Positions 1 to 64,000 of a stretch of DNA of 64,000 nucleotides are shown here, piece after piece. The notes beneath the pieces are model-generated. The model made no database searches. It worked only from the letters and a program-made list of their open reading frames with translations, and was not told where the DNA came from. The stretch spans positions 1 to 64,000 of the forward strand of contig JANXSG010000135.1 in the NCBI GenBank assembly GCA_025352825.1, in the 5' to 3' direction. The DNA comes from Chthonomonadaceae bacterium (GTDB lineage Bacteria > Armatimonadota > Chthonomonadetes > Chthonomonadales > Chthonomonadaceae). Each line of letters begins with the position of its first letter. The first letter of the stretch is position 1. A program made the position numbers and the translations under genes.

Positions 1-71
1 CGATCAGCGAACTGACTGCATTTGAATTCAGTCTATGTTTGAACACGTGGATTTCCCTCCAAGTAAGTAAT

Positions 72-920
72 TTAGTATGGTGATTGATGGAATAACCGCT
101 GATTTATTGCCGAAATGGTCGCCGAACTAGTCCCACAACACCCCCCGATAATATTGACACCCACGTCATACAGCGTCTTCGCGGTTTCAGCAAACTTTTG
201 TTCCGAAAAATCATATTGCAGAAAGCCTTCCCTGCTCTTAACTGGAAGTCCTGCATTCGGCTGCATCAACAACGGCAGATTAGTAACTGCTCTCATTTTT
301 TCAGCTATTTGGATGAATGTTCTCGGGTTCTCACCACAGTTAGCCCCCACAATATCAGCACCCATATCTGTGACGGTTTTTGCAGCCGTTTCAGGTGAAG
401 TTCCATCGGGCATTAAGCCATTTTCTCGAAAATGAAAAGTGACTGCCTTCATATCTAAATTGAGTGACTTGATGGCATCCATTGCCTCTACAGTCGTTTG
501 AAGCGATGTACAGGTCTCCAGCAGAATAGCGCTTGGCCAGTGAAGGGAGTTCTCGGACAGATACGCAAGTCCGTCAATCTCAATGGCCACAATATTCGGT
601 ATTATCGATACCCATACACCGACTTCGGATTTGCTGCCTTGTACGGCAAGCATTCCAAGTGAAATACCGGCTTGAAAGGCATCGCCCCAATCCTTGCCAG
701 TGCGGAAGCCAAAGGTGTTCGTCGTGATAATCTGCGACCCGGCCACTATATAACTGTTGTGGATTGCACTCACTCTATCCGGAATATCTAAGTTCGCTCC
801 CAGGATATCTTCTTTATCAACACCAGCTTTAATCAGTTCCGTTCCCATTGCACCGTCGGATAAGAATCTCTCTCCTTGACGCAGCCGTTCCAGCAATCTC
901 CTGGAAGCTATCAATGACAT
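72..920 (-). CDS. homocysteine S-methyltransferase family protein
   Basis: DGAMGTELIKAG N-terminus, TNTFG, and C-terminal GGCCGTS zinc-binding motif of Hcy-methyltransferases. Confidence 0.85.
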   Translation of the reverse strand: MSLIASRRLLERLRQGERFLSDGAMGTELIKAGVDKEDILGANLDIPDRVSAIHNSYIVAGSQIITTNTFGFRTGKDWGDAFQAGISLGMLAVQGSKSEVGVWVSIIPNIVAIEIDGLAYLSENSLHWPSAILLETCTSLQTTVEAMDAIKSLNLDMKAVTFHFRENGLMPDGTSPETAAKTVTDMGADIVGANCGENPRTFIQIAEKMRAVTNLPLLMQPNAGLPVKSREGFLQYDFSEQKFAETAKTLYDVGVNIIGGCCGTSSATISAINQRLFHQSPY

Positions 921-1360
921 CTGTTGATTGTTCCTTCAACAAGTGCACGGCAGATATCTATTCGATTTATAGTTCCAATAAGCTGTCCTTGATCGGAGAC
1001 CACCGGAATACGCTTTAACTTCTTACACATCATAAGATCAGCTGCATCCATAGCCAGGCTGTTTTCACCGACCGATATTGCAGGAGATGTCATTAAATCG
1101 CGTACTAATTCAGAACCTATTCTAACAGCATGCGCGGTTATAGATATTATGGAAGACATCGAACCATTAAAGCCTTTTATGATTCGCTTGTAGATATCTT
1201 TCTCGCTGATATATCCGCAAAGAACACCTTTTGAGTTAATCACAGGCAAACCACTAACCTGGTACAGGTCTATTAAATCTATAGCTTCGCCGATGGTCGC
1301 GTTGTCCGGTACAGTTACGACATGCGTCTTCATCAGCTGCAGAACTATCATTATACTCAT
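911..1360 (-). CDS. CBS domain-containing protein (tandem CBS pair)
   Basis: Two CBS repeats (VTVPDNATIGEAIDLIDLYQVSGLPVIN / DLMTSPAISVGENSLAMDAADLMMCKKLKRIPVV); overlaps neighbouring genes by a few bases. Confidence 0.85.
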   Translation of the reverse strand: MSIMIVLQLMKTHVVTVPDNATIGEAIDLIDLYQVSGLPVINSKGVLCGYISEKDIYKRIIKGFNGSMSSIISITAHAVRIGSELVRDLMTSPAISVGENSLAMDAADLMMCKKLKRIPVVSDQGQLIGTINRIDICRALVEGTINRCH

Positions 1361-3150
1361 TTCGCTGGTATTTCCGTGTATTCATTTTCTGGTACGGCGT
1401 ACAATCCAATGGTGAAGAATGGGCGCAGAAGACCAGGAAAGCTGTGAATTCTGTTCTCTTTGCGAAGAAGTTTCGGGTAGTTCCTTACCCACCACTGCTC
1501 CTTCCATTTGGAATCGAACCTGTTATCGTCCAAGATGATAATATACCTCGGGACATGCGGAAATCGTTCAATCGGATGATCGTCATTGCAGAGTCTTGCA
1601 ATTACATTGACTGCTTTGAAATGGTTATTCATGCAAAGTCCGGGAGCAACTGCCCCAAATAGCACACTTGACTCAGGAAGATTTGTATCCAGCCACCGAT
1701 CAGCCTCTATTTGGCGATAAGTAAGATGACTAAGCCAGTCGAACGTCCAGCAGAAGTTCAGTCCGAACCACAGCGCCAGCAGCGCGGCAGAAATCATCGA
1801 TGGCTTTCTAGTTGCAAGTGGTAACTTAAGTCTCCACATTATACCAAAAACAGCACAACAAATAGCGAAACCGACTACCTGCAGCGCTCCGGCCTGCATG
1901 AAATCTGCAGATCGCATCAGATAGTAGAGAATAAAAAAACTTAGAAATGCTCTGCTGAACGAGGATGTGCACAGCAGATCTATTAGTTCTGTTGGCCTGG
2001 ATAATGCAATACCACCCAGGGCAGCCATCGCCGGATAAAACAAAACATAGTAACGACTGGGTGCGTAGTTGATACACATAAACGCCAGCCAAGCCGAATA
2101 TATCCATACTCCACAGAAAAGAACAAATGCGAACTGCAAATTTGTGAGTCTGTTTTTCCAAGTTCGCTTGATAATGAGAAACCCGCACATGGTCGCCAGC
2201 AGCATCTGAATAGCAGTATGTTTGAAAAGATAGGGCAGTAATCCACCGGAATCTGTCCAGGCTCTGCGTAAATTGAAATAGAATGTTTTAATACTATGAG
2301 GAATGAGCTGGACGCTGAAATAGTAGCGGCTCATTTTAGTCATCTCAGCCTGATGAGGTGATATCCAACATATTTTATATACAGTAATTCCGATGAGTAA
2401 TCCGATACTCAGTGGTAATAGCCCTCTTTTCAATGGAATGTCTTTACAAAACAGAAGCACAATAAATGGAGCGGGTATAAGCAGCGCCGCAACTCCCCGC
2501 GTAGCATAGCTTATAATCAACATCAACCCACAAAGTATCCACCAAAATTGAGCTATATTCGGCGTTACTTCATCGGATTTCAACGTTGTGGTTGAACTGA
2601 CGTCGTAAGCTCGTATGAATATCCACAGCACTATTGTCATGAGAAACGCCGCAGGAGTATCCATCAGCGCCATACGGTTGTAGAGCAAATTCGTATGGTC
2701 AAGTCCTAGAAACAGGGTAGCAATTGCGGCAGCATTCGTACCAAACACCCGCCAAACAGTCCGATAGAAAATAATGAGCATTAACAAGCTCAATACTATA
2801 GAGATCAGTCTTGCCTGAATCACCCCTACCCCAGCAAGTTTAAAAACGATCACTTGCAGATAGTGGAGGGTCGGCATGATCAGAGCGTTGTTGAAACCAT
2901 CCGTATGTTCCTGACCGAACAGAACTAGATTCCGAGCATCGTGCGTATAAAATCCTTCATCAGTGAGAAGTGCTGTACTCCAGGATAGTTTTGAATATGC
3001 GTCCGAATCCATAGCAACGAAACGAAGCAGCAACATTAGAATAATACTGATTACGGCTGCAAACCAAACCCATCTGTGCATTTTGAACGAGATTGGTTTC
3101 TCAACCCGGATATCGACTTCGTCGGATTTATTTATTGTGTTAATAGACAT
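1357..3150 (-). CDS. GT39/ArnT-like polytopic membrane glycosyltransferase
   Basis: Multi-TM protein with DEGFYTHDARNLVLFG and DTPAAFLMT motifs typical of the PMT_2/GT39 family; 4-nt overlap with the CBS gene. Confidence 0.75.
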   Translation of the reverse strand: MSINTINKSDEVDIRVEKPISFKMHRWVWFAAVISIILMLLLRFVAMDSDAYSKLSWSTALLTDEGFYTHDARNLVLFGQEHTDGFNNALIMPTLHYLQVIVFKLAGVGVIQARLISIVLSLLMLIIFYRTVWRVFGTNAAAIATLFLGLDHTNLLYNRMALMDTPAAFLMTIVLWIFIRAYDVSSTTTLKSDEVTPNIAQFWWILCGLMLIISYATRGVAALLIPAPFIVLLFCKDIPLKRGLLPLSIGLLIGITVYKICWISPHQAEMTKMSRYYFSVQLIPHSIKTFYFNLRRAWTDSGGLLPYLFKHTAIQMLLATMCGFLIIKRTWKNRLTNLQFAFVLFCGVWIYSAWLAFMCINYAPSRYYVLFYPAMAALGGIALSRPTELIDLLCTSSFSRAFLSFFILYYLMRSADFMQAGALQVVGFAICCAVFGIMWRLKLPLATRKPSMISAALLALWFGLNFCWTFDWLSHLTYRQIEADRWLDTNLPESSVLFGAVAPGLCMNNHFKAVNVIARLCNDDHPIERFPHVPRYIIILDDNRFDSKWKEQWWVRNYPKLLRKENRIHSFPGLLRPFFTIGLYAVPENEYTEIPAK

Positions 3151-3256
3151 CTAATATTTTTAGGCAGTCATAAATCGTCTTATTAAGCTAGATTAAATGG
3201 ATGAAAGGATTATCAGGATTAAATGCATTTGAAATCAAGTAAATCTCTTAATCCGA

Positions 3257-5449
3257 TTAATCCGAGTTTAGACAAACTCTCACTCCAATGAAACTGAAAA
3301 GAAGAGATGCAATACAGGTTACGTAGAGGCCGACGGCATATATTCCAGGGCTGTATTGAATATTTATCATACTCCTGCCAGGTGGAAGATAGACAGCCAT
3401 ATAGGCTCCATTTGCTCTGGATATTATTGCGTCACTGCCGTTCACCGCAGCGTGCCATCCCGGATAAGCTGTTACAGAGAATACCAGTATTCCCGGTCTA
3501 TATCCACAATCGGCTAGTATTGAATAGTCAGTAGCGGAGTGTTGATGGACTACGGCAGGAATATAGGCTTCTGAAGCCGTTGGTTCAGGCATCCATTCAA
3601 GATATTGAGATCGCGGGTCGATATTTCCGCTTAGGATCACAGTCCCTTGTGGCAAAAAATCTGGGGCGCTAAGCGCCGATGGAATTCTCAATTTTCCTTC
3701 TAAGTGGCGTGAATGGTGCACTGTCCAAGCTATAGGAGCAGTATCCAGGTTAACAGCAGCTCTAATCTGACCGTAAAATCTTTTACCATACTCATTTGAG
3801 GTGTCCAATTCACTCATTCTTGGATCAAACAGATGGTCGGATGAAGGAACGAGGACAAGGCCAGCATGCATCATTCCGACGAGTCTCGAGAAATTAGGTT
3901 CATTTCTGCGCATCGCAGTCCTGGCGAGACCATCAAGTACAGAAGGAGCGTAGATGGGAACCGGCTCATAACCTGAGGCAGATTCAATGTTCCATCTCAT
4001 ATTTAGATTAGGGATTAGTGTGCTGATAAAACCGTTTTGGTTTTGAATATCCTCGATTCCATAATTACTGTATCCATCCGAGATAAATCTTTGCCCAAGC
4101 AGATCGTGCGCAGGAAGATAGATACGTGAATGAGATTCTATCGATTTTTTTATGACTTCGACAATCTTAGGAGCCGATTCTTTAACGGGTGGAGAATAGG
4201 TCGGATTCCAGTCTAATCCATTCCACCAGAGAGGAATAACGGTTACTAGTATTACACCCCATCTCAGGATGGGTGTATCGCGCGAACTGTTTTCAAGATA
4301 ACGATCCAGTCCAACGGCGCTGAGAACGACGATTGCGAATGTTGTGAGAAACAGGAAACGGGCAGGATCGTGAAAGCTTGATACTCCAGGAATGATCTTG
4401 AACGCAATCCAGTACAGTCCTCCGCTGTTTCCAAAGGAAGTCCAGAGGGCAAATAGCCCTAGAATAGTCCAGAAACGGATGCGTCTGCGTTTCCAGCTCC
4501 ATTTGATGGCGGCGCCCGCGAGAATCAGCGGCAGCCAACCCATAAACAAACTGGGTTCCCAGGCATTTCCTCCGCCCCAGTAGTCCGCACTGGCAGGATG
4601 GCCAAAAAATCTGGGGAATATCAGTGTTAGAAGATGAGATGGTTCAAATACGAATCTGTTAGCCTGTGCAGCAGTCATTTGCCTTCTAGGGCTTTCAACA
4701 AGAAGCTGTACGCAGGGAATAATCTGAGCGGCGGTAAGAGCGAGTCCCAGCGCTAATCCCGCAGAGAGTGTAGCTACAATATTTCTGCGCCGAATGGTTA
4801 GGCGCTGCCTGCGAATATTCCGAAAATGATGCAGTACTCTTATTATAGCGTAAAGCAGCGTACTCATCAAAATGAGATAAGCCATCTGAGGATGCCCTGC
4901 CAGAACGGTGAGCGCGATGATACCGGCTAATATCAGCATACTCCGCAGACAGGGCCGTTCAATAGAACGATCTATGGCTAGCAGCATAAGGGGGAAATAT
5001 GCTGCTGTCTGGGTCATCGAAGGAAACTGCAGTCGGCTGACAAGGCACGAACTCCCCATATATAGCAGTCCGCCAACCAGCGCCGATATCCGATGCCTTC
5101 CCCAGTGGCATAGATAAGTGTAGGTAAATACTCCGCAGAGTGTAATATGGACGACACTCATCACGGATAGAAATAGCGGCGCGGGAAGAATGGCAAGCAA
5201 CCATGTGGGTGGATAGAAAACCGCCATCTGTGGATTGCCAAGATATGGCTGTCCGGAAAGTACATACGGGTTCCAGAGAGGTATCCTTCCGTGAAGAAAT
5301 GCTTCGCGAGCGTACTTCGCCATTGGTTCGAAATAGAGAGAGATGTCTCCCCAGTAGAGCGTTCTTCCCCGGATTAGCGGAGCAAGCAGAACCGCTGAAA
5401 ACAACATAATTATCAGATAGTTCACGCGATGGCTAGGCTGAGGCCTCAT
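3257..5449 (-). CDS. YfhO-like multi-TM membrane protein
   Basis: WGDISLYFEPMAKYAREAFLHGRIPLWNPYVLSGQPYLGNPQ motif and polytopic topology of the YfhO family. Confidence 0.75.
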   Translation of the reverse strand: MRPQPSHRVNYLIIMLFSAVLLAPLIRGRTLYWGDISLYFEPMAKYAREAFLHGRIPLWNPYVLSGQPYLGNPQMAVFYPPTWLLAILPAPLFLSVMSVVHITLCGVFTYTYLCHWGRHRISALVGGLLYMGSSCLVSRLQFPSMTQTAAYFPLMLLAIDRSIERPCLRSMLILAGIIALTVLAGHPQMAYLILMSTLLYAIIRVLHHFRNIRRQRLTIRRRNIVATLSAGLALGLALTAAQIIPCVQLLVESPRRQMTAAQANRFVFEPSHLLTLIFPRFFGHPASADYWGGGNAWEPSLFMGWLPLILAGAAIKWSWKRRRIRFWTILGLFALWTSFGNSGGLYWIAFKIIPGVSSFHDPARFLFLTTFAIVVLSAVGLDRYLENSSRDTPILRWGVILVTVIPLWWNGLDWNPTYSPPVKESAPKIVEVIKKSIESHSRIYLPAHDLLGQRFISDGYSNYGIEDIQNQNGFISTLIPNLNMRWNIESASGYEPVPIYAPSVLDGLARTAMRRNEPNFSRLVGMMHAGLVLVPSSDHLFDPRMSELDTSNEYGKRFYGQIRAAVNLDTAPIAWTVHHSRHLEGKLRIPSALSAPDFLPQGTVILSGNIDPRSQYLEWMPEPTASEAYIPAVVHQHSATDYSILADCGYRPGILVFSVTAYPGWHAAVNGSDAIISRANGAYMAVYLPPGRSMINIQYSPGIYAVGLYVTCIASLLFSFIGVRVCLNSD

Positions 5450-5452
5450 ATC

Positions 5453-6199
5453 CTACTGTTTTACCGCGGCGCTATGTGTACTGGACTGCTCACTTGATTC
5501 CGATTCGGTTGTCACCTCTCGTAGGACGAATATCGGGGTAAGTTCGTCGTTTTGTCCCATAGGGTTATCGAGCATGAGTTCCCTGGCGGTAGCCCGGTCG
5601 ATACCTAGTTTGTGCAAATTGGAACTCATTCCAATTACTTCCACGTTGATGTTGTTTCCGTCGATCATATAGCAGGCGCAGTGAAACATCTCGGCGAGTT
5701 CGGTGCAAGTTTCATCCGGGCGAACGGGAGGAAGCATCGCATACTCATCGAACGGTTTCATGGCTTCCGGGTTAAAACCATCGATCTCCGCAATTCTGTG
5801 CCCAGCTATTCGATAGAAATCTCCTTTGCGTTTTAGAATCAATTTAGATAATCCGCCCAGAATCATAGCCGCTATCATCCTCGGATAACCTGCTAGCTCT
5901 ATAGCAACCTGCATCTTTTTGGGATGGGAATAGCCGATATCATTTTTATGTTTGGTAACATACTTAACGATCAGCCGGGCAAGCGCGCTATCGTGAACCT
6001 CGCTAATGTGGCGCACATTACTCTGGCATATGGTCACAAATTTTTCTGAGAGACAGATAATCGAGGAGGGAGTAAGCTCGGGGGCGGCGTAATTCTCTAT
6101 AGTGCCAGGGAGACTTTCCCCGATGGATACCATATGAGTTTTGACAGCTCGACGCTCGAATGTGCGCGGACCGATTTGCTTTATGGATTTAAAGGACAT
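5453..6199 (-). CDS. CofE-like (coenzyme F420-0:L-glutamate ligase domain) protein
   Basis: Residues such as LSEKFVTICQ and DGNNINVEVIGMSSN resemble F420 ligase-domain proteins; judged by eye. Confidence 0.5.
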   Translation of the reverse strand: MSFKSIKQIGPRTFERRAVKTHMVSIGESLPGTIENYAAPELTPSSIICLSEKFVTICQSNVRHISEVHDSALARLIVKYVTKHKNDIGYSHPKKMQVAIELAGYPRMIAAMILGGLSKLILKRKGDFYRIAGHRIAEIDGFNPEAMKPFDEYAMLPPVRPDETCTELAEMFHCACYMIDGNNINVEVIGMSSNLHKLGIDRATARELMLDNPMGQNDELTPIFVLREVTTESESSEQSSTHSAAVKQ

Positions 6200-6334
6200 C
6201 GATTATTAATACTCGTGGAGAAATTAGAAGTTTAAAACCGTACTATGAGTGAAAATACGATAAACGCAGTTTAGCATTTTGAACTCGCTTTGTCAAGAAG
6301 TGAAGTTCGTTATTTGGGATTGGGACGGTAACTA

Positions 6335-7468
6335 ATGAGTGGTAATAACATTGCAATTATAGGGGGAACCGGGTTTGAATCTCTCCCGCCTGAAATATAC
6401 GCCGATGAGATTGTTGTTGAAACGAGATTTGGGAACGTGACCGTTCTTAGCGTTTCTTATAACTACGTCGAGCCGTACAAACTCTATTTCCTTCCCAGGC
6501 ATGGAAGCGATCACAGTCTGGCCCCTCACCAGATAAACTATCGTGGAAATATTGCAGCTTTGCAGCAGCTCGAAGTGGATTCTATCTTTGCCTCGAATGC
6601 GGTCGGTTCTCTACGAACTGACCTGCTGCCCGGGCAGTTTGCGCTGCTCACGGACTTCATCGACTATACCCGCGCCCGACCTCTCTCTTTTTTTGGTGAA
6701 GGTGAAGTTTGGAAACATACTGATTTCTCTATTCCATATAGCGATGAGTTACGAAAAGCTATAATGCAAGCGGCTGAAAACAGTGGCATTTCTCTTTTAC
6801 AACAGGCAACCTATCTCTGCTGCGATGGACCCAGATTTGAATCTCCTGCCGAGGTGAGACTATTTGGTAGCTGGGGTGCGGATGTGGTCGGGATGACGGG
6901 ACTGCCCGAAGCCATCTTCGCCCGAGAAGCAGGAATACAGTATGCTGCCTTGGCTATCGTAACAAACCTCGGGGCAGGTTTAACTTCGGAACCCGTAGAT
7001 CATAATGAAGTATCGAGATTGATGCGGGAGAAGCTGCCGGAAGTGCGGGAACTTCTTCTCGCGGCAGCTGCACAGCTTGTAGAGAGTAGAGTAATAAAAC
7101 GGGATTCTACCTCACCCCTGTCCCCCTCTCCCATATTGCTCGATAGCTCGCAAGGAAGAGGGGATGACACGGTCGATAATCTCAGCCCATGCAGGGAGAC
7201 TAAGCGACCGAAAATGGGCTTTGCAAATCCAGCGCGGGGTTTTAGGGGACGAGAAAGTAATGCGAACATAGTCCAAAATTCGCAATTACATCTCACCCCA
7301 ACCCCTCTCCCGAGCGTTCGTTCCTCACTGGGAGAGGAGCAAATGCAGGATACAGTCACCCCCTCTCCCTTGCGAGCTATCGAGCAGCCTGGGAGAGGGG
7401 GACGGGGGGTGAGGTGTAATTGTTTTACTTTCACAGTCCCTTTAACCCCGGCGTCCAATTGGCATTGA
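6335..7468 (+). CDS. S-methyl-5'-thioadenosine/nucleoside phosphorylase (MTAP family) with repeat-derived C-terminal extension
   Basis: IIGGTGFES, PRHG, CCDGPRFESPAEVRLFGSWGADVVGMTGLPE motifs; residues after about 258 are encoded by GC-rich repeat DNA. Confidence 0.8.
   Translation: MSGNNIAIIGGTGFESLPPEIYADEIVVETRFGNVTVLSVSYNYVEPYKLYFLPRHGSDHSLAPHQINYRGNIAALQQLEVDSIFASNAVGSLRTDLLPGQFALLTDFIDYTRARPLSFFGEGEVWKHTDFSIPYSDELRKAIMQAAENSGISLLQQATYLCCDGPRFESPAEVRLFGSWGADVVGMTGLPEAIFAREAGIQYAALAIVTNLGAGLTSEPVDHNEVSRLMREKLPEVRELLLAAAAQLVESRVIKRDSTSPLSPSPILLDSSQGRGDDTVDNLSPCRETKRPKMGFANPARGFRGRESNANIVQNSQLHLTPTPLPSVRSSLGEEQMQDTVTPSPLRAIEQPGRGGRGVRCNCFTFTVPLTPASNWH
7111..7420. repeat. Composite GC-rich hairpin repeat array with inverted ends
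   Basis: cctcacccctgtccccctctccc at the left end and gggagagggggacggggggtgagg at the right; TGCTCGATAGCTCGCAAG loop appears in both orientations. Confidence 0.8.
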
Positions 7469-7516
7469 AAATCCAGACCGACACTAAATTACCGCGTCTA
7501 AATAGAAAGCTGCCTG

Positions 7517-8350
7517 ATGATAAAATATGCAATCTGTAATGAAACGTTTCAAGGATGGGACTGGTCGGATACATGCCATAGAGTATCTCAAATAGGTTAT
7601 TCAGGTATTGAAATTGCCCCGTTCACACTTACAGATGACGTTCGAACACTTTCTCCTCATGCGCGTAATGTGATCTCAAATACTGCAAAAAGGTCGGGGT
7701 TGGAAATCACCGGGCTGCACTGGCTTCTGGTATCGCCGAAAGGACTATCTGTCACTTCGAATGATTCTTCTATTCGCAAAGAGACTTCAGACTATCTGAC
7801 GGCGCTGGTGGATTTTTGCGGAGATTTGGGTGGAAAGATTCTCGTGCTCGGATCACCTGCCCAACGGAGACTGCCCGCTTCCGATGGAGTTAAAACGAGA
7901 ATCCAACTCGCGGAAGATCGAATGCTGGAGTGCTTATTACCGGCACTAGATACTGCAGAGAAAAGAGGAGTTGTCATTTGTCTGGAACCATTGCCAGCTC
8001 CTGAATCAGACTTCATACTTACTCTCGGTGAAGCTGCTGCATTAATATCGCAGTGGAATCATTCAGCATTGCGAACCATTTTCGATGTGAAAAGCGCCTC
8101 TAGCGAAACAGAATCCTTTTCATCTCTCATAGAAAAGCATTTTCCCCTGATCGCACATATCCATGCTAACGATGCTAATCGAAGAGGGCCAGGTTTTGGC
8201 GAAACAGATTTTAATCCGATCTTCGAAATGCTAAGGAAATTGAATTATGATGGATATATATCCGTCGAAGTTTTCAACTATCTTCCTGATCCTATCACTA
8301 TAGCAAATGAAAGTTTACGCTATCTCAGACATATAAAATCGAAATACTAA
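7517..8350 (+). CDS. sugar phosphate isomerase/epimerase-like TIM-barrel protein
   Basis: GYSGIEIAPF, HIHANDANRRGPGFGETDF, GYISVEVF motifs of AP_endonuc_2/xylose isomerase-like barrels. Confidence 0.8.
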   Translation: MIKYAICNETFQGWDWSDTCHRVSQIGYSGIEIAPFTLTDDVRTLSPHARNVISNTAKRSGLEITGLHWLLVSPKGLSVTSNDSSIRKETSDYLTALVDFCGDLGGKILVLGSPAQRRLPASDGVKTRIQLAEDRMLECLLPALDTAEKRGVVICLEPLPAPESDFILTLGEAAALISQWNHSALRTIFDVKSASSETESFSSLIEKHFPLIAHIHANDANRRGPGFGETDFNPIFEMLRKLNYDGYISVEVFNYLPDPITIANESLRYLRHIKSKY

Positions 8351-8372
8351 TTTTTCAACAATCCATCAGCAC

Positions 8373-9695
8373 TTACGGCGAAGAAATCCCCAGCGCTTTC
8401 CATTCTGAATCGGTTAGAAAATCGAGGCTTTGCTTCAGTGATTTGACATTTGGAATACGTGAAAGTGCATCACGAACATCGGAAATTCCAGAACGGATAT
8501 CTGCTGGCAGCGAGATTTTAAGAGCCTCTTTGTAAACTTTCTCTGCATCATTCCATCGATCCTGCACGGCATAAGCCAGCCCCATGTTGAATTTGACATA
8601 GGGAAGCTTCGCTTCAAGCTGAAGCGCTTTTTGCCCGCTCTTGATGGATTCGTCATACTGCTTGGCGTTATACTGAGCCCATCCCAAATTTCCCCAGAGA
8701 TAGGGATCGGTAGGCGAGATACTGATTGCTGCCAGGTACTCAGCGATAGCTTCTAAATGTTTTCCACCCGTATCCATTGCTTGTGCGAGACTGGAATGAA
8801 GGGATGGCGCTTTTGGTGAGGCTGCAATCATTCCGCGAAGAAGCTGCTCAGCTTCTGGAAGACGTTTTAAAGATGCAAGTGTAGTCGCTTTCCCAATCGC
8901 AGCCTGCAAATCTGCACGATTTATACGCAGAGATGTCTCGAACTCTTCAAGAGCCTCCGTATGTTTGTTCTCCTGCTCGTCAAGATTTCCCAGTGCATTA
9001 TGAACAGCACCACTGTCTGGAGCAAACCCAAGCGCTTCCATAAGTGAGGTTCTGGCATGCACATAGTCACGAGCATGCAGATTTACATCGGCGAGCGATA
9101 ATCTCAGGGAAACATCGTCAGGTTTCAATTCGATCGCACGCTTATACGCTAGTCCTGCCTCATCATATTTTTCAGATTCCAATAAGGAACTACCGAGACC
9201 AGCGTAATAACCCGGAAATTTCGGATTGATCTGAATGGCCCCTTCGAACGCTTTTGCTGCCGCATCAAAATGTTTTCCCAGTCCATAAAATGTCGCCAAA
9301 CTTGCATAAAAATCTGGAAATGTAGGATTCAACTCGATGGCTTTACTGTAAGCAGCGGCACCCTCGTCAAATTTTTTCATTCTTGCATAGACATTTGCAA
9401 GCCCCACATACCCCTGTATGTCCTTGGGATACGCCAGATTTACCTTCTTGAAAGCAGCCACACTTTCATCAATTTTCCCACCATTGAACAGCTCAGAAGC
9501 TTTCTTATTCAGTTCTTCTGCAGATGGCTTTATAGGTGGACCTGCGGGTACAATTTTAGGAGTAGCAGGGGTAGTTTTCGGGCTTAGCCCCGGGTCTACT
9601 TTCGGAGTATCTGATTTTGAAGTCTGTGCTGAACTGTCAGAGAGTGCATTACCCAGCGACATCCATATTAAAATGGCGATTCCTAAATGTTTCAT
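8373..9695 (-). CDS. secreted TPR-repeat protein
   Basis: Signal peptide from internal Met (MKHLGIAILIWMSLGNALS) and many TPR units (AIELNPTFPDFYASLATFYG...). Confidence 0.85.
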   Translation of the reverse strand: MKHLGIAILIWMSLGNALSDSSAQTSKSDTPKVDPGLSPKTTPATPKIVPAGPPIKPSAEELNKKASELFNGGKIDESVAAFKKVNLAYPKDIQGYVGLANVYARMKKFDEGAAAYSKAIELNPTFPDFYASLATFYGLGKHFDAAAKAFEGAIQINPKFPGYYAGLGSSLLESEKYDEAGLAYKRAIELKPDDVSLRLSLADVNLHARDYVHARTSLMEALGFAPDSGAVHNALGNLDEQENKHTEALEEFETSLRINRADLQAAIGKATTLASLKRLPEAEQLLRGMIAASPKAPSLHSSLAQAMDTGGKHLEAIAEYLAAISISPTDPYLWGNLGWAQYNAKQYDESIKSGQKALQLEAKLPYVKFNMGLAYAVQDRWNDAEKVYKEALKISLPADIRSGISDVRDALSRIPNVKSLKQSLDFLTDSEWKALGISSP

Positions 9696-9847
9696 TGATA
9701 TACTCCATTCCCAAACAACCCTGCGCAATATCTATGGTTAGATTATGATTAGTATCGGAATACTCAGCTATATTTCTGCAGAGTATACTAAATAGCATGC
9801 AAACAAACAGGCAGAATAACTCAATTTTGAGTAGGATTTAACACCAT

Positions 9848-11341
9848 ATGGAATTAGACGTGTTTTTGAGTAAGGTGTTCGCAAAATATTTTAAAGCGCT
9901 CTTCGTATTAATACTAATTTCGTTCCTAGAAAGTGCCGATGCTCAGAAGATTGGTGAGCACGCAGCAGCAGCTTTAGTAAAGAGTATTGATTGGTCGCTT
10001 GAGATACCTGACCTCCATACCGGATGGCAGGGTATCTATATAGAGCGTTTACGTGATTCTAAAGTACTATATCAACACGAAGCACATCATGTTTTTCTGC
10101 CGGCATCGAATAATAAAATTCTAACATCAGCTGTGGCTCTGGCAAACTTAGGAGCTGACTTTCGTTATCACACTCAGTTGCGGCGCAATAGACCAATTTT
10201 AAAAAATGGCACACTAAAAGGTGATTTGATACTTATTGGATCCGGTGATCCCCTGCTATCCCCCGCCGACCTCAAATCTATTGCGAAGGAAACAATTAAA
10301 GCTGGTATCAAACGCGTTTCGGGTGCAATACTATACGATGATACACTCTTTGATCACCAGCGCTACGGGGATACTTGGGCATGGGATGATATGGATTTTT
10401 ACTACTCTGCTCAAATTAGTGCACTGAACTTGAATGAAAATATGGTATTCCTACAGCCGCACCCGGGAAAGAAAAAAGGAGATCCTGTACGTTTCGATAT
10501 AGGTCCGGTGACAGATTATGCCAATATTCTTAATTCTGCAGTTACAGGCGGCGCCGGCACACCTTCTACTCTGAATATAAGCCGTCAATTGGGTCTGAAT
10601 ACTATCCTGGTAACAGGAACGATTCCGCTCGATATCAAACCTGATAAAAATCTTCCCGTGGGAGTTACCATCGACAATCCATCACGTTATGCAGCATATG
10701 TATTAAAAAAATATTTGGAAAGAGATGGTGTACGAGTACACGGTGGAATTCTTGAATCTAAAACCTCAGCACACGCGTTAAAATTGGTATCTGAGCATGT
10801 TTCGGAGCCTCTTTCTGTCATTCTTAAAAAACTGAATAAACCAAGTGATAACCTTGTCGCTGAGTGCCTTTTAAAGACCGTCGGCGCAAAATTGAAAAAG
10901 CAGGGCACGGGCGGTGAATCAGGAACAGGAGCGCAAGCTGCACGCGAATGGTTCAAGTTGATCGGAATGGATATTTCAGAACTTAATCAAGCCGATGGCT
11001 CTGGTCTGTCGCGTACGAACTACGTTTCCCCAGCCAATATCGTCAAACTACTCGTCTTCCTTCATTCACGGCCTGATTTCTCAGTATTCTTCGATTCGCT
11101 TCCTATAGCTGGTGTGGATGGATCTTTGCGAAACCGTATGAAAGATACGCCAGCTTTCAACAACTGCCATGCAAAAACAGGTTATGTATCCCATGCCAGT
11201 AGTCTGAGTGGCTACGTTACCAACAAAGACGGAGATATAATGGTTTTCTCAATACTGATGAACAATCATCTATGCCCAAACAAAGTTTGCACTCAAATAC
11301 AAGATAAAATCGTAAATCTGCTCGCTAACTATACCGAATAG
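9848..11341 (+). CDS. dacB: D-alanyl-D-alanine carboxypeptidase/endopeptidase (PBP4, peptidase S13)
   Basis: PASNNKILTSA (SxxK), KPSDNLVAE (SxN) and HAKTGYVSHASSLSGY (KTG) motifs. Confidence 0.9.
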   Translation: MELDVFLSKVFAKYFKALFVLILISFLESADAQKIGEHAAAALVKSIDWSLEIPDLHTGWQGIYIERLRDSKVLYQHEAHHVFLPASNNKILTSAVALANLGADFRYHTQLRRNRPILKNGTLKGDLILIGSGDPLLSPADLKSIAKETIKAGIKRVSGAILYDDTLFDHQRYGDTWAWDDMDFYYSAQISALNLNENMVFLQPHPGKKKGDPVRFDIGPVTDYANILNSAVTGGAGTPSTLNISRQLGLNTILVTGTIPLDIKPDKNLPVGVTIDNPSRYAAYVLKKYLERDGVRVHGGILESKTSAHALKLVSEHVSEPLSVILKKLNKPSDNLVAECLLKTVGAKLKKQGTGGESGTGAQAAREWFKLIGMDISELNQADGSGLSRTNYVSPANIVKLLVFLHSRPDFSVFFDSLPIAGVDGSLRNRMKDTPAFNNCHAKTGYVSHASSLSGYVTNKDGDIMVFSILMNNHLCPNKVCTQIQDKIVNLLANYTE

Positions 11342-11383
11342 AATCGGCATATTCTCGTACAAATACATAACTATGACGAGCGA

Positions 11384-12079
11384 TTAGTCATGACTGGAAG
11401 TGAGTTTATAGCCAAATCCTCGAATGGTAATAAGATAAGTTGGATTATCTGGGTCTGCTTCAATTTTTTGGCGAAGGCGGCGAACATAAACAGCCAGCGT
11501 TTTGACACCCAGATCACTTTCGTACCCCCAAATATTTTGGAATATCCAGTCCATTGCAAGCGCTTTTTCTCGATTTCTAGCTAATAGAAGCATAAGTTCA
11601 AATTCACGCTCCGTCAGTTTTGCTGGCACGCCAAACCTGGTTACATCCCTCCTGTCTATATCTACGACGAGATCTCCAATGAGAATCTGTTTTTTCGCAT
11701 CTTGAGGGTTATTATACTCGGTGGCTCGACGCAGATGTGCACGCACTCTGGCAACGAGCTCTCTCGGAGCAAATGGCTTCGTCAGGTAGTCGTCCCCACC
11801 GACTTCCAATCCTATTACTTTATCCGCATTATCATCTTTGGCCGTCAAAAAAATGATAGGCATGTTATGGCGAGTTCGAATCTGCCTGCAAAGACTATAT
11901 CCATCCTGATCTGGCAGACTGACATCTAACACGATCATGTCGAAAGGCTCACCATCCAACGCTCGTTTCGCCTCCTCAGCATTCACCGCTGTTTGGCAGT
12001 AGTAACCTTCCGTCGATAGCAGCTTCTCGATCGCCCTTAGTATAAATCTATCGTCATCAACCAGAAGCAATCGAGGCAT
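11384..12079 (-). CDS. OmpR/PhoB-family response regulator
   Basis: Receiver domain (LLVDDDRFI, DMIVLDVSLPDQDG, FLTAKDD) plus winged-helix DNA-binding domain. Confidence 0.92.
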   Translation of the reverse strand: MPRLLLVDDDRFILRAIEKLLSTEGYYCQTAVNAEEAKRALDGEPFDMIVLDVSLPDQDGYSLCRQIRTRHNMPIIFLTAKDDNADKVIGLEVGGDDYLTKPFAPRELVARVRAHLRRATEYNNPQDAKKQILIGDLVVDIDRRDVTRFGVPAKLTEREFELMLLLARNREKALAMDWIFQNIWGYESDLGVKTLAVYVRRLRQKIEADPDNPTYLITIRGFGYKLTSSHD

Positions 12080-12107
12080 GAATCATTATCTCCTTCTTCA
12101 CGAAACA

Positions 12108-13793
12108 TTACGGAAGTGCGGGAAAGGATATGTTAAATACCGTACCGATTCCAGGTTCACTTTGTACACATATATGGCCTCCATGCTCTTCAACTATTTT
12201 TTTGCAGCTGAATAGCCCCAGTCCAAATCCATTCGCCCTTGTTGTAAAGAATGGATTAAACAACTTCTCCATCGTATCGGCTGAAATACCAATCCCCGTA
12301 TCTCCGATCTCTAATATTTGCTGATCTCCGCCATCATATCCTCTGATAATCAGGCTGCCGCCATTCGTAGTCATCGCCTGAATAGCATTTAAGCAAAGAT
12401 TTACAAAGAGATGGATTAATTGCGAGGAATCGGCGGCAATCAGCTTAAAATTGGTTGGGATATCAACCACTATCTCAATTCCGTTTATCGCTGCCTGGCC
12501 CGAAATTAATGGTATGACTTTCGAAATGACTTCAGCCAACTGGATAGGTGTCGTATTAAGTGCAGCCGGCCGAGAAAAAGCTAATAGATGATGAGTGAGA
12601 GAAGTAAATCGATTTACTTGAAAGCGCATCTCTGCCGAAGCAAGGGATGGTTCTGCATCTAATTCACATTGCATCGCTGTTAAAATATTTCTGATATCAT
12701 GCGCCACGCTCGCTGCTAGTGCTCCAGCAATATGCAGCTTCTCCATTTCTACCATTCCATCATGGGCAGATCGAAGCCTATCAAGTGTTAATCTCAAATT
12801 CTGTTGTAATTTATGATTTTCAATGGTAAGAGATACCTGGTCTATAACGGCCTGAATATGCATAGCTCGAAGTCTATCACGCTCGTGTGTTATTATCTGC
12901 CCCCCGATGATAACGAGCCCGATTTTTCGATTATTGCTAATTAGATCGGCGTGGTTTATAGCACAATTAAGTCTATTTAAAAGAAGCTGATCTATGATCT
13001 CAGGTCGATTCTCTAAGTTAAATTGCATATACTCTTTGGTTTGCCTAACAATAGCATCTTCTAAATCTGGCTTGATTGGTATGACTATCTCAGATATACC
13101 ATTTTCTTGTACCCACTCCAAACCTTCGTATTTCATGCCCAAATCATCTGTAAGCAGGATAGCAACGTATTCTGGAAATAGCAGAGTTTGAAGTATTTGT
13201 ATTATGGAAGATATAGTTTCATGAGATGTGCTATGTTCTATAGTTAGTTGGCAAAGTGCATTGATAGCATGCAAAGTATTCGAAGTTTCCTGGAACTCTT
13301 GTGTGCGTTCGTCAAGTTGATCTTGAATCTCTTTTTGGAGAAGTTTCGTTTCCGTAATATCTTGGAAAGTCCAAAGCCGGGCAATAGGTATGCATTCTGA
13401 ATTGTATACTGGGCCTGTAAATCTTAAAAGTGTAGTAGTAGGAATGCTTAAAAGTTCAATTTCATCCTGATAGGAGAGTTCTGGGTTATTGTAAGTCTTA
13501 TCCAGCAGTTCAATAAAGGATTCGGAATCTCGTACGCGATCGTAGGCTAACTGTCGAGTTAGAATTGGATCAAGCTCTACTATATCCTGCGGTGTGACCG
13601 AGAATAGCTCCCCCATTCTGCGATTTGCAATAATATCCTGACGGTCCAACCCGCTCATTAGTATGGCAGTGTCTGTGGCTTGGAGCAAAGCTTGCAAAAG
13701 CGCGAATTCATTCCCTTTATACATTGGATTCAAAGCTATTTGTGGTGAAATTTTGCTGTCAATTTTGGTATCCATACTGCAAGTATAACCCAT
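12108..13793 (-). CDS. PAS/GAF-type sensor histidine kinase
   Basis: H-box SVAHDIRNILTAM, N-box NLCLNAIQAM, G-boxes GDTGIGIS / GFGLGLFSCKKIVEEHGG; directly upstream of the response regulator. Confidence 0.9.
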   Translation of the reverse strand: MGYTCSMDTKIDSKISPQIALNPMYKGNEFALLQALLQATDTAILMSGLDRQDIIANRRMGELFSVTPQDIVELDPILTRQLAYDRVRDSESFIELLDKTYNNPELSYQDEIELLSIPTTTLLRFTGPVYNSECIPIARLWTFQDITETKLLQKEIQDQLDERTQEFQETSNTLHAINALCQLTIEHSTSHETISSIIQILQTLLFPEYVAILLTDDLGMKYEGLEWVQENGISEIVIPIKPDLEDAIVRQTKEYMQFNLENRPEIIDQLLLNRLNCAINHADLISNNRKIGLVIIGGQIITHERDRLRAMHIQAVIDQVSLTIENHKLQQNLRLTLDRLRSAHDGMVEMEKLHIAGALAASVAHDIRNILTAMQCELDAEPSLASAEMRFQVNRFTSLTHHLLAFSRPAALNTTPIQLAEVISKVIPLISGQAAINGIEIVVDIPTNFKLIAADSSQLIHLFVNLCLNAIQAMTTNGGSLIIRGYDGGDQQILEIGDTGIGISADTMEKLFNPFFTTRANGFGLGLFSCKKIVEEHGGHICVQSEPGIGTVFNISFPALP

Positions 13794-13946
13794 ATAAAGC
13801 TGGAATCCAATACTTTATTTTCTTCCATCCTTAGCTGCAAATTTAGTAATCAGGGCGGTTCAATATAGTTCTGGTGCGTGTATTGCGCTTAAAGTGAACC
13901 GTATCAAACATCCGAATTGAACATATATTTACAGATATAAACTCAC

Positions 13947-14083
13947 GAGCCTTTGCAAAATTCTCAAAATGGTCAAAACACTCTTCACGCCCTCACCCGC
14001 ATCCCCCTCTCCCAAAAACAGGAGAGGGGGTCGGGGGGTGAGGGCTAAAATATGTGCATGAACCCGATTTTTGCAATTCCCTC
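13947..14083. mobile_element. Degenerate MITE-like copy carrying a GC-rich hairpin (no inner element)
   Basis: Right end gatttttgcaattccctc resembles gacttttgcaattacctc; left end gagcctttgcaaaattc; hairpin gccctcaccc...ggggtgagggc at 13989-14045. Confidence 0.5.
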
Positions 14084-14289
14084 TCACAATAATCATATTT
14101 CTGTCAGTGATTTTTAGAATGAATGCATCGTCATGTTTGCAAATTCCCCATTCGCATATTTGCTGAATTAAATGAGAATATTTCGAATTTAAATTATTGA
14201 TTTTAATCCACCTTGGACTTATTACTAATCTCTCAAGAGCTATTTATATCCAATCTTGAGTGTTATTTATGCGATTGATGATGATATAC

Positions 14290-14318
14290 TTGACATCTCT
14301 GCCGATAAAGTTTAAAAT
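14290..14318 (+). promoter_or_regulatory. Predicted sigma70-type promoter (TTGACA-N17-TAAAAT)
   Basis: TTGACA at 14290-14295, 17-bp spacer, TAAAAT at 14313-14318. Confidence 0.75.
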
Positions 14319-14357
14319 ACAAACGGTTGCTACAAACGGTTGCTACAAACGGTTGTA
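14319..14357 (+). promoter_or_regulatory. Three tandem 13-bp operator-like repeats (ACAAACGGTTGCT)
   Basis: acaaacggttgct acaaacggttgct acaaacggttgta directly after the -10; the third unit sits in near-palindrome TACAAACGGTTGTA. Confidence 0.75.
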
Positions 14358-14420
14358 TCATTTCACGTATGATACTGAAACTACTAAGTCGACCTGATAC
14401 AAGTTCAGTGAATTCGGCGA

Positions 14421-15821
14421 ATGCCTTCCTTAGTAGATGGATCAGAATTCGAGAGTAGAATAAGAATTGACCTTCTAACAAAAACTTTTCAGCTCAGAAA
14501 GCAAATTTTAAATTTCCACCTCGATATTCGAGCACGATATGCATTAGTTTTAACTATTTGTACACTTTATGTTCTGGGATGTAAAAATGTTCACGAAGTG
14601 CATCCCCAGATCATAAACCTGAGAGTGAGCGTATATAGTGGTAAAGAGGAATCGGACCTGGCAGCAAAATATGCCATTGCGTTCGAAGCGAACCATCCAA
14701 ACATTCATATCCGCATAGAACCTGTTGCGGGAATGGATAATAACATGAAATTGACCATGCAGTCAGTAGCGGGCACACTGCCGGATGTAGTGTTCCTAGT
14801 TGATTCCAACGTACCCACCTTCAATCGATATCACATCGTTAAAAACCTCTGGCCGTTTATTTATAACGATCAAGCCTTTAACGTAAAAGATATTTATCCC
14901 CAGATGTTAGAGACCGGTAAAGATCGAAACGGCAGCCTCTATATGCTCCCAAGAGAACTTGGGGTTGTAGTTATGTTCTACAACAGAACGCTGTTTCGAC
15001 GTGCAGGACTCCCATATCCATCACCCAAATGGACATACGACGAATTTGTTGAAATGGCGCAAAAATTAACCGTCAGGGATAGCTCGGGACGCACTACACA
15101 ATATGGTTTCCGCGCAAACTACAACTGGCCCGGACTTTATGCTTCGTTGATCTACAGCGAAGGGGGTAAACTGCTGAGTCCCGACAGAATGACCAGTCTT
15201 CTGGGATCAGCAAAGTCAGCTCATGCTCTGCATCTTCTAACAGATATGGTAACCGATTTGCAAATTGCCGCCCCACAAGATGCCACTCTTACATCCCAGG
15301 CGATCCATCCCTTTAGTGCAGGTATAGTGGCCATGACGCCCAGCGTATTTCCAGCGGTTCCAAAAATGCGTGCCACCATGAAACAGTTCGACTGGGATGT
15401 TCAGCGGATGCCTCGTGGCAGTCATAAACTGGTTGTAACTATAGGGGCATCGGGGTATGGCATCTCAGAAACAACACTGCATCCACAAGAATCGTGGCAG
15501 TTCCTGCGCTTCATTCTCAGTACGGAAGGTCAGAAAATTCTCGCCTCGCAAGGCAGCGGTATTCCTGCTCTCAAATCGCTAGCCAAAGATTCCTGCTGGC
15601 GTAAACGAGACCTTCCTCCACAGAATCTGAATGCCTTCACGGATTCAGTTCCGTATGGCATGCCGTGGCAAGATTCCTTGATATTCGCTGATCCCGAGGT
15701 CGTGGATGTAGTTAATGAGGCATTTGACCGCGTCTTCTTGAAACAAAAGAGTGTTGAAAAAGCCTTTGATGAAGCCGATAGTAGGATTTCTGAGATATTA
15801 AAGAAAAGAGCTAGGCAATGA
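14421..15821 (+). CDS. ABC transporter extracellular sugar-binding lipoprotein
   Basis: Lipobox-like LYVLGC, then SBP family 1 features; first gene of an operon with permeases. True start may be downstream of 14421. Confidence 0.85.
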   Translation: MPSLVDGSEFESRIRIDLLTKTFQLRKQILNFHLDIRARYALVLTICTLYVLGCKNVHEVHPQIINLRVSVYSGKEESDLAAKYAIAFEANHPNIHIRIEPVAGMDNNMKLTMQSVAGTLPDVVFLVDSNVPTFNRYHIVKNLWPFIYNDQAFNVKDIYPQMLETGKDRNGSLYMLPRELGVVVMFYNRTLFRRAGLPYPSPKWTYDEFVEMAQKLTVRDSSGRTTQYGFRANYNWPGLYASLIYSEGGKLLSPDRMTSLLGSAKSAHALHLLTDMVTDLQIAAPQDATLTSQAIHPFSAGIVAMTPSVFPAVPKMRATMKQFDWDVQRMPRGSHKLVVTIGASGYGISETTLHPQESWQFLRFILSTEGQKILASQGSGIPALKSLAKDSCWRKRDLPPQNLNAFTDSVPYGMPWQDSLIFADPEVVDVVNEAFDRVFLKQKSVEKAFDEADSRISEILKKRARQ

Positions 15822-16729
15822 CACGGCTTGTGCATACGATGTCACGGTCTAAACGGCGCGAAACGTTGGAGGGTCTCCTGTTTGCATCACCACTGCTTTT
15901 AGGTTTGATTACTCTGACAGTCTGGCCAGTTCTCCGCTCACTTTATATAAGTTTTACCCGATACGATCTTTTTACTCCGCCTGTTTTCATCGGTGTGCGG
16001 AACTATTCAGAGTTGTTTCAAGATCATCTGTTCTGGCAGTCGCTTAGGGTTACCACCATTTACTGAGTGATCAGTGTTCCCCTGGGACTGATATGCAGCC
16101 TGATGGTGGCTCTATTGATGAACCAAAAAGTATTCGGAATTACCGTTTTTCGAACAATATTTTATCTCCCTTCGGTTGTCTCTGGGGTCGCCGTTTCTTT
16201 ACTCTGGGTCTGGATTTTTAATCCAGATTATGGCCTTGCGAATGCACTCATGCGCAGTGCTGGCCTTCAACCAGTCTCCTGGCTAAACGATTCCCGAACC
16301 GCCCTCTTCTCCTTAATTTTGATGAGCCTGTGGGGAGTCGGAGGAGGAATGATGATCTATCTCGCAGGATTGCAAGGTGTTCCTTCAAATCTCTATGAGT
16401 CAGCTAGTTTGGATGGCGCTACCACCCTGCAAAAATTCAAGCATGTAACGCTTCCGATGCTCACTCCAGTAATTTTCTACAATCTCGTGATGGGTATCAT
16501 CGGATCGTTCCAGGTGTTTACACAGGCTTTTGTCATGACTTCTGGTGGGCCTGCCAACTCTACACTCTTCTATGTCCTCTACCTATTTCGACAAGAGTTT
16601 GCTTACTACCACATGGGTTACGCTTCTGCAATGGCTTGGATACTTTTTGGGATTATTTTACTGTTGACTCTACTAGTTTTCAGAACATCCGCCCTGTGGG
16701 TCTATTATGAGGGTGAGCGAAAAACATGA
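15818..16729 (+). pseudogene. Carbohydrate ABC transporter permease (MalF-like) interrupted by an in-frame TGA
   Basis: ORFs 15818-16066 and 16067-16729 share a frame and form one permease (…SLRVTTIY*VISVPLGLICSLMVALL…); EAA-type motif YESASLDGATTLQKFKHVTLPML. Confidence 0.8.
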
Positions 16730-17574
16730 AACGCGGGCATCTTTCCGTACTCAGTAGTCTACAGAAGATGTGGATTTACATTGCACTCATACTTGGAGCC
16801 GGCATTCTGCTTCTCCTTTTTTTATGGATGGTATCCACAGCGCTAAAGACTGCTGATAGAGTAGCAGTTTTCCCTCCGCAGTGGATTCCGAATCCTGTAA
16901 AATGGTCGAACTTTAAAGAGGGGTGGACCACCCTTCCGTTCACGTTGTATCTGGGCAATACGGCCTTTATAACAGGCTCCGTAATTGCTGGTACACTGCT
17001 CACGGCTTCACTCGCCGCTTATAGTTTCTCTCGATTGCAATGGCCAGGGCGTGATATCGTTTTACTTATAACGTTAGCTACTTTGATGCTGCCTTCCCAG
17101 GTCACCATGATACCGGTGTTTTTGATGTTTCGAACTTCTGGATGGCTGAATACATTTTTACTGCTAACAATTGGTGCATGGCTGGGAGGTGGGGCAGTGA
17201 ATATATTTCTGCTCCGACAGTTCATGCTGACACTTCCGGTGGAACTAGAAGAGGCATCGAGGCTCGATGGATGTGGGACTTTCATGATTTATTGGTGCAG
17301 CATTCTGCCTCAAATCAAACCCTGTCTTGCAGTGGTTGCCGTCTTTACTTTTCTCGGTACTTGGAATGACTTCTTCGGACCACTAATCTATTTGACAACT
17401 CCAGACAAAGCAACTCTTGCACTCGGACTGCAGTTTTTCCAGGGGCATTATGGAGTCACACTGCACTACCTGATGGAAGTTTCTCTGCTCATCCTGGCCC
17501 CTTGTTTGCTGCTATTTTTATTCGCTCAGAGAGTCTTTCAAACAGGTTTTGTTATGACTGGAATTAAAGGATAA
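16726..17574 (+). CDS. Carbohydrate ABC transporter permease (MalG-like)
   Basis: EAA-type motif LEEASRLDGCGTFMIYWCSILPQIKPCLAVVAVFTFLGTWNDF; ATGA overlap with the upstream gene. Confidence 0.9.
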   Translation: MKRGHLSVLSSLQKMWIYIALILGAGILLLLFLWMVSTALKTADRVAVFPPQWIPNPVKWSNFKEGWTTLPFTLYLGNTAFITGSVIAGTLLTASLAAYSFSRLQWPGRDIVLLITLATLMLPSQVTMIPVFLMFRTSGWLNTFLLLTIGAWLGGGAVNIFLLRQFMLTLPVELEEASRLDGCGTFMIYWCSILPQIKPCLAVVAVFTFLGTWNDFFGPLIYLTTPDKATLALGLQFFQGHYGVTLHYLMEVSLLILAPCLLLFLFAQRVFQTGFVMTGIKG

Positions 17575-17577
17575 GCT

Positions 17578-19596
17578 ATGAATCATACTCCACGATATAA
17601 GAACGCTAGTTACGCTGGTGAAAGTATCCGTTTGCAGAACTCTCATTTTCGATTTGACTTTCATAAACGCAGGACGGGATGGGGATGGGGTGAAATTTTC
17701 AATGGCGCTGGCGAACTAATCGCCGTTCTGGATCATCTCGGCGAGATCCTTCTCAGCGACCAGGAGATCCCGATGCGGATGGAAGCGGTAGATGTTGTAC
17801 AAACGGAGGGGGATTTTGGTGAAAGGCTCACAATTCAAGTTAGATCAGCAGTTGTTCGAGAGAAATTAAACGGAACCTCGTTTTCGAACTGGATTCACTA
17901 CCCGCTGGATTCTTCTATTTTAACAGGAGAAGTCATCCTCACACTTGATAAAAAACTTCCTGTACTCGCCATTTCCCAAAGGTTTCGTGCGCAAGGTAAC
18001 CTTTCAGCGCGCTATATTCGCGGTCCATGGCTGAAAGTTGGCCAAGATTCTTTTGGCGCTGCTAAAGACGATGCCATTTTCCCAGGTATCGACTGGTTGA
18101 TTGGCGATGAATGGTCGAGTGGAACGGACTGGTTTAAAGATCCCTGGGCGAAGCGATGGATGCCTCATCCTAACAAAGTGACCGCTCCCGTCATGGCTGT
18201 CAGTCATCAGCAAACCGGTATCGGGTTAGCATGGAATCCAAATAGTTCGGTTACCGGCTGGTTTAACTACAGAAGATGTTCCCCACAGCCCGTTTTTGCC
18301 TCCCCAAACTTTCTGGATAGGCGCAATAATCACATTTTGGGTTTGATGACACCGGATGCTGTATTAGAAAGTCAGGAAAACCAGGTCTGTGTTGAAGTGC
18401 CTCTGGAACTTCACCCGGAACAGCAAATCAATTTCGATGCTGAAATCTTTCTGGTAGAAGGCAGCAGCCTCGAAGTCCTGACCGACTGGACTAAACGTCA
18501 TGGAATGCCTATCACATCAGCGACTCAATTGGAACTTCATCAGGCTTTGGATAGTATCGTCACAGCGTATACTGGCCCACTTTGGCATGAGGGACTTGGC
18601 TTTGGCACTGCACAAACACCCGATGGAATTAAGCCATGCCCACCTCGTTTTGCCGCTGAATACTTGGATCGGTTCCCTGATGCACCTCTTGCTGAATCTT
18701 TAAAGGCTAAGATTGAGTGGTGCCGTGAACAGACCGATTCCCTGGAAGATTCCCTGCAGGACACAAAGCTTAAACATATTGAAGAGCTGCTTTCCTTTCA
18801 ATCGCTGGATGGGTCATTTCCGTTCGATCCGGATGGCAGGCACTATCGTAAGGATGATTTTGTCGTTGCTCGTGAGTTTGTCGAACCAATGGGCTTGGCA
18901 GGAGACACTGCACTGGATATTACTATACTGCCTGCCATAGAGATGCTGCAGTTTGCCAACGATTCGGGCAATATCCGGCTCCGCGATGCAGCATGTAAGG
19001 CACTGGATCACTGCCTGCAGTTCTACCGTCCAGAAGGTGGTGATTTCTGGGAAACTCCGCTCCATGCCCCCAACCTCCTTGCCGCCGGGCACGCAGCGAA
19101 CGCATATATATTGGGTTATAGAGCAGTGGGAGATGAACGCTACAAAGATAAGGCTATTTTCTGGATACGCTGCCTTCTACCATTCACTCATTTATGGGAG
19201 CCTGCCGGAAAGCCGATGTTATATAACACCAAACCCTGTTTATGTTCCAGCGATTGGTATTTTGCCAACTGGGTGCGGGATCACGTGCAGTGGGAGGTAC
19301 TGGAAACATTTGCGCAAGCGATTTCACTTGGTATAAAATGGGCAGAGATCGATACTGAGTTGGATTGGAGCAGCTACCAGCGAGCGGTAACTGTTGCTGC
19401 GCTTCGTTGGATGGTCGATTCAAAAATAGACAACTGGCTGCCGCATAATATTCCAGGTTCGCTTGAGCTATTCAGAAATGGGGCTTTCGACGGATGCTTT
19501 GCTGACACACATAACAGTGTCACAGGTAACTACGGAGGAATGGTCATCCCCCCAGATGTTATTGCTATCAATCTTCTAGCGCTTTTGAACGAATGA
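17578..19596 (+). CDS. Uncharacterised 672-aa protein, possible (alpha/alpha)-toroid carbohydrate-active enzyme
   Basis: Intact ORF 3 bp after the permease; repeated helical segments (DAACKALDHCLQFYRPEG…, KDKAIFWIRCLLPF…). Confidence 0.6.
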   Translation: MNHTPRYKNASYAGESIRLQNSHFRFDFHKRRTGWGWGEIFNGAGELIAVLDHLGEILLSDQEIPMRMEAVDVVQTEGDFGERLTIQVRSAVVREKLNGTSFSNWIHYPLDSSILTGEVILTLDKKLPVLAISQRFRAQGNLSARYIRGPWLKVGQDSFGAAKDDAIFPGIDWLIGDEWSSGTDWFKDPWAKRWMPHPNKVTAPVMAVSHQQTGIGLAWNPNSSVTGWFNYRRCSPQPVFASPNFLDRRNNHILGLMTPDAVLESQENQVCVEVPLELHPEQQINFDAEIFLVEGSSLEVLTDWTKRHGMPITSATQLELHQALDSIVTAYTGPLWHEGLGFGTAQTPDGIKPCPPRFAAEYLDRFPDAPLAESLKAKIEWCREQTDSLEDSLQDTKLKHIEELLSFQSLDGSFPFDPDGRHYRKDDFVVAREFVEPMGLAGDTALDITILPAIEMLQFANDSGNIRLRDAACKALDHCLQFYRPEGGDFWETPLHAPNLLAAGHAANAYILGYRAVGDERYKDKAIFWIRCLLPFTHLWEPAGKPMLYNTKPCLCSSDWYFANWVRDHVQWEVLETFAQAISLGIKWAEIDTELDWSSYQRAVTVAALRWMVDSKIDNWLPHNIPGSLELFRNGAFDGCFADTHNSVTGNYGGMVIPPDVIAINLLALLNE

Positions 19597-19664
19597 AAAT
19601 CATTAGAATTCCAGTATCTGTAGCTTGAAGCAGAGCCTGCAATAGGGCGAATTCACTATTGTAT

Positions 19665-20056
19665 GAGGTAATTGCAAAACTCAAAATTTGTACATATTTG
19701 ATTACTGCTCTGCCTAAACCCCCGGCCCCCTTCCCTGCACACACAAACGATAAAGCTGTTTGTGTTAGGGCAGGGGGAGATACAACGATAAAGATTCCCC
19801 CTTCCCTGATTCCCTCCGAGGTACGAGGGAATCAGGGAAGGGGGTTGGGAGGGCGGGTCAAGAGTCTTTCTGAAATTTTTGATTGAAAAAAAATCGCTCT
19901 ACAATGCCCATACAAGCGACGAAGATTTTTTTGACGCTGATCTGACATTGAAAAACAGCGACTTATAGCCCATTTACAGTCCGGAAGAGACTTTTGACCC
20001 GCCCTCTTAGGGGGTTAGGTAAAAAATTGTATTTCCATAGGTTTTGCAATCACCTC
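19665..20056. mobile_element. MITE-like element copy 1 (outer TIRs, containing hairpin modules and a ~156-bp inner element)
   Basis: gaggtaattgcaaaact at the left, aggttttgcaatcacctc at the right. Confidence 0.75.
19850..20005. mobile_element. Inner ~156-bp TIR element, copy 1
   Basis: agggcgggtcaagagtct … agacttttgacccgccct (17/18 inverted match); core closely matches 46508-46662. Confidence 0.75.
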
Positions 20057-20320
20057 TTGAGGTAATTCCTTTTCTCGCGCAGAGATCGCGGGGGCGCAGA
20101 GAAGTGCAACATATTGCGAAGGGGAATACAGCAATTAGTATATAATCAACAATGCGATATTGCCCGGTTGAGAAGTATAGACGAACGAACTTTCCGAAAC
20201 ACATAATACAAGATAGATAATCAGAAACAATATAATGAAATTTACTGGCCGAACAGGATCGAATCAGACGGCATATTCTGTTTTTGATGCAGTAATAGTC
20301 GATACTCTTAAGGAGAACAG

Positions 20321-21459
20321 GTGATGGATATGTATAAGACCGCGAAACATTGGATTATTGGGGTGAGCCTGGTTACGATGCAGATCATTACGTTCGCTGC
20401 ACACGGACAGAGCACATGGACGCCGACGGCAGGCGTTATGACCACACAGCGTGATGCGCATTCAGCGCTGATGATCGGCGGTTTGGTACTCGTCATAGGA
20501 GGGCGAACTCAAGCCACAACACAGAATGGCGCGACTACCAAGCGGGTGGAATACTACAATCCTACGACCTCAATGTTTACGGCGACTGGCAGCATGGTGA
20601 GCAGCCGCAGCTTTTTCCCGGCGGTACTGATGAGTGACGGCACCGTGCTTGCCCCAGGCGGCTTTAGCTCTACGTCAGGTTCGATACGTGCGGCGGAGAT
20701 ATTCACTCCCTCGCAAGGAACATGGGCTGCGACAGGCTCGATGGGTTCTGCGAGAGAACTGCACTCAGGCACGCTCTTGCCAAACGGAAATGTACTGGTC
20801 GCAGGCGCTTCAGCAATGGAGCCGTACTGAGTTCAGCGGAGATATTCACGCCCAGCCGCCGTAGATTCAGCGCTGCAAAATCGATGTCCGCGAGCAGATT
20901 TGGCCATACAGCGACGCTCCTCTTATAGGGAAAAGTGCTGGTTACCGGTGGGCGGACAAACAACAACATCTCCTTTAACACCCCAGAGATATACGACCCT
21001 GCAAGCAATACGTGGACTGCAGGGCCTCCCATGAACCGAGATCGCTACCGCCACACCGCAACGACACTCAACGATGGCCGTATCCTTATCACGGGCGGTT
21101 ACAGTTCATCTCAAGTCAATACCCTTGATATGGCGGAGATATACGATCCCGCATACAATACCTTCACACCTCTCACCTCAACTATGAGTGATACACGCAT
21201 GGATCATACCGCAACTCTACTGACGAACGGGCGTGTCCTCCTTGTCGGAGGGTGGAGTTCCGTTAAGGGAAGTACTGTCGCATCTGCCGATATCTTCGAC
21301 CCATCCGTGAATTCATTCACCCAGGTGGCTTCTGTACCTGTGTCTCGACACGAACACACTGCCATTCTCTTGCCAGGAGGCACAGTGCTGGTATGTGGCG
21401 GTTTGGAATGGAATACGATTCAGCAGACCCTTAACAGCTCCTATGTGTTCAAGCCTTGA
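20321..21459 (+). pseudogene. Secreted kelch/galactose-oxidase-like repeat protein, disrupted
   Basis: Kelch-like units (EIFTPSQGTWAATGSMGSARELHSGTLLPNGNVLVAG) continue across a frameshift near 20809 and an in-frame TAG at 20926-20928. Confidence 0.75.
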
Positions 21460-21480
21460 TTGAGGCAGTGCAGAAACGCC

Positions 21481-21515
21481 AAAAAAATCGGGGCGCTTTC
21501 CGACGAGCGCCCCGA
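21481..21515 (-). terminator. Rho-independent terminator of flagellin gene
   Basis: 10-bp stem tcggggcgct/agcgccccga (21488-21497, 21506-21515), followed on the minus strand by seven T. Confidence 0.85.
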
Positions 21516-21580
21516 ACAGTCCATCTTGATCACTTATCACCGCTGCGGAAATGCCAGTGAGAAACGATTTGATGCATTAC

Positions 21581-23071
21581 CTATCGCAGTAAGGATAGTA
21601 CCTGCTGCGGAGCTGAGTTAGCCTGCGCCAGTACCGAAGTACCAGCCTGCTGAAGGATCTGGTTCTTCGTCAGGTTCACTACTTCCGAAGCCACGTTCGT
21701 GTCTCGTATCTGACTTTCAGATGCTGACAGGTTTTCTACACCGACACCCAGGTATCGAACCGTGCTCTCAAGTGTGTTCTTCTGGAACGCACCAAGATTT
21801 GCTCTCAACTGGGCTACCTGCTGGATAGCCTCATCTGCAATCTGGATTGCTTGAGTTGCCCCGGTTGATGTAGTGACATCCACTCCTGAAAGGCTCTTAC
21901 CCGAGATGGATGTATTACCCAGATTACCTGTTCTGACATTGCCAAGTGAAGCTGTCACTACCTGACCGGCGTTACCACCGACCTGGAACTGCAGGCTTCC
22001 GGCAGAAATGCTTGCAACAGTCTTCGCGGCAGTTGTCGCGTTTCCTGCTTCTGACAGAAGAATAGAGTTGCCAGAAGTATCTGTAACTCTAAGGCCACTG
22101 TCTGTCGAAGCACGACCGCCTGTAAAGGTGGAGACGACCGTCGTTGTAGCTCCATTTACGAGGCCGTAAGCCACGACTGTAACTGTTGAATTCTGGCCGG
22201 CGACCAGTGTGCCACTTGTACCAGCAAGTAAAGTAGAACTTTCCGATTCGTTGATCGTGAAGTTACTACCATAATTCTGCTGAGTAAGGGTAATTGCACC
22301 AGAACCGTTACCAGAAACGAAATCTGCCGCAACTCCTGTAGTTCCAGATACATTATTAATCTTATTGATCAGTGTTTGTACTGTATCGGAGCCGCTTACA
22401 GAGATACTCTGACCGTTGATGATGACCGATCCACCGGCGCCGGTAGTTGTTCCGTTAACAGTGGAGATACTTGCATTGATAGAAGCATACGTCGCAAGTG
22501 TCGCACCAGAAGCGGTTGCACGAGTAGCGGCTGCATTTACCTGAATCTGCAAAGTACCATTCTGTGTGGAGACCCCACCGAAGGAACCGCCAATGAAAAT
22601 ACCTGCTACATTGGTGGTATCTACGACTGCTGCAGTGATACCGGACGTGCCGTCCAGCAGGTGCTTGGTACCGAACTGGGTGTTGGCTGCAATACGGTCG
22701 ATGGAAGCGACTGCGGATGCGATCTGTGTCTGGTCGGCTTGAACTGCCACAATGTCGTTTACACCAGTGTTAGAGGCGTGAACGGCGATCTGGCGAATAT
22801 TTCGCAGCAGACTGTTAACTTCGGTAAGGCCGCCTTCAGCAGTCTTTATAACATTGGTGGCATCCTGGGAGTTTGAAATGGCCTGGTTAAGACCGTCGAT
22901 CTGTGCTCGCAGACCTTCTGAGATGATCAGTCCTGCCGGATCGTCCGCAGCGCGATTGATGCGAAGACCACTGGATAGTTTCTCAATACTTGCGCTGACA
23001 GCCGACGAAACAGTGTTCAAGTTGCGCAGCGCGTTGAGAGCGGTGACGTTGGTGTTGATCTGAAAACCCAT
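21581..23071 (-). CDS. Flagellin
   Basis: N-terminus MGFQINTNVTALNALRNLNTVSSAVSASIEKLSSGLRINRAADDPAGL; C-terminus NLSASESQIRDTNVASEVVNLTKNQILQQAGTSVLAQANSAPQQVLSLLR; GGAGGAG ribosome-binding site upstream of the ATG at 23071, so the longer ORF start is unlikely. Confidence 0.95.
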   Translation of the reverse strand: MGFQINTNVTALNALRNLNTVSSAVSASIEKLSSGLRINRAADDPAGLIISEGLRAQIDGLNQAISNSQDATNVIKTAEGGLTEVNSLLRNIRQIAVHASNTGVNDIVAVQADQTQIASAVASIDRIAANTQFGTKHLLDGTSGITAAVVDTTNVAGIFIGGSFGGVSTQNGTLQIQVNAAATRATASGATLATYASINASISTVNGTTTGAGGSVIINGQSISVSGSDTVQTLINKINNVSGTTGVAADFVSGNGSGAITLTQQNYGSNFTINESESSTLLAGTSGTLVAGQNSTVTVVAYGLVNGATTTVVSTFTGGRASTDSGLRVTDTSGNSILLSEAGNATTAAKTVASISAGSLQFQVGGNAGQVVTASLGNVRTGNLGNTSISGKSLSGVDVTTSTGATQAIQIADEAIQQVAQLRANLGAFQKNTLESTVRYLGVGVENLSASESQIRDTNVASEVVNLTKNQILQQAGTSVLAQANSAPQQVLSLLR

Positions 23072-23391
23072 GATATAGTATCTCCTCCATGCTGTGCGTG
23101 ATTGGCGGCATCCTGCCGTCATTTCCCTCTGTAAAATTTCAGGGGCACGAGGTCTTGTCATTTCGACAATACCCACCCGAGCAGTCTAGATACGACTGCG
23201 TTTCTGCAGAAGCATTTTCGACTTACAAGGTCACATGATAGTTCTTTCCACACAACCTGGTATATTTAACATGTTAATTTAATTATTTTAAAAAAAAATT
23301 AAAAATAGTTGAATATCGAGTTCAGGAGCACATCAATCCTAATCCTTAATAGTGTATAGTTTCACAAATACTTCCTTTAAGAGGAGAAATA

Positions 23392-24297
23392 TTGATGACC
23401 ACCCCAGAAATCGAGAACAGAGCTGTTTCGATCACTGATATTGAAGTTCACGCGGATAAATTAGATGCACGCCGAGCTGCAGCCATCTACATGGAGCATG
23501 GCTGCCTGGTAGTTCGCGGTTTGATGAACCCGTATATTGAGGCAATATCCAAAGACATTGAATGCTGTGCGGCTGAATCTATTGCACTGCTTCCTGAAGC
23601 AGTAAAGATACCTGAAGGCTGGACAACTCCAAACGGAACGTTGTTTCTTCCAGCGCCAGCCAATTTCTCTCGCGATAAACAGATCATGGTTCTCGGGATT
23701 GGTTATGCGACCAGCGCTGCGTTTTTTCATTCCGCCTTCGACAGCGCTGCACTGGATATTGCAGAGGGAATACTTGGACCGAATGTAGAGATGTTCATGA
23801 ACGGACAGTGCCTCTACAAAGAACCTGTAGGCGGCCACCCAAAAAATCTGCATCAGGATTCTGCGTATTTCGAACATCGATATGAAGGACCTGTTGCTAC
23901 CCTGAACTATGTTGTGGATACAGATCTCGTCAACGGCGCTCTCTATGTAGTACCAGGTTCTCATAAATTCGGCACACTGAAACATGTCGATACTATCTCC
24001 CATCTGGGATTGGATCCGACCGACTGGCCCTGGGAACGTGCACTCCCGATCACGGGCCAAGCAGGAGATTCGATCTTCTTTCATGTGCGAACCATTCATG
24101 GATCACAACAGAATCACTCCACCGAACCGCGGCCCGTGTTCATTCACAGGTACAGAAGCTCCGATGACTATGTCATAATTAGTGGTACCACTACGGAAAA
24201 CAGGGAAGAGAACGAGCGAAGAATTGCGGACGCCAAAAAAGAAAACCAGCGCGGTTTGATGGTACGCGGCTATCGTGCGTTTTCGCATTCAGAATGA
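23392..24297 (+). CDS. Phytanoyl-CoA dioxygenase (PhyH) family protein
   Basis: HQDSAYF metal-binding HxD, NGALYVVPGSHK, distal H in HVRTIHGSQQN; RBS aagaggag. Confidence 0.85.
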   Translation: MMTTPEIENRAVSITDIEVHADKLDARRAAAIYMEHGCLVVRGLMNPYIEAISKDIECCAAESIALLPEAVKIPEGWTTPNGTLFLPAPANFSRDKQIMVLGIGYATSAAFFHSAFDSAALDIAEGILGPNVEMFMNGQCLYKEPVGGHPKNLHQDSAYFEHRYEGPVATLNYVVDTDLVNGALYVVPGSHKFGTLKHVDTISHLGLDPTDWPWERALPITGQAGDSIFFHVRTIHGSQQNHSTEPRPVFIHRYRSSDDYVIISGTTTENREENERRIADAKKENQRGLMVRGYRAFSHSE

Positions 24298-24309
24298 GGA
24301 ATTTCTTTA

Positions 24310-25140
24310 TTGAACAATCATACTCCAGGCCCATTTCAAATTGCTGTAATACAGATGAACCCAAAACGAAGCGCAGTCGCTGAGAATTTGAGGAGTATAG
24401 AGGTACGCCTGATTGAAGCTGCTGAGCGCGGCGCCCAATTGGCGTTGTTTCCGGAATGTGCGTTATCAGGCTACGTATTTCATAATCTTGAAGAGGCAAT
24501 TCCCTCTGCTCTGGACATTCACTCGCCCCGCCTGGATCAGATACGCGCGATCTGCACCCGCATGAATATTTATGCAGTAGTCGGGCTGATAGAAAAATAT
24601 CATGTTCACACCTATAATTCCGCTTTTCTCTTCTCGCCAGACGGAAAGATTCAAGCATACCGCAAGTGCCATCTCCCTGTTCTTGGTATCGACAGATTTA
24701 TGTCTCAGGGCGATTCCCTTCCAATTTTCGATACTGAGCTTGGCCGTATCGGAATTTTAATCTGTTACGATATACGCTTTCCCGAAGCTGCCAGAACACT
24801 CACTCTTAAGGGCGCCGACATCATACTGGTGCCTACTAACTGGCCGGCAGGAGCCGAGAGCTCCCCTGAATTCCTCACCCGCGCCCGCGCCTGGGAAAAC
24901 CGTGTCTGGATAGCCGCCTGTGACCGGGTCGGGACTGAAGAAGGCACGAAATTCATAGGCCGCAGCCAGATAATCACCCCGGACGGAGTTATCCTGAAGC
25001 AGGCAGGAACAGAAGATGAAGAGATGCTGATCGCGGAGATCGATCCAAATATTTCACGTCAGAAACGAATCGTAATCGTGCCTGGCGAATTCGAACTGGA
25101 TCCTGTTTTAGGGCGCCGCCCGGAACTCTACGATCTGTAA
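24310..25140 (+). CDS. Carbon-nitrogen hydrolase (nitrilase superfamily)
   Basis: FPECALSGY (Glu), KCHLPV (Lys), ICYDIRFPEAART (Cys) triad motifs; TTG start. Confidence 0.9.
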   Translation: MNNHTPGPFQIAVIQMNPKRSAVAENLRSIEVRLIEAAERGAQLALFPECALSGYVFHNLEEAIPSALDIHSPRLDQIRAICTRMNIYAVVGLIEKYHVHTYNSAFLFSPDGKIQAYRKCHLPVLGIDRFMSQGDSLPIFDTELGRIGILICYDIRFPEAARTLTLKGADIILVPTNWPAGAESSPEFLTRARAWENRVWIAACDRVGTEEGTKFIGRSQIITPDGVILKQAGTEDEEMLIAEIDPNISRQKRIVIVPGEFELDPVLGRRPELYDL

Positions 25141-25205
25141 CAACTATTCAAACTAAGTAAAGAGGTATAATATCCCTAGTTTCGTGAAATCATTCACAGA
25201 TATAT

Positions 25206-26444
25206 TTGGGGTCTGGAATAGTAGAAACGTTCGAAATGACACCTAAGATGGCGGTAGACGCAATGAATCCAACAGAAATTAATCGAAAGAGAGCGGAGAG
25301 ATATATAGGCGCTGGCCTGATGGATATCTACGATAAAGTAATGGCTTCTGAACGCCTGAGCTTTGAAGACGGCGTTCGGTTGTACCAGACCCCCGATCTT
25401 TCTAGCGTTGGATATCTTGCAAATATTGTTCGGGAACGGATGCATGGAGACCGTACTTTCTACGTCCGTAATCAGCATATCAACTATACGAACATTTGCA
25501 ATAAATTCTGTAAATTCTGCTCGTTCTATGCCAAAAAAGGCGGTCACGCTCCTTATGAAATGGACATGGCCGAAGTCCGTCGAAAGCTTTTGGCGCATAT
25601 CGATGTCCCTATCACCGAAGTGCACATGGTGGGCGGTATCGATCCGAGGCTTCCCTACTCCTACTATCTGGATCTGCTGCACACGGTAAAAGAGGTTCGC
25701 CCGGACATTCATATCAAAGCCTTCACGATGGTGGAGTTGGTAGAGATTCAGCGTCAAGCGAAAAAACCGCTCGAAGATGTACTTCGTGAGTTGATGGAGG
25801 CCGGCCTGGACTCACTTCCTGGTGGCGGTATCGAGATACTCTCGGAGCGAGTCCATCAGGAACTATTTGATCGCAAACTGGATGGTGAGGGCTGGATGGA
25901 TGTGGCCCGAACGGCGGCGAAAGTCGGCTTAACGCAGTACGCTACCATGCTCTATGGGCACATCGAAACTCTCGAAGAGCGCGCGGAACATCTGGTACGG
26001 ATTCGCGCCCTGCAGGACGAGACTCGCCACTTTGTAACGATGACTCCGCTCTCGTTCCACCCGGAAGGTACAGAACTCGAAAATATCCCCCACCCCACCG
26101 GATACGACGACCTTCGCAATATCGCAGTATCCCGACTCATGCTGGATAACTTCGAACATATCAAATCGTTCTGGATAATGAATACTCCGCAGATCACTCA
26201 GTTGGCATTGTGGTATGGCGCGGATGACGTGGATGGTACAGTTCAGGAGTATGAGATAACTTATAAAGATGGTGAGCAGGGCAACAAATCCCAAAGTCTG
26301 ACACGTAAATCGATGGTGAAAATGATTGAAGAGGCTGGCCGAACTCCCATTGAGCGGGACAGCCATTATCGCGAAGTTCCCCAGATCACGGAATTAGAAT
26401 CCGCTCAAGAGCGCACCTATATCCCTATTCCTGTATTAGCGTAA
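25206..26444 (+). CDS. mqnE: Aminofutalosine synthase-type radical SAM enzyme
   Basis: CNKFCKFCSF radical-SAM Cx3Cx2C motif, HMVGGIDPRLPYSYYLDLL, SLPGGGIEILSERVHQELFDRK as in MqnE/MqnC-like enzymes. Confidence 0.8.
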   Translation: MGSGIVETFEMTPKMAVDAMNPTEINRKRAERYIGAGLMDIYDKVMASERLSFEDGVRLYQTPDLSSVGYLANIVRERMHGDRTFYVRNQHINYTNICNKFCKFCSFYAKKGGHAPYEMDMAEVRRKLLAHIDVPITEVHMVGGIDPRLPYSYYLDLLHTVKEVRPDIHIKAFTMVELVEIQRQAKKPLEDVLRELMEAGLDSLPGGGIEILSERVHQELFDRKLDGEGWMDVARTAAKVGLTQYATMLYGHIETLEERAEHLVRIRALQDETRHFVTMTPLSFHPEGTELENIPHPTGYDDLRNIAVSRLMLDNFEHIKSFWIMNTPQITQLALWYGADDVDGTVQEYEITYKDGEQGNKSQSLTRKSMVKMIEEAGRTPIERDSHYREVPQITELESAQERTYIPIPVLA

Positions 26445-26611
26445 CATGCCATGCAATCGCTATACATCGCATTATTTCACATGATCAGAGCATGAAATCA
26501 GGAACAAATGAAACAAGGAAAAAATAGAAACTTTGAACTCCTGACCTTTCCTCCCTTCCTTTGTTCCTGCCTTCCTGCTTGAATCCGAATTTATCTATTA
26601 GTGATGATTTA

Positions 26612-28396
26612 TTACAGCCATGGATAGGCCTCAGCATCCAGGACTGCTGATGCAATCTGCCGCCGGAGGGTGACAGTATCGACAAGCGGGATTTTTAGTA
26701 ATCGCCGCAAAATACTCATATTCACTCGGCGAGCATCTCCCTCGCTGATGGCGCAGAGTACAACCCTTCCCCACTGCTCGACCTTCGCGGAGACGTCCGC
26801 CCCAAACACCTGAACTGCGCTGAGAGCTAATTCAAATTTCGATGAACCCGCGATTTTCAGTTTTTGGAGTCGAAGCCATCCGCTCTCCAGCGCGAACAGA
26901 CTTGCTGCCATGTCCGCAATAGCGGCTACCACTTCCTGCTTTTCGATGAGGTTCTGCCCGAGCGCTTCGTAGGACTGGCCAGCGGCATAGAGGGTCGCAT
27001 TCCGTATTTGCTGTACCCAGCCGCCAATCTCGTCGATGGGATCAAGGTTCAACTCCGGAAGACTCGGTGATGCACTCAAAATTGTATCTTTCAGTTTCGT
27101 AGCGGCCTGAGGCAATGCGAGGCGGCCTTTCAAGGCACGCCGGAATGCCTGATCGAGAACTGTTAGGCGATTGATCTCATTGGTGCCTTCGAAGATGCGG
27201 TTGATACGGGCGTCTCGATAGGCACGCGCCATCGGAAACTCCTCCGTATATCCGAAGCCGCCATGGATTTGAAGTCCTTCATCCACCACGTAGTCCAGAA
27301 CTTCCGACCCGAAAAACTTCATAATGGCGCACTCGATAGAGTACTCCTCGGAAGCCGCACGGTACTTATCCGCCGCACCTTCATCATCAATCTCGATACC
27401 GCCAAATCGGACATCGAACCAGCCGCCTATTCGGTAGACCATGCTTTCCAGGACGAAACACTGAAGCGCCATCTCGCCAAATTTATGCTGCATCAGCCCG
27501 AACTCAGCGATAGGCTTGCCGAACTGTACGCGCTGTTTTGCGTATTTCGATGATATTTTTATCGCCTCTTTGCTGTACCCCAACCCGCCTACTCCGATGC
27601 TAAACCGACCGATATTTAAAGAGTATAACGCCGGCCGATGGCCTTTGCCGATTTCACCAAGAACATTTTCGACCGGGACCTCCGCATTATCTAGGATAAT
27701 TCGGCAAGTGGACGATCCTTTAATGCCTAACTTATGCTCCTCTTTTCCAACAGAAACGCCTGGGTAGTTCCTCTCGACGAGAAATGCCGTGAAGTGCTCG
27801 CCATCCACTTTAGCAAAAATAGTATAGAGATCGGCAAAACCTCCATTGGTTGTCCACATCTTCGTGCCGTTCAACAGATAGTGTTTGCCGTCTGGAGAGA
27901 GGGTCGCTTTCGTTTGAGCGGCTAACGCATCCGATCCGGAGTTGGCTTCACTCAGACAGAAGGCGCCGATGAGTTCCCCGCTTGCCAGCTTGGGAACATA
28001 CTTCTGTCGCTGATCAGGAGTTCCAAAGTAGAGAACAGGCAGAGTCCCGATGGAGGTGTGCGCCCCCAGTGAAACAGAAAACGAAGCATCGAGTGAAAGT
28101 TTCTCAGCCAGCAATGCGTTATGCGATTTTGGCAGATCCAGACCGTCGTACTTTTCCGGAATGGAAGTACTCAGAAGGCCCAGCGCCGCTGCTTTCTTGA
28201 TCAGCGACTTCATCAACCCTTCTTCGTGAGCTTCTGTTCGCGCGGCTAACGGCAGAACCTCTTTACGAAGAAAATCTTCGACCGTCTTCGCCATTAGCCG
28301 AGCTTCTGCAGGCAGTTCTTCAGCAGTAAGTGTCTCTTCGATTTTCGCATCTTCAATAAGGAAAGCGCCGCCAATCGGCGCAGTAGTTGGCTGCAT
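26612..28396 (-). CDS. Acyl-CoA dehydrogenase
   Basis: GAFCLSEANSGSDALA, GTKMWTTNGGFAD, QIHGGFGYTEEFPMARAYRDARINRIFEGTNEINR. Confidence 0.95.
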   Translation of the reverse strand: MQPTTAPIGGAFLIEDAKIEETLTAEELPAEARLMAKTVEDFLRKEVLPLAARTEAHEEGLMKSLIKKAAALGLLSTSIPEKYDGLDLPKSHNALLAEKLSLDASFSVSLGAHTSIGTLPVLYFGTPDQRQKYVPKLASGELIGAFCLSEANSGSDALAAQTKATLSPDGKHYLLNGTKMWTTNGGFADLYTIFAKVDGEHFTAFLVERNYPGVSVGKEEHKLGIKGSSTCRIILDNAEVPVENVLGEIGKGHRPALYSLNIGRFSIGVGGLGYSKEAIKISSKYAKQRVQFGKPIAEFGLMQHKFGEMALQCFVLESMVYRIGGWFDVRFGGIEIDDEGAADKYRAASEEYSIECAIMKFFGSEVLDYVVDEGLQIHGGFGYTEEFPMARAYRDARINRIFEGTNEINRLTVLDQAFRRALKGRLALPQAATKLKDTILSASPSLPELNLDPIDEIGGWVQQIRNATLYAAGQSYEALGQNLIEKQEVVAAIADMAASLFALESGWLRLQKLKIAGSSKFELALSAVQVFGADVSAKVEQWGRVVLCAISEGDARRVNMSILRRLLKIPLVDTVTLRRQIASAVLDAEAYPWL

Positions 28397-28440
28397 TGTC
28401 CACTCCTATTCTAATCTAATCCATTAACTCAAAGAGATCC

Positions 28441-28483
28441 GCCCTCACCCCCAACCCCCTCTCCTAAAAAAAGGAGTGAGGGC
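28441..28483. repeat. GC-rich hairpin repeat
   Basis: gccctcacccccaaccccctctcctaaaaaaaggagtgagggc. Confidence 0.8.
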
Positions 28484-28556
28484 GATTCAAAAGGAGACAG
28501 GACAGTTAAAACTGAATCTGATCTGATGTAGCAAGTTTAATATCATTCCATCATTA

Positions 28557-30569
28557 TCACTCTAGCTCCCCCGCTCCTGTTTTTGGGAGAGGGGGTCGGG
28601 GGGTGAGGGCTTGAACTGCTTTCAACATCAGCTCTGCAATATCCAGTACTTGCGGGGCAGTCTCTCCGCCAACCTGGGCTATACTGTCCCCAACCATCAC
28701 TTTACAAAACGGGCATCCAACGGCTACTGTTTTTGCTCCGGTAGCAATCAACTCTTCTGCTCGTTTTAGCCCTGGACGTTCATTCGGGCTGTCATCCATC
28801 CACATCCTGCCACCTCCAGCACCGCAGCAAAAGGTCTTACTTTCGCGCCTATCTACTTCTGTCAGTGGGATTAGCGAAGTGGAGTTAAGTAGGTTTCTAG
28901 GAGCTTCCGTTTCCCCATTCACACGCGCAAGAAAACAGGGATCGTGATAGGTGACCGAGTCATTGAGCGACTTCGGGATTTTCAGCCGGCCTTCCGCTAT
29001 CAACTCGTTCAGATATTGAGTGTGATGAAGGACTTCGTAATTGCCGCCAAATTGCGGATACTCATTTTTCATGGTATGGAAACAGTGCGGGCACTGGGTG
29101 ATGATACGTTTCGCTTTGACACCGTTTAATGTGCTGATATTCGCTTCGGCCAACTGCTGGAAAAGGAACTCATCCCCAATCCTGCGTGCAGGATCGCCTG
29201 TACATCGTTCTTTTGGTCCAAGCACGGCAAAACTTACATTCGCTTTTTGTAAAAGCTGCGTGATAGCTCGGACAGTCTTTTGTGCGCGAGGTTCAAAGGC
29301 TCCCGCACATCCTATCCAGAACAGCACTTCCACCTCAGTATCGGCTTGCACTAATGGAATATCGAGGTCTTTTGCCCAGTCCAGACGCTGTGAAGCAGGC
29401 AGTCCCCACGGGTTTTCACGGCTCGAAAGCTGCCTTAAAGCCGTAGCGGCTGGCCCGAAAAGCCGGCCTTCCGCGACTCGAAATCTGCGTATCCCATCTA
29501 TGATATCAACATGGCGGATTAAAGTAGGACACTCACGCACACAGGCATGGCAGTTAGTACAGGCCCAGAGAGATTCGTCCGAGATAACATCTGTGGAAGC
29601 CGAAGCGCCGTGCGCCATTAACTTCCGGAGATCAAGGATGATGTTCTTTGGATTCAGCTGTTTTCCAGCCGCATTCGCCGGACATACGTCCGTACAGCGT
29701 CCGCACTCCATACAACCATCGAAACTCATCAGCTCCCACGAGTTCAGATCACCGATATTCCCGAGTCCAACGCGTCCGGTCTCCTCGACTTGAGCCATAG
29801 TCACCGGTTCAAGCACACCCATCGATCGATCCGGCTGCGTGATGATGGTAATTGGTGCGACAAAAAGATGCAGCCATCTTCCGTACGGCAGCGCAGCAAT
29901 CACACTCAACACGAGAGGAATATGAATCCACCAGATCAGAGCATATGTCCCCGTTGTAATTCCATGCATCTCATTTGAAAATAGACTGCCAACCGGCGAA
30001 AATCCTGCAAATGCCAGACGTTTTGGATCGACCGCAATTCCTGCTCCTTCCAGGAGGAAACCAGTAAGAGTTGCCGCAAAAAGGAGTAACAGGAAAGCTC
30101 CATCCATTGTGTTCTGACCGAGTGAAGGCGGCTTGAATACATAACGCCGAATGAGCGCAAGCGCCGTTCCGATGAGCAACCCTGCCCCAAATAGATCCAG
30201 CGTGATCTTGCATAGCAGGTAGAACGAACCTTTATAGAGCCAGTGCTCACCGAATATAAGAGCGCCATAGTGCTCGACTGCAACGATATTCGTTCCTATA
30301 AATAGAACAAACATGCCAAAAAAGATCAGAGCGTGCATTTTACCTGCATAAGATCGGCGGCGTATTCGGCGATGTGCAAACATCTGATCAGCAAGAGATT
30401 TAATTCGTTTTGGCCAGTCGGTGACTTTTGGGAAAGGAAGTCCGTTCCTCCATAGCTTCATCCGCCGAACAAATCCCCAGCCGCATACAATGAGGCTGAG
30501 AAGAGAGAGCAGGTAGAAGACAACCTGCATTGTGGGTGATATATGAAAAAATATGGTTCGTGTTGGCAT
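28557..30569 (-). CDS. Membrane Fe-S oxidoreductase (probable ETF:quinone-linked, HdrD-like with nitrate-reductase-gamma-type TM domain)
   Basis: N-terminal TM domain, CMECGRCTDVCP and CTNCHACVRECP clusters, CCG-type motifs (FCCGAGGGRMW); C-terminal ALTPRPPLPKTGAGELE is repeat-encoded. Confidence 0.85.
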   Translation of the reverse strand: MPTRTIFFHISPTMQVVFYLLSLLSLIVCGWGFVRRMKLWRNGLPFPKVTDWPKRIKSLADQMFAHRRIRRRSYAGKMHALIFFGMFVLFIGTNIVAVEHYGALIFGEHWLYKGSFYLLCKITLDLFGAGLLIGTALALIRRYVFKPPSLGQNTMDGAFLLLLFAATLTGFLLEGAGIAVDPKRLAFAGFSPVGSLFSNEMHGITTGTYALIWWIHIPLVLSVIAALPYGRWLHLFVAPITIITQPDRSMGVLEPVTMAQVEETGRVGLGNIGDLNSWELMSFDGCMECGRCTDVCPANAAGKQLNPKNIILDLRKLMAHGASASTDVISDESLWACTNCHACVRECPTLIRHVDIIDGIRRFRVAEGRLFGPAATALRQLSSRENPWGLPASQRLDWAKDLDIPLVQADTEVEVLFWIGCAGAFEPRAQKTVRAITQLLQKANVSFAVLGPKERCTGDPARRIGDEFLFQQLAEANISTLNGVKAKRIITQCPHCFHTMKNEYPQFGGNYEVLHHTQYLNELIAEGRLKIPKSLNDSVTYHDPCFLARVNGETEAPRNLLNSTSLIPLTEVDRRESKTFCCGAGGGRMWMDDSPNERPGLKRAEELIATGAKTVAVGCPFCKVMVGDSIAQVGGETAPQVLDIAELMLKAVQALTPRPPLPKTGAGELE
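28566..28610. repeat. GC-rich hairpin repeat overlapping the end of the Fe-S oxidoreductase gene
   Basis: ctcccccgctcctgtttttgggagagggggtcggggggtgagggc. Confidence 0.8.
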
Positions 30570-30590
30570 TGAGGAATGAACTACTAATGA

Positions 30591-31568
30591 TTATAATTTG
30601 GAAATCAGTTCCGGAAGTGCCTGATGCAGATCGGCAATCAGCCCGAAATCGGCGATTTCGAAAATAGGAGCGTCCGAATCGGTGTTAATCGCGACAATCA
30701 CCTTAGACTCTTTCATGCCAGCGATGTGCTGTACACTACCGGAAACGCCTGCTGCAATATATAGTTCCGGCGCGACGACTTTACCGGTCTGGCCAACTTG
30801 TGACTCGTTCAGAGCAATGCCGCTATCAACAGCCGCACGTGTCGCACCGGTTGCGCCTCCGAGCTTATCCGCCAAGCCACCAATGAGTTTTTCGTAGGTA
30901 TCTGCATCACGGAGAGGCCGCCCTCCGGTCACCACCACCCTGGCATTCGTGACATCTGGCCGATTCTGTTCCGGGCTGTCGAGGCTTATCCACGTAGTTC
31001 CGGTTGGCAAGTCTTCGAAATTAATATCTATCGGCGCAATCGCAGAAACAGTAGTGACGACTTCCGGCTTCCCAAAGGCAGTACCTCGGACACTGTAGAC
31101 GCCACAATCCCCGGCAATCTGGACTGTGGTGATCACATTGCCTGCAAATGTGGGGCGCTTGAAGGTGAGACTATCCCCAGCTAACACGACACTAAGAACA
31201 TCAGATACCATCGGGAGGTCACAAAGCCCGGCAATCCTCGGCAAGATATCGCGGCCAAAAGTAGAAGATGGCCCTGCTAATGAATCTGCGCCAGACTGTT
31301 TCATGACCTGTAATGCCACTATAGCCGCCCTATCGGCAGTAAAATGGGCTAGTTCTGCAGAAGAGGAGATAAAGATAGTTTCTGCACCGAAGTTCTGCCA
31401 TTCGCCTAATGCCTGTTGAATATCCGATCCGCCAATCACAAGCAGATCGAAAGCCCCTCCGGCCTCTTTCGACCACAACTGAGCAAAGGTCATCGTGGGC
31501 AGTGTGGATGGGAGAATCTTTACCCCATCGGTTTCCGCAACTATAAGCAGTCTCTTCATATCTCTCAT
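30591..31568 (-). CDS. etfA: Electron transfer flavoprotein alpha subunit
   Basis: VVTGGRPLRDADTYEKLIGGLADKLGGATGATRAAVDSG…QVGQTGKVVAPELYIAAGVSGSVQHIAGM FAD-binding signature. Confidence 0.93.
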   Translation of the reverse strand: MRDMKRLLIVAETDGVKILPSTLPTMTFAQLWSKEAGGAFDLLVIGGSDIQQALGEWQNFGAETIFISSSAELAHFTADRAAIVALQVMKQSGADSLAGPSSTFGRDILPRIAGLCDLPMVSDVLSVVLAGDSLTFKRPTFAGNVITTVQIAGDCGVYSVRGTAFGKPEVVTTVSAIAPIDINFEDLPTGTTWISLDSPEQNRPDVTNARVVVTGGRPLRDADTYEKLIGGLADKLGGATGATRAAVDSGIALNESQVGQTGKVVAPELYIAAGVSGSVQHIAGMKESKVIVAINTDSDAPIFEIADFGLIADLHQALPELISKL

Positions 31569-31610
31569 TTCAATTAATTGTATGGTTATGATGCAGATTG
31601 CACATAAGAA

Positions 31611-32375
31611 CTAGGCTATAACTTTAGCTTCATCTCGCAAAGCAGTAATTAGCTCATCGACACTGCCAACTTTTCTCCCGCCTTTGCGCGGGAGCGGAAC
31701 CTCGCGTTTGATGACTGATATCTGCAGTGCAGGAATAGATCCATATTCTGAAGTGTTGACGCGGTTAACTGGTTTAGAACGGGCTTTGATAATTGCAGGA
31801 AGCGCCACATATCGTGGTTCGTTCAGCCGCAGATCTGTTGTGATCACCGCAGGCAGCTTTACTTCCAGAGTTTCGCGCCCCGCATCCACCTCGCGGGCCA
31901 CTCGCGCCGCTGATCCATTTGAAACAATCTCTATCTTGGAAGCAAAGGTCGCCTGGGGAAGATTTAGCCTAGCTGCCAGCCTCTGTCCAGTTTGGCTGAA
32001 ATCGTCATCAATCCCTTGTTTCCCCATCAATACTATATCCGGGTTTACACTTTTAAAGACAGCCGCAAGCAGGAAACTGATTATTCCGGGATCGGCAGGT
32101 GAATTGAATTCTACAAATATTCCACGATCCGCACCCATCGCGAGAGCTGTTCGAAGCTGTTCCTCACAGACCGCTTCACCAATAATGACCGCCACGATCT
32201 CGACTTCTGCGCCCTGTTCACGAATTCGAACCGCCTCTTCCAATGCAATCTCGTCGAAAGGATTTATCACCCATTTAATGTCGCTCGCATCGATGGAACC
32301 GTCTGAAGTTAAGCGAATGCGCCCGTATGGATCAGGCACTCGCTTTATTGGAACCAGAATCTTCATATCAGTCAA
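31611..32375 (-). CDS. etfB: Electron transfer flavoprotein beta subunit
   Basis: MKILVPIKRVPDPYGRI, INPFDEIALEEAVRIRE, VLMGKQGIDDDFSQTGQRLAARLNLPQATF. Confidence 0.93.
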   Translation of the reverse strand: MTDMKILVPIKRVPDPYGRIRLTSDGSIDASDIKWVINPFDEIALEEAVRIREQGAEVEIVAVIIGEAVCEEQLRTALAMGADRGIFVEFNSPADPGIISFLLAAVFKSVNPDIVLMGKQGIDDDFSQTGQRLAARLNLPQATFASKIEIVSNGSAARVAREVDAGRETLEVKLPAVITTDLRLNEPRYVALPAIIKARSKPVNRVNTSEYGSIPALQISVIKREVPLPRKGGRKVGSVDELITALRDEAKVIA

Positions 32376-32401
32376 CTCCAGATAAGTTTAAACATAATTT
32401 A

Positions 32402-33355
32402 CTATGTGGCGCTATCATATTTCATAATGATTATCGTCGCGACTAGAACTACTATCCCGCCCATAATCGAGAACAGGCCCATTCGTTCATGCAGAAAAAA
32501 GTATGCCATCAGCACTCCGAACAGTGGAATGAGATACATAGATACTGAGGCAACTGTAACTGATATATGATGAATCACATAAAAGAAAAGCAGCATCGAT
32601 ACTCCGTACATAAATATCGCTAAGAAGGCAAAAGCTAACCACCCCCGCATGTCGATTGAGGTCAACGTAGAAAGATGGAACGGTTCCACCCAGATAAGAA
32701 GCGGAATACTGCATAGTGAAGCCGTGATATAACTATAAATGAGTATCTCGATCTCTTTGAATCGGGCAAACAGTCCCTTGCAGTACACATTGTAGAAAGC
32801 CGATCCCAGGCAGCCTACCAGAATAAGAACATTCCCTTTCAGGATTATATTATTAGCGGTAAAAAGATTGGCGTTTTTTAGATCGTTGGTTGAAAGCAGA
32901 AAAACTCCACCCAGCCCGATTATAAGGCAGACTATTAGAAGGGGGGTCATTCGGTCGCGCAATAAAATCACGGCAAGAAAGGCAGTAAATACGGGAATCA
33001 TCAAATTCAGGATCGCAAAATTCGAGGCGGGAGCATAATTGAGTCCCCAGGTCACACCGAGTTGAGCAGCTACTTGACCGAGCACTCCAGCCCAGCAAAA
33101 CATTACCCAATCTCTTTTCGTTGGCCGTACATATCTAGGGTTTTTCATATGCTCAATATATAGAAGTGGCAGAAGAAGAAGTGTAGTGACATAGAATGGC
33201 AGGAACGTAATGGCGATAGGCCCAAGATTATGATTGAGGAATTTCACCGCAGTCCCCTGACCTGCCCACATCAAGTTCGCAAGCGCCAGCAGAAAGAAGA
33301 ACCATATTGCCTTGGTTCGCCCGAATAGTCCCTCCATACTCGAAGATGCTGTCAA
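32402..33355 (-). CDS. DMT/EamA-family transporter
   Basis: Polytopic protein with two EamA-like halves (ANLMWAGQGTAVKFLN…). Confidence 0.85.
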   Translation of the reverse strand: MTASSSMEGLFGRTKAIWFFFLLALANLMWAGQGTAVKFLNHNLGPIAITFLPFYVTTLLLLPLLYIEHMKNPRYVRPTKRDWVMFCWAGVLGQVAAQLGVTWGLNYAPASNFAILNLMIPVFTAFLAVILLRDRMTPLLIVCLIIGLGGVFLLSTNDLKNANLFTANNIILKGNVLILVGCLGSAFYNVYCKGLFARFKEIEILIYSYITASLCSIPLLIWVEPFHLSTLTSIDMRGWLAFAFLAIFMYGVSMLLFFYVIHHISVTVASVSMYLIPLFGVLMAYFFLHERMGLFSIMGGIVVLVATIIIMKYDSAT

Positions 33356-33358
33356 ATG

Positions 33359-34750
33359 CTAACCCTCCAAAGTGATCACACCAAACATATCCGCGCCAAT
33401 TGAGCTGCCTTCAAACACGTAAGGAGTAATCCCTTGTGACCTTCCGTACGCAGCAATCACACGATCAAATGCGGATTTTGCGGACTTCAATCCCAGGACA
33501 GCGACCGTTCCCCCTGCCCCGCCACCGGTTATCTTAGCTCCGAATAGTCCATTTTTAGCGCCTTCGGAACAAACCAACTCAACTAGCTCATCGGTCTGTT
33601 CACATCCGAGACCACATTCGGTGTAGGCATGGTGAGATTGGTACATCAGTTCGCCCATTAGCTCATACGCATCCGAACTTTCCGCACGTGCTGCGAGAGA
33701 CGCAAATAGCCGAACACGCATGTTTTCTTCCACAGCATAACGTGTATTTGCTCGTATACGATATTCGTATTCCGGGCTTATGACTGTATAAAGATCTACA
33801 TGCGGCCTGTTGTTCGCGGAAAATTCAGCTCCGGTCATTTGTTCAGGAAGTCGTGTTTCATACTTCGAGCGAAACTCGGAGACGGAAATGTTCGCGAGAT
33901 ATCCGTTCCAGCGCGCATCAGTCCATCTAGGAATTGTGGGAGTCTCATCAAAATGATTCTCCAGATTTTCCCACTCGCAAATTAGGCGATAACCCATAAA
34001 CGCCGCCGCCCGCGCTGCCTCATACTCCAGCCCGCTGACCATATGGCTGACCCCGGAATCAACCCCCCAGCACTGCAGGTTATCAGGAAGACGGACCAGA
34101 GGCCGAGGTTCGCACGGCTGGCAGACTAGCGGTAGAACATAGCCCTCATCGCCAAGAACGACAGTGATCTGATCCATAATACCGCATGCCGATTCTGTGA
34201 TCACATTCTCAACCCACTGACACATCTCTGCCAATTCCACACCGCGTAGATCGATCCCATAGGCATGGGATGCCGCCTTCATAACGGAGACTTCTACTGC
34301 TGCAGACGAACTCACCCCTTTATTTAAAGGAACATTCGAATCGATAACGACATCTGCACCATACAAAACCTGATCTGGATATTTAGTTTTCAGCAGATAG
34401 AATATGCCGAGTACATAGGCAGTCCAGTGTAACCCAGGATCGCTGTTCACCAATCGTCTTACAGTCTCTTCCGAATCCAGCATCTTAAGATCAAATTCAA
34501 CTCTCGCCTGCCATCCAGAAGCGCTCATTTTTGGATTCAGAAAAACGATCTTACTATCGGGGCGAATCTGTACCGCAGCCCAGGTAGCTTCCCGGATAGT
34601 CGACTCGAAAACCAACCCACCGGTATAGTCATCATTCCCGCCCATAAGATCAAGTCGACCCGGAGCGCGCGAAATCGATATAGGTAGGCCTCGAACAAAT
34701 AGCTCACCAGCATCCCTAACGCCACGAACCTGTTCTTCGAATTTAGTCAT
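33359..34750 (-). CDS. GHMP sugar kinase, L-arabinokinase-like (galactokinase superfamily)
   Basis: APGRLDLMGGNDDYTGG, KGVSSSAAVEVSVMKAASHAYGI, ACGIMDQITVVLGDE, GAKITGGGAGGTVAVLG, PYVFEGSSIGADMFG. Confidence 0.8.
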   Translation of the reverse strand: MTKFEEQVRGVRDAGELFVRGLPISISRAPGRLDLMGGNDDYTGGLVFESTIREATWAAVQIRPDSKIVFLNPKMSASGWQARVEFDLKMLDSEETVRRLVNSDPGLHWTAYVLGIFYLLKTKYPDQVLYGADVVIDSNVPLNKGVSSSAAVEVSVMKAASHAYGIDLRGVELAEMCQWVENVITESACGIMDQITVVLGDEGYVLPLVCQPCEPRPLVRLPDNLQCWGVDSGVSHMVSGLEYEAARAAAFMGYRLICEWENLENHFDETPTIPRWTDARWNGYLANISVSEFRSKYETRLPEQMTGAEFSANNRPHVDLYTVISPEYEYRIRANTRYAVEENMRVRLFASLAARAESSDAYELMGELMYQSHHAYTECGLGCEQTDELVELVCSEGAKNGLFGAKITGGGAGGTVAVLGLKSAKSAFDRVIAAYGRSQGITPYVFEGSSIGADMFGVITLEG

Positions 34751-34784
34751 AATTCCTATTTTGCGAGAGCGAACGGTACCAAAA

Positions 34785-34840
34785 TAAATTTTATAAAAAC
34801 ATACCGCACGCGAAGCCGCGGTATGTTTTTATAAAATTTA
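34785..34840. terminator. Perfect 23-bp inverted repeat, likely bidirectional terminator
   Basis: taaattttataaaaacataccgc (34785-34807), 10-nt loop, gcggtatgtttttataaaattta (34818-34840). Confidence 0.8.
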
Positions 34841-34873
34841 CAGCTTAGAATGATGTTGCTGTATTATATCCAT

Positions 34874-36064
34874 TCATGCCAGTTCCCTGATATTTCTCAT
34901 CATGTAATCCAACGCCTCCTCAGTAATTCGTGGATGGATCGGCAGGCTCACGTACTTTTTGAACATCGATTCTGCGACGGGGCACTCTCCTTCGTGATGC
35001 CCCTGATTGCGGTATGCGGTGGTGAGGTGGATAGGCATGTAGTGGTTCCAGACCTTGATTCTACGATTTACGTACATCTCCCACATGAACTCTTCTTTTG
35101 AGAGTTTGAACTCAGGTTCCACCATCACGCAATAAACATGCCAGGTATGTTTTACATATTGTGAAACAGCTGGTAGAGTTAGGCCAGGAATGTTGGACAG
35201 CCGTTCCGTATATGTTTTTGCAAGCGCGGATCGTTTAGCATTGAGTAATGGGAGTTTGCCAAGCTGCACTAGCCCGACCGCGGCCTGCATGTCCGTCATA
35301 CGATGATTGTATCCCACTTCATTAAAGTCCAGCATCCAATACCGAAGACCCATAGGCAAGACCCTCTCGTCGATGGGGAGATATTTTCCTTTAGGGTCGT
35401 ACGTAAGGCAGCAAAGAGATCGGTAGCTAAGCATTGTCTCGTACAGCTTCTTATTGCTTGTTGTTATGAGGCCGCCTTCACCAAGAGTGGTGATATTCTT
35501 CTGCTGATGAAAACTAAAAACTCCGATATCTCCAAGCGAACCGGTGCGTCTGCCTTTGTATTCAGCGCCTGCGGCGTGGGCGCAATCCTCTACCAGGAGG
35601 ATATTATGCCGTTTCGCTATTGATATCAACGCATCCATGTCGCAAGGATGCCCGTACAGATGGACGATAAGAATCGCTTTCGTCCGGGCGGTAATTTTAC
35701 GCTCCACCGACGCCGGATCGATATTGAGTGTGATAGGATCTATGTCCGCAAAAACCACGTTTGCACCGCGTGCCGCCGCTGCATTCGCCGTAGATATCCA
35801 GCTGATTGGTGTGGTGATCACTTCATCGCCAGGCCCCACACCGCACGCGATCATCGCCAGTTCTAATCCCGATGTCGCATTCGTGCAGGTGACGCCGTAA
35901 GTCGTTCCACAGAACGCTGCAAACGCATCCTCGAACTCTTTTACTTTCGGCCCGCAGGAAGGCGCAGACGCCCGAAGCACCTCCAGAACTGCAGCCTCTT
36001 CTTCATGTCCGTATTCGGCGCCATGATTATATTCAAGCTCATAGAGAGCTTTGGGCAGCTGCAT
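34874..36064 (-). CDS. DegT/DnrJ/EryC1/StrS-family aminotransferase
   Basis: SAPSCGPKVKEFEDAFAAFCG, ITTPISWISTANAA, VEDCAHAAGAEYKGRRTG, FSFHQQKNITTLGEGGLITT; start placed at MQLPKALYELEYNHG. Confidence 0.92.
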   Translation of the reverse strand: MQLPKALYELEYNHGAEYGHEEEAAVLEVLRASAPSCGPKVKEFEDAFAAFCGTTYGVTCTNATSGLELAMIACGVGPGDEVITTPISWISTANAAAARGANVVFADIDPITLNIDPASVERKITARTKAILIVHLYGHPCDMDALISIAKRHNILLVEDCAHAAGAEYKGRRTGSLGDIGVFSFHQQKNITTLGEGGLITTSNKKLYETMLSYRSLCCLTYDPKGKYLPIDERVLPMGLRYWMLDFNEVGYNHRMTDMQAAVGLVQLGKLPLLNAKRSALAKTYTERLSNIPGLTLPAVSQYVKHTWHVYCVMVEPEFKLSKEEFMWEMYVNRRIKVWNHYMPIHLTTAYRNQGHHEGECPVAESMFKKYVSLPIHPRITEEALDYMMRNIRELA

Positions 36065-36941
36065 GAATGCACCTTTCAATGACGGTTTCACAAGTCGGCA
36101 AGGGGGATGATGAGAAGCGAGACAGCTTTTCCGATTTCAGGAAATGGTCTTTACCTCTGGGAGCGCGATCTGGGTGAACCTCGGTCTGAGGCGATATCAG
36201 GCTGGGATCATACCCCAACCCTTCCGCGAGTTTCACGCATAAGTCGTATCGAGAAATAGCGTCCGATGCACCCAGGTGAAACACACCTTCCGCGGCTGGA
36301 GTTGTGACGAGTGTCATCATCTTTCTACATAGTGTTTCCGGGTCCAGTATATTACGAATCTCATTATTAGGCGCGGCGGTCTGTATCCCAATTTTGAGCG
36401 CTTCAATAAGTTTGTCCGCCATCGAATTCGTTCCAGGCTGTTTTGATAATCCTACCGCCAATGCGAACCTAACAACCAGCGCAGAAGGGAGCAGTTTGCG
36501 AACTTCGTTTTCACCACGCGCTTTGGTCTCGCCGTACCAGCTTACCGGGCATACCGGGTCGCTTTCAAGATAACTCTGTTGCTCTCCATCGTAGACCGCC
36601 GCAGAGGAGGTGAACAGCATTCTCGCGCCGATCTCACGCGCTTCCATGGCGACATTCTTAGGCCCCTGCACATTGACAGCTTCCGCCATATCACGCTCCC
36701 TCTCACAGCGGTCGATATCGGAAAGCGCAGCCAGCAGAATAACAACGTCCGGCTGAACCTTTCGAAATGCAGTCTGGACACTCTTTGCACAAGTAATATC
36801 TATCTGAACATCGTTATCACATTCAAGAGGCCGGGAACTGCCTGAAAAGACGTTGTAATAACCATATACAATCGCCGCCATCTCGGACCCTAAAAATCCT
36901 TTTGCTCCGATGAGCAGCATAATCGGAAGACTTTTTACCAC
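36039..36941 (-). CDS. NAD-dependent epimerase / dTDP-4-dehydrorhamnose reductase-like protein
   Basis: LIGAKGFLGSEMAA Rossmann motif, TSSAAVYDG, SWYGETKARGENEV (YxxxK). Confidence 0.88.
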   Translation of the reverse strand: MVKSLPIMLLIGAKGFLGSEMAAIVYGYYNVFSGSSRPLECDNDVQIDITCAKSVQTAFRKVQPDVVILLAALSDIDRCERERDMAEAVNVQGPKNVAMEAREIGARMLFTSSAAVYDGEQQSYLESDPVCPVSWYGETKARGENEVRKLLPSALVVRFALAVGLSKQPGTNSMADKLIEALKIGIQTAAPNNEIRNILDPETLCRKMMTLVTTPAAEGVFHLGASDAISRYDLCVKLAEGLGYDPSLISPQTEVHPDRAPRGKDHFLKSEKLSRFSSSPLPTCETVIERCIHAAAQSSL

Positions 36942-36954
36942 GCAAACGATCTCC

Positions 36955-38361
36955 TTATCGCTTCGACCACTCCGGAATTGCGTTCATTGCATCTATAAAA
37001 TTGTGCACGACGTCCGTATGGGAATCCTCCTGCCATCCACCTCGACGAGGTGTGAGCGAGGAGTGTCCCGGGCAACCATCGTTATCGATGGCGTACATGC
37101 AGTAGTTGAGAGCCTGATATGCAAGCGCACGATACTCTTTCGAACCAGTCTCCGCGGTGTACATTGCAAGCACTGCTCCATAGGTCGATAGGATACCACC
37201 CCAGGGATTTTTATCGTCATCCTGCTCTCCGCAGATCGGCACTCCAGAGCGAAACCCGGTGAATCTATTCACCACGAAATCGATCAGGTCATGGGCATCC
37301 TCTTTCCAGGCCGGATCAAGAGATTCTTTACGTTCCAGGATATATCGTGCGAGGTTTAATGGCGACCATGCATTACGATTTCCCAGCAGATCGTAGTCCT
37401 CAAAAAACTGTTCCCAAAGCTTGGCATCCTTCTTAATATTCGGGATTTGAACAGTTTTTATCCAGTCCCATAATTTCTTCCGAGGCTCCCCAAATTCGGG
37501 ATAGCCGTGTTCCACCAGCTTATCGAACAGTCGGAGAATCGAACCCATATTGGCCGAGATATCTCCTCTGCCCTCTCCCGTACGCCAGTCTGCTCGGAAG
37601 GGCCAGGGTGATCTGCTCGATGTCCCTTCGCGCATATTTATAACTAGATCTCTGCCGTTCTGTACAGCCTGATCGAGGTATCGCTGATCTTTAGTCGCTT
37701 CAAATAGCACAGTCAGAGCATATCCGGCAAGTCCGCCCTTATCTGGCTGAATCTCATACGGGTGATCTGCCTGCGATCCACAGTCTTCTGGCTGAGGGAA
37801 CTTCATAGCCCATCCTGTAGAACGCGTGAAACTTGGGTATTTACCCGAATTAGGGGTGATAGCCTCTTTTAAAAGATAGTCACCCATCGATTTTGCAACA
37901 TCCAGAAAGTGTTTATCTCTGCTTCCCGCAAACTTATAGTACTTCAGATAGGAGATGATACCAACCGCATTCTGTGTCGATGGAATACTATCCGGTCTGC
38001 GCTCGATTAAATTATGGTCACCATCCATAAATGTCATATATACAAAGCGTAGGTACCCGTTTTCTACCGGGCATTTCGCATACCATTTCATCTCGCGGTC
38101 TAGTGCATCTCGCCAGGAAGTCCAGGGTTTTAGAATTCCAGTTGTATCATAAACAGCGTCATGATTGCCAATTTTCTGAGCCTGCGTAAGACTATTTATT
38201 TCAAACGAAAACGTAATAATCAAAAAAATTATGAACGCAGATTTACGGATATAATTATAATTATGTGGGTATGAATTCATAATTTGTGAATTACCTATAA
38301 GCGGAGCATGAATAGGCTGCGGAATTTGAACTAGTATACCCCGATCACAACTTAACTCCAT
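36955..38361 (-). CDS. Secreted helical-toroid protein, putative carbohydrate-active
   Basis: Signal-like segment (SAFIIFLIITFSFEINSLTQAQ) and helical repeats typical of alpha/alpha toroids. Confidence 0.5.
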   Translation of the reverse strand: MELSCDRGILVQIPQPIHAPLIGNSQIMNSYPHNYNYIRKSAFIIFLIITFSFEINSLTQAQKIGNHDAVYDTTGILKPWTSWRDALDREMKWYAKCPVENGYLRFVYMTFMDGDHNLIERRPDSIPSTQNAVGIISYLKYYKFAGSRDKHFLDVAKSMGDYLLKEAITPNSGKYPSFTRSTGWAMKFPQPEDCGSQADHPYEIQPDKGGLAGYALTVLFEATKDQRYLDQAVQNGRDLVINMREGTSSRSPWPFRADWRTGEGRGDISANMGSILRLFDKLVEHGYPEFGEPRKKLWDWIKTVQIPNIKKDAKLWEQFFEDYDLLGNRNAWSPLNLARYILERKESLDPAWKEDAHDLIDFVVNRFTGFRSGVPICGEQDDDKNPWGGILSTYGAVLAMYTAETGSKEYRALAYQALNYCMYAIDNDGCPGHSSLTPRRGGWQEDSHTDVVHNFIDAMNAIPEWSKR

Positions 38362-38396
38362 AGCAATATATGGTGTAACTTATTCAACTTCACCGC

Positions 38397-38440
38397 CTGC
38401 CTCACCCCCAGCCCCTCTCCCAAAAACAGGAGATGGGTGG
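38397..38440. repeat. GC-rich hairpin repeat
   Basis: ctgcctcacccccagcccctctcccaaaaacaggagatgggtgg. Confidence 0.7.
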
Positions 38441-38535
38441 CTTAAGGCAACCTTTTTTTCGATATATTGTTTAGCATATGCTCATTCCAATTTATGTCCC
38501 GCTGAGCGGTAATGAGAAAACCAATGAGTTAAATC

Positions 38536-38574
38536 TCCCCTCTCCTGTTTTTCGGAGAGGGGCCGGGGGTGAGG
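38536..38574. repeat. GC-rich hairpin repeat (opposite orientation)
   Basis: cccctctcctgtttttcggagaggggccgggggtgagg. Confidence 0.75.
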
Positions 38575-38665
38575 ACTAATAACGCTATTTTCGTAGCTTT
38601 GCAGGAGAGTGTGAGCAATTTGCCGAAAAATGGAAACAGTTTCAAAATAACATAGGAGATATTGA

Positions 38666-40060
38666 ATGTCCGTCAAGCATCCGAATATTGTGCTGCTCGC
38701 TGTAGATTCCCTGTTAGCCGACCACATGAGCTGTTACAGATACCACCGCCAAACCACTCCCCATATCGATAAGTTTGCTCAGGGAGGCGCTGTCTTCGAG
38801 AAAACCTACAGCGCGCACATCCCGACCACAAGTGCGTATGCCTCCATGCTCACCGGTCTCGATACCTTTGGTACTCAGGTAGTAGCTCTACGGCATCGCG
38901 GTCCGCTCCGAGAAGGAGTTCCCACACTCCCAGAAATTCTTCGCGAGAATGGTTACAACACTACCTGTGTCGGTTTCGGAGGCAATCCCAGCTCTAGGGG
39001 ATTTGACAAATATCTGGAATTTCAAGGATGGGGAAGCTGGAATGAAGGCCGCAGCCCCAAAGCCGAAAATCTTAATGCAGTTGCGATTCCAGAACTTGAT
39101 CGACTTGCAGGAGTAGATAAGCCATTCTTCCTGTTTTTGAGGCATATGGATCCTCATGCACCCTATCTTCCACCTGCCCCGTACGAACGAATGTTTTATC
39201 ATGGAAATGAATGCGATCCAAATAACCACTCAATGGATGAAGTGATGAGCTTCAAGCCGTTCTGTGATTTCTTTGCTAGCTGGATGCCGCCTGGTATCTC
39301 CGATAAAGAGTATGTGATTGCGCAATACGATGGCGCCATCGCCTATATGGATGCATGTATCCAAACAATTTTTAATGCGCTTGAAGCTCACGGAATTACG
39401 GATGAGACAATCATAGCGCTCAACGGAGATCACGGTGAGACGCTGCACGATCACGAATGTTGGTTCGACCACCACGGCATTTACGACAATACACTCCATG
39501 TTCCACTGATAATTCGATACCCGGCCAAAATACCAGCCGGCACACGAATTAGCGGCTATAATCAACATAAAGACTTGGTTCCAACTCTGCTGGAACTAGC
39601 AGAAATTCCATCAGAAGGCATTCAATTCGACGGCTCCAGCCTGATGGACCTGGTGAGAAATGAAAGAGCCTCACACGATGAAGAGTTCTACATCACCGAA
39701 TGTACCTGGATGCGTAAGCATGGCTGGCGAACTCCCCACTGGAAGCTAATTGTCGCGCTGGAACCAGACTTCCATTTCAAGCCCGAAATTGAGCTCTATA
39801 ACTTGATCCAAGATCCTGCAGAAAATGTAAATCTCGCAGAAACGAAACCGGAAGTCGTAGAAGAACTAAAAAGTCGCATGAATGCATGGATAGCGAAACG
39901 GACAACCGAAACTGGGCTTCCCAATCCTATTGAGAACCAGGGCGATTGGCATGGGCATGAAGGAGTCGGCCCGTTTAAATCTTCACAGCAAGCTTACGAC
40001 ACCATGCACATTGGCGACCCTGGACAGGCAGCCAAACTGCAGGCTGAAGCCAGAGAGTAA
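38666..40060 (+). CDS. Sulfatase-fold hydrolase (alkaline phosphatase superfamily)
   Basis: HPNIVLLAVDSLLADHMSCY, TTPHIDKFA, NGDHGETLHDH; no canonical C/S-x-P-x-R motif. Confidence 0.85.
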   Translation: MSVKHPNIVLLAVDSLLADHMSCYRYHRQTTPHIDKFAQGGAVFEKTYSAHIPTTSAYASMLTGLDTFGTQVVALRHRGPLREGVPTLPEILRENGYNTTCVGFGGNPSSRGFDKYLEFQGWGSWNEGRSPKAENLNAVAIPELDRLAGVDKPFFLFLRHMDPHAPYLPPAPYERMFYHGNECDPNNHSMDEVMSFKPFCDFFASWMPPGISDKEYVIAQYDGAIAYMDACIQTIFNALEAHGITDETIIALNGDHGETLHDHECWFDHHGIYDNTLHVPLIIRYPAKIPAGTRISGYNQHKDLVPTLLELAEIPSEGIQFDGSSLMDLVRNERASHDEEFYITECTWMRKHGWRTPHWKLIVALEPDFHFKPEIELYNLIQDPAENVNLAETKPEVVEELKSRMNAWIAKRTTETGLPNPIENQGDWHGHEGVGPFKSSQQAYDTMHIGDPGQAAKLQAEARE

Positions 40061-40083
40061 ACGCTTCTAGAAAGAAGTATCGA

Positions 40084-41019
40084 TTGCAAATAGTAGTAAC
40101 TGGTGCGACAGGTTTTATTGGAAAAGCAGTGTGTTCTGAGCTAATTTTGAAAGGACACACTGTCGTCGCTTTGACACGTGATGCTCTCAAAGCATCTTTA
40201 CAGCTTCCACAGGGGGTAACCCCAATTGAATGGGGAAGGGCAGATGACAAATCTGGTTGGAAGAGATCCTGTACCGAATGTGATGTCGTCATACATCTGG
40301 CTGGGGAGAGTGTAGGAGGCCAACGCTGGACTCCAGAGTCTCAAGCCAAACTGATGGATTCCCGCATCGATACCACTAGAAATATTGTCGATTCATTCAA
40401 GACGGATACGCATCCTGCCAGGCTGATTTCGGCGTCCGCAGTAGGTTACTACGGTGATACAGGCGATACAGAAATTACAGAATCCAGTCCACCAGGAAAA
40501 GACTTCTTAGCCGGACTGGCCGAAATTTGGGAAAAAGAAGCCGATAGAGCCAGTTTGATAGGTGTAAAAGTGGTAAAGATTCGAATAGGTATCGTACTAG
40601 GCGTTGGCGGTGCATTGAGCAAACTCCTATACCCACTACCGATTCCAATATCTCCATGGAAGATAGGTTTAGGCGGACCTCTCGGTTCCGGAAGGCAGTG
40701 GATGCCTTGGATTCATCATCGCGATATTGTAAAACTCATTCTATGGGCTGTAGAGAACGAAGATGCATCAGGTGTGTACAATGGCACTTCGCCGAATCCT
40801 GTTAGAAATAGCGAGTTTTCTCGCGTTCTGGGGAGATGCCTGCATCGTCCGGCCATTTTTCCCATTCCCGCTCCTGTATTAAGACTAATTGTGGGCGGCT
40901 TCGCCGAAGCTCTTCTCGGAGGTCAGAAAGCAATTCCACAAGCAGCTCTGGAAGCAGGTTTCAAGTTTGAGTTTGATAATATTCAAAAAGCGCTCATGGA
41001 TGTACTAAACAAAGACTAG
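40084..41019 (+). CDS. TIGR01777-type NAD-dependent epimerase
   Basis: VTGATGFIGKAV, VIHLAGESVGGQRWTPE, KIRIGIVLGVGGALSKLLYP, GSGRQWMPWIHHRDI; TTG start. Confidence 0.9.
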   Translation: MQIVVTGATGFIGKAVCSELILKGHTVVALTRDALKASLQLPQGVTPIEWGRADDKSGWKRSCTECDVVIHLAGESVGGQRWTPESQAKLMDSRIDTTRNIVDSFKTDTHPARLISASAVGYYGDTGDTEITESSPPGKDFLAGLAEIWEKEADRASLIGVKVVKIRIGIVLGVGGALSKLLYPLPIPISPWKIGLGGPLGSGRQWMPWIHHRDIVKLILWAVENEDASGVYNGTSPNPVRNSEFSRVLGRCLHRPAIFPIPAPVLRLIVGGFAEALLGGQKAIPQAALEAGFKFEFDNIQKALMDVLNKD

Positions 41020-41039
41020 TCTACCGCATACTACAGTCT

Positions 41040-41927
41040 ATGTTCATGTTTCAATCAATTCCTCTTATGAAACCTAAACCACCACCACGTCTGCCAATAT
41101 ACACCAGATCCTTTTGGGAAACTGTTCTAAGCCATATCACCGAAAATGCACTGCACTCGGCAATCCAGATATTAGGATTAATCGTACTGTACATTGTACT
41201 TAGATATGTACTATTCAAATTAATAAATGGACTGGTAAAGGTACAAAACGATCGTGAGATACGTAACGGAACCACTGACGATCGAAGCGGTCGTCTGCAG
41301 ACGATGCAGGGTCTGTTCAAAAATTTAATTGGATATCTCCTGACATTCATATTCGGCTCTCTGTTTTTCCAGGCGATAGGTTTCAATATTATTCCATTTA
41401 TTACCACAGCTGGAGTAATTGGTGTCGTGTTGGGATTTGGTGCTCAAAAACTGGTAAAAGATATCATTTCCGGATTTTTGATCATCACAGATAACATCTA
41501 TTTAGTAGGGGATGTGGTGACAATCGGGCTTGTAACAGGACAGGTGCAGGAGATGGGAATGCGTGTTACTCGACTGCTGGATACCACGGGGCGAGAACAC
41601 TATGTTGCGAATGGAGATGTCTCGACGGTCACCAATCACTCGCGCCACCCGCTTGAAGATTCGATAGAAATTTCAGTCGGAGCGGCGGCGGATGTAAATA
41701 GGGTGAAAGAGATTATTGAACATACCGCAGAAACATTAATGACTCAGAGCGACGTCAACCTGCTGCAGGCAACACCGAAATTCATGGGGATATCGGCATT
41801 CTCGCCGACCACCATTAACGTTCGTGTCAAGATCGTTACTGATCTACACTCCATGCCCGTCGAACAGATGCGCGTTCGAGAAGCTATCCGCCTCGCTTTG
41901 ATTAAAGAAAAAATTGCGCTAGCGTAG
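41040..41927 (+). CDS. MscS-family mechanosensitive ion channel
   Basis: ITTAGVIGVVLGFGAQKLVKDIISGFLIITDNIYLVGDVVTIG pore and beta-domain motif. Confidence 0.93.
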   Translation: MFMFQSIPLMKPKPPPRLPIYTRSFWETVLSHITENALHSAIQILGLIVLYIVLRYVLFKLINGLVKVQNDREIRNGTTDDRSGRLQTMQGLFKNLIGYLLTFIFGSLFFQAIGFNIIPFITTAGVIGVVLGFGAQKLVKDIISGFLIITDNIYLVGDVVTIGLVTGQVQEMGMRVTRLLDTTGREHYVANGDVSTVTNHSRHPLEDSIEISVGAAADVNRVKEIIEHTAETLMTQSDVNLLQATPKFMGISAFSPTTINVRVKIVTDLHSMPVEQMRVREAIRLALIKEKIALA

Positions 41928-42003
41928 AACTGAAACTAAGCCAGATGAGAATTGTTTAATCCTGGTTCAGACAATCATCTCGATATCAAACATAGGAGTT
42001 ATC

Positions 42004-43845
42004 ATGTTGTTACCATTTATTCTCACAATATCTGGTTCATCCAGGCCAACTGCTGCCCAATTACCGCACCTAAAACATTCCATAGCGGTAATTGGGCACA
42101 GAGGCGGTAGAGCTTTAGCACCGGAAAATACCCTTGCTGCAGTCAAAAAAGCTATCCAACTGGGTGCGGACTACGTAGAGATTGATGTTCGCGCCACTAA
42201 AGATGGGCATCTAGTAATCATGCACGATAGAACTGTGGATCGAACTACCAACGGAAAAGGGGCAGTTAAAAATCTTGATTTCGATACCATTCGAACGCTT
42301 GATGCGGGAAGTAAATTCTCAGCAAAATATTCAAACGAGAAAGTGCCTACTTTTGAAGAAGTTCTGCAGCTATGCCAAGGCAAAATCAATATCTATCTAG
42401 ATCATAAAGAGGCGCCTACCGAACAGTGCTTCGAACTCGTGAAAAAATATCATATGGAGAAAAATGTGCTGGTCTATAACGGTACGGATGGACTTCTTGA
42501 GTGGAAGAAAATCGCACCGCATATTCCGGTTATGCCTTCCTTGCCGGATGAGTATCGCAAAGAGGGCGGGATTGCAGAGTACCAAAAACTGCTCCCTGCG
42601 GAAGTGCTCGATGGAAATCTGCTCGAATGGACAAAGGAGTTGGTGGATCAGGCACACTCCGCAGGTGTTAAGGTCTACGTGGATAACCTTGGCCCTTACG
42701 ACAATCCTCCTGGTTTTCGTAAAGCAATTCAGATGGGTGTCGATGGAATCCAGACCGATCATCTCGATCAGCTGATAGACGTGTTAAAACAGATTCAGAA
42801 TGGTGATAAACATGCCGGTGACTATCGTGGCAAAGCTTTTATGGAAGTACCACGATTTAAAACAACTCTTGATCCAGTTGCGGGCACGAAAATTCTAATT
42901 TCTCCTCGGCTCTTTACCGCAATACCTGCCAACGAGATAGTCGTATCATGGAATGCAGACACTCCGCCTGGAACGGGACTAAAGATCGAAGCCAGCGGCA
43001 CGTGCGATGGTAAAGATTCATCATTCTACATAATGGGTTTGTGGTCAAAAGATAACACTCTTTATCCACGAACAAGTCTCATTGGTCAGAAAGACAGCGA
43101 TGGTGAGGTGCAGACGGATACGCTTAGCCTTCATAAACCAGCATCGCATTTCCAGATAAGAATAACTTTAGAGCCTTCCACATCGGGAGCAATTCCTGAA
43201 CTGAAATACGTGGGTATCTCTATGACGGATACTTCCATCAAACCGGATTCGCTTCCCCCCAACAAGGCGGCCTGGGGGAAAGAAGTTACTGTTCCCTCGA
43301 AAACCCAACTCGGTTATCCGGACGCCGCCGGCTGGTGCAGCCCTGCAAGCACTGCTATGACGCTGGCATTCTGGGCAGGCCGCCTTCATCGCCCGGAACT
43401 TGATATAACGGTTCCGGAGGTGGCACATTCTATCTACGATAAACAGTATGATGGCACAGGAAATTGGCCTTTTAACACTGCATTTGCTGGGTCAAAACCC
43501 GGAATGGTTGCGTATGTTACTCGTTTTTCAGATATCCGCGAACTCGAGGACTGGATTGTCGCGGGGTTCCCAATAGTAGTGTCCTGCTCCTACGATCTGC
43601 TATTAGGAAAGCATCGTGATGCTGACCCAGGCCATTTGCTCGTTTGTGTGGGATTTACAAAAGATGGCGATATGGTTCTGAACGATCCGGCACATCATCC
43701 GGAAAGAGGTGAAACTGCCCGAAGAGTATTCCCTCGGGCAAATTTTCTGAGTGGCTGGGAAAGATCGAGGAAACTGGTCTATCTAATCTATCCAGAAAAC
43801 TCAATAATCCCAGATAACATTTACGGCCACTGGGATGCAGGTTAA
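42004..43845 (+). CDS. Secreted glycerophosphodiester phosphodiesterase fused to C39-like cysteine peptidase domain
   Basis: GDPD motif GHRGGRALAPENTLAAVKKAIQLGADYVEIDVRATKDGHLVIMHD; C-terminal AAGWCSPASTAM, DPGHLLVCVGF, LNDPAHHP C39-like residues. Confidence 0.85.
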   Translation: MLLPFILTISGSSRPTAAQLPHLKHSIAVIGHRGGRALAPENTLAAVKKAIQLGADYVEIDVRATKDGHLVIMHDRTVDRTTNGKGAVKNLDFDTIRTLDAGSKFSAKYSNEKVPTFEEVLQLCQGKINIYLDHKEAPTEQCFELVKKYHMEKNVLVYNGTDGLLEWKKIAPHIPVMPSLPDEYRKEGGIAEYQKLLPAEVLDGNLLEWTKELVDQAHSAGVKVYVDNLGPYDNPPGFRKAIQMGVDGIQTDHLDQLIDVLKQIQNGDKHAGDYRGKAFMEVPRFKTTLDPVAGTKILISPRLFTAIPANEIVVSWNADTPPGTGLKIEASGTCDGKDSSFYIMGLWSKDNTLYPRTSLIGQKDSDGEVQTDTLSLHKPASHFQIRITLEPSTSGAIPELKYVGISMTDTSIKPDSLPPNKAAWGKEVTVPSKTQLGYPDAAGWCSPASTAMTLAFWAGRLHRPELDITVPEVAHSIYDKQYDGTGNWPFNTAFAGSKPGMVAYVTRFSDIRELEDWIVAGFPIVVSCSYDLLLGKHRDADPGHLLVCVGFTKDGDMVLNDPAHHPERGETARRVFPRANFLSGWERSRKLVYLIYPENSIIPDNIYGHWDAG

Positions 43846-43898
43846 GACGACTTCTATGTTCGAAAGTGAGCTAATCTGTTCAGATAATCTTAACGCCA

Positions 43899-44885
43899 TC
43901 AGGAGAATCCACTTACTTCGTGGGGGATATACGGCATCTCAAGCGCTAGTATATCTTTGTCAGCAAGTTTTACCGAAAGCGATGCAGCGGCGTCTTCGAG
44001 ATGTTTCATCTTGGTTGCGCCGATAATTGGAGAAGTGACTGTTGATTTATTTAACTGCCAGGCGAGAGCGATCTGCGCCATGGGTACACCGTAAGCGATG
44101 GCTATTTCTGAAACAGAATTCACCACAAGACGATCAGCGTCTTGGGTTTTGCTATAGAGCGTCTTCCCGAAAGCATCTGTGCCTGATCTTTCCGTACTTT
44201 GATGTTCCTCCCAGGGTCGTGCCAGTCTACCACGTGCTAATGGACTCCACGGTATTACCCCGATCCATTCTGATGTGCACAGCCCCATCATCTCTCGCTC
44301 TTCTTCGCGGTACAGCAGATTATAGTGATTCTGCATGGAGACAAATCTAGTCCATCCGTGCTTGTCTGCAATGTAGAGTGATTTCGTGAACTGCCAGGCA
44401 TACATCGAGGAAGCACCGATATAAAGCGCTTTTCCCGCTTTCACCACATCGTGCAGAGCTTCCAATGTCTCCTCAATAGGTGTATCGTAGTCCCATCGAT
44501 GGATCTGGTATATATCTACATAGTCTGTACCCAATCGACAAAGGCTAGCATCGATTTCGGACATAATCGATTTTCGCGACAGCCCCGCACCATTTACATC
44601 CGAACGCATTCTGCCATGCACTTTCGTTGCAATGACCACTTCATCGCGTTTTGCAAAGTCACGCAAAGCTCGCCCAAGTATCTCCTCGCTCGTGCCATCA
44701 GAGTAGACGTTGGCTGTATCGAAGAAGTTGATACCCAAATCGAGCGCTCGCTCAATAAAAGGGCGACTCTTCTCCTCATCCAATGACCATGAATGGCTGC
44801 CTCTATCCGGGACACCGTAGCTCATGCACCCCAAACATATTCGAGATACTTTTAAACCAGTTTTACCAAGATTGATATATTCCAT
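43899..44885 (-). CDS. Aldo/keto reductase
   Basis: INLGKTGLKVSRICLGCMSYG, FFDTANVYSDGTSEEILGRAL, DYVDIYQIHRWD. Confidence 0.95.
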   Translation of the reverse strand: MEYINLGKTGLKVSRICLGCMSYGVPDRGSHSWSLDEEKSRPFIERALDLGINFFDTANVYSDGTSEEILGRALRDFAKRDEVVIATKVHGRMRSDVNGAGLSRKSIMSEIDASLCRLGTDYVDIYQIHRWDYDTPIEETLEALHDVVKAGKALYIGASSMYAWQFTKSLYIADKHGWTRFVSMQNHYNLLYREEEREMMGLCTSEWIGVIPWSPLARGRLARPWEEHQSTERSGTDAFGKTLYSKTQDADRLVVNSVSEIAIAYGVPMAQIALAWQLNKSTVTSPIIGATKMKHLEDAAASLSVKLADKDILALEMPYIPHEVSGFS

Positions 44886-45076
44886 ACCCGTCTCCTAAAA
44901 GTACCAAACCACAACCAAATATGGCCTGAACATCTATTTTGAATGCTGAAACCATATTTTTTTCTCATTAAGAATACCCCAATACTCCATTTTTGTTAGA
45001 GCGAGCGATTTGAAACATAATAGTTCTGAGCATGGTTGAAGCAGGAAAATATATACCTTTTCATGAATTTCATTTT

Positions 45077-46408
45077 ATGAAAATACCTGTTATAACCGCT
45101 TGTTTAATATCAATCCTGCATTGCCTATTGAATGCCAGTAGTCTAATTGCTCAGCAATCTCCCGCCATCACTCCGCGAATACGGCCTGCCTACGCTGTTC
45201 GACTCGGCGGTGTGTTTTCCATGGGGCTGAGCAAAGGAAGTACACCGTTTGAAGAATCAGCCAATCTAGCAGCTAAAGTTTCCGATGAGAATCGCGTATG
45301 GATTGGAGAAAACTGCGATCTCACTGCTTTCGATTATGTGTCGCTTCCTCCAAGATTTTATGCACCAATCGTGCGTGATCATCCATTATTCACACCTATG
45401 ATTCGAGTAAGCGCCACAAAAATGTTCGAAAATAATAAACACAGCGAGAGCGTCGGTGGCTGGAAAGATGAACTGTTAAAGGCAGCTCTAAAACCAAATT
45501 CTAAAATAATATTACCCATTGATAATCAGGCGCACTGGATGGACTGCTCCTCCAAAGAATGGGCTTCTCACTGGCGCGAACAGGCATATCTCGAAATGCG
45601 CGAAACTGCTGCTCAAGGTGTGGTAGCCACGGATCTGCCTGTGAATCCTAAATTCCCACTATGGACAAGTAGAAACGACACATTTTCGATAAGACTTCAG
45701 TCTGCTTCCGATTTCCTGCAGAGGGTTCATGCTCCCGTGGACTATTTTTTAAATGTGGAGGCAACTGGTTTTAATACTCTTGCTGGCCATACCACACTCC
45801 CACCTGCCTATAGTACAGGACTATCCGAACTCTCAGGGAGATTATGGGACGAGTTAGCGCCACATATCGATGGTGCGTTAGTGAGCGGCTGGGTCTATCC
45901 ATTGGGTGCAGCCAAGCCAACAATAGAAAAGTTTTGGGAGATTGAACTAGAAGCCGCTGACCGATATGCGCGGCAGGATAAAGTATTCATTGCACAAGCC
46001 GCCTATCACAACGATACAGAACTGGAGTATGTGGTAGCGAGCTATCTGTTGGTGGCACACCGACAGGGCAGATTTGTTTTGCAGCCGATGCCAGTTTTTC
46101 CTGGGAGGCGTTTGGATGCAGGGCTAAGTTTACAGGTCTTACAAAAAGAGTTGATTGATAAATCACGGTACTTCAACGTTAAACTTGGATATTCCGATCA
46201 AGAACGCCACCTTATTTCGGCAGAAGGCGGGATGGTCTGGCGCCGCGCCTATGATAGAGGAATAGTGTATGTAAATTCAAGTGACAGTATCACCGTGCGT
46301 ATATTAATGGGTGGAGCAATGCAGCGCATCGATGGTTCTAGAGTGAAATTAGTGCAGCTCAAACCTCATACAGGATGTATCCTGCTCTATTCCACCAGAA
46401 AAATATAG
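45077..46408 (+). CDS. Secreted protein of unknown function, possible hypothetical glycosyl-hydrolase-like (GHL15-like) barrel
   Basis: Signal peptide from internal Met (MKIPVITACLISILHCLLNASSLIAQ); C-terminal RAYDRGIVYVNSS; fold assignment by eye. Confidence 0.45.
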   Translation: MKIPVITACLISILHCLLNASSLIAQQSPAITPRIRPAYAVRLGGVFSMGLSKGSTPFEESANLAAKVSDENRVWIGENCDLTAFDYVSLPPRFYAPIVRDHPLFTPMIRVSATKMFENNKHSESVGGWKDELLKAALKPNSKIILPIDNQAHWMDCSSKEWASHWREQAYLEMRETAAQGVVATDLPVNPKFPLWTSRNDTFSIRLQSASDFLQRVHAPVDYFLNVEATGFNTLAGHTTLPPAYSTGLSELSGRLWDELAPHIDGALVSGWVYPLGAAKPTIEKFWEIELEAADRYARQDKVFIAQAAYHNDTELEYVVASYLLVAHRQGRFVLQPMPVFPGRRLDAGLSLQVLQKELIDKSRYFNVKLGYSDQERHLISAEGGMVWRRAYDRGIVYVNSSDSITVRILMGGAMQRIDGSRVKLVQLKPHTGCILLYSTRKI

Positions 46409-46425
46409 AACATTGATTTAGCATG

Positions 46426-46722
46426 AGGTAATTGCAAAAGTCAGTGCAAATGCATATTTCAGCCATCACCCCCCGACCCCCTCCCAAAAACAGGAGAGGG
46501 GGTCGGGAGGGCGGGTCAAAAGTCTTTCTGAAATTTTCGATTGAAAAAAATCGCTCTACAATGCCCACACAAGCGACGAAGATTTTTTTGACGCTGATCT
46601 GCCATTGAAAAATAGCGAATTTTAGCCCATTTACAGTCCGAAAGAGACTTTTGACCCACCCTCTCGGGGGGTGAGAACCTGAACGAGTTTTTCAACTATC
46701 TTGAGACTTTTGCAATTACCTC
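46426..46722. mobile_element. MITE-like element copy 2 (perfect 18-bp outer TIRs)
   Basis: gaggtaattgcaaaagtc (46426-46443) and gacttttgcaattacctc (46705-46722); contains a GC hairpin and an inner TIR element. Confidence 0.85.
46508..46662. mobile_element. Inner ~155-bp TIR element, copy 2
   Basis: agggcgggtcaaaagtct … agacttttgacccaccct (17/18 inverted match); core closely similar to 19850-20005. Confidence 0.8.
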
Positions 46723-46784
46723 GCGAGAGTTTCATATTAGATATTCTGAAGGAATATCTCCCTCTGAAATCGAAATTTTAATTT

Positions 46785-47744
46785 ATGGAATATTACCTCG
46801 GCATAGATAGCGGCGGCTCGAAAACAGCCGCACTCATAACCAACTCAGATGGCCAGGAGCTAGGTATCGGGCTCGGTGGTCCTGGAAGCCTCGCAATCCA
46901 GGATGAGGCCGAACTGCGCCATTCGCTACTACAGTCTATCCGGGGTGCTTTGAAATTGGCAGGGATTCCTCTCGATATGAGGTACAAATCGGTCTGTGTT
47001 GGTATCGCTGGTTATTCCGCAGAGCAGAAGAGAGCTTCATATTTTCAGATGCTTCAGGAGACTCTGCTTTCCGAATGTTATCGTATAGAACCAGACTATC
47101 TCACGGCTTATTGGGGCGCTTCGGGAGGTTCTCCAGGAATCGTGGTAATTGCTGGTACTGGCGCTGTCTCATTCGGGCGAAATTCTAAAGGGGAGACACT
47201 CAGGGAAGATGGCTTGGGTTACCTTCTCGGAGATCGAGGCAGCGGGTTCAATCTTGGGCTTCGTGTTATCAGTGGTGTGCTTGAAGAGATGAAAGAGTGC
47301 CGGATATCTCCTCTCTCCAAAAAAATTCTCGAAGAGACAGAAACACACTCTCAAAATGAGATCATGCAGTGGCTATATGGTAATTTCAGCACGGCAAAAG
47401 TTGCCGCGATTGCGCCAATAGTTGGGGAATTCGCTGATGCGGGCGACCAAATTGCGCGCGCACATATTTCGGAAATGGCCAGAAGGCTCCGTCATGCCGT
47501 TCGTCAGATTAGACATCGGTTATGGATGCCGCGAGACATACCTGTCTACACACTTGGTGGACTCTGGAATATTGGCAGCTTCTTTCAAGAGGAGTTTCAA
47601 GATCCCCAGTGGCGGCCAGAGTTGGAATACGCTTTTGTCACGCAGCAGATCCCAGGGGGGCGTTTTAATATTACGGATGCGAAATGTGACGCTTTGCAAG
47701 GTGCGGCGCTTCTCGCAAGAGAGGAGTGCATATGTTTAAAATAG
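46785..47744 (+). CDS. BadF/BadG/BcrA/BcrD-type ATPase, N-acetylglucosamine kinase-like
   Basis: YLGIDSGGSKTAALITNSDGQELGIGLGGPGS, IVVIAGTGAVSFG, GDRGSGFNLGLRVI. Confidence 0.88.
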   Translation: MEYYLGIDSGGSKTAALITNSDGQELGIGLGGPGSLAIQDEAELRHSLLQSIRGALKLAGIPLDMRYKSVCVGIAGYSAEQKRASYFQMLQETLLSECYRIEPDYLTAYWGASGGSPGIVVIAGTGAVSFGRNSKGETLREDGLGYLLGDRGSGFNLGLRVISGVLEEMKECRISPLSKKILEETETHSQNEIMQWLYGNFSTAKVAAIAPIVGEFADAGDQIARAHISEMARRLRHAVRQIRHRLWMPRDIPVYTLGGLWNIGSFFQEEFQDPQWRPELEYAFVTQQIPGGRFNITDAKCDALQGAALLAREECICLK

Positions 47745-48460
47745 CAGTTTGGACAGTTTTACTGTTAAATACATCCCTGGTGATAGCAGCTTCAGATAAA
47801 TCAATTCATGATTGGAGCAGCTGTAAAAATATCCACACGATTGTGGTTTTGCCCGTTGTAATTTGCACAGGAGCTCTTAGTCAGCCAGCGCATGAAGAAT
47901 CTACAAGAGATTATCAGAAAAATCTACGATTATTACTCCAACGTTTCGACACTGCATTCGCTAATCGACTTCAGGAGAATCCACAGTTCAAACTGACGCT
48001 GATGAACAAGGTGATGAGCGCCAAACAAAAATCTGAATTTCGTAATGTCGTGGGCTATAAACAGCTATCAGGAAAGCAAAGCAGCGACTGGCCATCGCCT
48101 GATTTAAGCACAGCCATGAACCTGGCGAAACTTCTAAAGGCAGACGCTGTATTAATCAGCGCCTTGAGAGAACCAGCAAGTATTGGTGAAGGGCTACAGC
48201 TTAATCATCAAACCTGGAATATTAACCCATTTAATATTGGCCTCAGGCACATCAAGCCACATGTCGTGTCACCAAGAGTACAGGCGATACTCATTAGCCG
48301 TGCAGGAAATATAGTTTGGCGAGATGAAGAATTGGCAAACCACCCACGAACTAAACCATCGACTGCAAGAAACCTGCATGCCGACTGGCTGGATTCCACA
48401 GATGAAGTTGCTTCACTCCTGGCAGACAGCCTGGAACAGAAAGCTCCTCCAAAGCAGTAA
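47732..48460 (+). CDS. Secreted/periplasmic hypothetical protein
   Basis: Intact ORF with signal-like N-terminus MFKIAVWTVLLLNTSLVIAA; gaggag upstream of the ATG at 47732. Confidence 0.5.
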   Translation: MFKIAVWTVLLLNTSLVIAASDKSIHDWSSCKNIHTIVVLPVVICTGALSQPAHEESTRDYQKNLRLLLQRFDTAFANRLQENPQFKLTLMNKVMSAKQKSEFRNVVGYKQLSGKQSSDWPSPDLSTAMNLAKLLKADAVLISALREPASIGEGLQLNHQTWNINPFNIGLRHIKPHVVSPRVQAILISRAGNIVWRDEELANHPRTKPSTARNLHADWLDSTDEVASLLADSLEQKAPPKQ

Positions 48461-48491
48461 TCCTCCCGACTGCCTAGGCAATGCGGAAGGA

Positions 48492-48857
48492 TTTCACAGG
48501 CGGTCTATAAGCCGGGTTTTGTATCTGTATGGCCATCTCTCTAGGGAGCCGGTTGCCCGTCTCCTCAAGCGGTCTTTCCCGGAGGGTCCGCGAGCCGCAT
48601 CAACCCCTCCTTATTCGACCTTGCTCCCGATGGGGTTTACCTGGCAGATGTGTCTCCACACCTCCGGTGCGCTCTTACCGCACCATTTCACCGTTGCCTG
48701 CGAACAGGCTGTGTCATTTCTGTGGCACTTTCCGTCGGGTTGCCCCGCCCGGACGTTATCCGGCATCGTGCCCTATGGAGCCCGGACTTTCCTCTACGGA
48801 GTATTCAGTCTTGAGCAAGCTCAATTCACTACTATCGCAGCGACCACCCGACCGCCT
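48492..48857 (-). ncRNA. rnpB: RNase P RNA (bacterial class A-like)
   Basis: Minus strand contains GAGGAAAGTCCGGGC, AACCCGACGGAAAGTGCCACAGAAA, GGTGAAATGGTGCGGTAAGAGCGCACC, GGCTTATAGACCGCC; P1 pairing AGGCGGTC/GACCGCCT at the two ends. Confidence 0.95.
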
Positions 48858-48864
48858 GCATTAT

Positions 48865-48893
48865 ATTATACCTCTTCTAGGGGTATTGGTCAA
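48865..48893 (-). promoter_or_regulatory. rnpB promoter (TTGACC-N17-TATAAT)
   Basis: Minus-strand TTGACC (48893-48888), 17-bp spacer, TATAAT (48870-48865), about 8 nt before the P1 helix. Confidence 0.8.
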
Positions 48894-49049
48894 ATCACTC
48901 TGAATAAAAATAAGAACTCACTCATGCGCATTTATGTGATGATTATATTGACAGTCCGTGTATTTGCGTGATAGTATTGAAATGAAGTTATGAGCTCACA
49001 AATTCCAAATTGACAATAACTACTGTAGTGAAACGGACTATTCCACTAA

Positions 49050-50195
49050 ATGAATTTATCTCTCTCAAACTTTAAATTCGCACATGTTTTTAACGTTGCC
49101 ATCCTGATATTTATAGGAACGATCATGCCACAGTCGGCACACACTCAGAATGCCAACATTCCAACTCCACAAATACTGATAGAATCTTGGCAAAAGCTGA
49201 TTGATGATCTAAAATCCTCGGTACGATCTTATCGGCTGGAAGGGAGTATAGAACCCGCCGCATATTCTGATGGCCGCCAGACAAATTCTCAGAATGGAAT
49301 ACAAGCAAGCGGAAGTATAAACTCTCCACCCACCTATATGAAAAACTGGACAGCAATCGATAGTGGATATAAATTTTTTTGGGAGTTTGAAACCGATAGA
49401 GGTTCTCACAAAATGGCTTGCAGTGGAGATGAGTACGATATCTACTCAAAATTCCCAAACGCAAGTGGAATTGGAATTCACAATAGACTTAAAGCAGAGA
49501 ACATCAACAACTATTTTATACATGTCTATGCGTTTCGTGTGCCATTTCGTATTGAAGATATACTTCTTCATCCATCTCTTGTTTGCTCGACAGCTCAGAA
49601 TAGTGAAAGACCTCTTGCCGACTTCTATCGATCACAGGGTCAGAATTTGAAAGTGGTGGGAGAGGAGCGGATAGATAACTGGAACAGTTATCATCTGCAG
49701 CTTATCCCGGGATTTAAAACCTCTCTGACAACTTTTGCCAGCGATGTATGGATCGCTAAAATCGAAGGTAGATTCATACCAATACAGTTCGATTTTAGTG
49801 ATGGAAACAGTATCAGATACGTGCGCCTTACTTTCACGAAAGGGCAGAAGTTGGGCAGTGGATGGGTGCCTACCGAGTATAAAGTATATATCTACAATCA
49901 CTTAAAACCGCCGGCAGGGTCGGCTGATTCTCCACATCCAGATGTGATACAAACATGCACATTGAATATGAGTGAGATAAATACCGATTTTCCTCAAGGC
50001 ACATTTCGAATTACCTTTCCAGCCAATACAGAAATAGTGTTGTATGGTGATAATCTCGGTGTATCAAAGTCGCCTCAAATCTTTGGAAAATCGCTATTGG
50101 CGGGTTCGGCAGTGAAAATAGTATTCATTATTGTAATTGCGGCATCAATATTTATTTTCTATTTATCACGTGCAAAAGGCCAGAAGAACGCGTAG
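49050..50195 (+). CDS. Exported protein of unknown function with C-terminal TM segment
   Basis: Signal-like N-terminus; C-terminal AVKIVFIIVIAASIFIFYLSRAKGQ; no recognised motif. Confidence 0.55.
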   Translation: MNLSLSNFKFAHVFNVAILIFIGTIMPQSAHTQNANIPTPQILIESWQKLIDDLKSSVRSYRLEGSIEPAAYSDGRQTNSQNGIQASGSINSPPTYMKNWTAIDSGYKFFWEFETDRGSHKMACSGDEYDIYSKFPNASGIGIHNRLKAENINNYFIHVYAFRVPFRIEDILLHPSLVCSTAQNSERPLADFYRSQGQNLKVVGEERIDNWNSYHLQLIPGFKTSLTTFASDVWIAKIEGRFIPIQFDFSDGNSIRYVRLTFTKGQKLGSGWVPTEYKVYIYNHLKPPAGSADSPHPDVIQTCTLNMSEINTDFPQGTFRITFPANTEIVLYGDNLGVSKSPQIFGKSLLAGSAVKIVFIIVIAASIFIFYLSRAKGQKNA

Positions 50196-50241
50196 CTACC
50201 CCATCCTCCCTGCCTCCTTCAACCAAATACACGAGATACGG

Positions 50242-51111
50242 TTATTCAAGATCAAGCTCTGCAGATATGGCTCCTTGCGAAAGCGCCAACATTTTACGGG
50301 CTGGAACACACCACTTACATTCAGGGATATCACATAGAAGCCCTGCAGAATCGCCCTGAAGAAGTGATATTCCTAAAGAGACAAGCTGCCTCTGTGACAT
50401 CAACTGGCTGGGAGCATCTCCCACCACACCGCGTTTCACCAGGCGCGACTGAATAGCAAGCGGCTCAATTTTCACAAATCCTTCACTGCATTCCGGGCTT
50501 CCTTTCATTACACTCCAGGTATCTGGAGTCGTTTTCAACGTCGCCGACCGATTGATATAGGGGACATCTGCCCAGAATTCTGCAAGGTGAAGCGAGGAGT
50601 TTGACTTATGGGATACGCCCAGCAATAGTATTTTGCCATCGATTTGATGAAGCCTTGCCAGAGGGCTATTTTCGCCCAAAGGGAAATGGAAAGGTGCGTT
50701 CCGGGTTAAAAATTCCGCATTCTTTCCCAGCGCAGCGAAGGAGACAATGGGATGTGAACTGCGAAACGCCCCTGGTTGTTTACGAACAAACTCCGGAAAA
50801 TAACCGATCCACTCTGTATGGGTAGGCGAAGTATCGGGGTTGAAGAGCGGTATTGATTCCCTGGCAAGCACCAGAGCTTCCAGAGTTTTTGGCGGATTAT
50901 GCCATCCGGCAGGATCGGAATGTGCAAATGTGAATGTAGGAACCAATAGCGTTCCTTCAGTCCCAAGTACTTCTCTGATTGCATTAAGCAAAGTCTCGGG
51001 TCCCGACTGCATTCTGCCAACTCTACGCAGAGAGGTATGTAATAACACAGAATCGCCTGCGCCTAGTCCAATTCTATCCAGATCGTCTGTGAGTTGATCC
51101 TCAGTCCACAT
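50242..51111 (-). CDS. AAC(3)-family N-acetyltransferase
   Basis: GDSVLLHTSLRRVG, TLLVPTFTF, TEWIGYFPEFVRKQPGAFRSSHPIVSFAALG, KILLLGVSHKSNSSLHLAE. Confidence 0.88.
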   Translation of the reverse strand: MWTEDQLTDDLDRIGLGAGDSVLLHTSLRRVGRMQSGPETLLNAIREVLGTEGTLLVPTFTFAHSDPAGWHNPPKTLEALVLARESIPLFNPDTSPTHTEWIGYFPEFVRKQPGAFRSSHPIVSFAALGKNAEFLTRNAPFHFPLGENSPLARLHQIDGKILLLGVSHKSNSSLHLAEFWADVPYINRSATLKTTPDTWSVMKGSPECSEGFVKIEPLAIQSRLVKRGVVGDAPSQLMSQRQLVSLGISLLQGDSAGLLCDIPECKWCVPARKMLALSQGAISAELDLE

Positions 51112-51170
51112 CTAAAATCAGCTCCTTCCTTGTTTGCTTTAAACGTGCCTTATTGCCAGAATCGTATAAT

Positions 51171-52673
51171 TTAGAGGTACCCAAGATCTTCTAATCTTCG
51201 AGCGAGTTCTTCCTCTTCCTCTTCAGAATAGGCCGTATCCTGAAGCGATTCCATGGCAGAACTGATGGGAGCCCGCCCCATTCCCTTGGGAGGAACTATG
51301 CCTATTTTATTTAGTACAGTGGGTGCAATATCATATAAAGAAAGTCCCACCCGAAGATGTGAGGCTGGGATATATGTTGGGGGATTCGCAGATTGTAAAT
51401 GTATTTCAGAAACATCCGCCATAAGAAATATACCATGTTGTGCATGATTAGCATCATCGGGGCCGGTATCGTTTTCGTGCGTCCATATGCTTGCGTGCCC
51501 TATGCTGCCTACCGATCTCCAATGCAAATCGCCAAAATAGACAATAAGATCGGGAGCGACGCCATTAATCTCTGCATAAATCTGATTGGGCCGAAATATA
51601 CGATTTCCAAGCAGCGTTCCGTTTTCATCCGTTTGCGCTTCGAGCTTACTCTGGATTTCTCTTTTGAGGCTTTCTATCTCAGTAACTTTAACGTTTCCTG
51701 TTGGTTCCCTTCCTTCTACGTTTAGAAACAGTCTTCCATAGTATCCACCATCTCCCCATGCCTTCGTATTCTTCCAATCGACAAGATCCGGGCTGAATTT
51801 GCTCACAGTATCGTATGGCTCTTTCAATACAAGATAGCCCTCTTGAATGAGCCACTGATTGAAACAGAGTCCACCATCCATCCTTTTAGCACCGTGATCG
51901 GAAACAATGAGCAGCGTTGTATCTTCTTCTAGCCTTGAAATAAACTCTCCGAGATGTGCATCCAACGCAATATAGTAGTCACGAATGGCGTGTTCCAGAA
52001 TATGTCCAGCTTCGTATTTTACATGCTTAGGATCGAAATATTTCCAGAATGCGTGGTGAAGCCTATCTGGTCCCATTTCCACCATTATGAAAAAGTCCCA
52101 TGGCTTATTTATCAGGAGATGGGTCGCCAGCTGAAATCTTTGAGCCGTCATCTCATAGATTTCTTTAAGCAGTTGATTTTTATTATCTGTACGAAAATTA
52201 CGGGTATCCAGAATGTAATCCCCTACAACATCGCGAATTTCATGCTTCAATTCTGATGGGAATGTGTAGTCACTGGAAATATCCGGCGCGAGAAAATCAG
52301 AGATGAGGAGTCCGTTTATGGGACGGGGCGGATAAGTAAGCGGTACGCCCAGCGCGATTGTCTTCTTCCCAGCTTCAGCTAGAACATCCCAAATCGCGGG
52401 CATTTTTACCATACGGCTGCTGGCAAAACCGAGTCCATCGTAGGAATTATCTTTGCGATTCCGGAAGCCATAGATACCCAGCGTTCCAGGATCTTGGCCA
52501 GTCATCATGCACATCCATGCAGGCACCGTAATCGGAGGTATTGAGCTTTCTAAAGAACCGTAGATGCCTGCAAGCATGACTCTTCTAAAATTGGGGAGCA
52601 GATCACTCCAGAGATCAAAGACAAATTCGGGTGGCACACAATCCAGACCCACAATAACCACTCTACTGGACAT
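51171..52673 (-). CDS. Type I phosphodiesterase/nucleotide pyrophosphatase-like protein
   Basis: VIVGLDCVPPEF, SIPPITVPAWMCMMTGQDPG, LLIVSDHGAKRMDG. Confidence 0.88.
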   Translation of the reverse strand: MSSRVVIVGLDCVPPEFVFDLWSDLLPNFRRVMLAGIYGSLESSIPPITVPAWMCMMTGQDPGTLGIYGFRNRKDNSYDGLGFASSRMVKMPAIWDVLAEAGKKTIALGVPLTYPPRPINGLLISDFLAPDISSDYTFPSELKHEIRDVVGDYILDTRNFRTDNKNQLLKEIYEMTAQRFQLATHLLINKPWDFFIMVEMGPDRLHHAFWKYFDPKHVKYEAGHILEHAIRDYYIALDAHLGEFISRLEEDTTLLIVSDHGAKRMDGGLCFNQWLIQEGYLVLKEPYDTVSKFSPDLVDWKNTKAWGDGGYYGRLFLNVEGREPTGNVKVTEIESLKREIQSKLEAQTDENGTLLGNRIFRPNQIYAEINGVAPDLIVYFGDLHWRSVGSIGHASIWTHENDTGPDDANHAQHGIFLMADVSEIHLQSANPPTYIPASHLRVGLSLYDIAPTVLNKIGIVPPKGMGRAPISSAMESLQDTAYSEEEEEELARRLEDLGYL

Positions 52674-52711
52674 AAGCTTTCCTAACTATGTGAAATTTCT
52701 ATAAAATTGAT

Positions 52712-55432
52712 TTAGGTATTGCCTTGGAGCTGCGCAATGAGATCGGTTAATATGAGATTAGCCAATGGATCATGGGTGATATTTGATAATAGATAGAATG
52801 TAGTCAGCACTACTCGGCCCTTCCCGATATTCAGCCTCGCCGCAATTCCTGCGGGGTTATGAAGCCAGCCAGCGTATAGACCCGAGAGAACATTTCCATA
52901 ATTAGCGCCTGTGAAAACTAGTTGTGGCACCACCGCCTCATATTCAAAGTCAAAGCGTTCACGATCTGGAAGAGATGGAAATGCTTCGTTCGAAAACCAT
53001 GTTTTGGTGGCACACCATTCTCCCCACCATCCATTTTCAGTTCGATTATGTAACTGAATACCCAATATGGAATCGGTGGGAATAGATTCCAAATTGTCGA
53101 CAATAAGCAGTAAACTCCCACCAGAATTCACAAATAGCTCTGTATCAGAATTCCACTGTTTACTTAGCATAGGAATGGATGTTGGGGAGCTGTTTGTCCC
53201 AACCGCAAGAACCGGAGGAAGCTGAACAGATCGAAAACTGTTTGGTACAATCACAATATTTTGAGTAGTATATGCGATATGTGAATCATCACTTCCCAGA
53301 AGCTCGATACTGATCTCGTATTTTACCGGATTTTCAGCTTCAGGCAGATCGACTTGAATGGAGGGAAGTTCAAAGTTACCTGGTTCTCCAGCAAGGTTGA
53401 TGCCTGCTGAACCGAGTAAAAGAGCGCCTGCAAGATCGGGAAAACCCTTGATACTCCATTTCAAATGAGCATTTTGAAGTGACCTGCCGGAGAAACAGGA
53501 GTAAGTAAGTCTCAGTATCGCCGATTCGCCTCCCCAAAAAGATGCACGATCTTTGAGTCGCGGAATTAGAATATCTTGAGCCTGTAAGAATTTGGATCTG
53601 TCATGGAAAATCTTTCTATTTCTTCCCATATCCAAAAGTCCATTGCACTCCCAGTTCAAATCAGTAAACTCTGTAATGACATATCCTGCAATGGAAGGAT
53701 GGAGCCGCATCTCCTCTATCTCCCACTTCAAAGAGAGCCATTCCTGCTCTTGAGAGGCGTCTGCGAGGGAGTTGTAATCTTTGTACGCTCTATTTAATTG
53801 CTGTTCAGCGAATCTGTCTAATACACCTCTAGGGCGTGTAGGAACTTCTCCAGTATCGAACCAGTACGGTTCACCACCTTCGAATTCGAGAATTTTATCA
53901 TAATGCGGCAGACCCCAGTTGCCAAATTCGGAAAGTATTAATGGCTCCGTTCCGACGTATTCAGCATCTCCGTACGTAGAATAAGTTGCATAGCGCTTAG
54001 ATGTAAAATGATGAATCCATTCCGCGTACTCTCCAGCCTGATCTGGAATGTTAAAATAGACATGGTAATCGTCGAGGTCAGAAGCAACATGAAAATTAGG
54101 ATGACAAGGAGAGTTATCTATAATGAGCCAGCTTGGAGCCATTTTTTTTGCACGATGATATGCCTGTTTCAGCCACAGTCGCTGCTCAGACTCTAGCATA
54201 TCAATGCCCCACGCTTCATTGATGATCGATGCCGCGATGATACAGGGATGGTGAGAATCTCTGCGCCACATCGCTTTGAAAGTAGCGTCCAAGCGTTCTC
54301 GAAACTTGTCCGTCAGCTTATCACCGTTTGGAATCTCGTACCAAACAAGAAGACCAAGTTCATCGCACAGATCGAGGTACTCCGGCTCTGGTACTTTGAT
54401 ATGGCATCGCATCAGGTTCAATCCAAGCTCTTTCGCTTTTAGGAACTGATCCCGCAGGTATTCGGAGGAAGGGGTAGTATAAATTGTCTTGGGATAGAAA
54501 TCTTGATCTAAAACTCCTCTTAGAAAAATAGGCTGCCCATTAATGCAAACGCGCCCATCACGCGTATCTACCTCACGCATTCCAAAATGCGTGGTAGTGC
54601 AATCGATCAGTAAGGAGTTAAGTTCAATCCGTACTTCAGCTCTATAAAGTGAAGGTGATTCTGGGGACCACAGCAGCGCATTCGGAATAGGAATGTGTAT
54701 TATTTGCCTATCAATATTTTCAGAAGGAAGAGCAATTTCCAAAGAGCCTGATGACGAGATTGTATCTGCATACATAATATCAACTATGAGTTTTATTATT
54801 GAATCTTCGTTTTTAGGCAAAGAATTTAGCCCGCTGAGCTGCACATGGAAATCAGCTGCAGAAAGATGTATGTCTGTCCGTACCTCTACGTGTTCAATAT
54901 TGAGAGGAGGTTTAATTTCTAAAGTGACGCTTTGCCATATTCCGCCAACACTGCTGTACCAACTCTGCTTGCCATGAGGTATCTCGGCGAAGAGCAACTC
55001 CTCACCATTTGGTAAAATCGCGTTAGCTTTCGCGGTAGAGTCTGTAACCTTAACAATGAGTGTGTGTTCATTCAGGGGGTTTTCTATCAAAATCTTGTGT
55101 ATATCGAATTCGAAGGGCGTGTATCCACCTTCATGAGCGCCGAGGAAACTACCGTTTAGCCAAACTTCACAGTAATAGTCCACCGCACCAAATTGGAGTG
55201 AGATGATATTACCTTCGATTCTGTTATCAAAATGAAATGTTCTTGTATATACTGCCGTTCCAGGACGATTAATTAATCCTGGGAATGTACTTTCCCAGGG
55301 AGCAGGAACAGAAATCAATGTTTCTGGCTCGTCATCAAAACAAAATTTCCAAATACCATCTAGAGAGATAGTATGCCTGAGGAGTGAAATATCTGAATCA
55401 GTGAATCGATTGTTTGTCATAGTTGCCTTCAT
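52712..55432 (-). CDS. Glycoside hydrolase family 2 protein
   Basis: Acid/base IIAASIINEAWG, nucleophile LILSEFGNWG, N-terminal sugar-binding SLQFGAVDYYCEVWLNGSFLGAHEGGYTPFEFDI. Confidence 0.9.
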   Translation of the reverse strand: MKATMTNNRFTDSDISLLRHTISLDGIWKFCFDDEPETLISVPAPWESTFPGLINRPGTAVYTRTFHFDNRIEGNIISLQFGAVDYYCEVWLNGSFLGAHEGGYTPFEFDIHKILIENPLNEHTLIVKVTDSTAKANAILPNGEELLFAEIPHGKQSWYSSVGGIWQSVTLEIKPPLNIEHVEVRTDIHLSAADFHVQLSGLNSLPKNEDSIIKLIVDIMYADTISSSGSLEIALPSENIDRQIIHIPIPNALLWSPESPSLYRAEVRIELNSLLIDCTTTHFGMREVDTRDGRVCINGQPIFLRGVLDQDFYPKTIYTTPSSEYLRDQFLKAKELGLNLMRCHIKVPEPEYLDLCDELGLLVWYEIPNGDKLTDKFRERLDATFKAMWRRDSHHPCIIAASIINEAWGIDMLESEQRLWLKQAYHRAKKMAPSWLIIDNSPCHPNFHVASDLDDYHVYFNIPDQAGEYAEWIHHFTSKRYATYSTYGDAEYVGTEPLILSEFGNWGLPHYDKILEFEGGEPYWFDTGEVPTRPRGVLDRFAEQQLNRAYKDYNSLADASQEQEWLSLKWEIEEMRLHPSIAGYVITEFTDLNWECNGLLDMGRNRKIFHDRSKFLQAQDILIPRLKDRASFWGGESAILRLTYSCFSGRSLQNAHLKWSIKGFPDLAGALLLGSAGINLAGEPGNFELPSIQVDLPEAENPVKYEISIELLGSDDSHIAYTTQNIVIVPNSFRSVQLPPVLAVGTNSSPTSIPMLSKQWNSDTELFVNSGGSLLLIVDNLESIPTDSILGIQLHNRTENGWWGEWCATKTWFSNEAFPSLPDRERFDFEYEAVVPQLVFTGANYGNVLSGLYAGWLHNPAGIAARLNIGKGRVVLTTFYLLSNITHDPLANLILTDLIAQLQGNT

Positions 55433-55598
55433 GGAGCTATACTTGTTTTTTTTGACTTCTTCCTTTCAATGAGGAAGGAATCGTAGTATTTACGTAGAAT
55501 GTATCTGCAAATCAGTGTTTGGAAGAAGTAATAATTAGAGGGGATGTAGAGAATTTCCTTAATGATTTAAATATATTGAGTAAAAGCTGTATCTGCCT

Positions 55599-56051
55599 TT
55601 GACTCAAGCACAGTCAACTGAATTCGGATCACTTGATCCCTGCTATCGGGGAACCCAAATAAACGAACAGGTACCAAAACAGAAAACACGGCTTCTGGTG
55701 ATTGATGACGAACCATTGATGACCGATCTCTTCTCCCAATTCATGACAAAACTTGGATTTGATGTAGTTATCGCTACTGGTGGTCAAGAGGGTCTGGATT
55801 ATTTGGCGAATGCGTCAGATATACCTGATATCGTCATCACAGACTTAACCATGCCCGAAATGAACGGGGTTGAATTTGCCAGAATTCTTGCTGCTGTTAG
55901 ACCAGAGCTACCTGTAATCATCGACACTGGATTTGCTGCATCCGGTGAACTAACGAATTTGCCTTCAAATATCACTGCTATTGTGCAAAAACCTTTTCAA
56001 TACACTGTCCTGGCTGCAAAGATCGATAAGATATTAGCATCCAACAAATAG
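55599..56051 (+). CDS. Stand-alone receiver-domain response regulator
   Basis: RLLVIDDEPLMTDLF, DIVITDLTMPEMNG, VQKPF; TTG start. Confidence 0.9.
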   Translation: MTQAQSTEFGSLDPCYRGTQINEQVPKQKTRLLVIDDEPLMTDLFSQFMTKLGFDVVIATGGQEGLDYLANASDIPDIVITDLTMPEMNGVEFARILAAVRPELPVIIDTGFAASGELTNLPSNITAIVQKPFQYTVLAAKIDKILASNK

Positions 56052-56067
56052 ATAATACTACTAACCT

Positions 56068-57063
56068 CTACCTGGCTAGTGCTGTAGATATTGTCGGATT
56101 GAATATGGTATGCATAATTGGAATGTTACTAAAGAGCAGCAGCCCCATAATCAAAGTACACACAACGACGGCAGCCATGAGGGTAGGTTCTTTGTAAAGC
56201 CCCTCCGGCCTTTGCACTGCGCTGTCGGCTTTAAAAGCTAACGCCAGATAGATGGCCATCACTAATGCAATAAATGGGAATGAGAGAATTAGTTCGAGTT
56301 TATATCTCATTATGAAAGCGCCAAGAAAGAGCATCGCTGCCGAGCCGTAAAACATGATCGAGACAAGCAGTCTTTCCAGAGTATAGAAGGCAAACGATTT
56401 GCGATAGGCGGCAGCACGTGCTGGATCGCCAATATCTCGGAACTCTGCATAGCGTTTCATGGCCATAAAATAACACCCAATCATCCAGTAAGCTATCAGC
56501 AGCGATGCCGGAACCATCAGTGTTGTGCCTGTGATATACCATCCAGCCAACATTCTCAGTGGGTTGTTTACAGACTCTGATAGCACATCCACATATGGCA
56601 GATCCTTGCTTCTTACTGGCGGAATATTATAGATACATCCCATTACCCAAAGTACAAAAACAGCAATAGCAAAGGGCATATTTACCATCAGCCCTAGCCC
56701 CACCCCAATGAGCATCAGCACAATCCACTGGACATATCCTAAAGGAATGTTGACTTTGCCTGCAGGGGTCGGCCTGTTACATTTTACAGGGTGAAGTCGA
56801 TCGAAAGGTGCATCCAGCATCTCGTTAATAGTGTAGTTGCTGGATGCCACCAGGCAAATTGAGATCATTCCGAGTATAAAATGAGGAACAATTCCGGTGA
56901 GTGTATGCTTCGAATCTATCGCCATTGCGGCAGCCACACCCGGAAAAACAAAAACATTCTTGAACCAGTGATCTATGCGCGCAATCTGTATATGCCCTGA
57001 AAGCGTAGGTCGAGCTACTGGCTGAGTCGAGGACAATTCATTGTTTGTTGATGTTGTTTTCAT
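56068..57063 (-). CDS. UbiA-family prenyltransferase, DPPR-synthase-like
   Basis: ARIDHWFKNVFVFPG, NYTINEMLDAPFDRLHPVKCNRPTPAGKV, YFMAMKRYAEFRDIG. Confidence 0.82.
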   Translation of the reverse strand: MKTTSTNNELSSTQPVARPTLSGHIQIARIDHWFKNVFVFPGVAAAMAIDSKHTLTGIVPHFILGMISICLVASSNYTINEMLDAPFDRLHPVKCNRPTPAGKVNIPLGYVQWIVLMLIGVGLGLMVNMPFAIAVFVLWVMGCIYNIPPVRSKDLPYVDVLSESVNNPLRMLAGWYITGTTLMVPASLLIAYWMIGCYFMAMKRYAEFRDIGDPARAAAYRKSFAFYTLERLLVSIMFYGSAAMLFLGAFIMRYKLELILSFPFIALVMAIYLALAFKADSAVQRPEGLYKEPTLMAAVVVCTLIMGLLLFSNIPIMHTIFNPTISTALAR

Positions 57064-57137
57064 ATATTATTAATACCCAACCGAATACTTTTCAAAGACA
57101 AAATTTTTTTATACGATCTCCCACCCGGATTAATCGG

Positions 57138-57854
57138 TTATGGGGAGGAAAATAGAAGATGCTGAAGCGCTTTAAAATCATGCAAAACTCTTGTTTTTGG
57201 TGGAATTGACTTCAGTATTTTTTGTGTTACCAGTACACAGTTTAACCCCGCCTTAAAAGCCGCAGCAGAATCTACATCCGCTCTATCACCAATGTAAAGC
57301 GATTCATCTGCAGATACTCCCATGCATTCAAGAGCTAATAATAACCCCTTAGGATCGGGTTTAAACACGCCAACTTCGCGATCCTGCGCAGAGATTATCG
57401 TATTAAAATATCCTGCTAGCCCCATCGCCTTCAACTTGTCCAGAGCGGGATAGTCCGAACAGACAGCAAGATGGATATTTCGATTTTTTGCTTCATTCAA
57501 GAACTCTCTAATACCAAGTTGCAAGAACTGTGCCAGAATTGGTAACGGCGCAGATTCCATCCATTTTTCCACTATTCTTCTCACATCATCTTCAGCATAT
57601 CCCAGCTTAAGCGCTGCATGCTGAAGCTGCGCTCTCGCTAAATCTTCGGTCTGTATATTTTGTTCACGAATATGTTCTTGAGACTGCCTGAAAGCAGATA
57701 TAATTTTTAGTGTCTTCACCCCTTCAATTGGATTGGAAATCGTGGCTAACAGAAGTTTTTTAAGCATCGCTCGCTGCACTGGCTTTTGCCGATACAGAGT
57801 TCCATCCACATCAAAAACAAGTGCACGAAGATTTGTAGGTATCTTAAATGCCAT
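57138..57854 (-). CDS. HAD-superfamily hydrolase
   Basis: LVFDVDGTLYRQ, LAVCSDYPALDKLKAMGL, PDPKGLLLALECMGVSADESLYIGDRADVDSAAAFKAGL; start placed at MAFKIPTNL because the upstream ORF extension is repeat DNA. Confidence 0.88.
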   Translation of the reverse strand: MAFKIPTNLRALVFDVDGTLYRQKPVQRAMLKKLLLATISNPIEGVKTLKIISAFRQSQEHIREQNIQTEDLARAQLQHAALKLGYAEDDVRRIVEKWMESAPLPILAQFLQLGIREFLNEAKNRNIHLAVCSDYPALDKLKAMGLAGYFNTIISAQDREVGVFKPDPKGLLLALECMGVSADESLYIGDRADVDSAAAFKAGLNCVLVTQKILKSIPPKTRVLHDFKALQHLLFSSP

Positions 57855-57894
57855 GTTATCACTACTTATATTTGTTGCCAATATAAATTCCATG

Positions 57895-58070
57895 GAGGTA
57901 ACTGCAAAAGTCGGACGAGTATAGTTTTTGCCAAACCCCCTGACCACCTTCCCTGATTCCCTCGTACCTCGGAGGGTAGGGGGAAACTTCATCATTAATT
58001 CTCCCCCTACCCTAACGCAAACAGCTTTATCGTTTGCATGGTCAGGGAAGGGGGCCGGGGGGTTAGGCGT
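57895..58070. mobile_element. Truncated MITE-like copy carrying hairpin modules shared with copy 1 in inverted orientation
   Basis: gaggtaactgcaaaagtc at 57895-57912; modules tccctgattccctcgtacctcgga and aacagctttatcgtttg also occur inverted at 19740-19840. Confidence 0.65.
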
Positions 58071-58087
58071 TGAGTTGATACCATTCA

Positions 58088-59380
58088 CTAAGCCATGCTT
58101 TTATTTATAGGTTTAAATCTCGAATCGATTCCAAATGCGGCTAAAACCATCAACGCAGGCAGGATTGGAACTGAGTATCTACCCAGGGCGAGCAGTGCCG
58201 CCAGAAGTATGTTTAAATAGAGTATTGGCGCAAGCAGGAGCCAATACTCCTTGCTTTCAGTTTTTGCACGCTGAATACCCATAAGTGCAAAAACCCATAA
58301 CCCCAATGCTACCAGGCCAGCAAACAAAGAGTTAATCTTACTTGTCATCTCGTACCAAAAAGTAAAGAGCCCGGTGATAAACTTGCGAATAAATTCTACA
58401 GGGTTCGAGAAGAGCCTTCGCTTGGCCTCTTGATTCAATATTTTGTCTGTCTCCAGATCGTTCTTTTCCCAATATGTTCCCTGATCCATACAGAGTTTGC
58501 GGAAATATGCATTTGATTCATTCTCTGCATAGGTATACGGGGGCAGTTTTAACGTGGCATATTCTGGCTTTGAGAATACGTACCCTCGCAGAAATGCATC
58601 ACTGAATCCCGAACTGATTAAAACGAGATGCCCTCCAGTGACACGATAGTTGCGAAAAGACCAAGGCAGTATGGTCAATCCCATACTCACAAGTATAACC
58701 AGAGCGGGAGTCATATTTGAACCTGCTTGTGATTGGTCATTGATTTTGTTACTACGTGAACGAATTAACCAGTAAATTAAAAATATAATTGGGTAGAGAA
58801 CTATTACTGCTTTTGTAAGTGCTGCCAGCCCTGTTACTACTCCCAATTTCACGGCATTCGACATTGATGCTAGACGATAGAATCGTACCGTCATCAGGAG
58901 CATGAGGCTCACTAAAAACGTAAAAAGGATCTCGAGATGGAAATCAGGTACGTATCGAAGTAAGACTGGATTGAGAGCACACAGTAGTCCTGCGTACCAG
59001 CCTGTACGACGATTAAATAGGGAGCATCCAAGATGATATGTGATTAAGCAGGTGCCGGCAAATAGCAGAGATTGTGCGAACTGCAGGAATATGGCGTGGT
59101 CACCGAATACCCTGTATATAAGAGATATAAAAAAAGGATAGAATGGTGCGCGACGTTTGATCAGCAGTCCATACTTATCAAATCCTTCACCATGAGCCAG
59201 GCTTTTGCCCATAGCTGCGAAGTAGTATGGATCAGGACGGTGATCCACAAATGGCTGAGCCCGAAAACCGAGTAATACTGTGAGGAGAGCAGTGGCTAAC
59301 CCGATCATGAACAAACATATACCGGTATTATCTCTTTTTATTGAAGTTCTGTTCGAACTGTCCGTCACAGGCTGCCTCAC
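58088..59380 (-). CDS. GT39/ArnT-like membrane glycosyltransferase
   Basis: PYYFAAMGKSLAHGEGFDKYGLLIKRRAPFYPFFISLIYRVFG and polytopic topology. Confidence 0.78.
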   Translation of the reverse strand: MRQPVTDSSNRTSIKRDNTGICLFMIGLATALLTVLLGFRAQPFVDHRPDPYYFAAMGKSLAHGEGFDKYGLLIKRRAPFYPFFISLIYRVFGDHAIFLQFAQSLLFAGTCLITYHLGCSLFNRRTGWYAGLLCALNPVLLRYVPDFHLEILFTFLVSLMLLMTVRFYRLASMSNAVKLGVVTGLAALTKAVIVLYPIIFLIYWLIRSRSNKINDQSQAGSNMTPALVILVSMGLTILPWSFRNYRVTGGHLVLISSGFSDAFLRGYVFSKPEYATLKLPPYTYAENESNAYFRKLCMDQGTYWEKNDLETDKILNQEAKRRLFSNPVEFIRKFITGLFTFWYEMTSKINSLFAGLVALGLWVFALMGIQRAKTESKEYWLLLAPILYLNILLAALLALGRYSVPILPALMVLAAFGIDSRFKPINKSMA

Positions 59381-59488
59381 GTTTTGATTCCATTAAACAT
59401 CGAAAATGTCTATATTTGATTTTCGGAACAATTGCGCTTAAAAAACATCAATTCATTTGCATGTCGTTAGTTCCACTCTGAAATAGAC

Positions 59489-60946
59489 CTACAGTAACGG
59501 TCGGCTGGTATGCCATAATGAAGCCTGCTCATAAGTGTGAGAAACTCGAAACACTGTCTCCTCATCAAATGGCTTTCCAACTACCTGCATTCCAACAGGA
59601 AGCCCATCCACAAATCCACATGGCAGAGAAAGCGCTGGCAGCCCTGCCATGTTAACAGGCAGCGTGCAGACATCGGCGAGTTTCATTGCAAGCGGGTCCG
59701 ACTTTTCCCCGATTTTGAAAGCGGTCGTTGGTGAAGTTGGCGTCAGTAGTATGTCGAATTTTTCGAAGGCCCTATCGAAGTCTCTGCGTATCAGTGTACG
59801 AATCTGTTGAGCACGCTTATAGTAGGCATCGTAGTATCCAGCAGAGAGTGCATACGTACCAATCATGATTCGCTGTTTGACTTCGTCGCCAAATCCTTCA
59901 TTACGTGTCTTTTCTGTTAGGCTAATATGCCCGGCAAGCTCTTTTGTTCTTAAGCCGTACCGTACCCCATCGAATCTCGCCAGGTTGCTGCTTGCTTCAG
60001 CAGGTGCAATGATGTAGTATGCAGCAAGGGCATACTCTGAAAATGGAAGCGAACACTCTTCGGCTTCCGCGCCAAGTTCACATAGCTTCTCGATGGCAGC
60101 TCGAACCAGCATATCAACGTCTCCACTGACACCTTGTGCAAAAAATTCACGCGGTACACCTATCTTCAAACCTTTGACATCGCTCTCGCACGCCTTTGTG
60201 TAGTCTGGAACTGGAACCGATGTAGATGTGGAATCCATCCCATCATGGCCAGAAATTAGATTCAAGAGAGCGGCACAGTCCCTCACAGTGCGCCCAAATG
60301 GCCCGATCTGGTCTAACGAGGATGCATATGCTATCAACCCATACCGGCTCACCCGGCCATAAGTAGGTTTCATGCCAACTACTCCACATAAGGAAGCAGG
60401 CTGGCGAATAGAACCCCCTGTATCAGACCCAAGCGAAAGAAGGGATTCACCGGCGGCGACTGCAGCGGCGGAGCCTCCAGATGAACCACCTGGAACTCTT
60501 TCCAAATCCCAGGGATTACTAGTGGTATGATAACCGGAGTTTTCGGTGGAAGAGCCCATCGCAAACTCGTCACAATTCGTCTTCCCTATTAATACAAGAC
60601 CCGCTTGCTTCAGCTTATTGACTACCGTGGCATCGTAAGGAGGAATGAAATTATACAGGATCTTCGAGCCAGCAGTTGTACGGATTCCTTGCGTGCAGAT
60701 ATTATCTTTCAAAGCGATCGGTATACCCGCAAGCGGTGAGAGGTCTTCTCCGCGCATTCTATGTTCATCGACAACTTTTGCCTGGCTTAACGCAAGCTCT
60801 TTATCCCATATGAGAAAGGCTTGCACTCGATTTTCCACATCTTCGATACGGTTTATTACATTTCCCGTAAGCTCCACAGAGGAGATTTTTTTTGCCTGAA
60901 GCAGCTGCGCTGCTTCTACTGCGGATAGTTGAAATAACTCGGACAT
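59489..60946 (-). CDS. gatA: Asp-tRNA(Asn)/Glu-tRNA(Gln) amidotransferase subunit A
   Basis: [79 protein letters not shown]. Confidence 0.96.
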
Positions 60947-61001
60947 TCTAAACCCTTCAAACTCATTTAGCTATGATATAAAATAATATCCTCAAAATAA
61001 C

Positions 61002-61295
61002 TCAGACATCACCGACGATTCGAGGCACAATAAAACATCCATCTCTCGATTCTGGAGCATTTGCTAGAGTAGATTCACGAGATAAGGACTGAACAAGCAA
61101 ATCGTCTCTTAGGATATTTACCATGGGAATAGAATGTGACGTAGGCTCAACATCCGATACGTCTATCTCCTGCAGAGCTTCAAATTTGTCCAGCAGGCCA
61201 TTGAGATTCACTGCCTGTTGATCAATCTCATCATCAGTCAGTTCCAGCCTGGCGAGTAGAGCAACCTTGCGAACTTCTTCACGGTTAAGAAGCAT
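61002..61295 (-). CDS. gatC: Asp-tRNA(Asn)/Glu-tRNA(Gln) amidotransferase subunit C
   Basis: VRKVALLARLELTDDEI…EIDVSDVEPTSH…LRDD, upstream of gatA. Confidence 0.94.
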   Translation of the reverse strand: MLLNREEVRKVALLARLELTDDEIDQQAVNLNGLLDKFEALQEIDVSDVEPTSHSIPMVNILRDDLLVQSLSRESTLANAPESRDGCFIVPRIVGDV

Positions 61296-61390
61296 ATCGA
61301 TATCGTTCCTTTAAGCTCAAAACAATTATAAACATCAACTGCGGAATCACCCTTGGAAATAACATGGAGTCCAGCACCAGGAGCTCAATC

Positions 61391-62593
61391 CTACCAACTT
61401 GCCTGCCAATTTACGTAAAACTGTGTACGGGATACTCCCAGAAAGGAAGGCGATTTAGAGCTGAGATATTTTCTCACCAAATTGAACTGTATTTTCGAAT
61501 TCCCTCGAATGAAGTAGTTAGCCCCAAGTGTGAGATCGTTTTCGATATCGCTGGGCAAAACTGTATTGGGATCCCAGGCATCCCAACGAAAAGCGCCTTG
61601 CCACAAGTGGCTGAATTTGTAGGCGTAAGTAAGATTCCCACCTCGCCCTCTTGCATTTGGAAATCCATCATCTGCAACCCCCATCTCAGCGAAGAGCTGA
61701 TGATTTCCATTTAAATATGCCAGTTCCGCTCCTAATCGATTTCTACGAGGCAGCACAGCTCCCATCTCCTCTTCCGCCCCATAAAGCCCCACCCTCAGTT
61801 TTTGCCCTGAAGACAGTTTAGGACTGAATCCCGCCCTGCCAACCAGGGATTTATTATCGGAGACGTCAATATCATTTTGCCGTATACCGCCATCAAAAAC
61901 TCCGACAGTGAAGTCTGCATTTCTGAACCTTCCGTTCACTTGAGCTCCCAAACTTCTAGTATCTGCTATTCTTCCGTTAGCATTTGGGAGTGTATTAAAA
62001 AGAGCGCGTTCAACAAATATAAGGTCATCATTTCCACGTAAAGAATCCTGGCTCATTGGTATCTTGTACTGCCCGATATCCACTGTAAATTTTGGTGAAA
62101 GGGTATATGTCACAAAGGCATCTTGCAGGGCTCTTGAAGCCTGGTTAGTCGAAACGCTTCCCAAAGCAGAACCAGACTTTGTTGTGTTCAGTATCAGAAG
62201 TTTAGCGAAATCAACCTTGGTGAACCATTTAAATCGAGGTGTGAGCACTCCTGAAAATATTAATTCCATGCGCCTTGTACGAAATGTGTTTGGATTATGA
62301 TCATCGCTTACAAACCAGGTCTGCATTAAGCCGCCGATCTTTATGGTGCCATCAGCAGGCATGACCGGCTTTAAATCTTTAGATTTTGTTAGTTTTGCTG
62401 ATTTATCTTTCTCTTCCAATATCTGCAGCCGTTTTTGAAGATCGATAATAATTTTGCTCAGTTTAGCTATCTCACGTCTATTCGCATCGTCAGCTGACGG
62501 TTCTTGAGCATTAGCGGTACAAGGCACAAATAGTGTTGAGGCTATAATCAGAACTCCTAAAGTGATTGCGAATAACTCTCTACCTCTCTGCAT
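61391..62593 (-). CDS. OprO/OprP-like porin
   Basis: Signal peptide, coiled-coil N-terminus, DGTIKIGGLMQTWF beta-barrel strands, C-terminal aromatic (FYVNWQASW). Confidence 0.8.
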   Translation of the reverse strand: MQRGRELFAITLGVLIIASTLFVPCTANAQEPSADDANRREIAKLSKIIIDLQKRLQILEEKDKSAKLTKSKDLKPVMPADGTIKIGGLMQTWFVSDDHNPNTFRTRRMELIFSGVLTPRFKWFTKVDFAKLLILNTTKSGSALGSVSTNQASRALQDAFVTYTLSPKFTVDIGQYKIPMSQDSLRGNDDLIFVERALFNTLPNANGRIADTRSLGAQVNGRFRNADFTVGVFDGGIRQNDIDVSDNKSLVGRAGFSPKLSSGQKLRVGLYGAEEEMGAVLPRRNRLGAELAYLNGNHQLFAEMGVADDGFPNARGRGGNLTYAYKFSHLWQGAFRWDAWDPNTVLPSDIENDLTLGANYFIRGNSKIQFNLVRKYLSSKSPSFLGVSRTQFYVNWQASW

Positions 62594-62732
62594 ATATTCT
62601 CCACTTAAGATTTTTTCATAGAATCTTATGATTAGCTGAAACCCGAGAATTGATTTTACTCTATTTTCAGCGTGATCAAGATATTCTGTCGGTAAAAACT
62701 TTAAGTTCTCTCGCTATGGTATAATTACCTTC

Positions 62733-63578
62733 ATGACACAATCTGAGGAAATCTTATCTATATCGAAAGATATGCTGCCCTCAGCGCGATCTCAGCGTGA
62801 AAGCCTGGGGATACTAAATATGCTGAGTAACTTGCTAATTTTTCTTGGTGAGACAGCGTTGCTCTCATTTCAATGCCTTAAATCACTCGTGACTGGCCGT
62901 GTCGCCATGCGGGATGTTTTGACTCAGATGGCTTCTGTGGGTGCGGATTCGATATGGATTGTTTTGGCAAATAACTTTTTCACAGGCGCGGTTTTCTCTA
63001 TCTATACAGCCACACTAGCCGTTGAGATCGGTTTTCCAGATTTTGTGGGAGGAACGGTAGGATATGCGTTTCTGAATGAGCTAGGGCCGATGCTTGCTGG
63101 TGTCTCTCTGGCATCACGCGCAGGTGCAGCCATTGCCGCCGAAATAGGAACTATGGTGGTAACAGAGCAAGTAGATGCACTTCGCGCGATGGCTATTTCC
63201 CCTATTCGTTATCTTGTGGCTCCCCGCGTCATTGCGTCTATGTGTATGCTGCCCCTTCTCACGGTTCTAGCTGATGTTTTTGGGATGATCGGCGCCATGT
63301 TAGCAGCAAGATCATATGGTGTAGGTTCCATCGTATTCTGGGAATCCGTTCATAAATTTACTCAGCCAGTAGATCTCTGGCGAGGGCTCATTAAATCGGT
63401 GGTTTTCGGACTTCTTATCGGGACGGTCTCCTGCCAGCAAGGATTGAGAACCGAAGGTGGCGCAACAGGAGTTGGGAAAGCAACGACGAGTTCTGTAGTC
63501 TGCTGCGTTGTGCTAATATTTTTGTCAGATTTCTTTTTGGCTCAAATCTTAACCCAGTTTTTCCAACGGCATCTATAG
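62733..63578 (+). CDS. MlaE-family ABC transporter permease
   Basis: NELGPMLAGVSLASRAGAAIAAEIGTMVVTEQVDALRAMAISPIRYLVAPR signature. Confidence 0.93.
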   Translation: MTQSEEILSISKDMLPSARSQRESLGILNMLSNLLIFLGETALLSFQCLKSLVTGRVAMRDVLTQMASVGADSIWIVLANNFFTGAVFSIYTATLAVEIGFPDFVGGTVGYAFLNELGPMLAGVSLASRAGAAIAAEIGTMVVTEQVDALRAMAISPIRYLVAPRVIASMCMLPLLTVLADVFGMIGAMLAARSYGVGSIVFWESVHKFTQPVDLWRGLIKSVVFGLLIGTVSCQQGLRTEGGATGVGKATTSSVVCCVVLIFLSDFFLAQILTQFFQRHL

Positions 63579-63591
63579 TCAAGGGGTTTTC

Positions 63592-64000
63592 ATGAGCAGC
63601 ATAAAAGTTCAGAGCCTCTGTTATGCAACGGAAAAGCGACGCATACTCCAGGATATCAACCTGGATGTTCAGACAGGAGAGATTCTCTCTATAATGGGGC
63701 CATCAGGGAGTGGTAAAACTACCCTCTTAAAAGTTATGACGGGTCTACTAAAACCCACTTCAGGAACTATCCTGATCGATGACATCAATATTACCGATAT
63801 GAAAGAGAGTGCACTCGACCGAGTACGACTTCGAATGGGATTGGTCTTTCAATATGCGGCGCTGTTTGATTCGTTAACTGTATACGATAATATAATTTTT
63901 GGGGTGATACGCCACAATCGTACGATCTCACGAAAAGAACTTGACACAATTGTAACAGAAAGACTCGAGCAAGTGGGATTGCCAGGTATTGCACGTCAGA
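63592..64000 (+). CDS. MlaF-like ABC transporter ATPase (truncated by window end)
   Basis: ATG at 63592; Walker A IMGPSGSGKTTLLKVMTGLL, GLVFQYAALFDSLTVYDNI. Confidence 0.92.
   Translation, partial: MSSIKVQSLCYATEKRRILQDINLDVQTGEILSIMGPSGSGKTTLLKVMTGLLKPTSGTILIDDINITDMKESALDRVRLRMGLVFQYAALFDSLTVYDNIIFGVIRHNRTISRKELDTIVTERLEQVGLPGIARQ

Follow-up and report, generated by a model that had tools for sequence, protein, structure and literature searches.

Nested MITEs and junction-specific insertion into G/C-rich palindromes in a Chthonomonadaceae genome

The nested locus and its reconstructed host

The window analysed here is a stretch of 64,000 nucleotides, positions 1 to 64,000 of contig JANXSG010000135.1, from the Chthonomonadaceae bacterium assembly GCA_025352825.1. 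Between two plus-strand open reading frames, one ending at 46408 and the other starting at 46785, lies an intergenic unit of 298 bp (46425-46722, no strand assigned). It is bounded by perfect 18-bp TIRs, GAGGTAATTGCAAAAGTC on the plus strand (46425-46442) and its perfect inverse GACTTTTGCAATTACCTC on the minus strand (46705-46722). An earlier sequence-only reading had described these outer ends as perfectly inverted, which we confirm; it had also placed the right end correctly and the left end one base too far in (46426, for a span of 297 bp). The flanks of the unit, GCAT and GCGA, do not form a clean TSD.

Inside this unit lies a second element of 157 bp (46507-46663, no strand assigned) without an ORF of at least 70 aa. 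Its TIRs have the form GAGGG[C/T]GGGTCAAAAGTCT, with the left copy GAGGGCGGGTCAAAAGTCT on the plus strand at 46507-46525 and the right copy AGACTTTTGACCCACCCTC on the minus strand at 46645-46663. An exact 4-bp duplication, TCGG, flanks the element on both sides (46503-46506 and 46664-46667, plus strand). The sequence-only reading had rightly seen an inner element with TIRs of its own, but its borders (46508-46662, 155 bp) left out one base at either end; the target duplication that it had suspected in a repeated tcggg does exist, as a clean 4-bp TCGG once the borders are corrected. The locus is confirmed as one MITE nested in another MITE.

The inner element interrupts the right arm of a G/C-rich palindrome. 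The left arm, the loop and part of the right arm occupy 46466-46506 on the plus strand, and the rest of the right arm, GGGGTGA, follows the right TSD copy at 46668-46674 on the same strand. When the inner element and one TCGG are removed, a palindromic host element of 137 bp remains, with a folding z of -11.6 that none of the shuffles equalled in stability. The reconstructed host is one long palindrome, which bears out the earlier suggestion that a GC-rich hairpin had been split. An empty site, which that reading had proposed to look for, is provided by an uninterrupted genomic relative (L040) that is 91% identical to the reconstructed host across the junction, over 132 columns. The window contains a second nested pair, in which an outer element of type B (19665-20056, 392 bp) carries an inner copy of 158 bp (19849-20006) that is 91% identical and flanked by TTGG and TTAG (3 of 4 bases); again, neither has an assigned strand.

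The outer family and its relatives among insertion sequences

The outer TIR matches the 4.87-Mb genome 195 times at up to 2 mismatches, and a reversed control matches once; the outer TIRs are therefore not a product of chance. Both the outer and the inner element are short, non-coding and multicopy, with copy boundaries at the TIRs, as is typical of MITEs; absence of further copies, or copies with other boundaries, had been named beforehand as evidence against a nested MITE. The TSD length is fixed at 4 bp in both families, and exact TSDs occur far above shuffled expectation. They were found in 10 of 33 complete outer elements (shuffled mean 0.8, maximum 5), where they are A/T-rich and varied. 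The outer TIRs enclose differing interiors: type A elements (about 265 bp) contain CCCTCACCCCC... palindromes, type B elements (about 222 bp) contain CCTAACCCCC... palindromes, type C elements (about 199 bp) contain GCGACGAAATGAATTTCTTCGC..., and a TIR-only form measures 49 bp. Five loci (L043, L045, L053, L054 and L059) have outer TIRs around the unrelated palindrome GCGACGAAATGAATTTCTTCGC..., with the same ends and different interiors. At the starts of contigs C22 and C142 (L096, L097), an outer-like TIR, GATGTAATTGCAAAAGTC, is found with a further interior, CGTAGGACAGGAGCTCCGTCTCCTGCC.

In a scan of public genomes the outer 18-mer was present in many phyla. A Chlamydiae MAG, from an unrelated phylum, holds 291-bp MITEs with perfect GAGGTAATTGCAAAAGTC ends (L219, L238, L245). 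In the Syntrophobacterales genome GWC2_56_13, a 1510-bp element (L179) has GAGGTAATTGCAAAAGTC at its end and a TSD of TGTT, and encodes a transposase of 365 aa with the domains DUF772 and DDE_Tnp_1. A similar element of 1398 bp (L151) occurs in a genome of the same order as that of the window, and the MITEs of that genome have the matching TIR variant and 4-bp TSDs. The L179 transposase shares 43-48% identity with that of L151 or of plasmid copies annotated IS1182/ISUnCu17, one of which is annotated as ISUnCu17 (45%; ends GAGCCTCTTGCAAAAGGC / GAGCTTCTTGCAAAACTC, TSD ATGA). Since it scores 68.8 bits against the NCBIfam IS1182 model, below the curated cut-off of 270, the assignment to IS1182 is based on homology to ISUnCu17, shared ends and shared TSD length.

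The TIRs of the outer element are common to autonomous members of the ISUnCu17 clade, whose TSDs (TGTT, ATGA, TGGT) have the same length of 4 bp. The likeness consists of the TIR pattern GAG-N4-TTGCAAAA-NTC together with the 4-bp TSD; the differences are that the elements of the window encode nothing, that the copies of the clade in this genome are decayed, and that the inner TIR differs in its six central bases. One such decayed copy (L258) has the ends GAGGTAATTGCAAAAGTG / GAGCCTTGTGCAAAAGTC, and a similar pair of unlike ends recurs in outer MITEs such as L039 and L088. Judging from these sequence comparisons, the outer element is very probably an IS1182-type MITE carrying a G/C-rich palindrome. 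In the assembly (95% complete, 298 contigs) we found fragments and decayed copies of the clade's transposase and no intact one. A MITE can outlive its transposase partner, so that this lowers the case for present activity and not the case for descent.

A search for the domain DDE_Tnp_1_2 (PF13586) gave no match. Three other candidate movers of the outer element were rejected. The IS4-family IS L091 has an ORF between outer-like TIRs, but its own ends are AATTCTGTTCGGTTAACAT and it is itself nested in an outer element; the IS4 elements L089 and L090 have their own TIR, CATAGGCGTTAGG, and represent further insertions into the palindrome; and the IS1182-like L093 (contig C53) has a long ORF but the TIR TAAAAGCGTGATGAA.

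Insertion of the inner element at one palindrome junction

The core of the inner TIR matches the genome 64 times and its control 6 times, and these TIRs are likewise not due to chance. Our sample of the inner family comprises 41 unique copies or ends. Of these, 25 are complete and 16 are truncated where a contig stops, so that the physical copies number 33-41. Reading of the flanks placed all 41 at the same CCCC-NNNN-CCCC junction of type A or type B palindromes; an automatic motif test typed the palindrome for 29 of the 41; the 12 that it failed to recognise have arms that are degenerate or truncated. The genome also has about 326 vacant CCTMACCCCNNNNCCCC sites (2 in the control), which make up about 5.5 kb of 4.87 Mb, roughly 0.1%, and random insertion cannot produce 41 out of 41 in so small a target. 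In the window, unoccupied junctions of the target type lie at 7110, 7398, 14027, 28443, 28592 and 58051. This site-directed insertion into palindromes, which the sequence-only reading had missed, is in our view the more interesting part of the system.

Among the 21 inner copies with both flanks, 14 have an exact 4-bp duplication (shuffled mean 1.4, maximum 7) and 17 match in at least 3 of 4 bases. The duplications agree within a site and differ between sites (TCGG, TTAG, CCAG, CCGG, CCGT, CAAC and others), and insertions are found in both orientations, in both palindrome types and in either arm. The two orientations, the differing 4-mers and the two palindrome types argue for independent insertions. 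A recognisable outer TIR is present on at least one side in 23 of the 41 and none is nearby in the other 18, and thus the target that the copies have in common is the palindrome and not the outer TIR. The inner element is also younger than its type A hosts, as judged from a lower median divergence from the consensus (1.9% versus 8.7%). An old inner copy, 27% diverged (L079, 1554-1748), has a groEL-like 3' end on one side and, on the other, a CTCCCGAAGCTTCGGGAG hairpin with T's after it, a setting which indicates that the palindromes can coincide with terminator-like hairpins. Moreover, many contigs break off some 140 bp inside the inner element (C26, C71, C85, C89, C94, C164, C173, C184, C239-C241 and others), so this repeat helps to explain part of the fragmentation of the assembly.

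The same palindromes are abutted by a second family with the TIR CATARGCGTTARGTTAA, made up of IS4-type elements (L089, L090) and a MITE of roughly 211 bp. A C/G-run expression matched 24 of 31 of its end flanks, and visual inspection revealed a degenerate arm in most of the remaining 7. The duplication made by this family (L089, L090, L114, L321-L350) may be about 10 bp. A further IS4 element, L091, is located in a palindrome of type B; at 380-1642 it has an intact-looking IS4-family transposase nested in a type B outer element. An IS4-type family, unrelated to the inner MITE, hence uses the same palindrome junction.

Competing explanations and significance

The locus and its relatives are, with high probability, best explained as nested MITEs, the outer of IS1182 type and the younger inner one inserted in a target-directed manner into REP-like palindromes. 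A transposase supplied in trans would direct the 157-bp inner MITE nearly exclusively to the 4 bp that separate the C-runs of the palindrome, and insertion at CCCC-NNNN-CCCC would duplicate the 4 junction bases. An IS1182-like transposase would move each family, and the choice of site would come from its recognition of the C-run palindrome rather than from selection removing other insertions. Mobilisation in trans had already been proposed from the sequence, and a family with autonomous members sharing the outer ends indeed exists; for the inner TIR, no such partner was found. Searches of 291 genomes of the phylum and of viral contigs yielded no autonomous element carrying the inner TIR GAGGGYGGGTCAAAAGTC. 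In the other 290 phylum genomes the TIR stays at background (52 have 1-2 matches, equal to the reversed-control level), and no convincing TIR pair was seen among the loci read in relatives. The viral contigs gave 25 single exact matches, with no paired TIR and no transposase homologue, and the inner element sequence was absent from 60 relatives.

Whether selection alone could have produced the pattern deserves consideration. The inner element might insert widely and survive only in dispensable palindromes; these are intergenic where examined and tolerate other insertions, including the IS4-type family. Selection, however, would be expected to leave insertions scattered along the palindromes and elsewhere between genes, and every copy sits at the same 4-bp junction, which makes this account improbable. 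More doubtful by far is the idea that the nested unit arose in one or a few events and was then multiplied by homologous recombination or gene conversion among palindromes, or by the outer element transposing as a composite. The hundreds of related palindromes would offer ample homology, and some composites do share host sequence (L006, L011, L015, type B), but the mixture of orientations, palindrome types, arms and site-specific duplications, and the 18 inner copies away from any recognisable outer TIR, have largely refuted it. Another question regards the enzyme itself. The inner element could be moved by the transposase of the outer one through relaxed recognition of GAGG-N6-CAAAAGTC ends: the two TIRs are identical at 12 of 18 positions, including GAGG and CAAAAGTC (skeleton GAGG...CAAAAGTC), and both elements make 4-bp TSDs. 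We consider this unlikely, although somewhat less so than an origin by selection, because target choice differs, with varied, A/T-rich duplications for the outer element and confinement to C-run junctions for the inner one. A separate transposase, related to that of the outer element, fits the inner element better.

Returning to target-directed insertion, its closest counterparts are the insertion sequences that target REP sequences, of which ISRm22 (10 of 10 copies) and ISPpu10 (7 of 7) are found in REPs (Tobes and Pareja, 2006; PMC1525189). Like these elements (IS1397, IS621, ISPpu9/10, ISRm22; PMC1525189), the inner MITE is multicopy and specific to extragenic palindromes, with 41 of 41 copies or ends in equivalent positions. 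Here, in contrast, what inserts is a gene-less MITE of 157 bp, its target palindromes frequently form part of MITEs, and one junction serves at least two unrelated families. With bacterial MITEs both elements have in common the short length, the lack of an ORF, TIRs, TSDs, multiple copies and intergenic location; strict target-site specificity and regular nesting set them apart. The host palindromes, as abundant G/C-rich hairpins, also resemble REPINs and RAYT-linked REP sequences (PMC3116915; PMC2817692). In a literature search on nested bacterial MITEs, IS1182 targeting, terminators and Armatimonadetes, which covered few subscription journals, nothing came closer than the work on REPs. That insertion sequences can target extragenic palindromes is known; the present case differs in having a MITE as the inserted element, palindromes often located in MITEs and a junction common to more than one transposon family, an arrangement for which the papers searched gave no description.

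A more tentative reading, which we hold to be possible but on balance not the likelier case, is that the G/C palindrome serves transposons in general as a landing hub. Recognition of the CCCC-NNNN-CCCC junction would then have evolved independently in several unrelated transposases, namely the IS1182-like enzyme of the inner MITE, that of the IS4-family IS with its MITE of roughly 211 bp, and that of another IS4 element, and mobile elements would accumulate within other mobile elements and not in genes. A gene-less element that is effectively absolute in its choice of junction, in palindromes that are often mobile in their turn and are shared with an unrelated transposon family, is a natural system in which to ask if transposases read the sequence or an extruded hairpin; with filled sites and roughly 326 empty ones in the same genome, this question can be tested. 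Finally, the pattern illustrates how numerous insertions can be accommodated in a genome at little cost to its genes.
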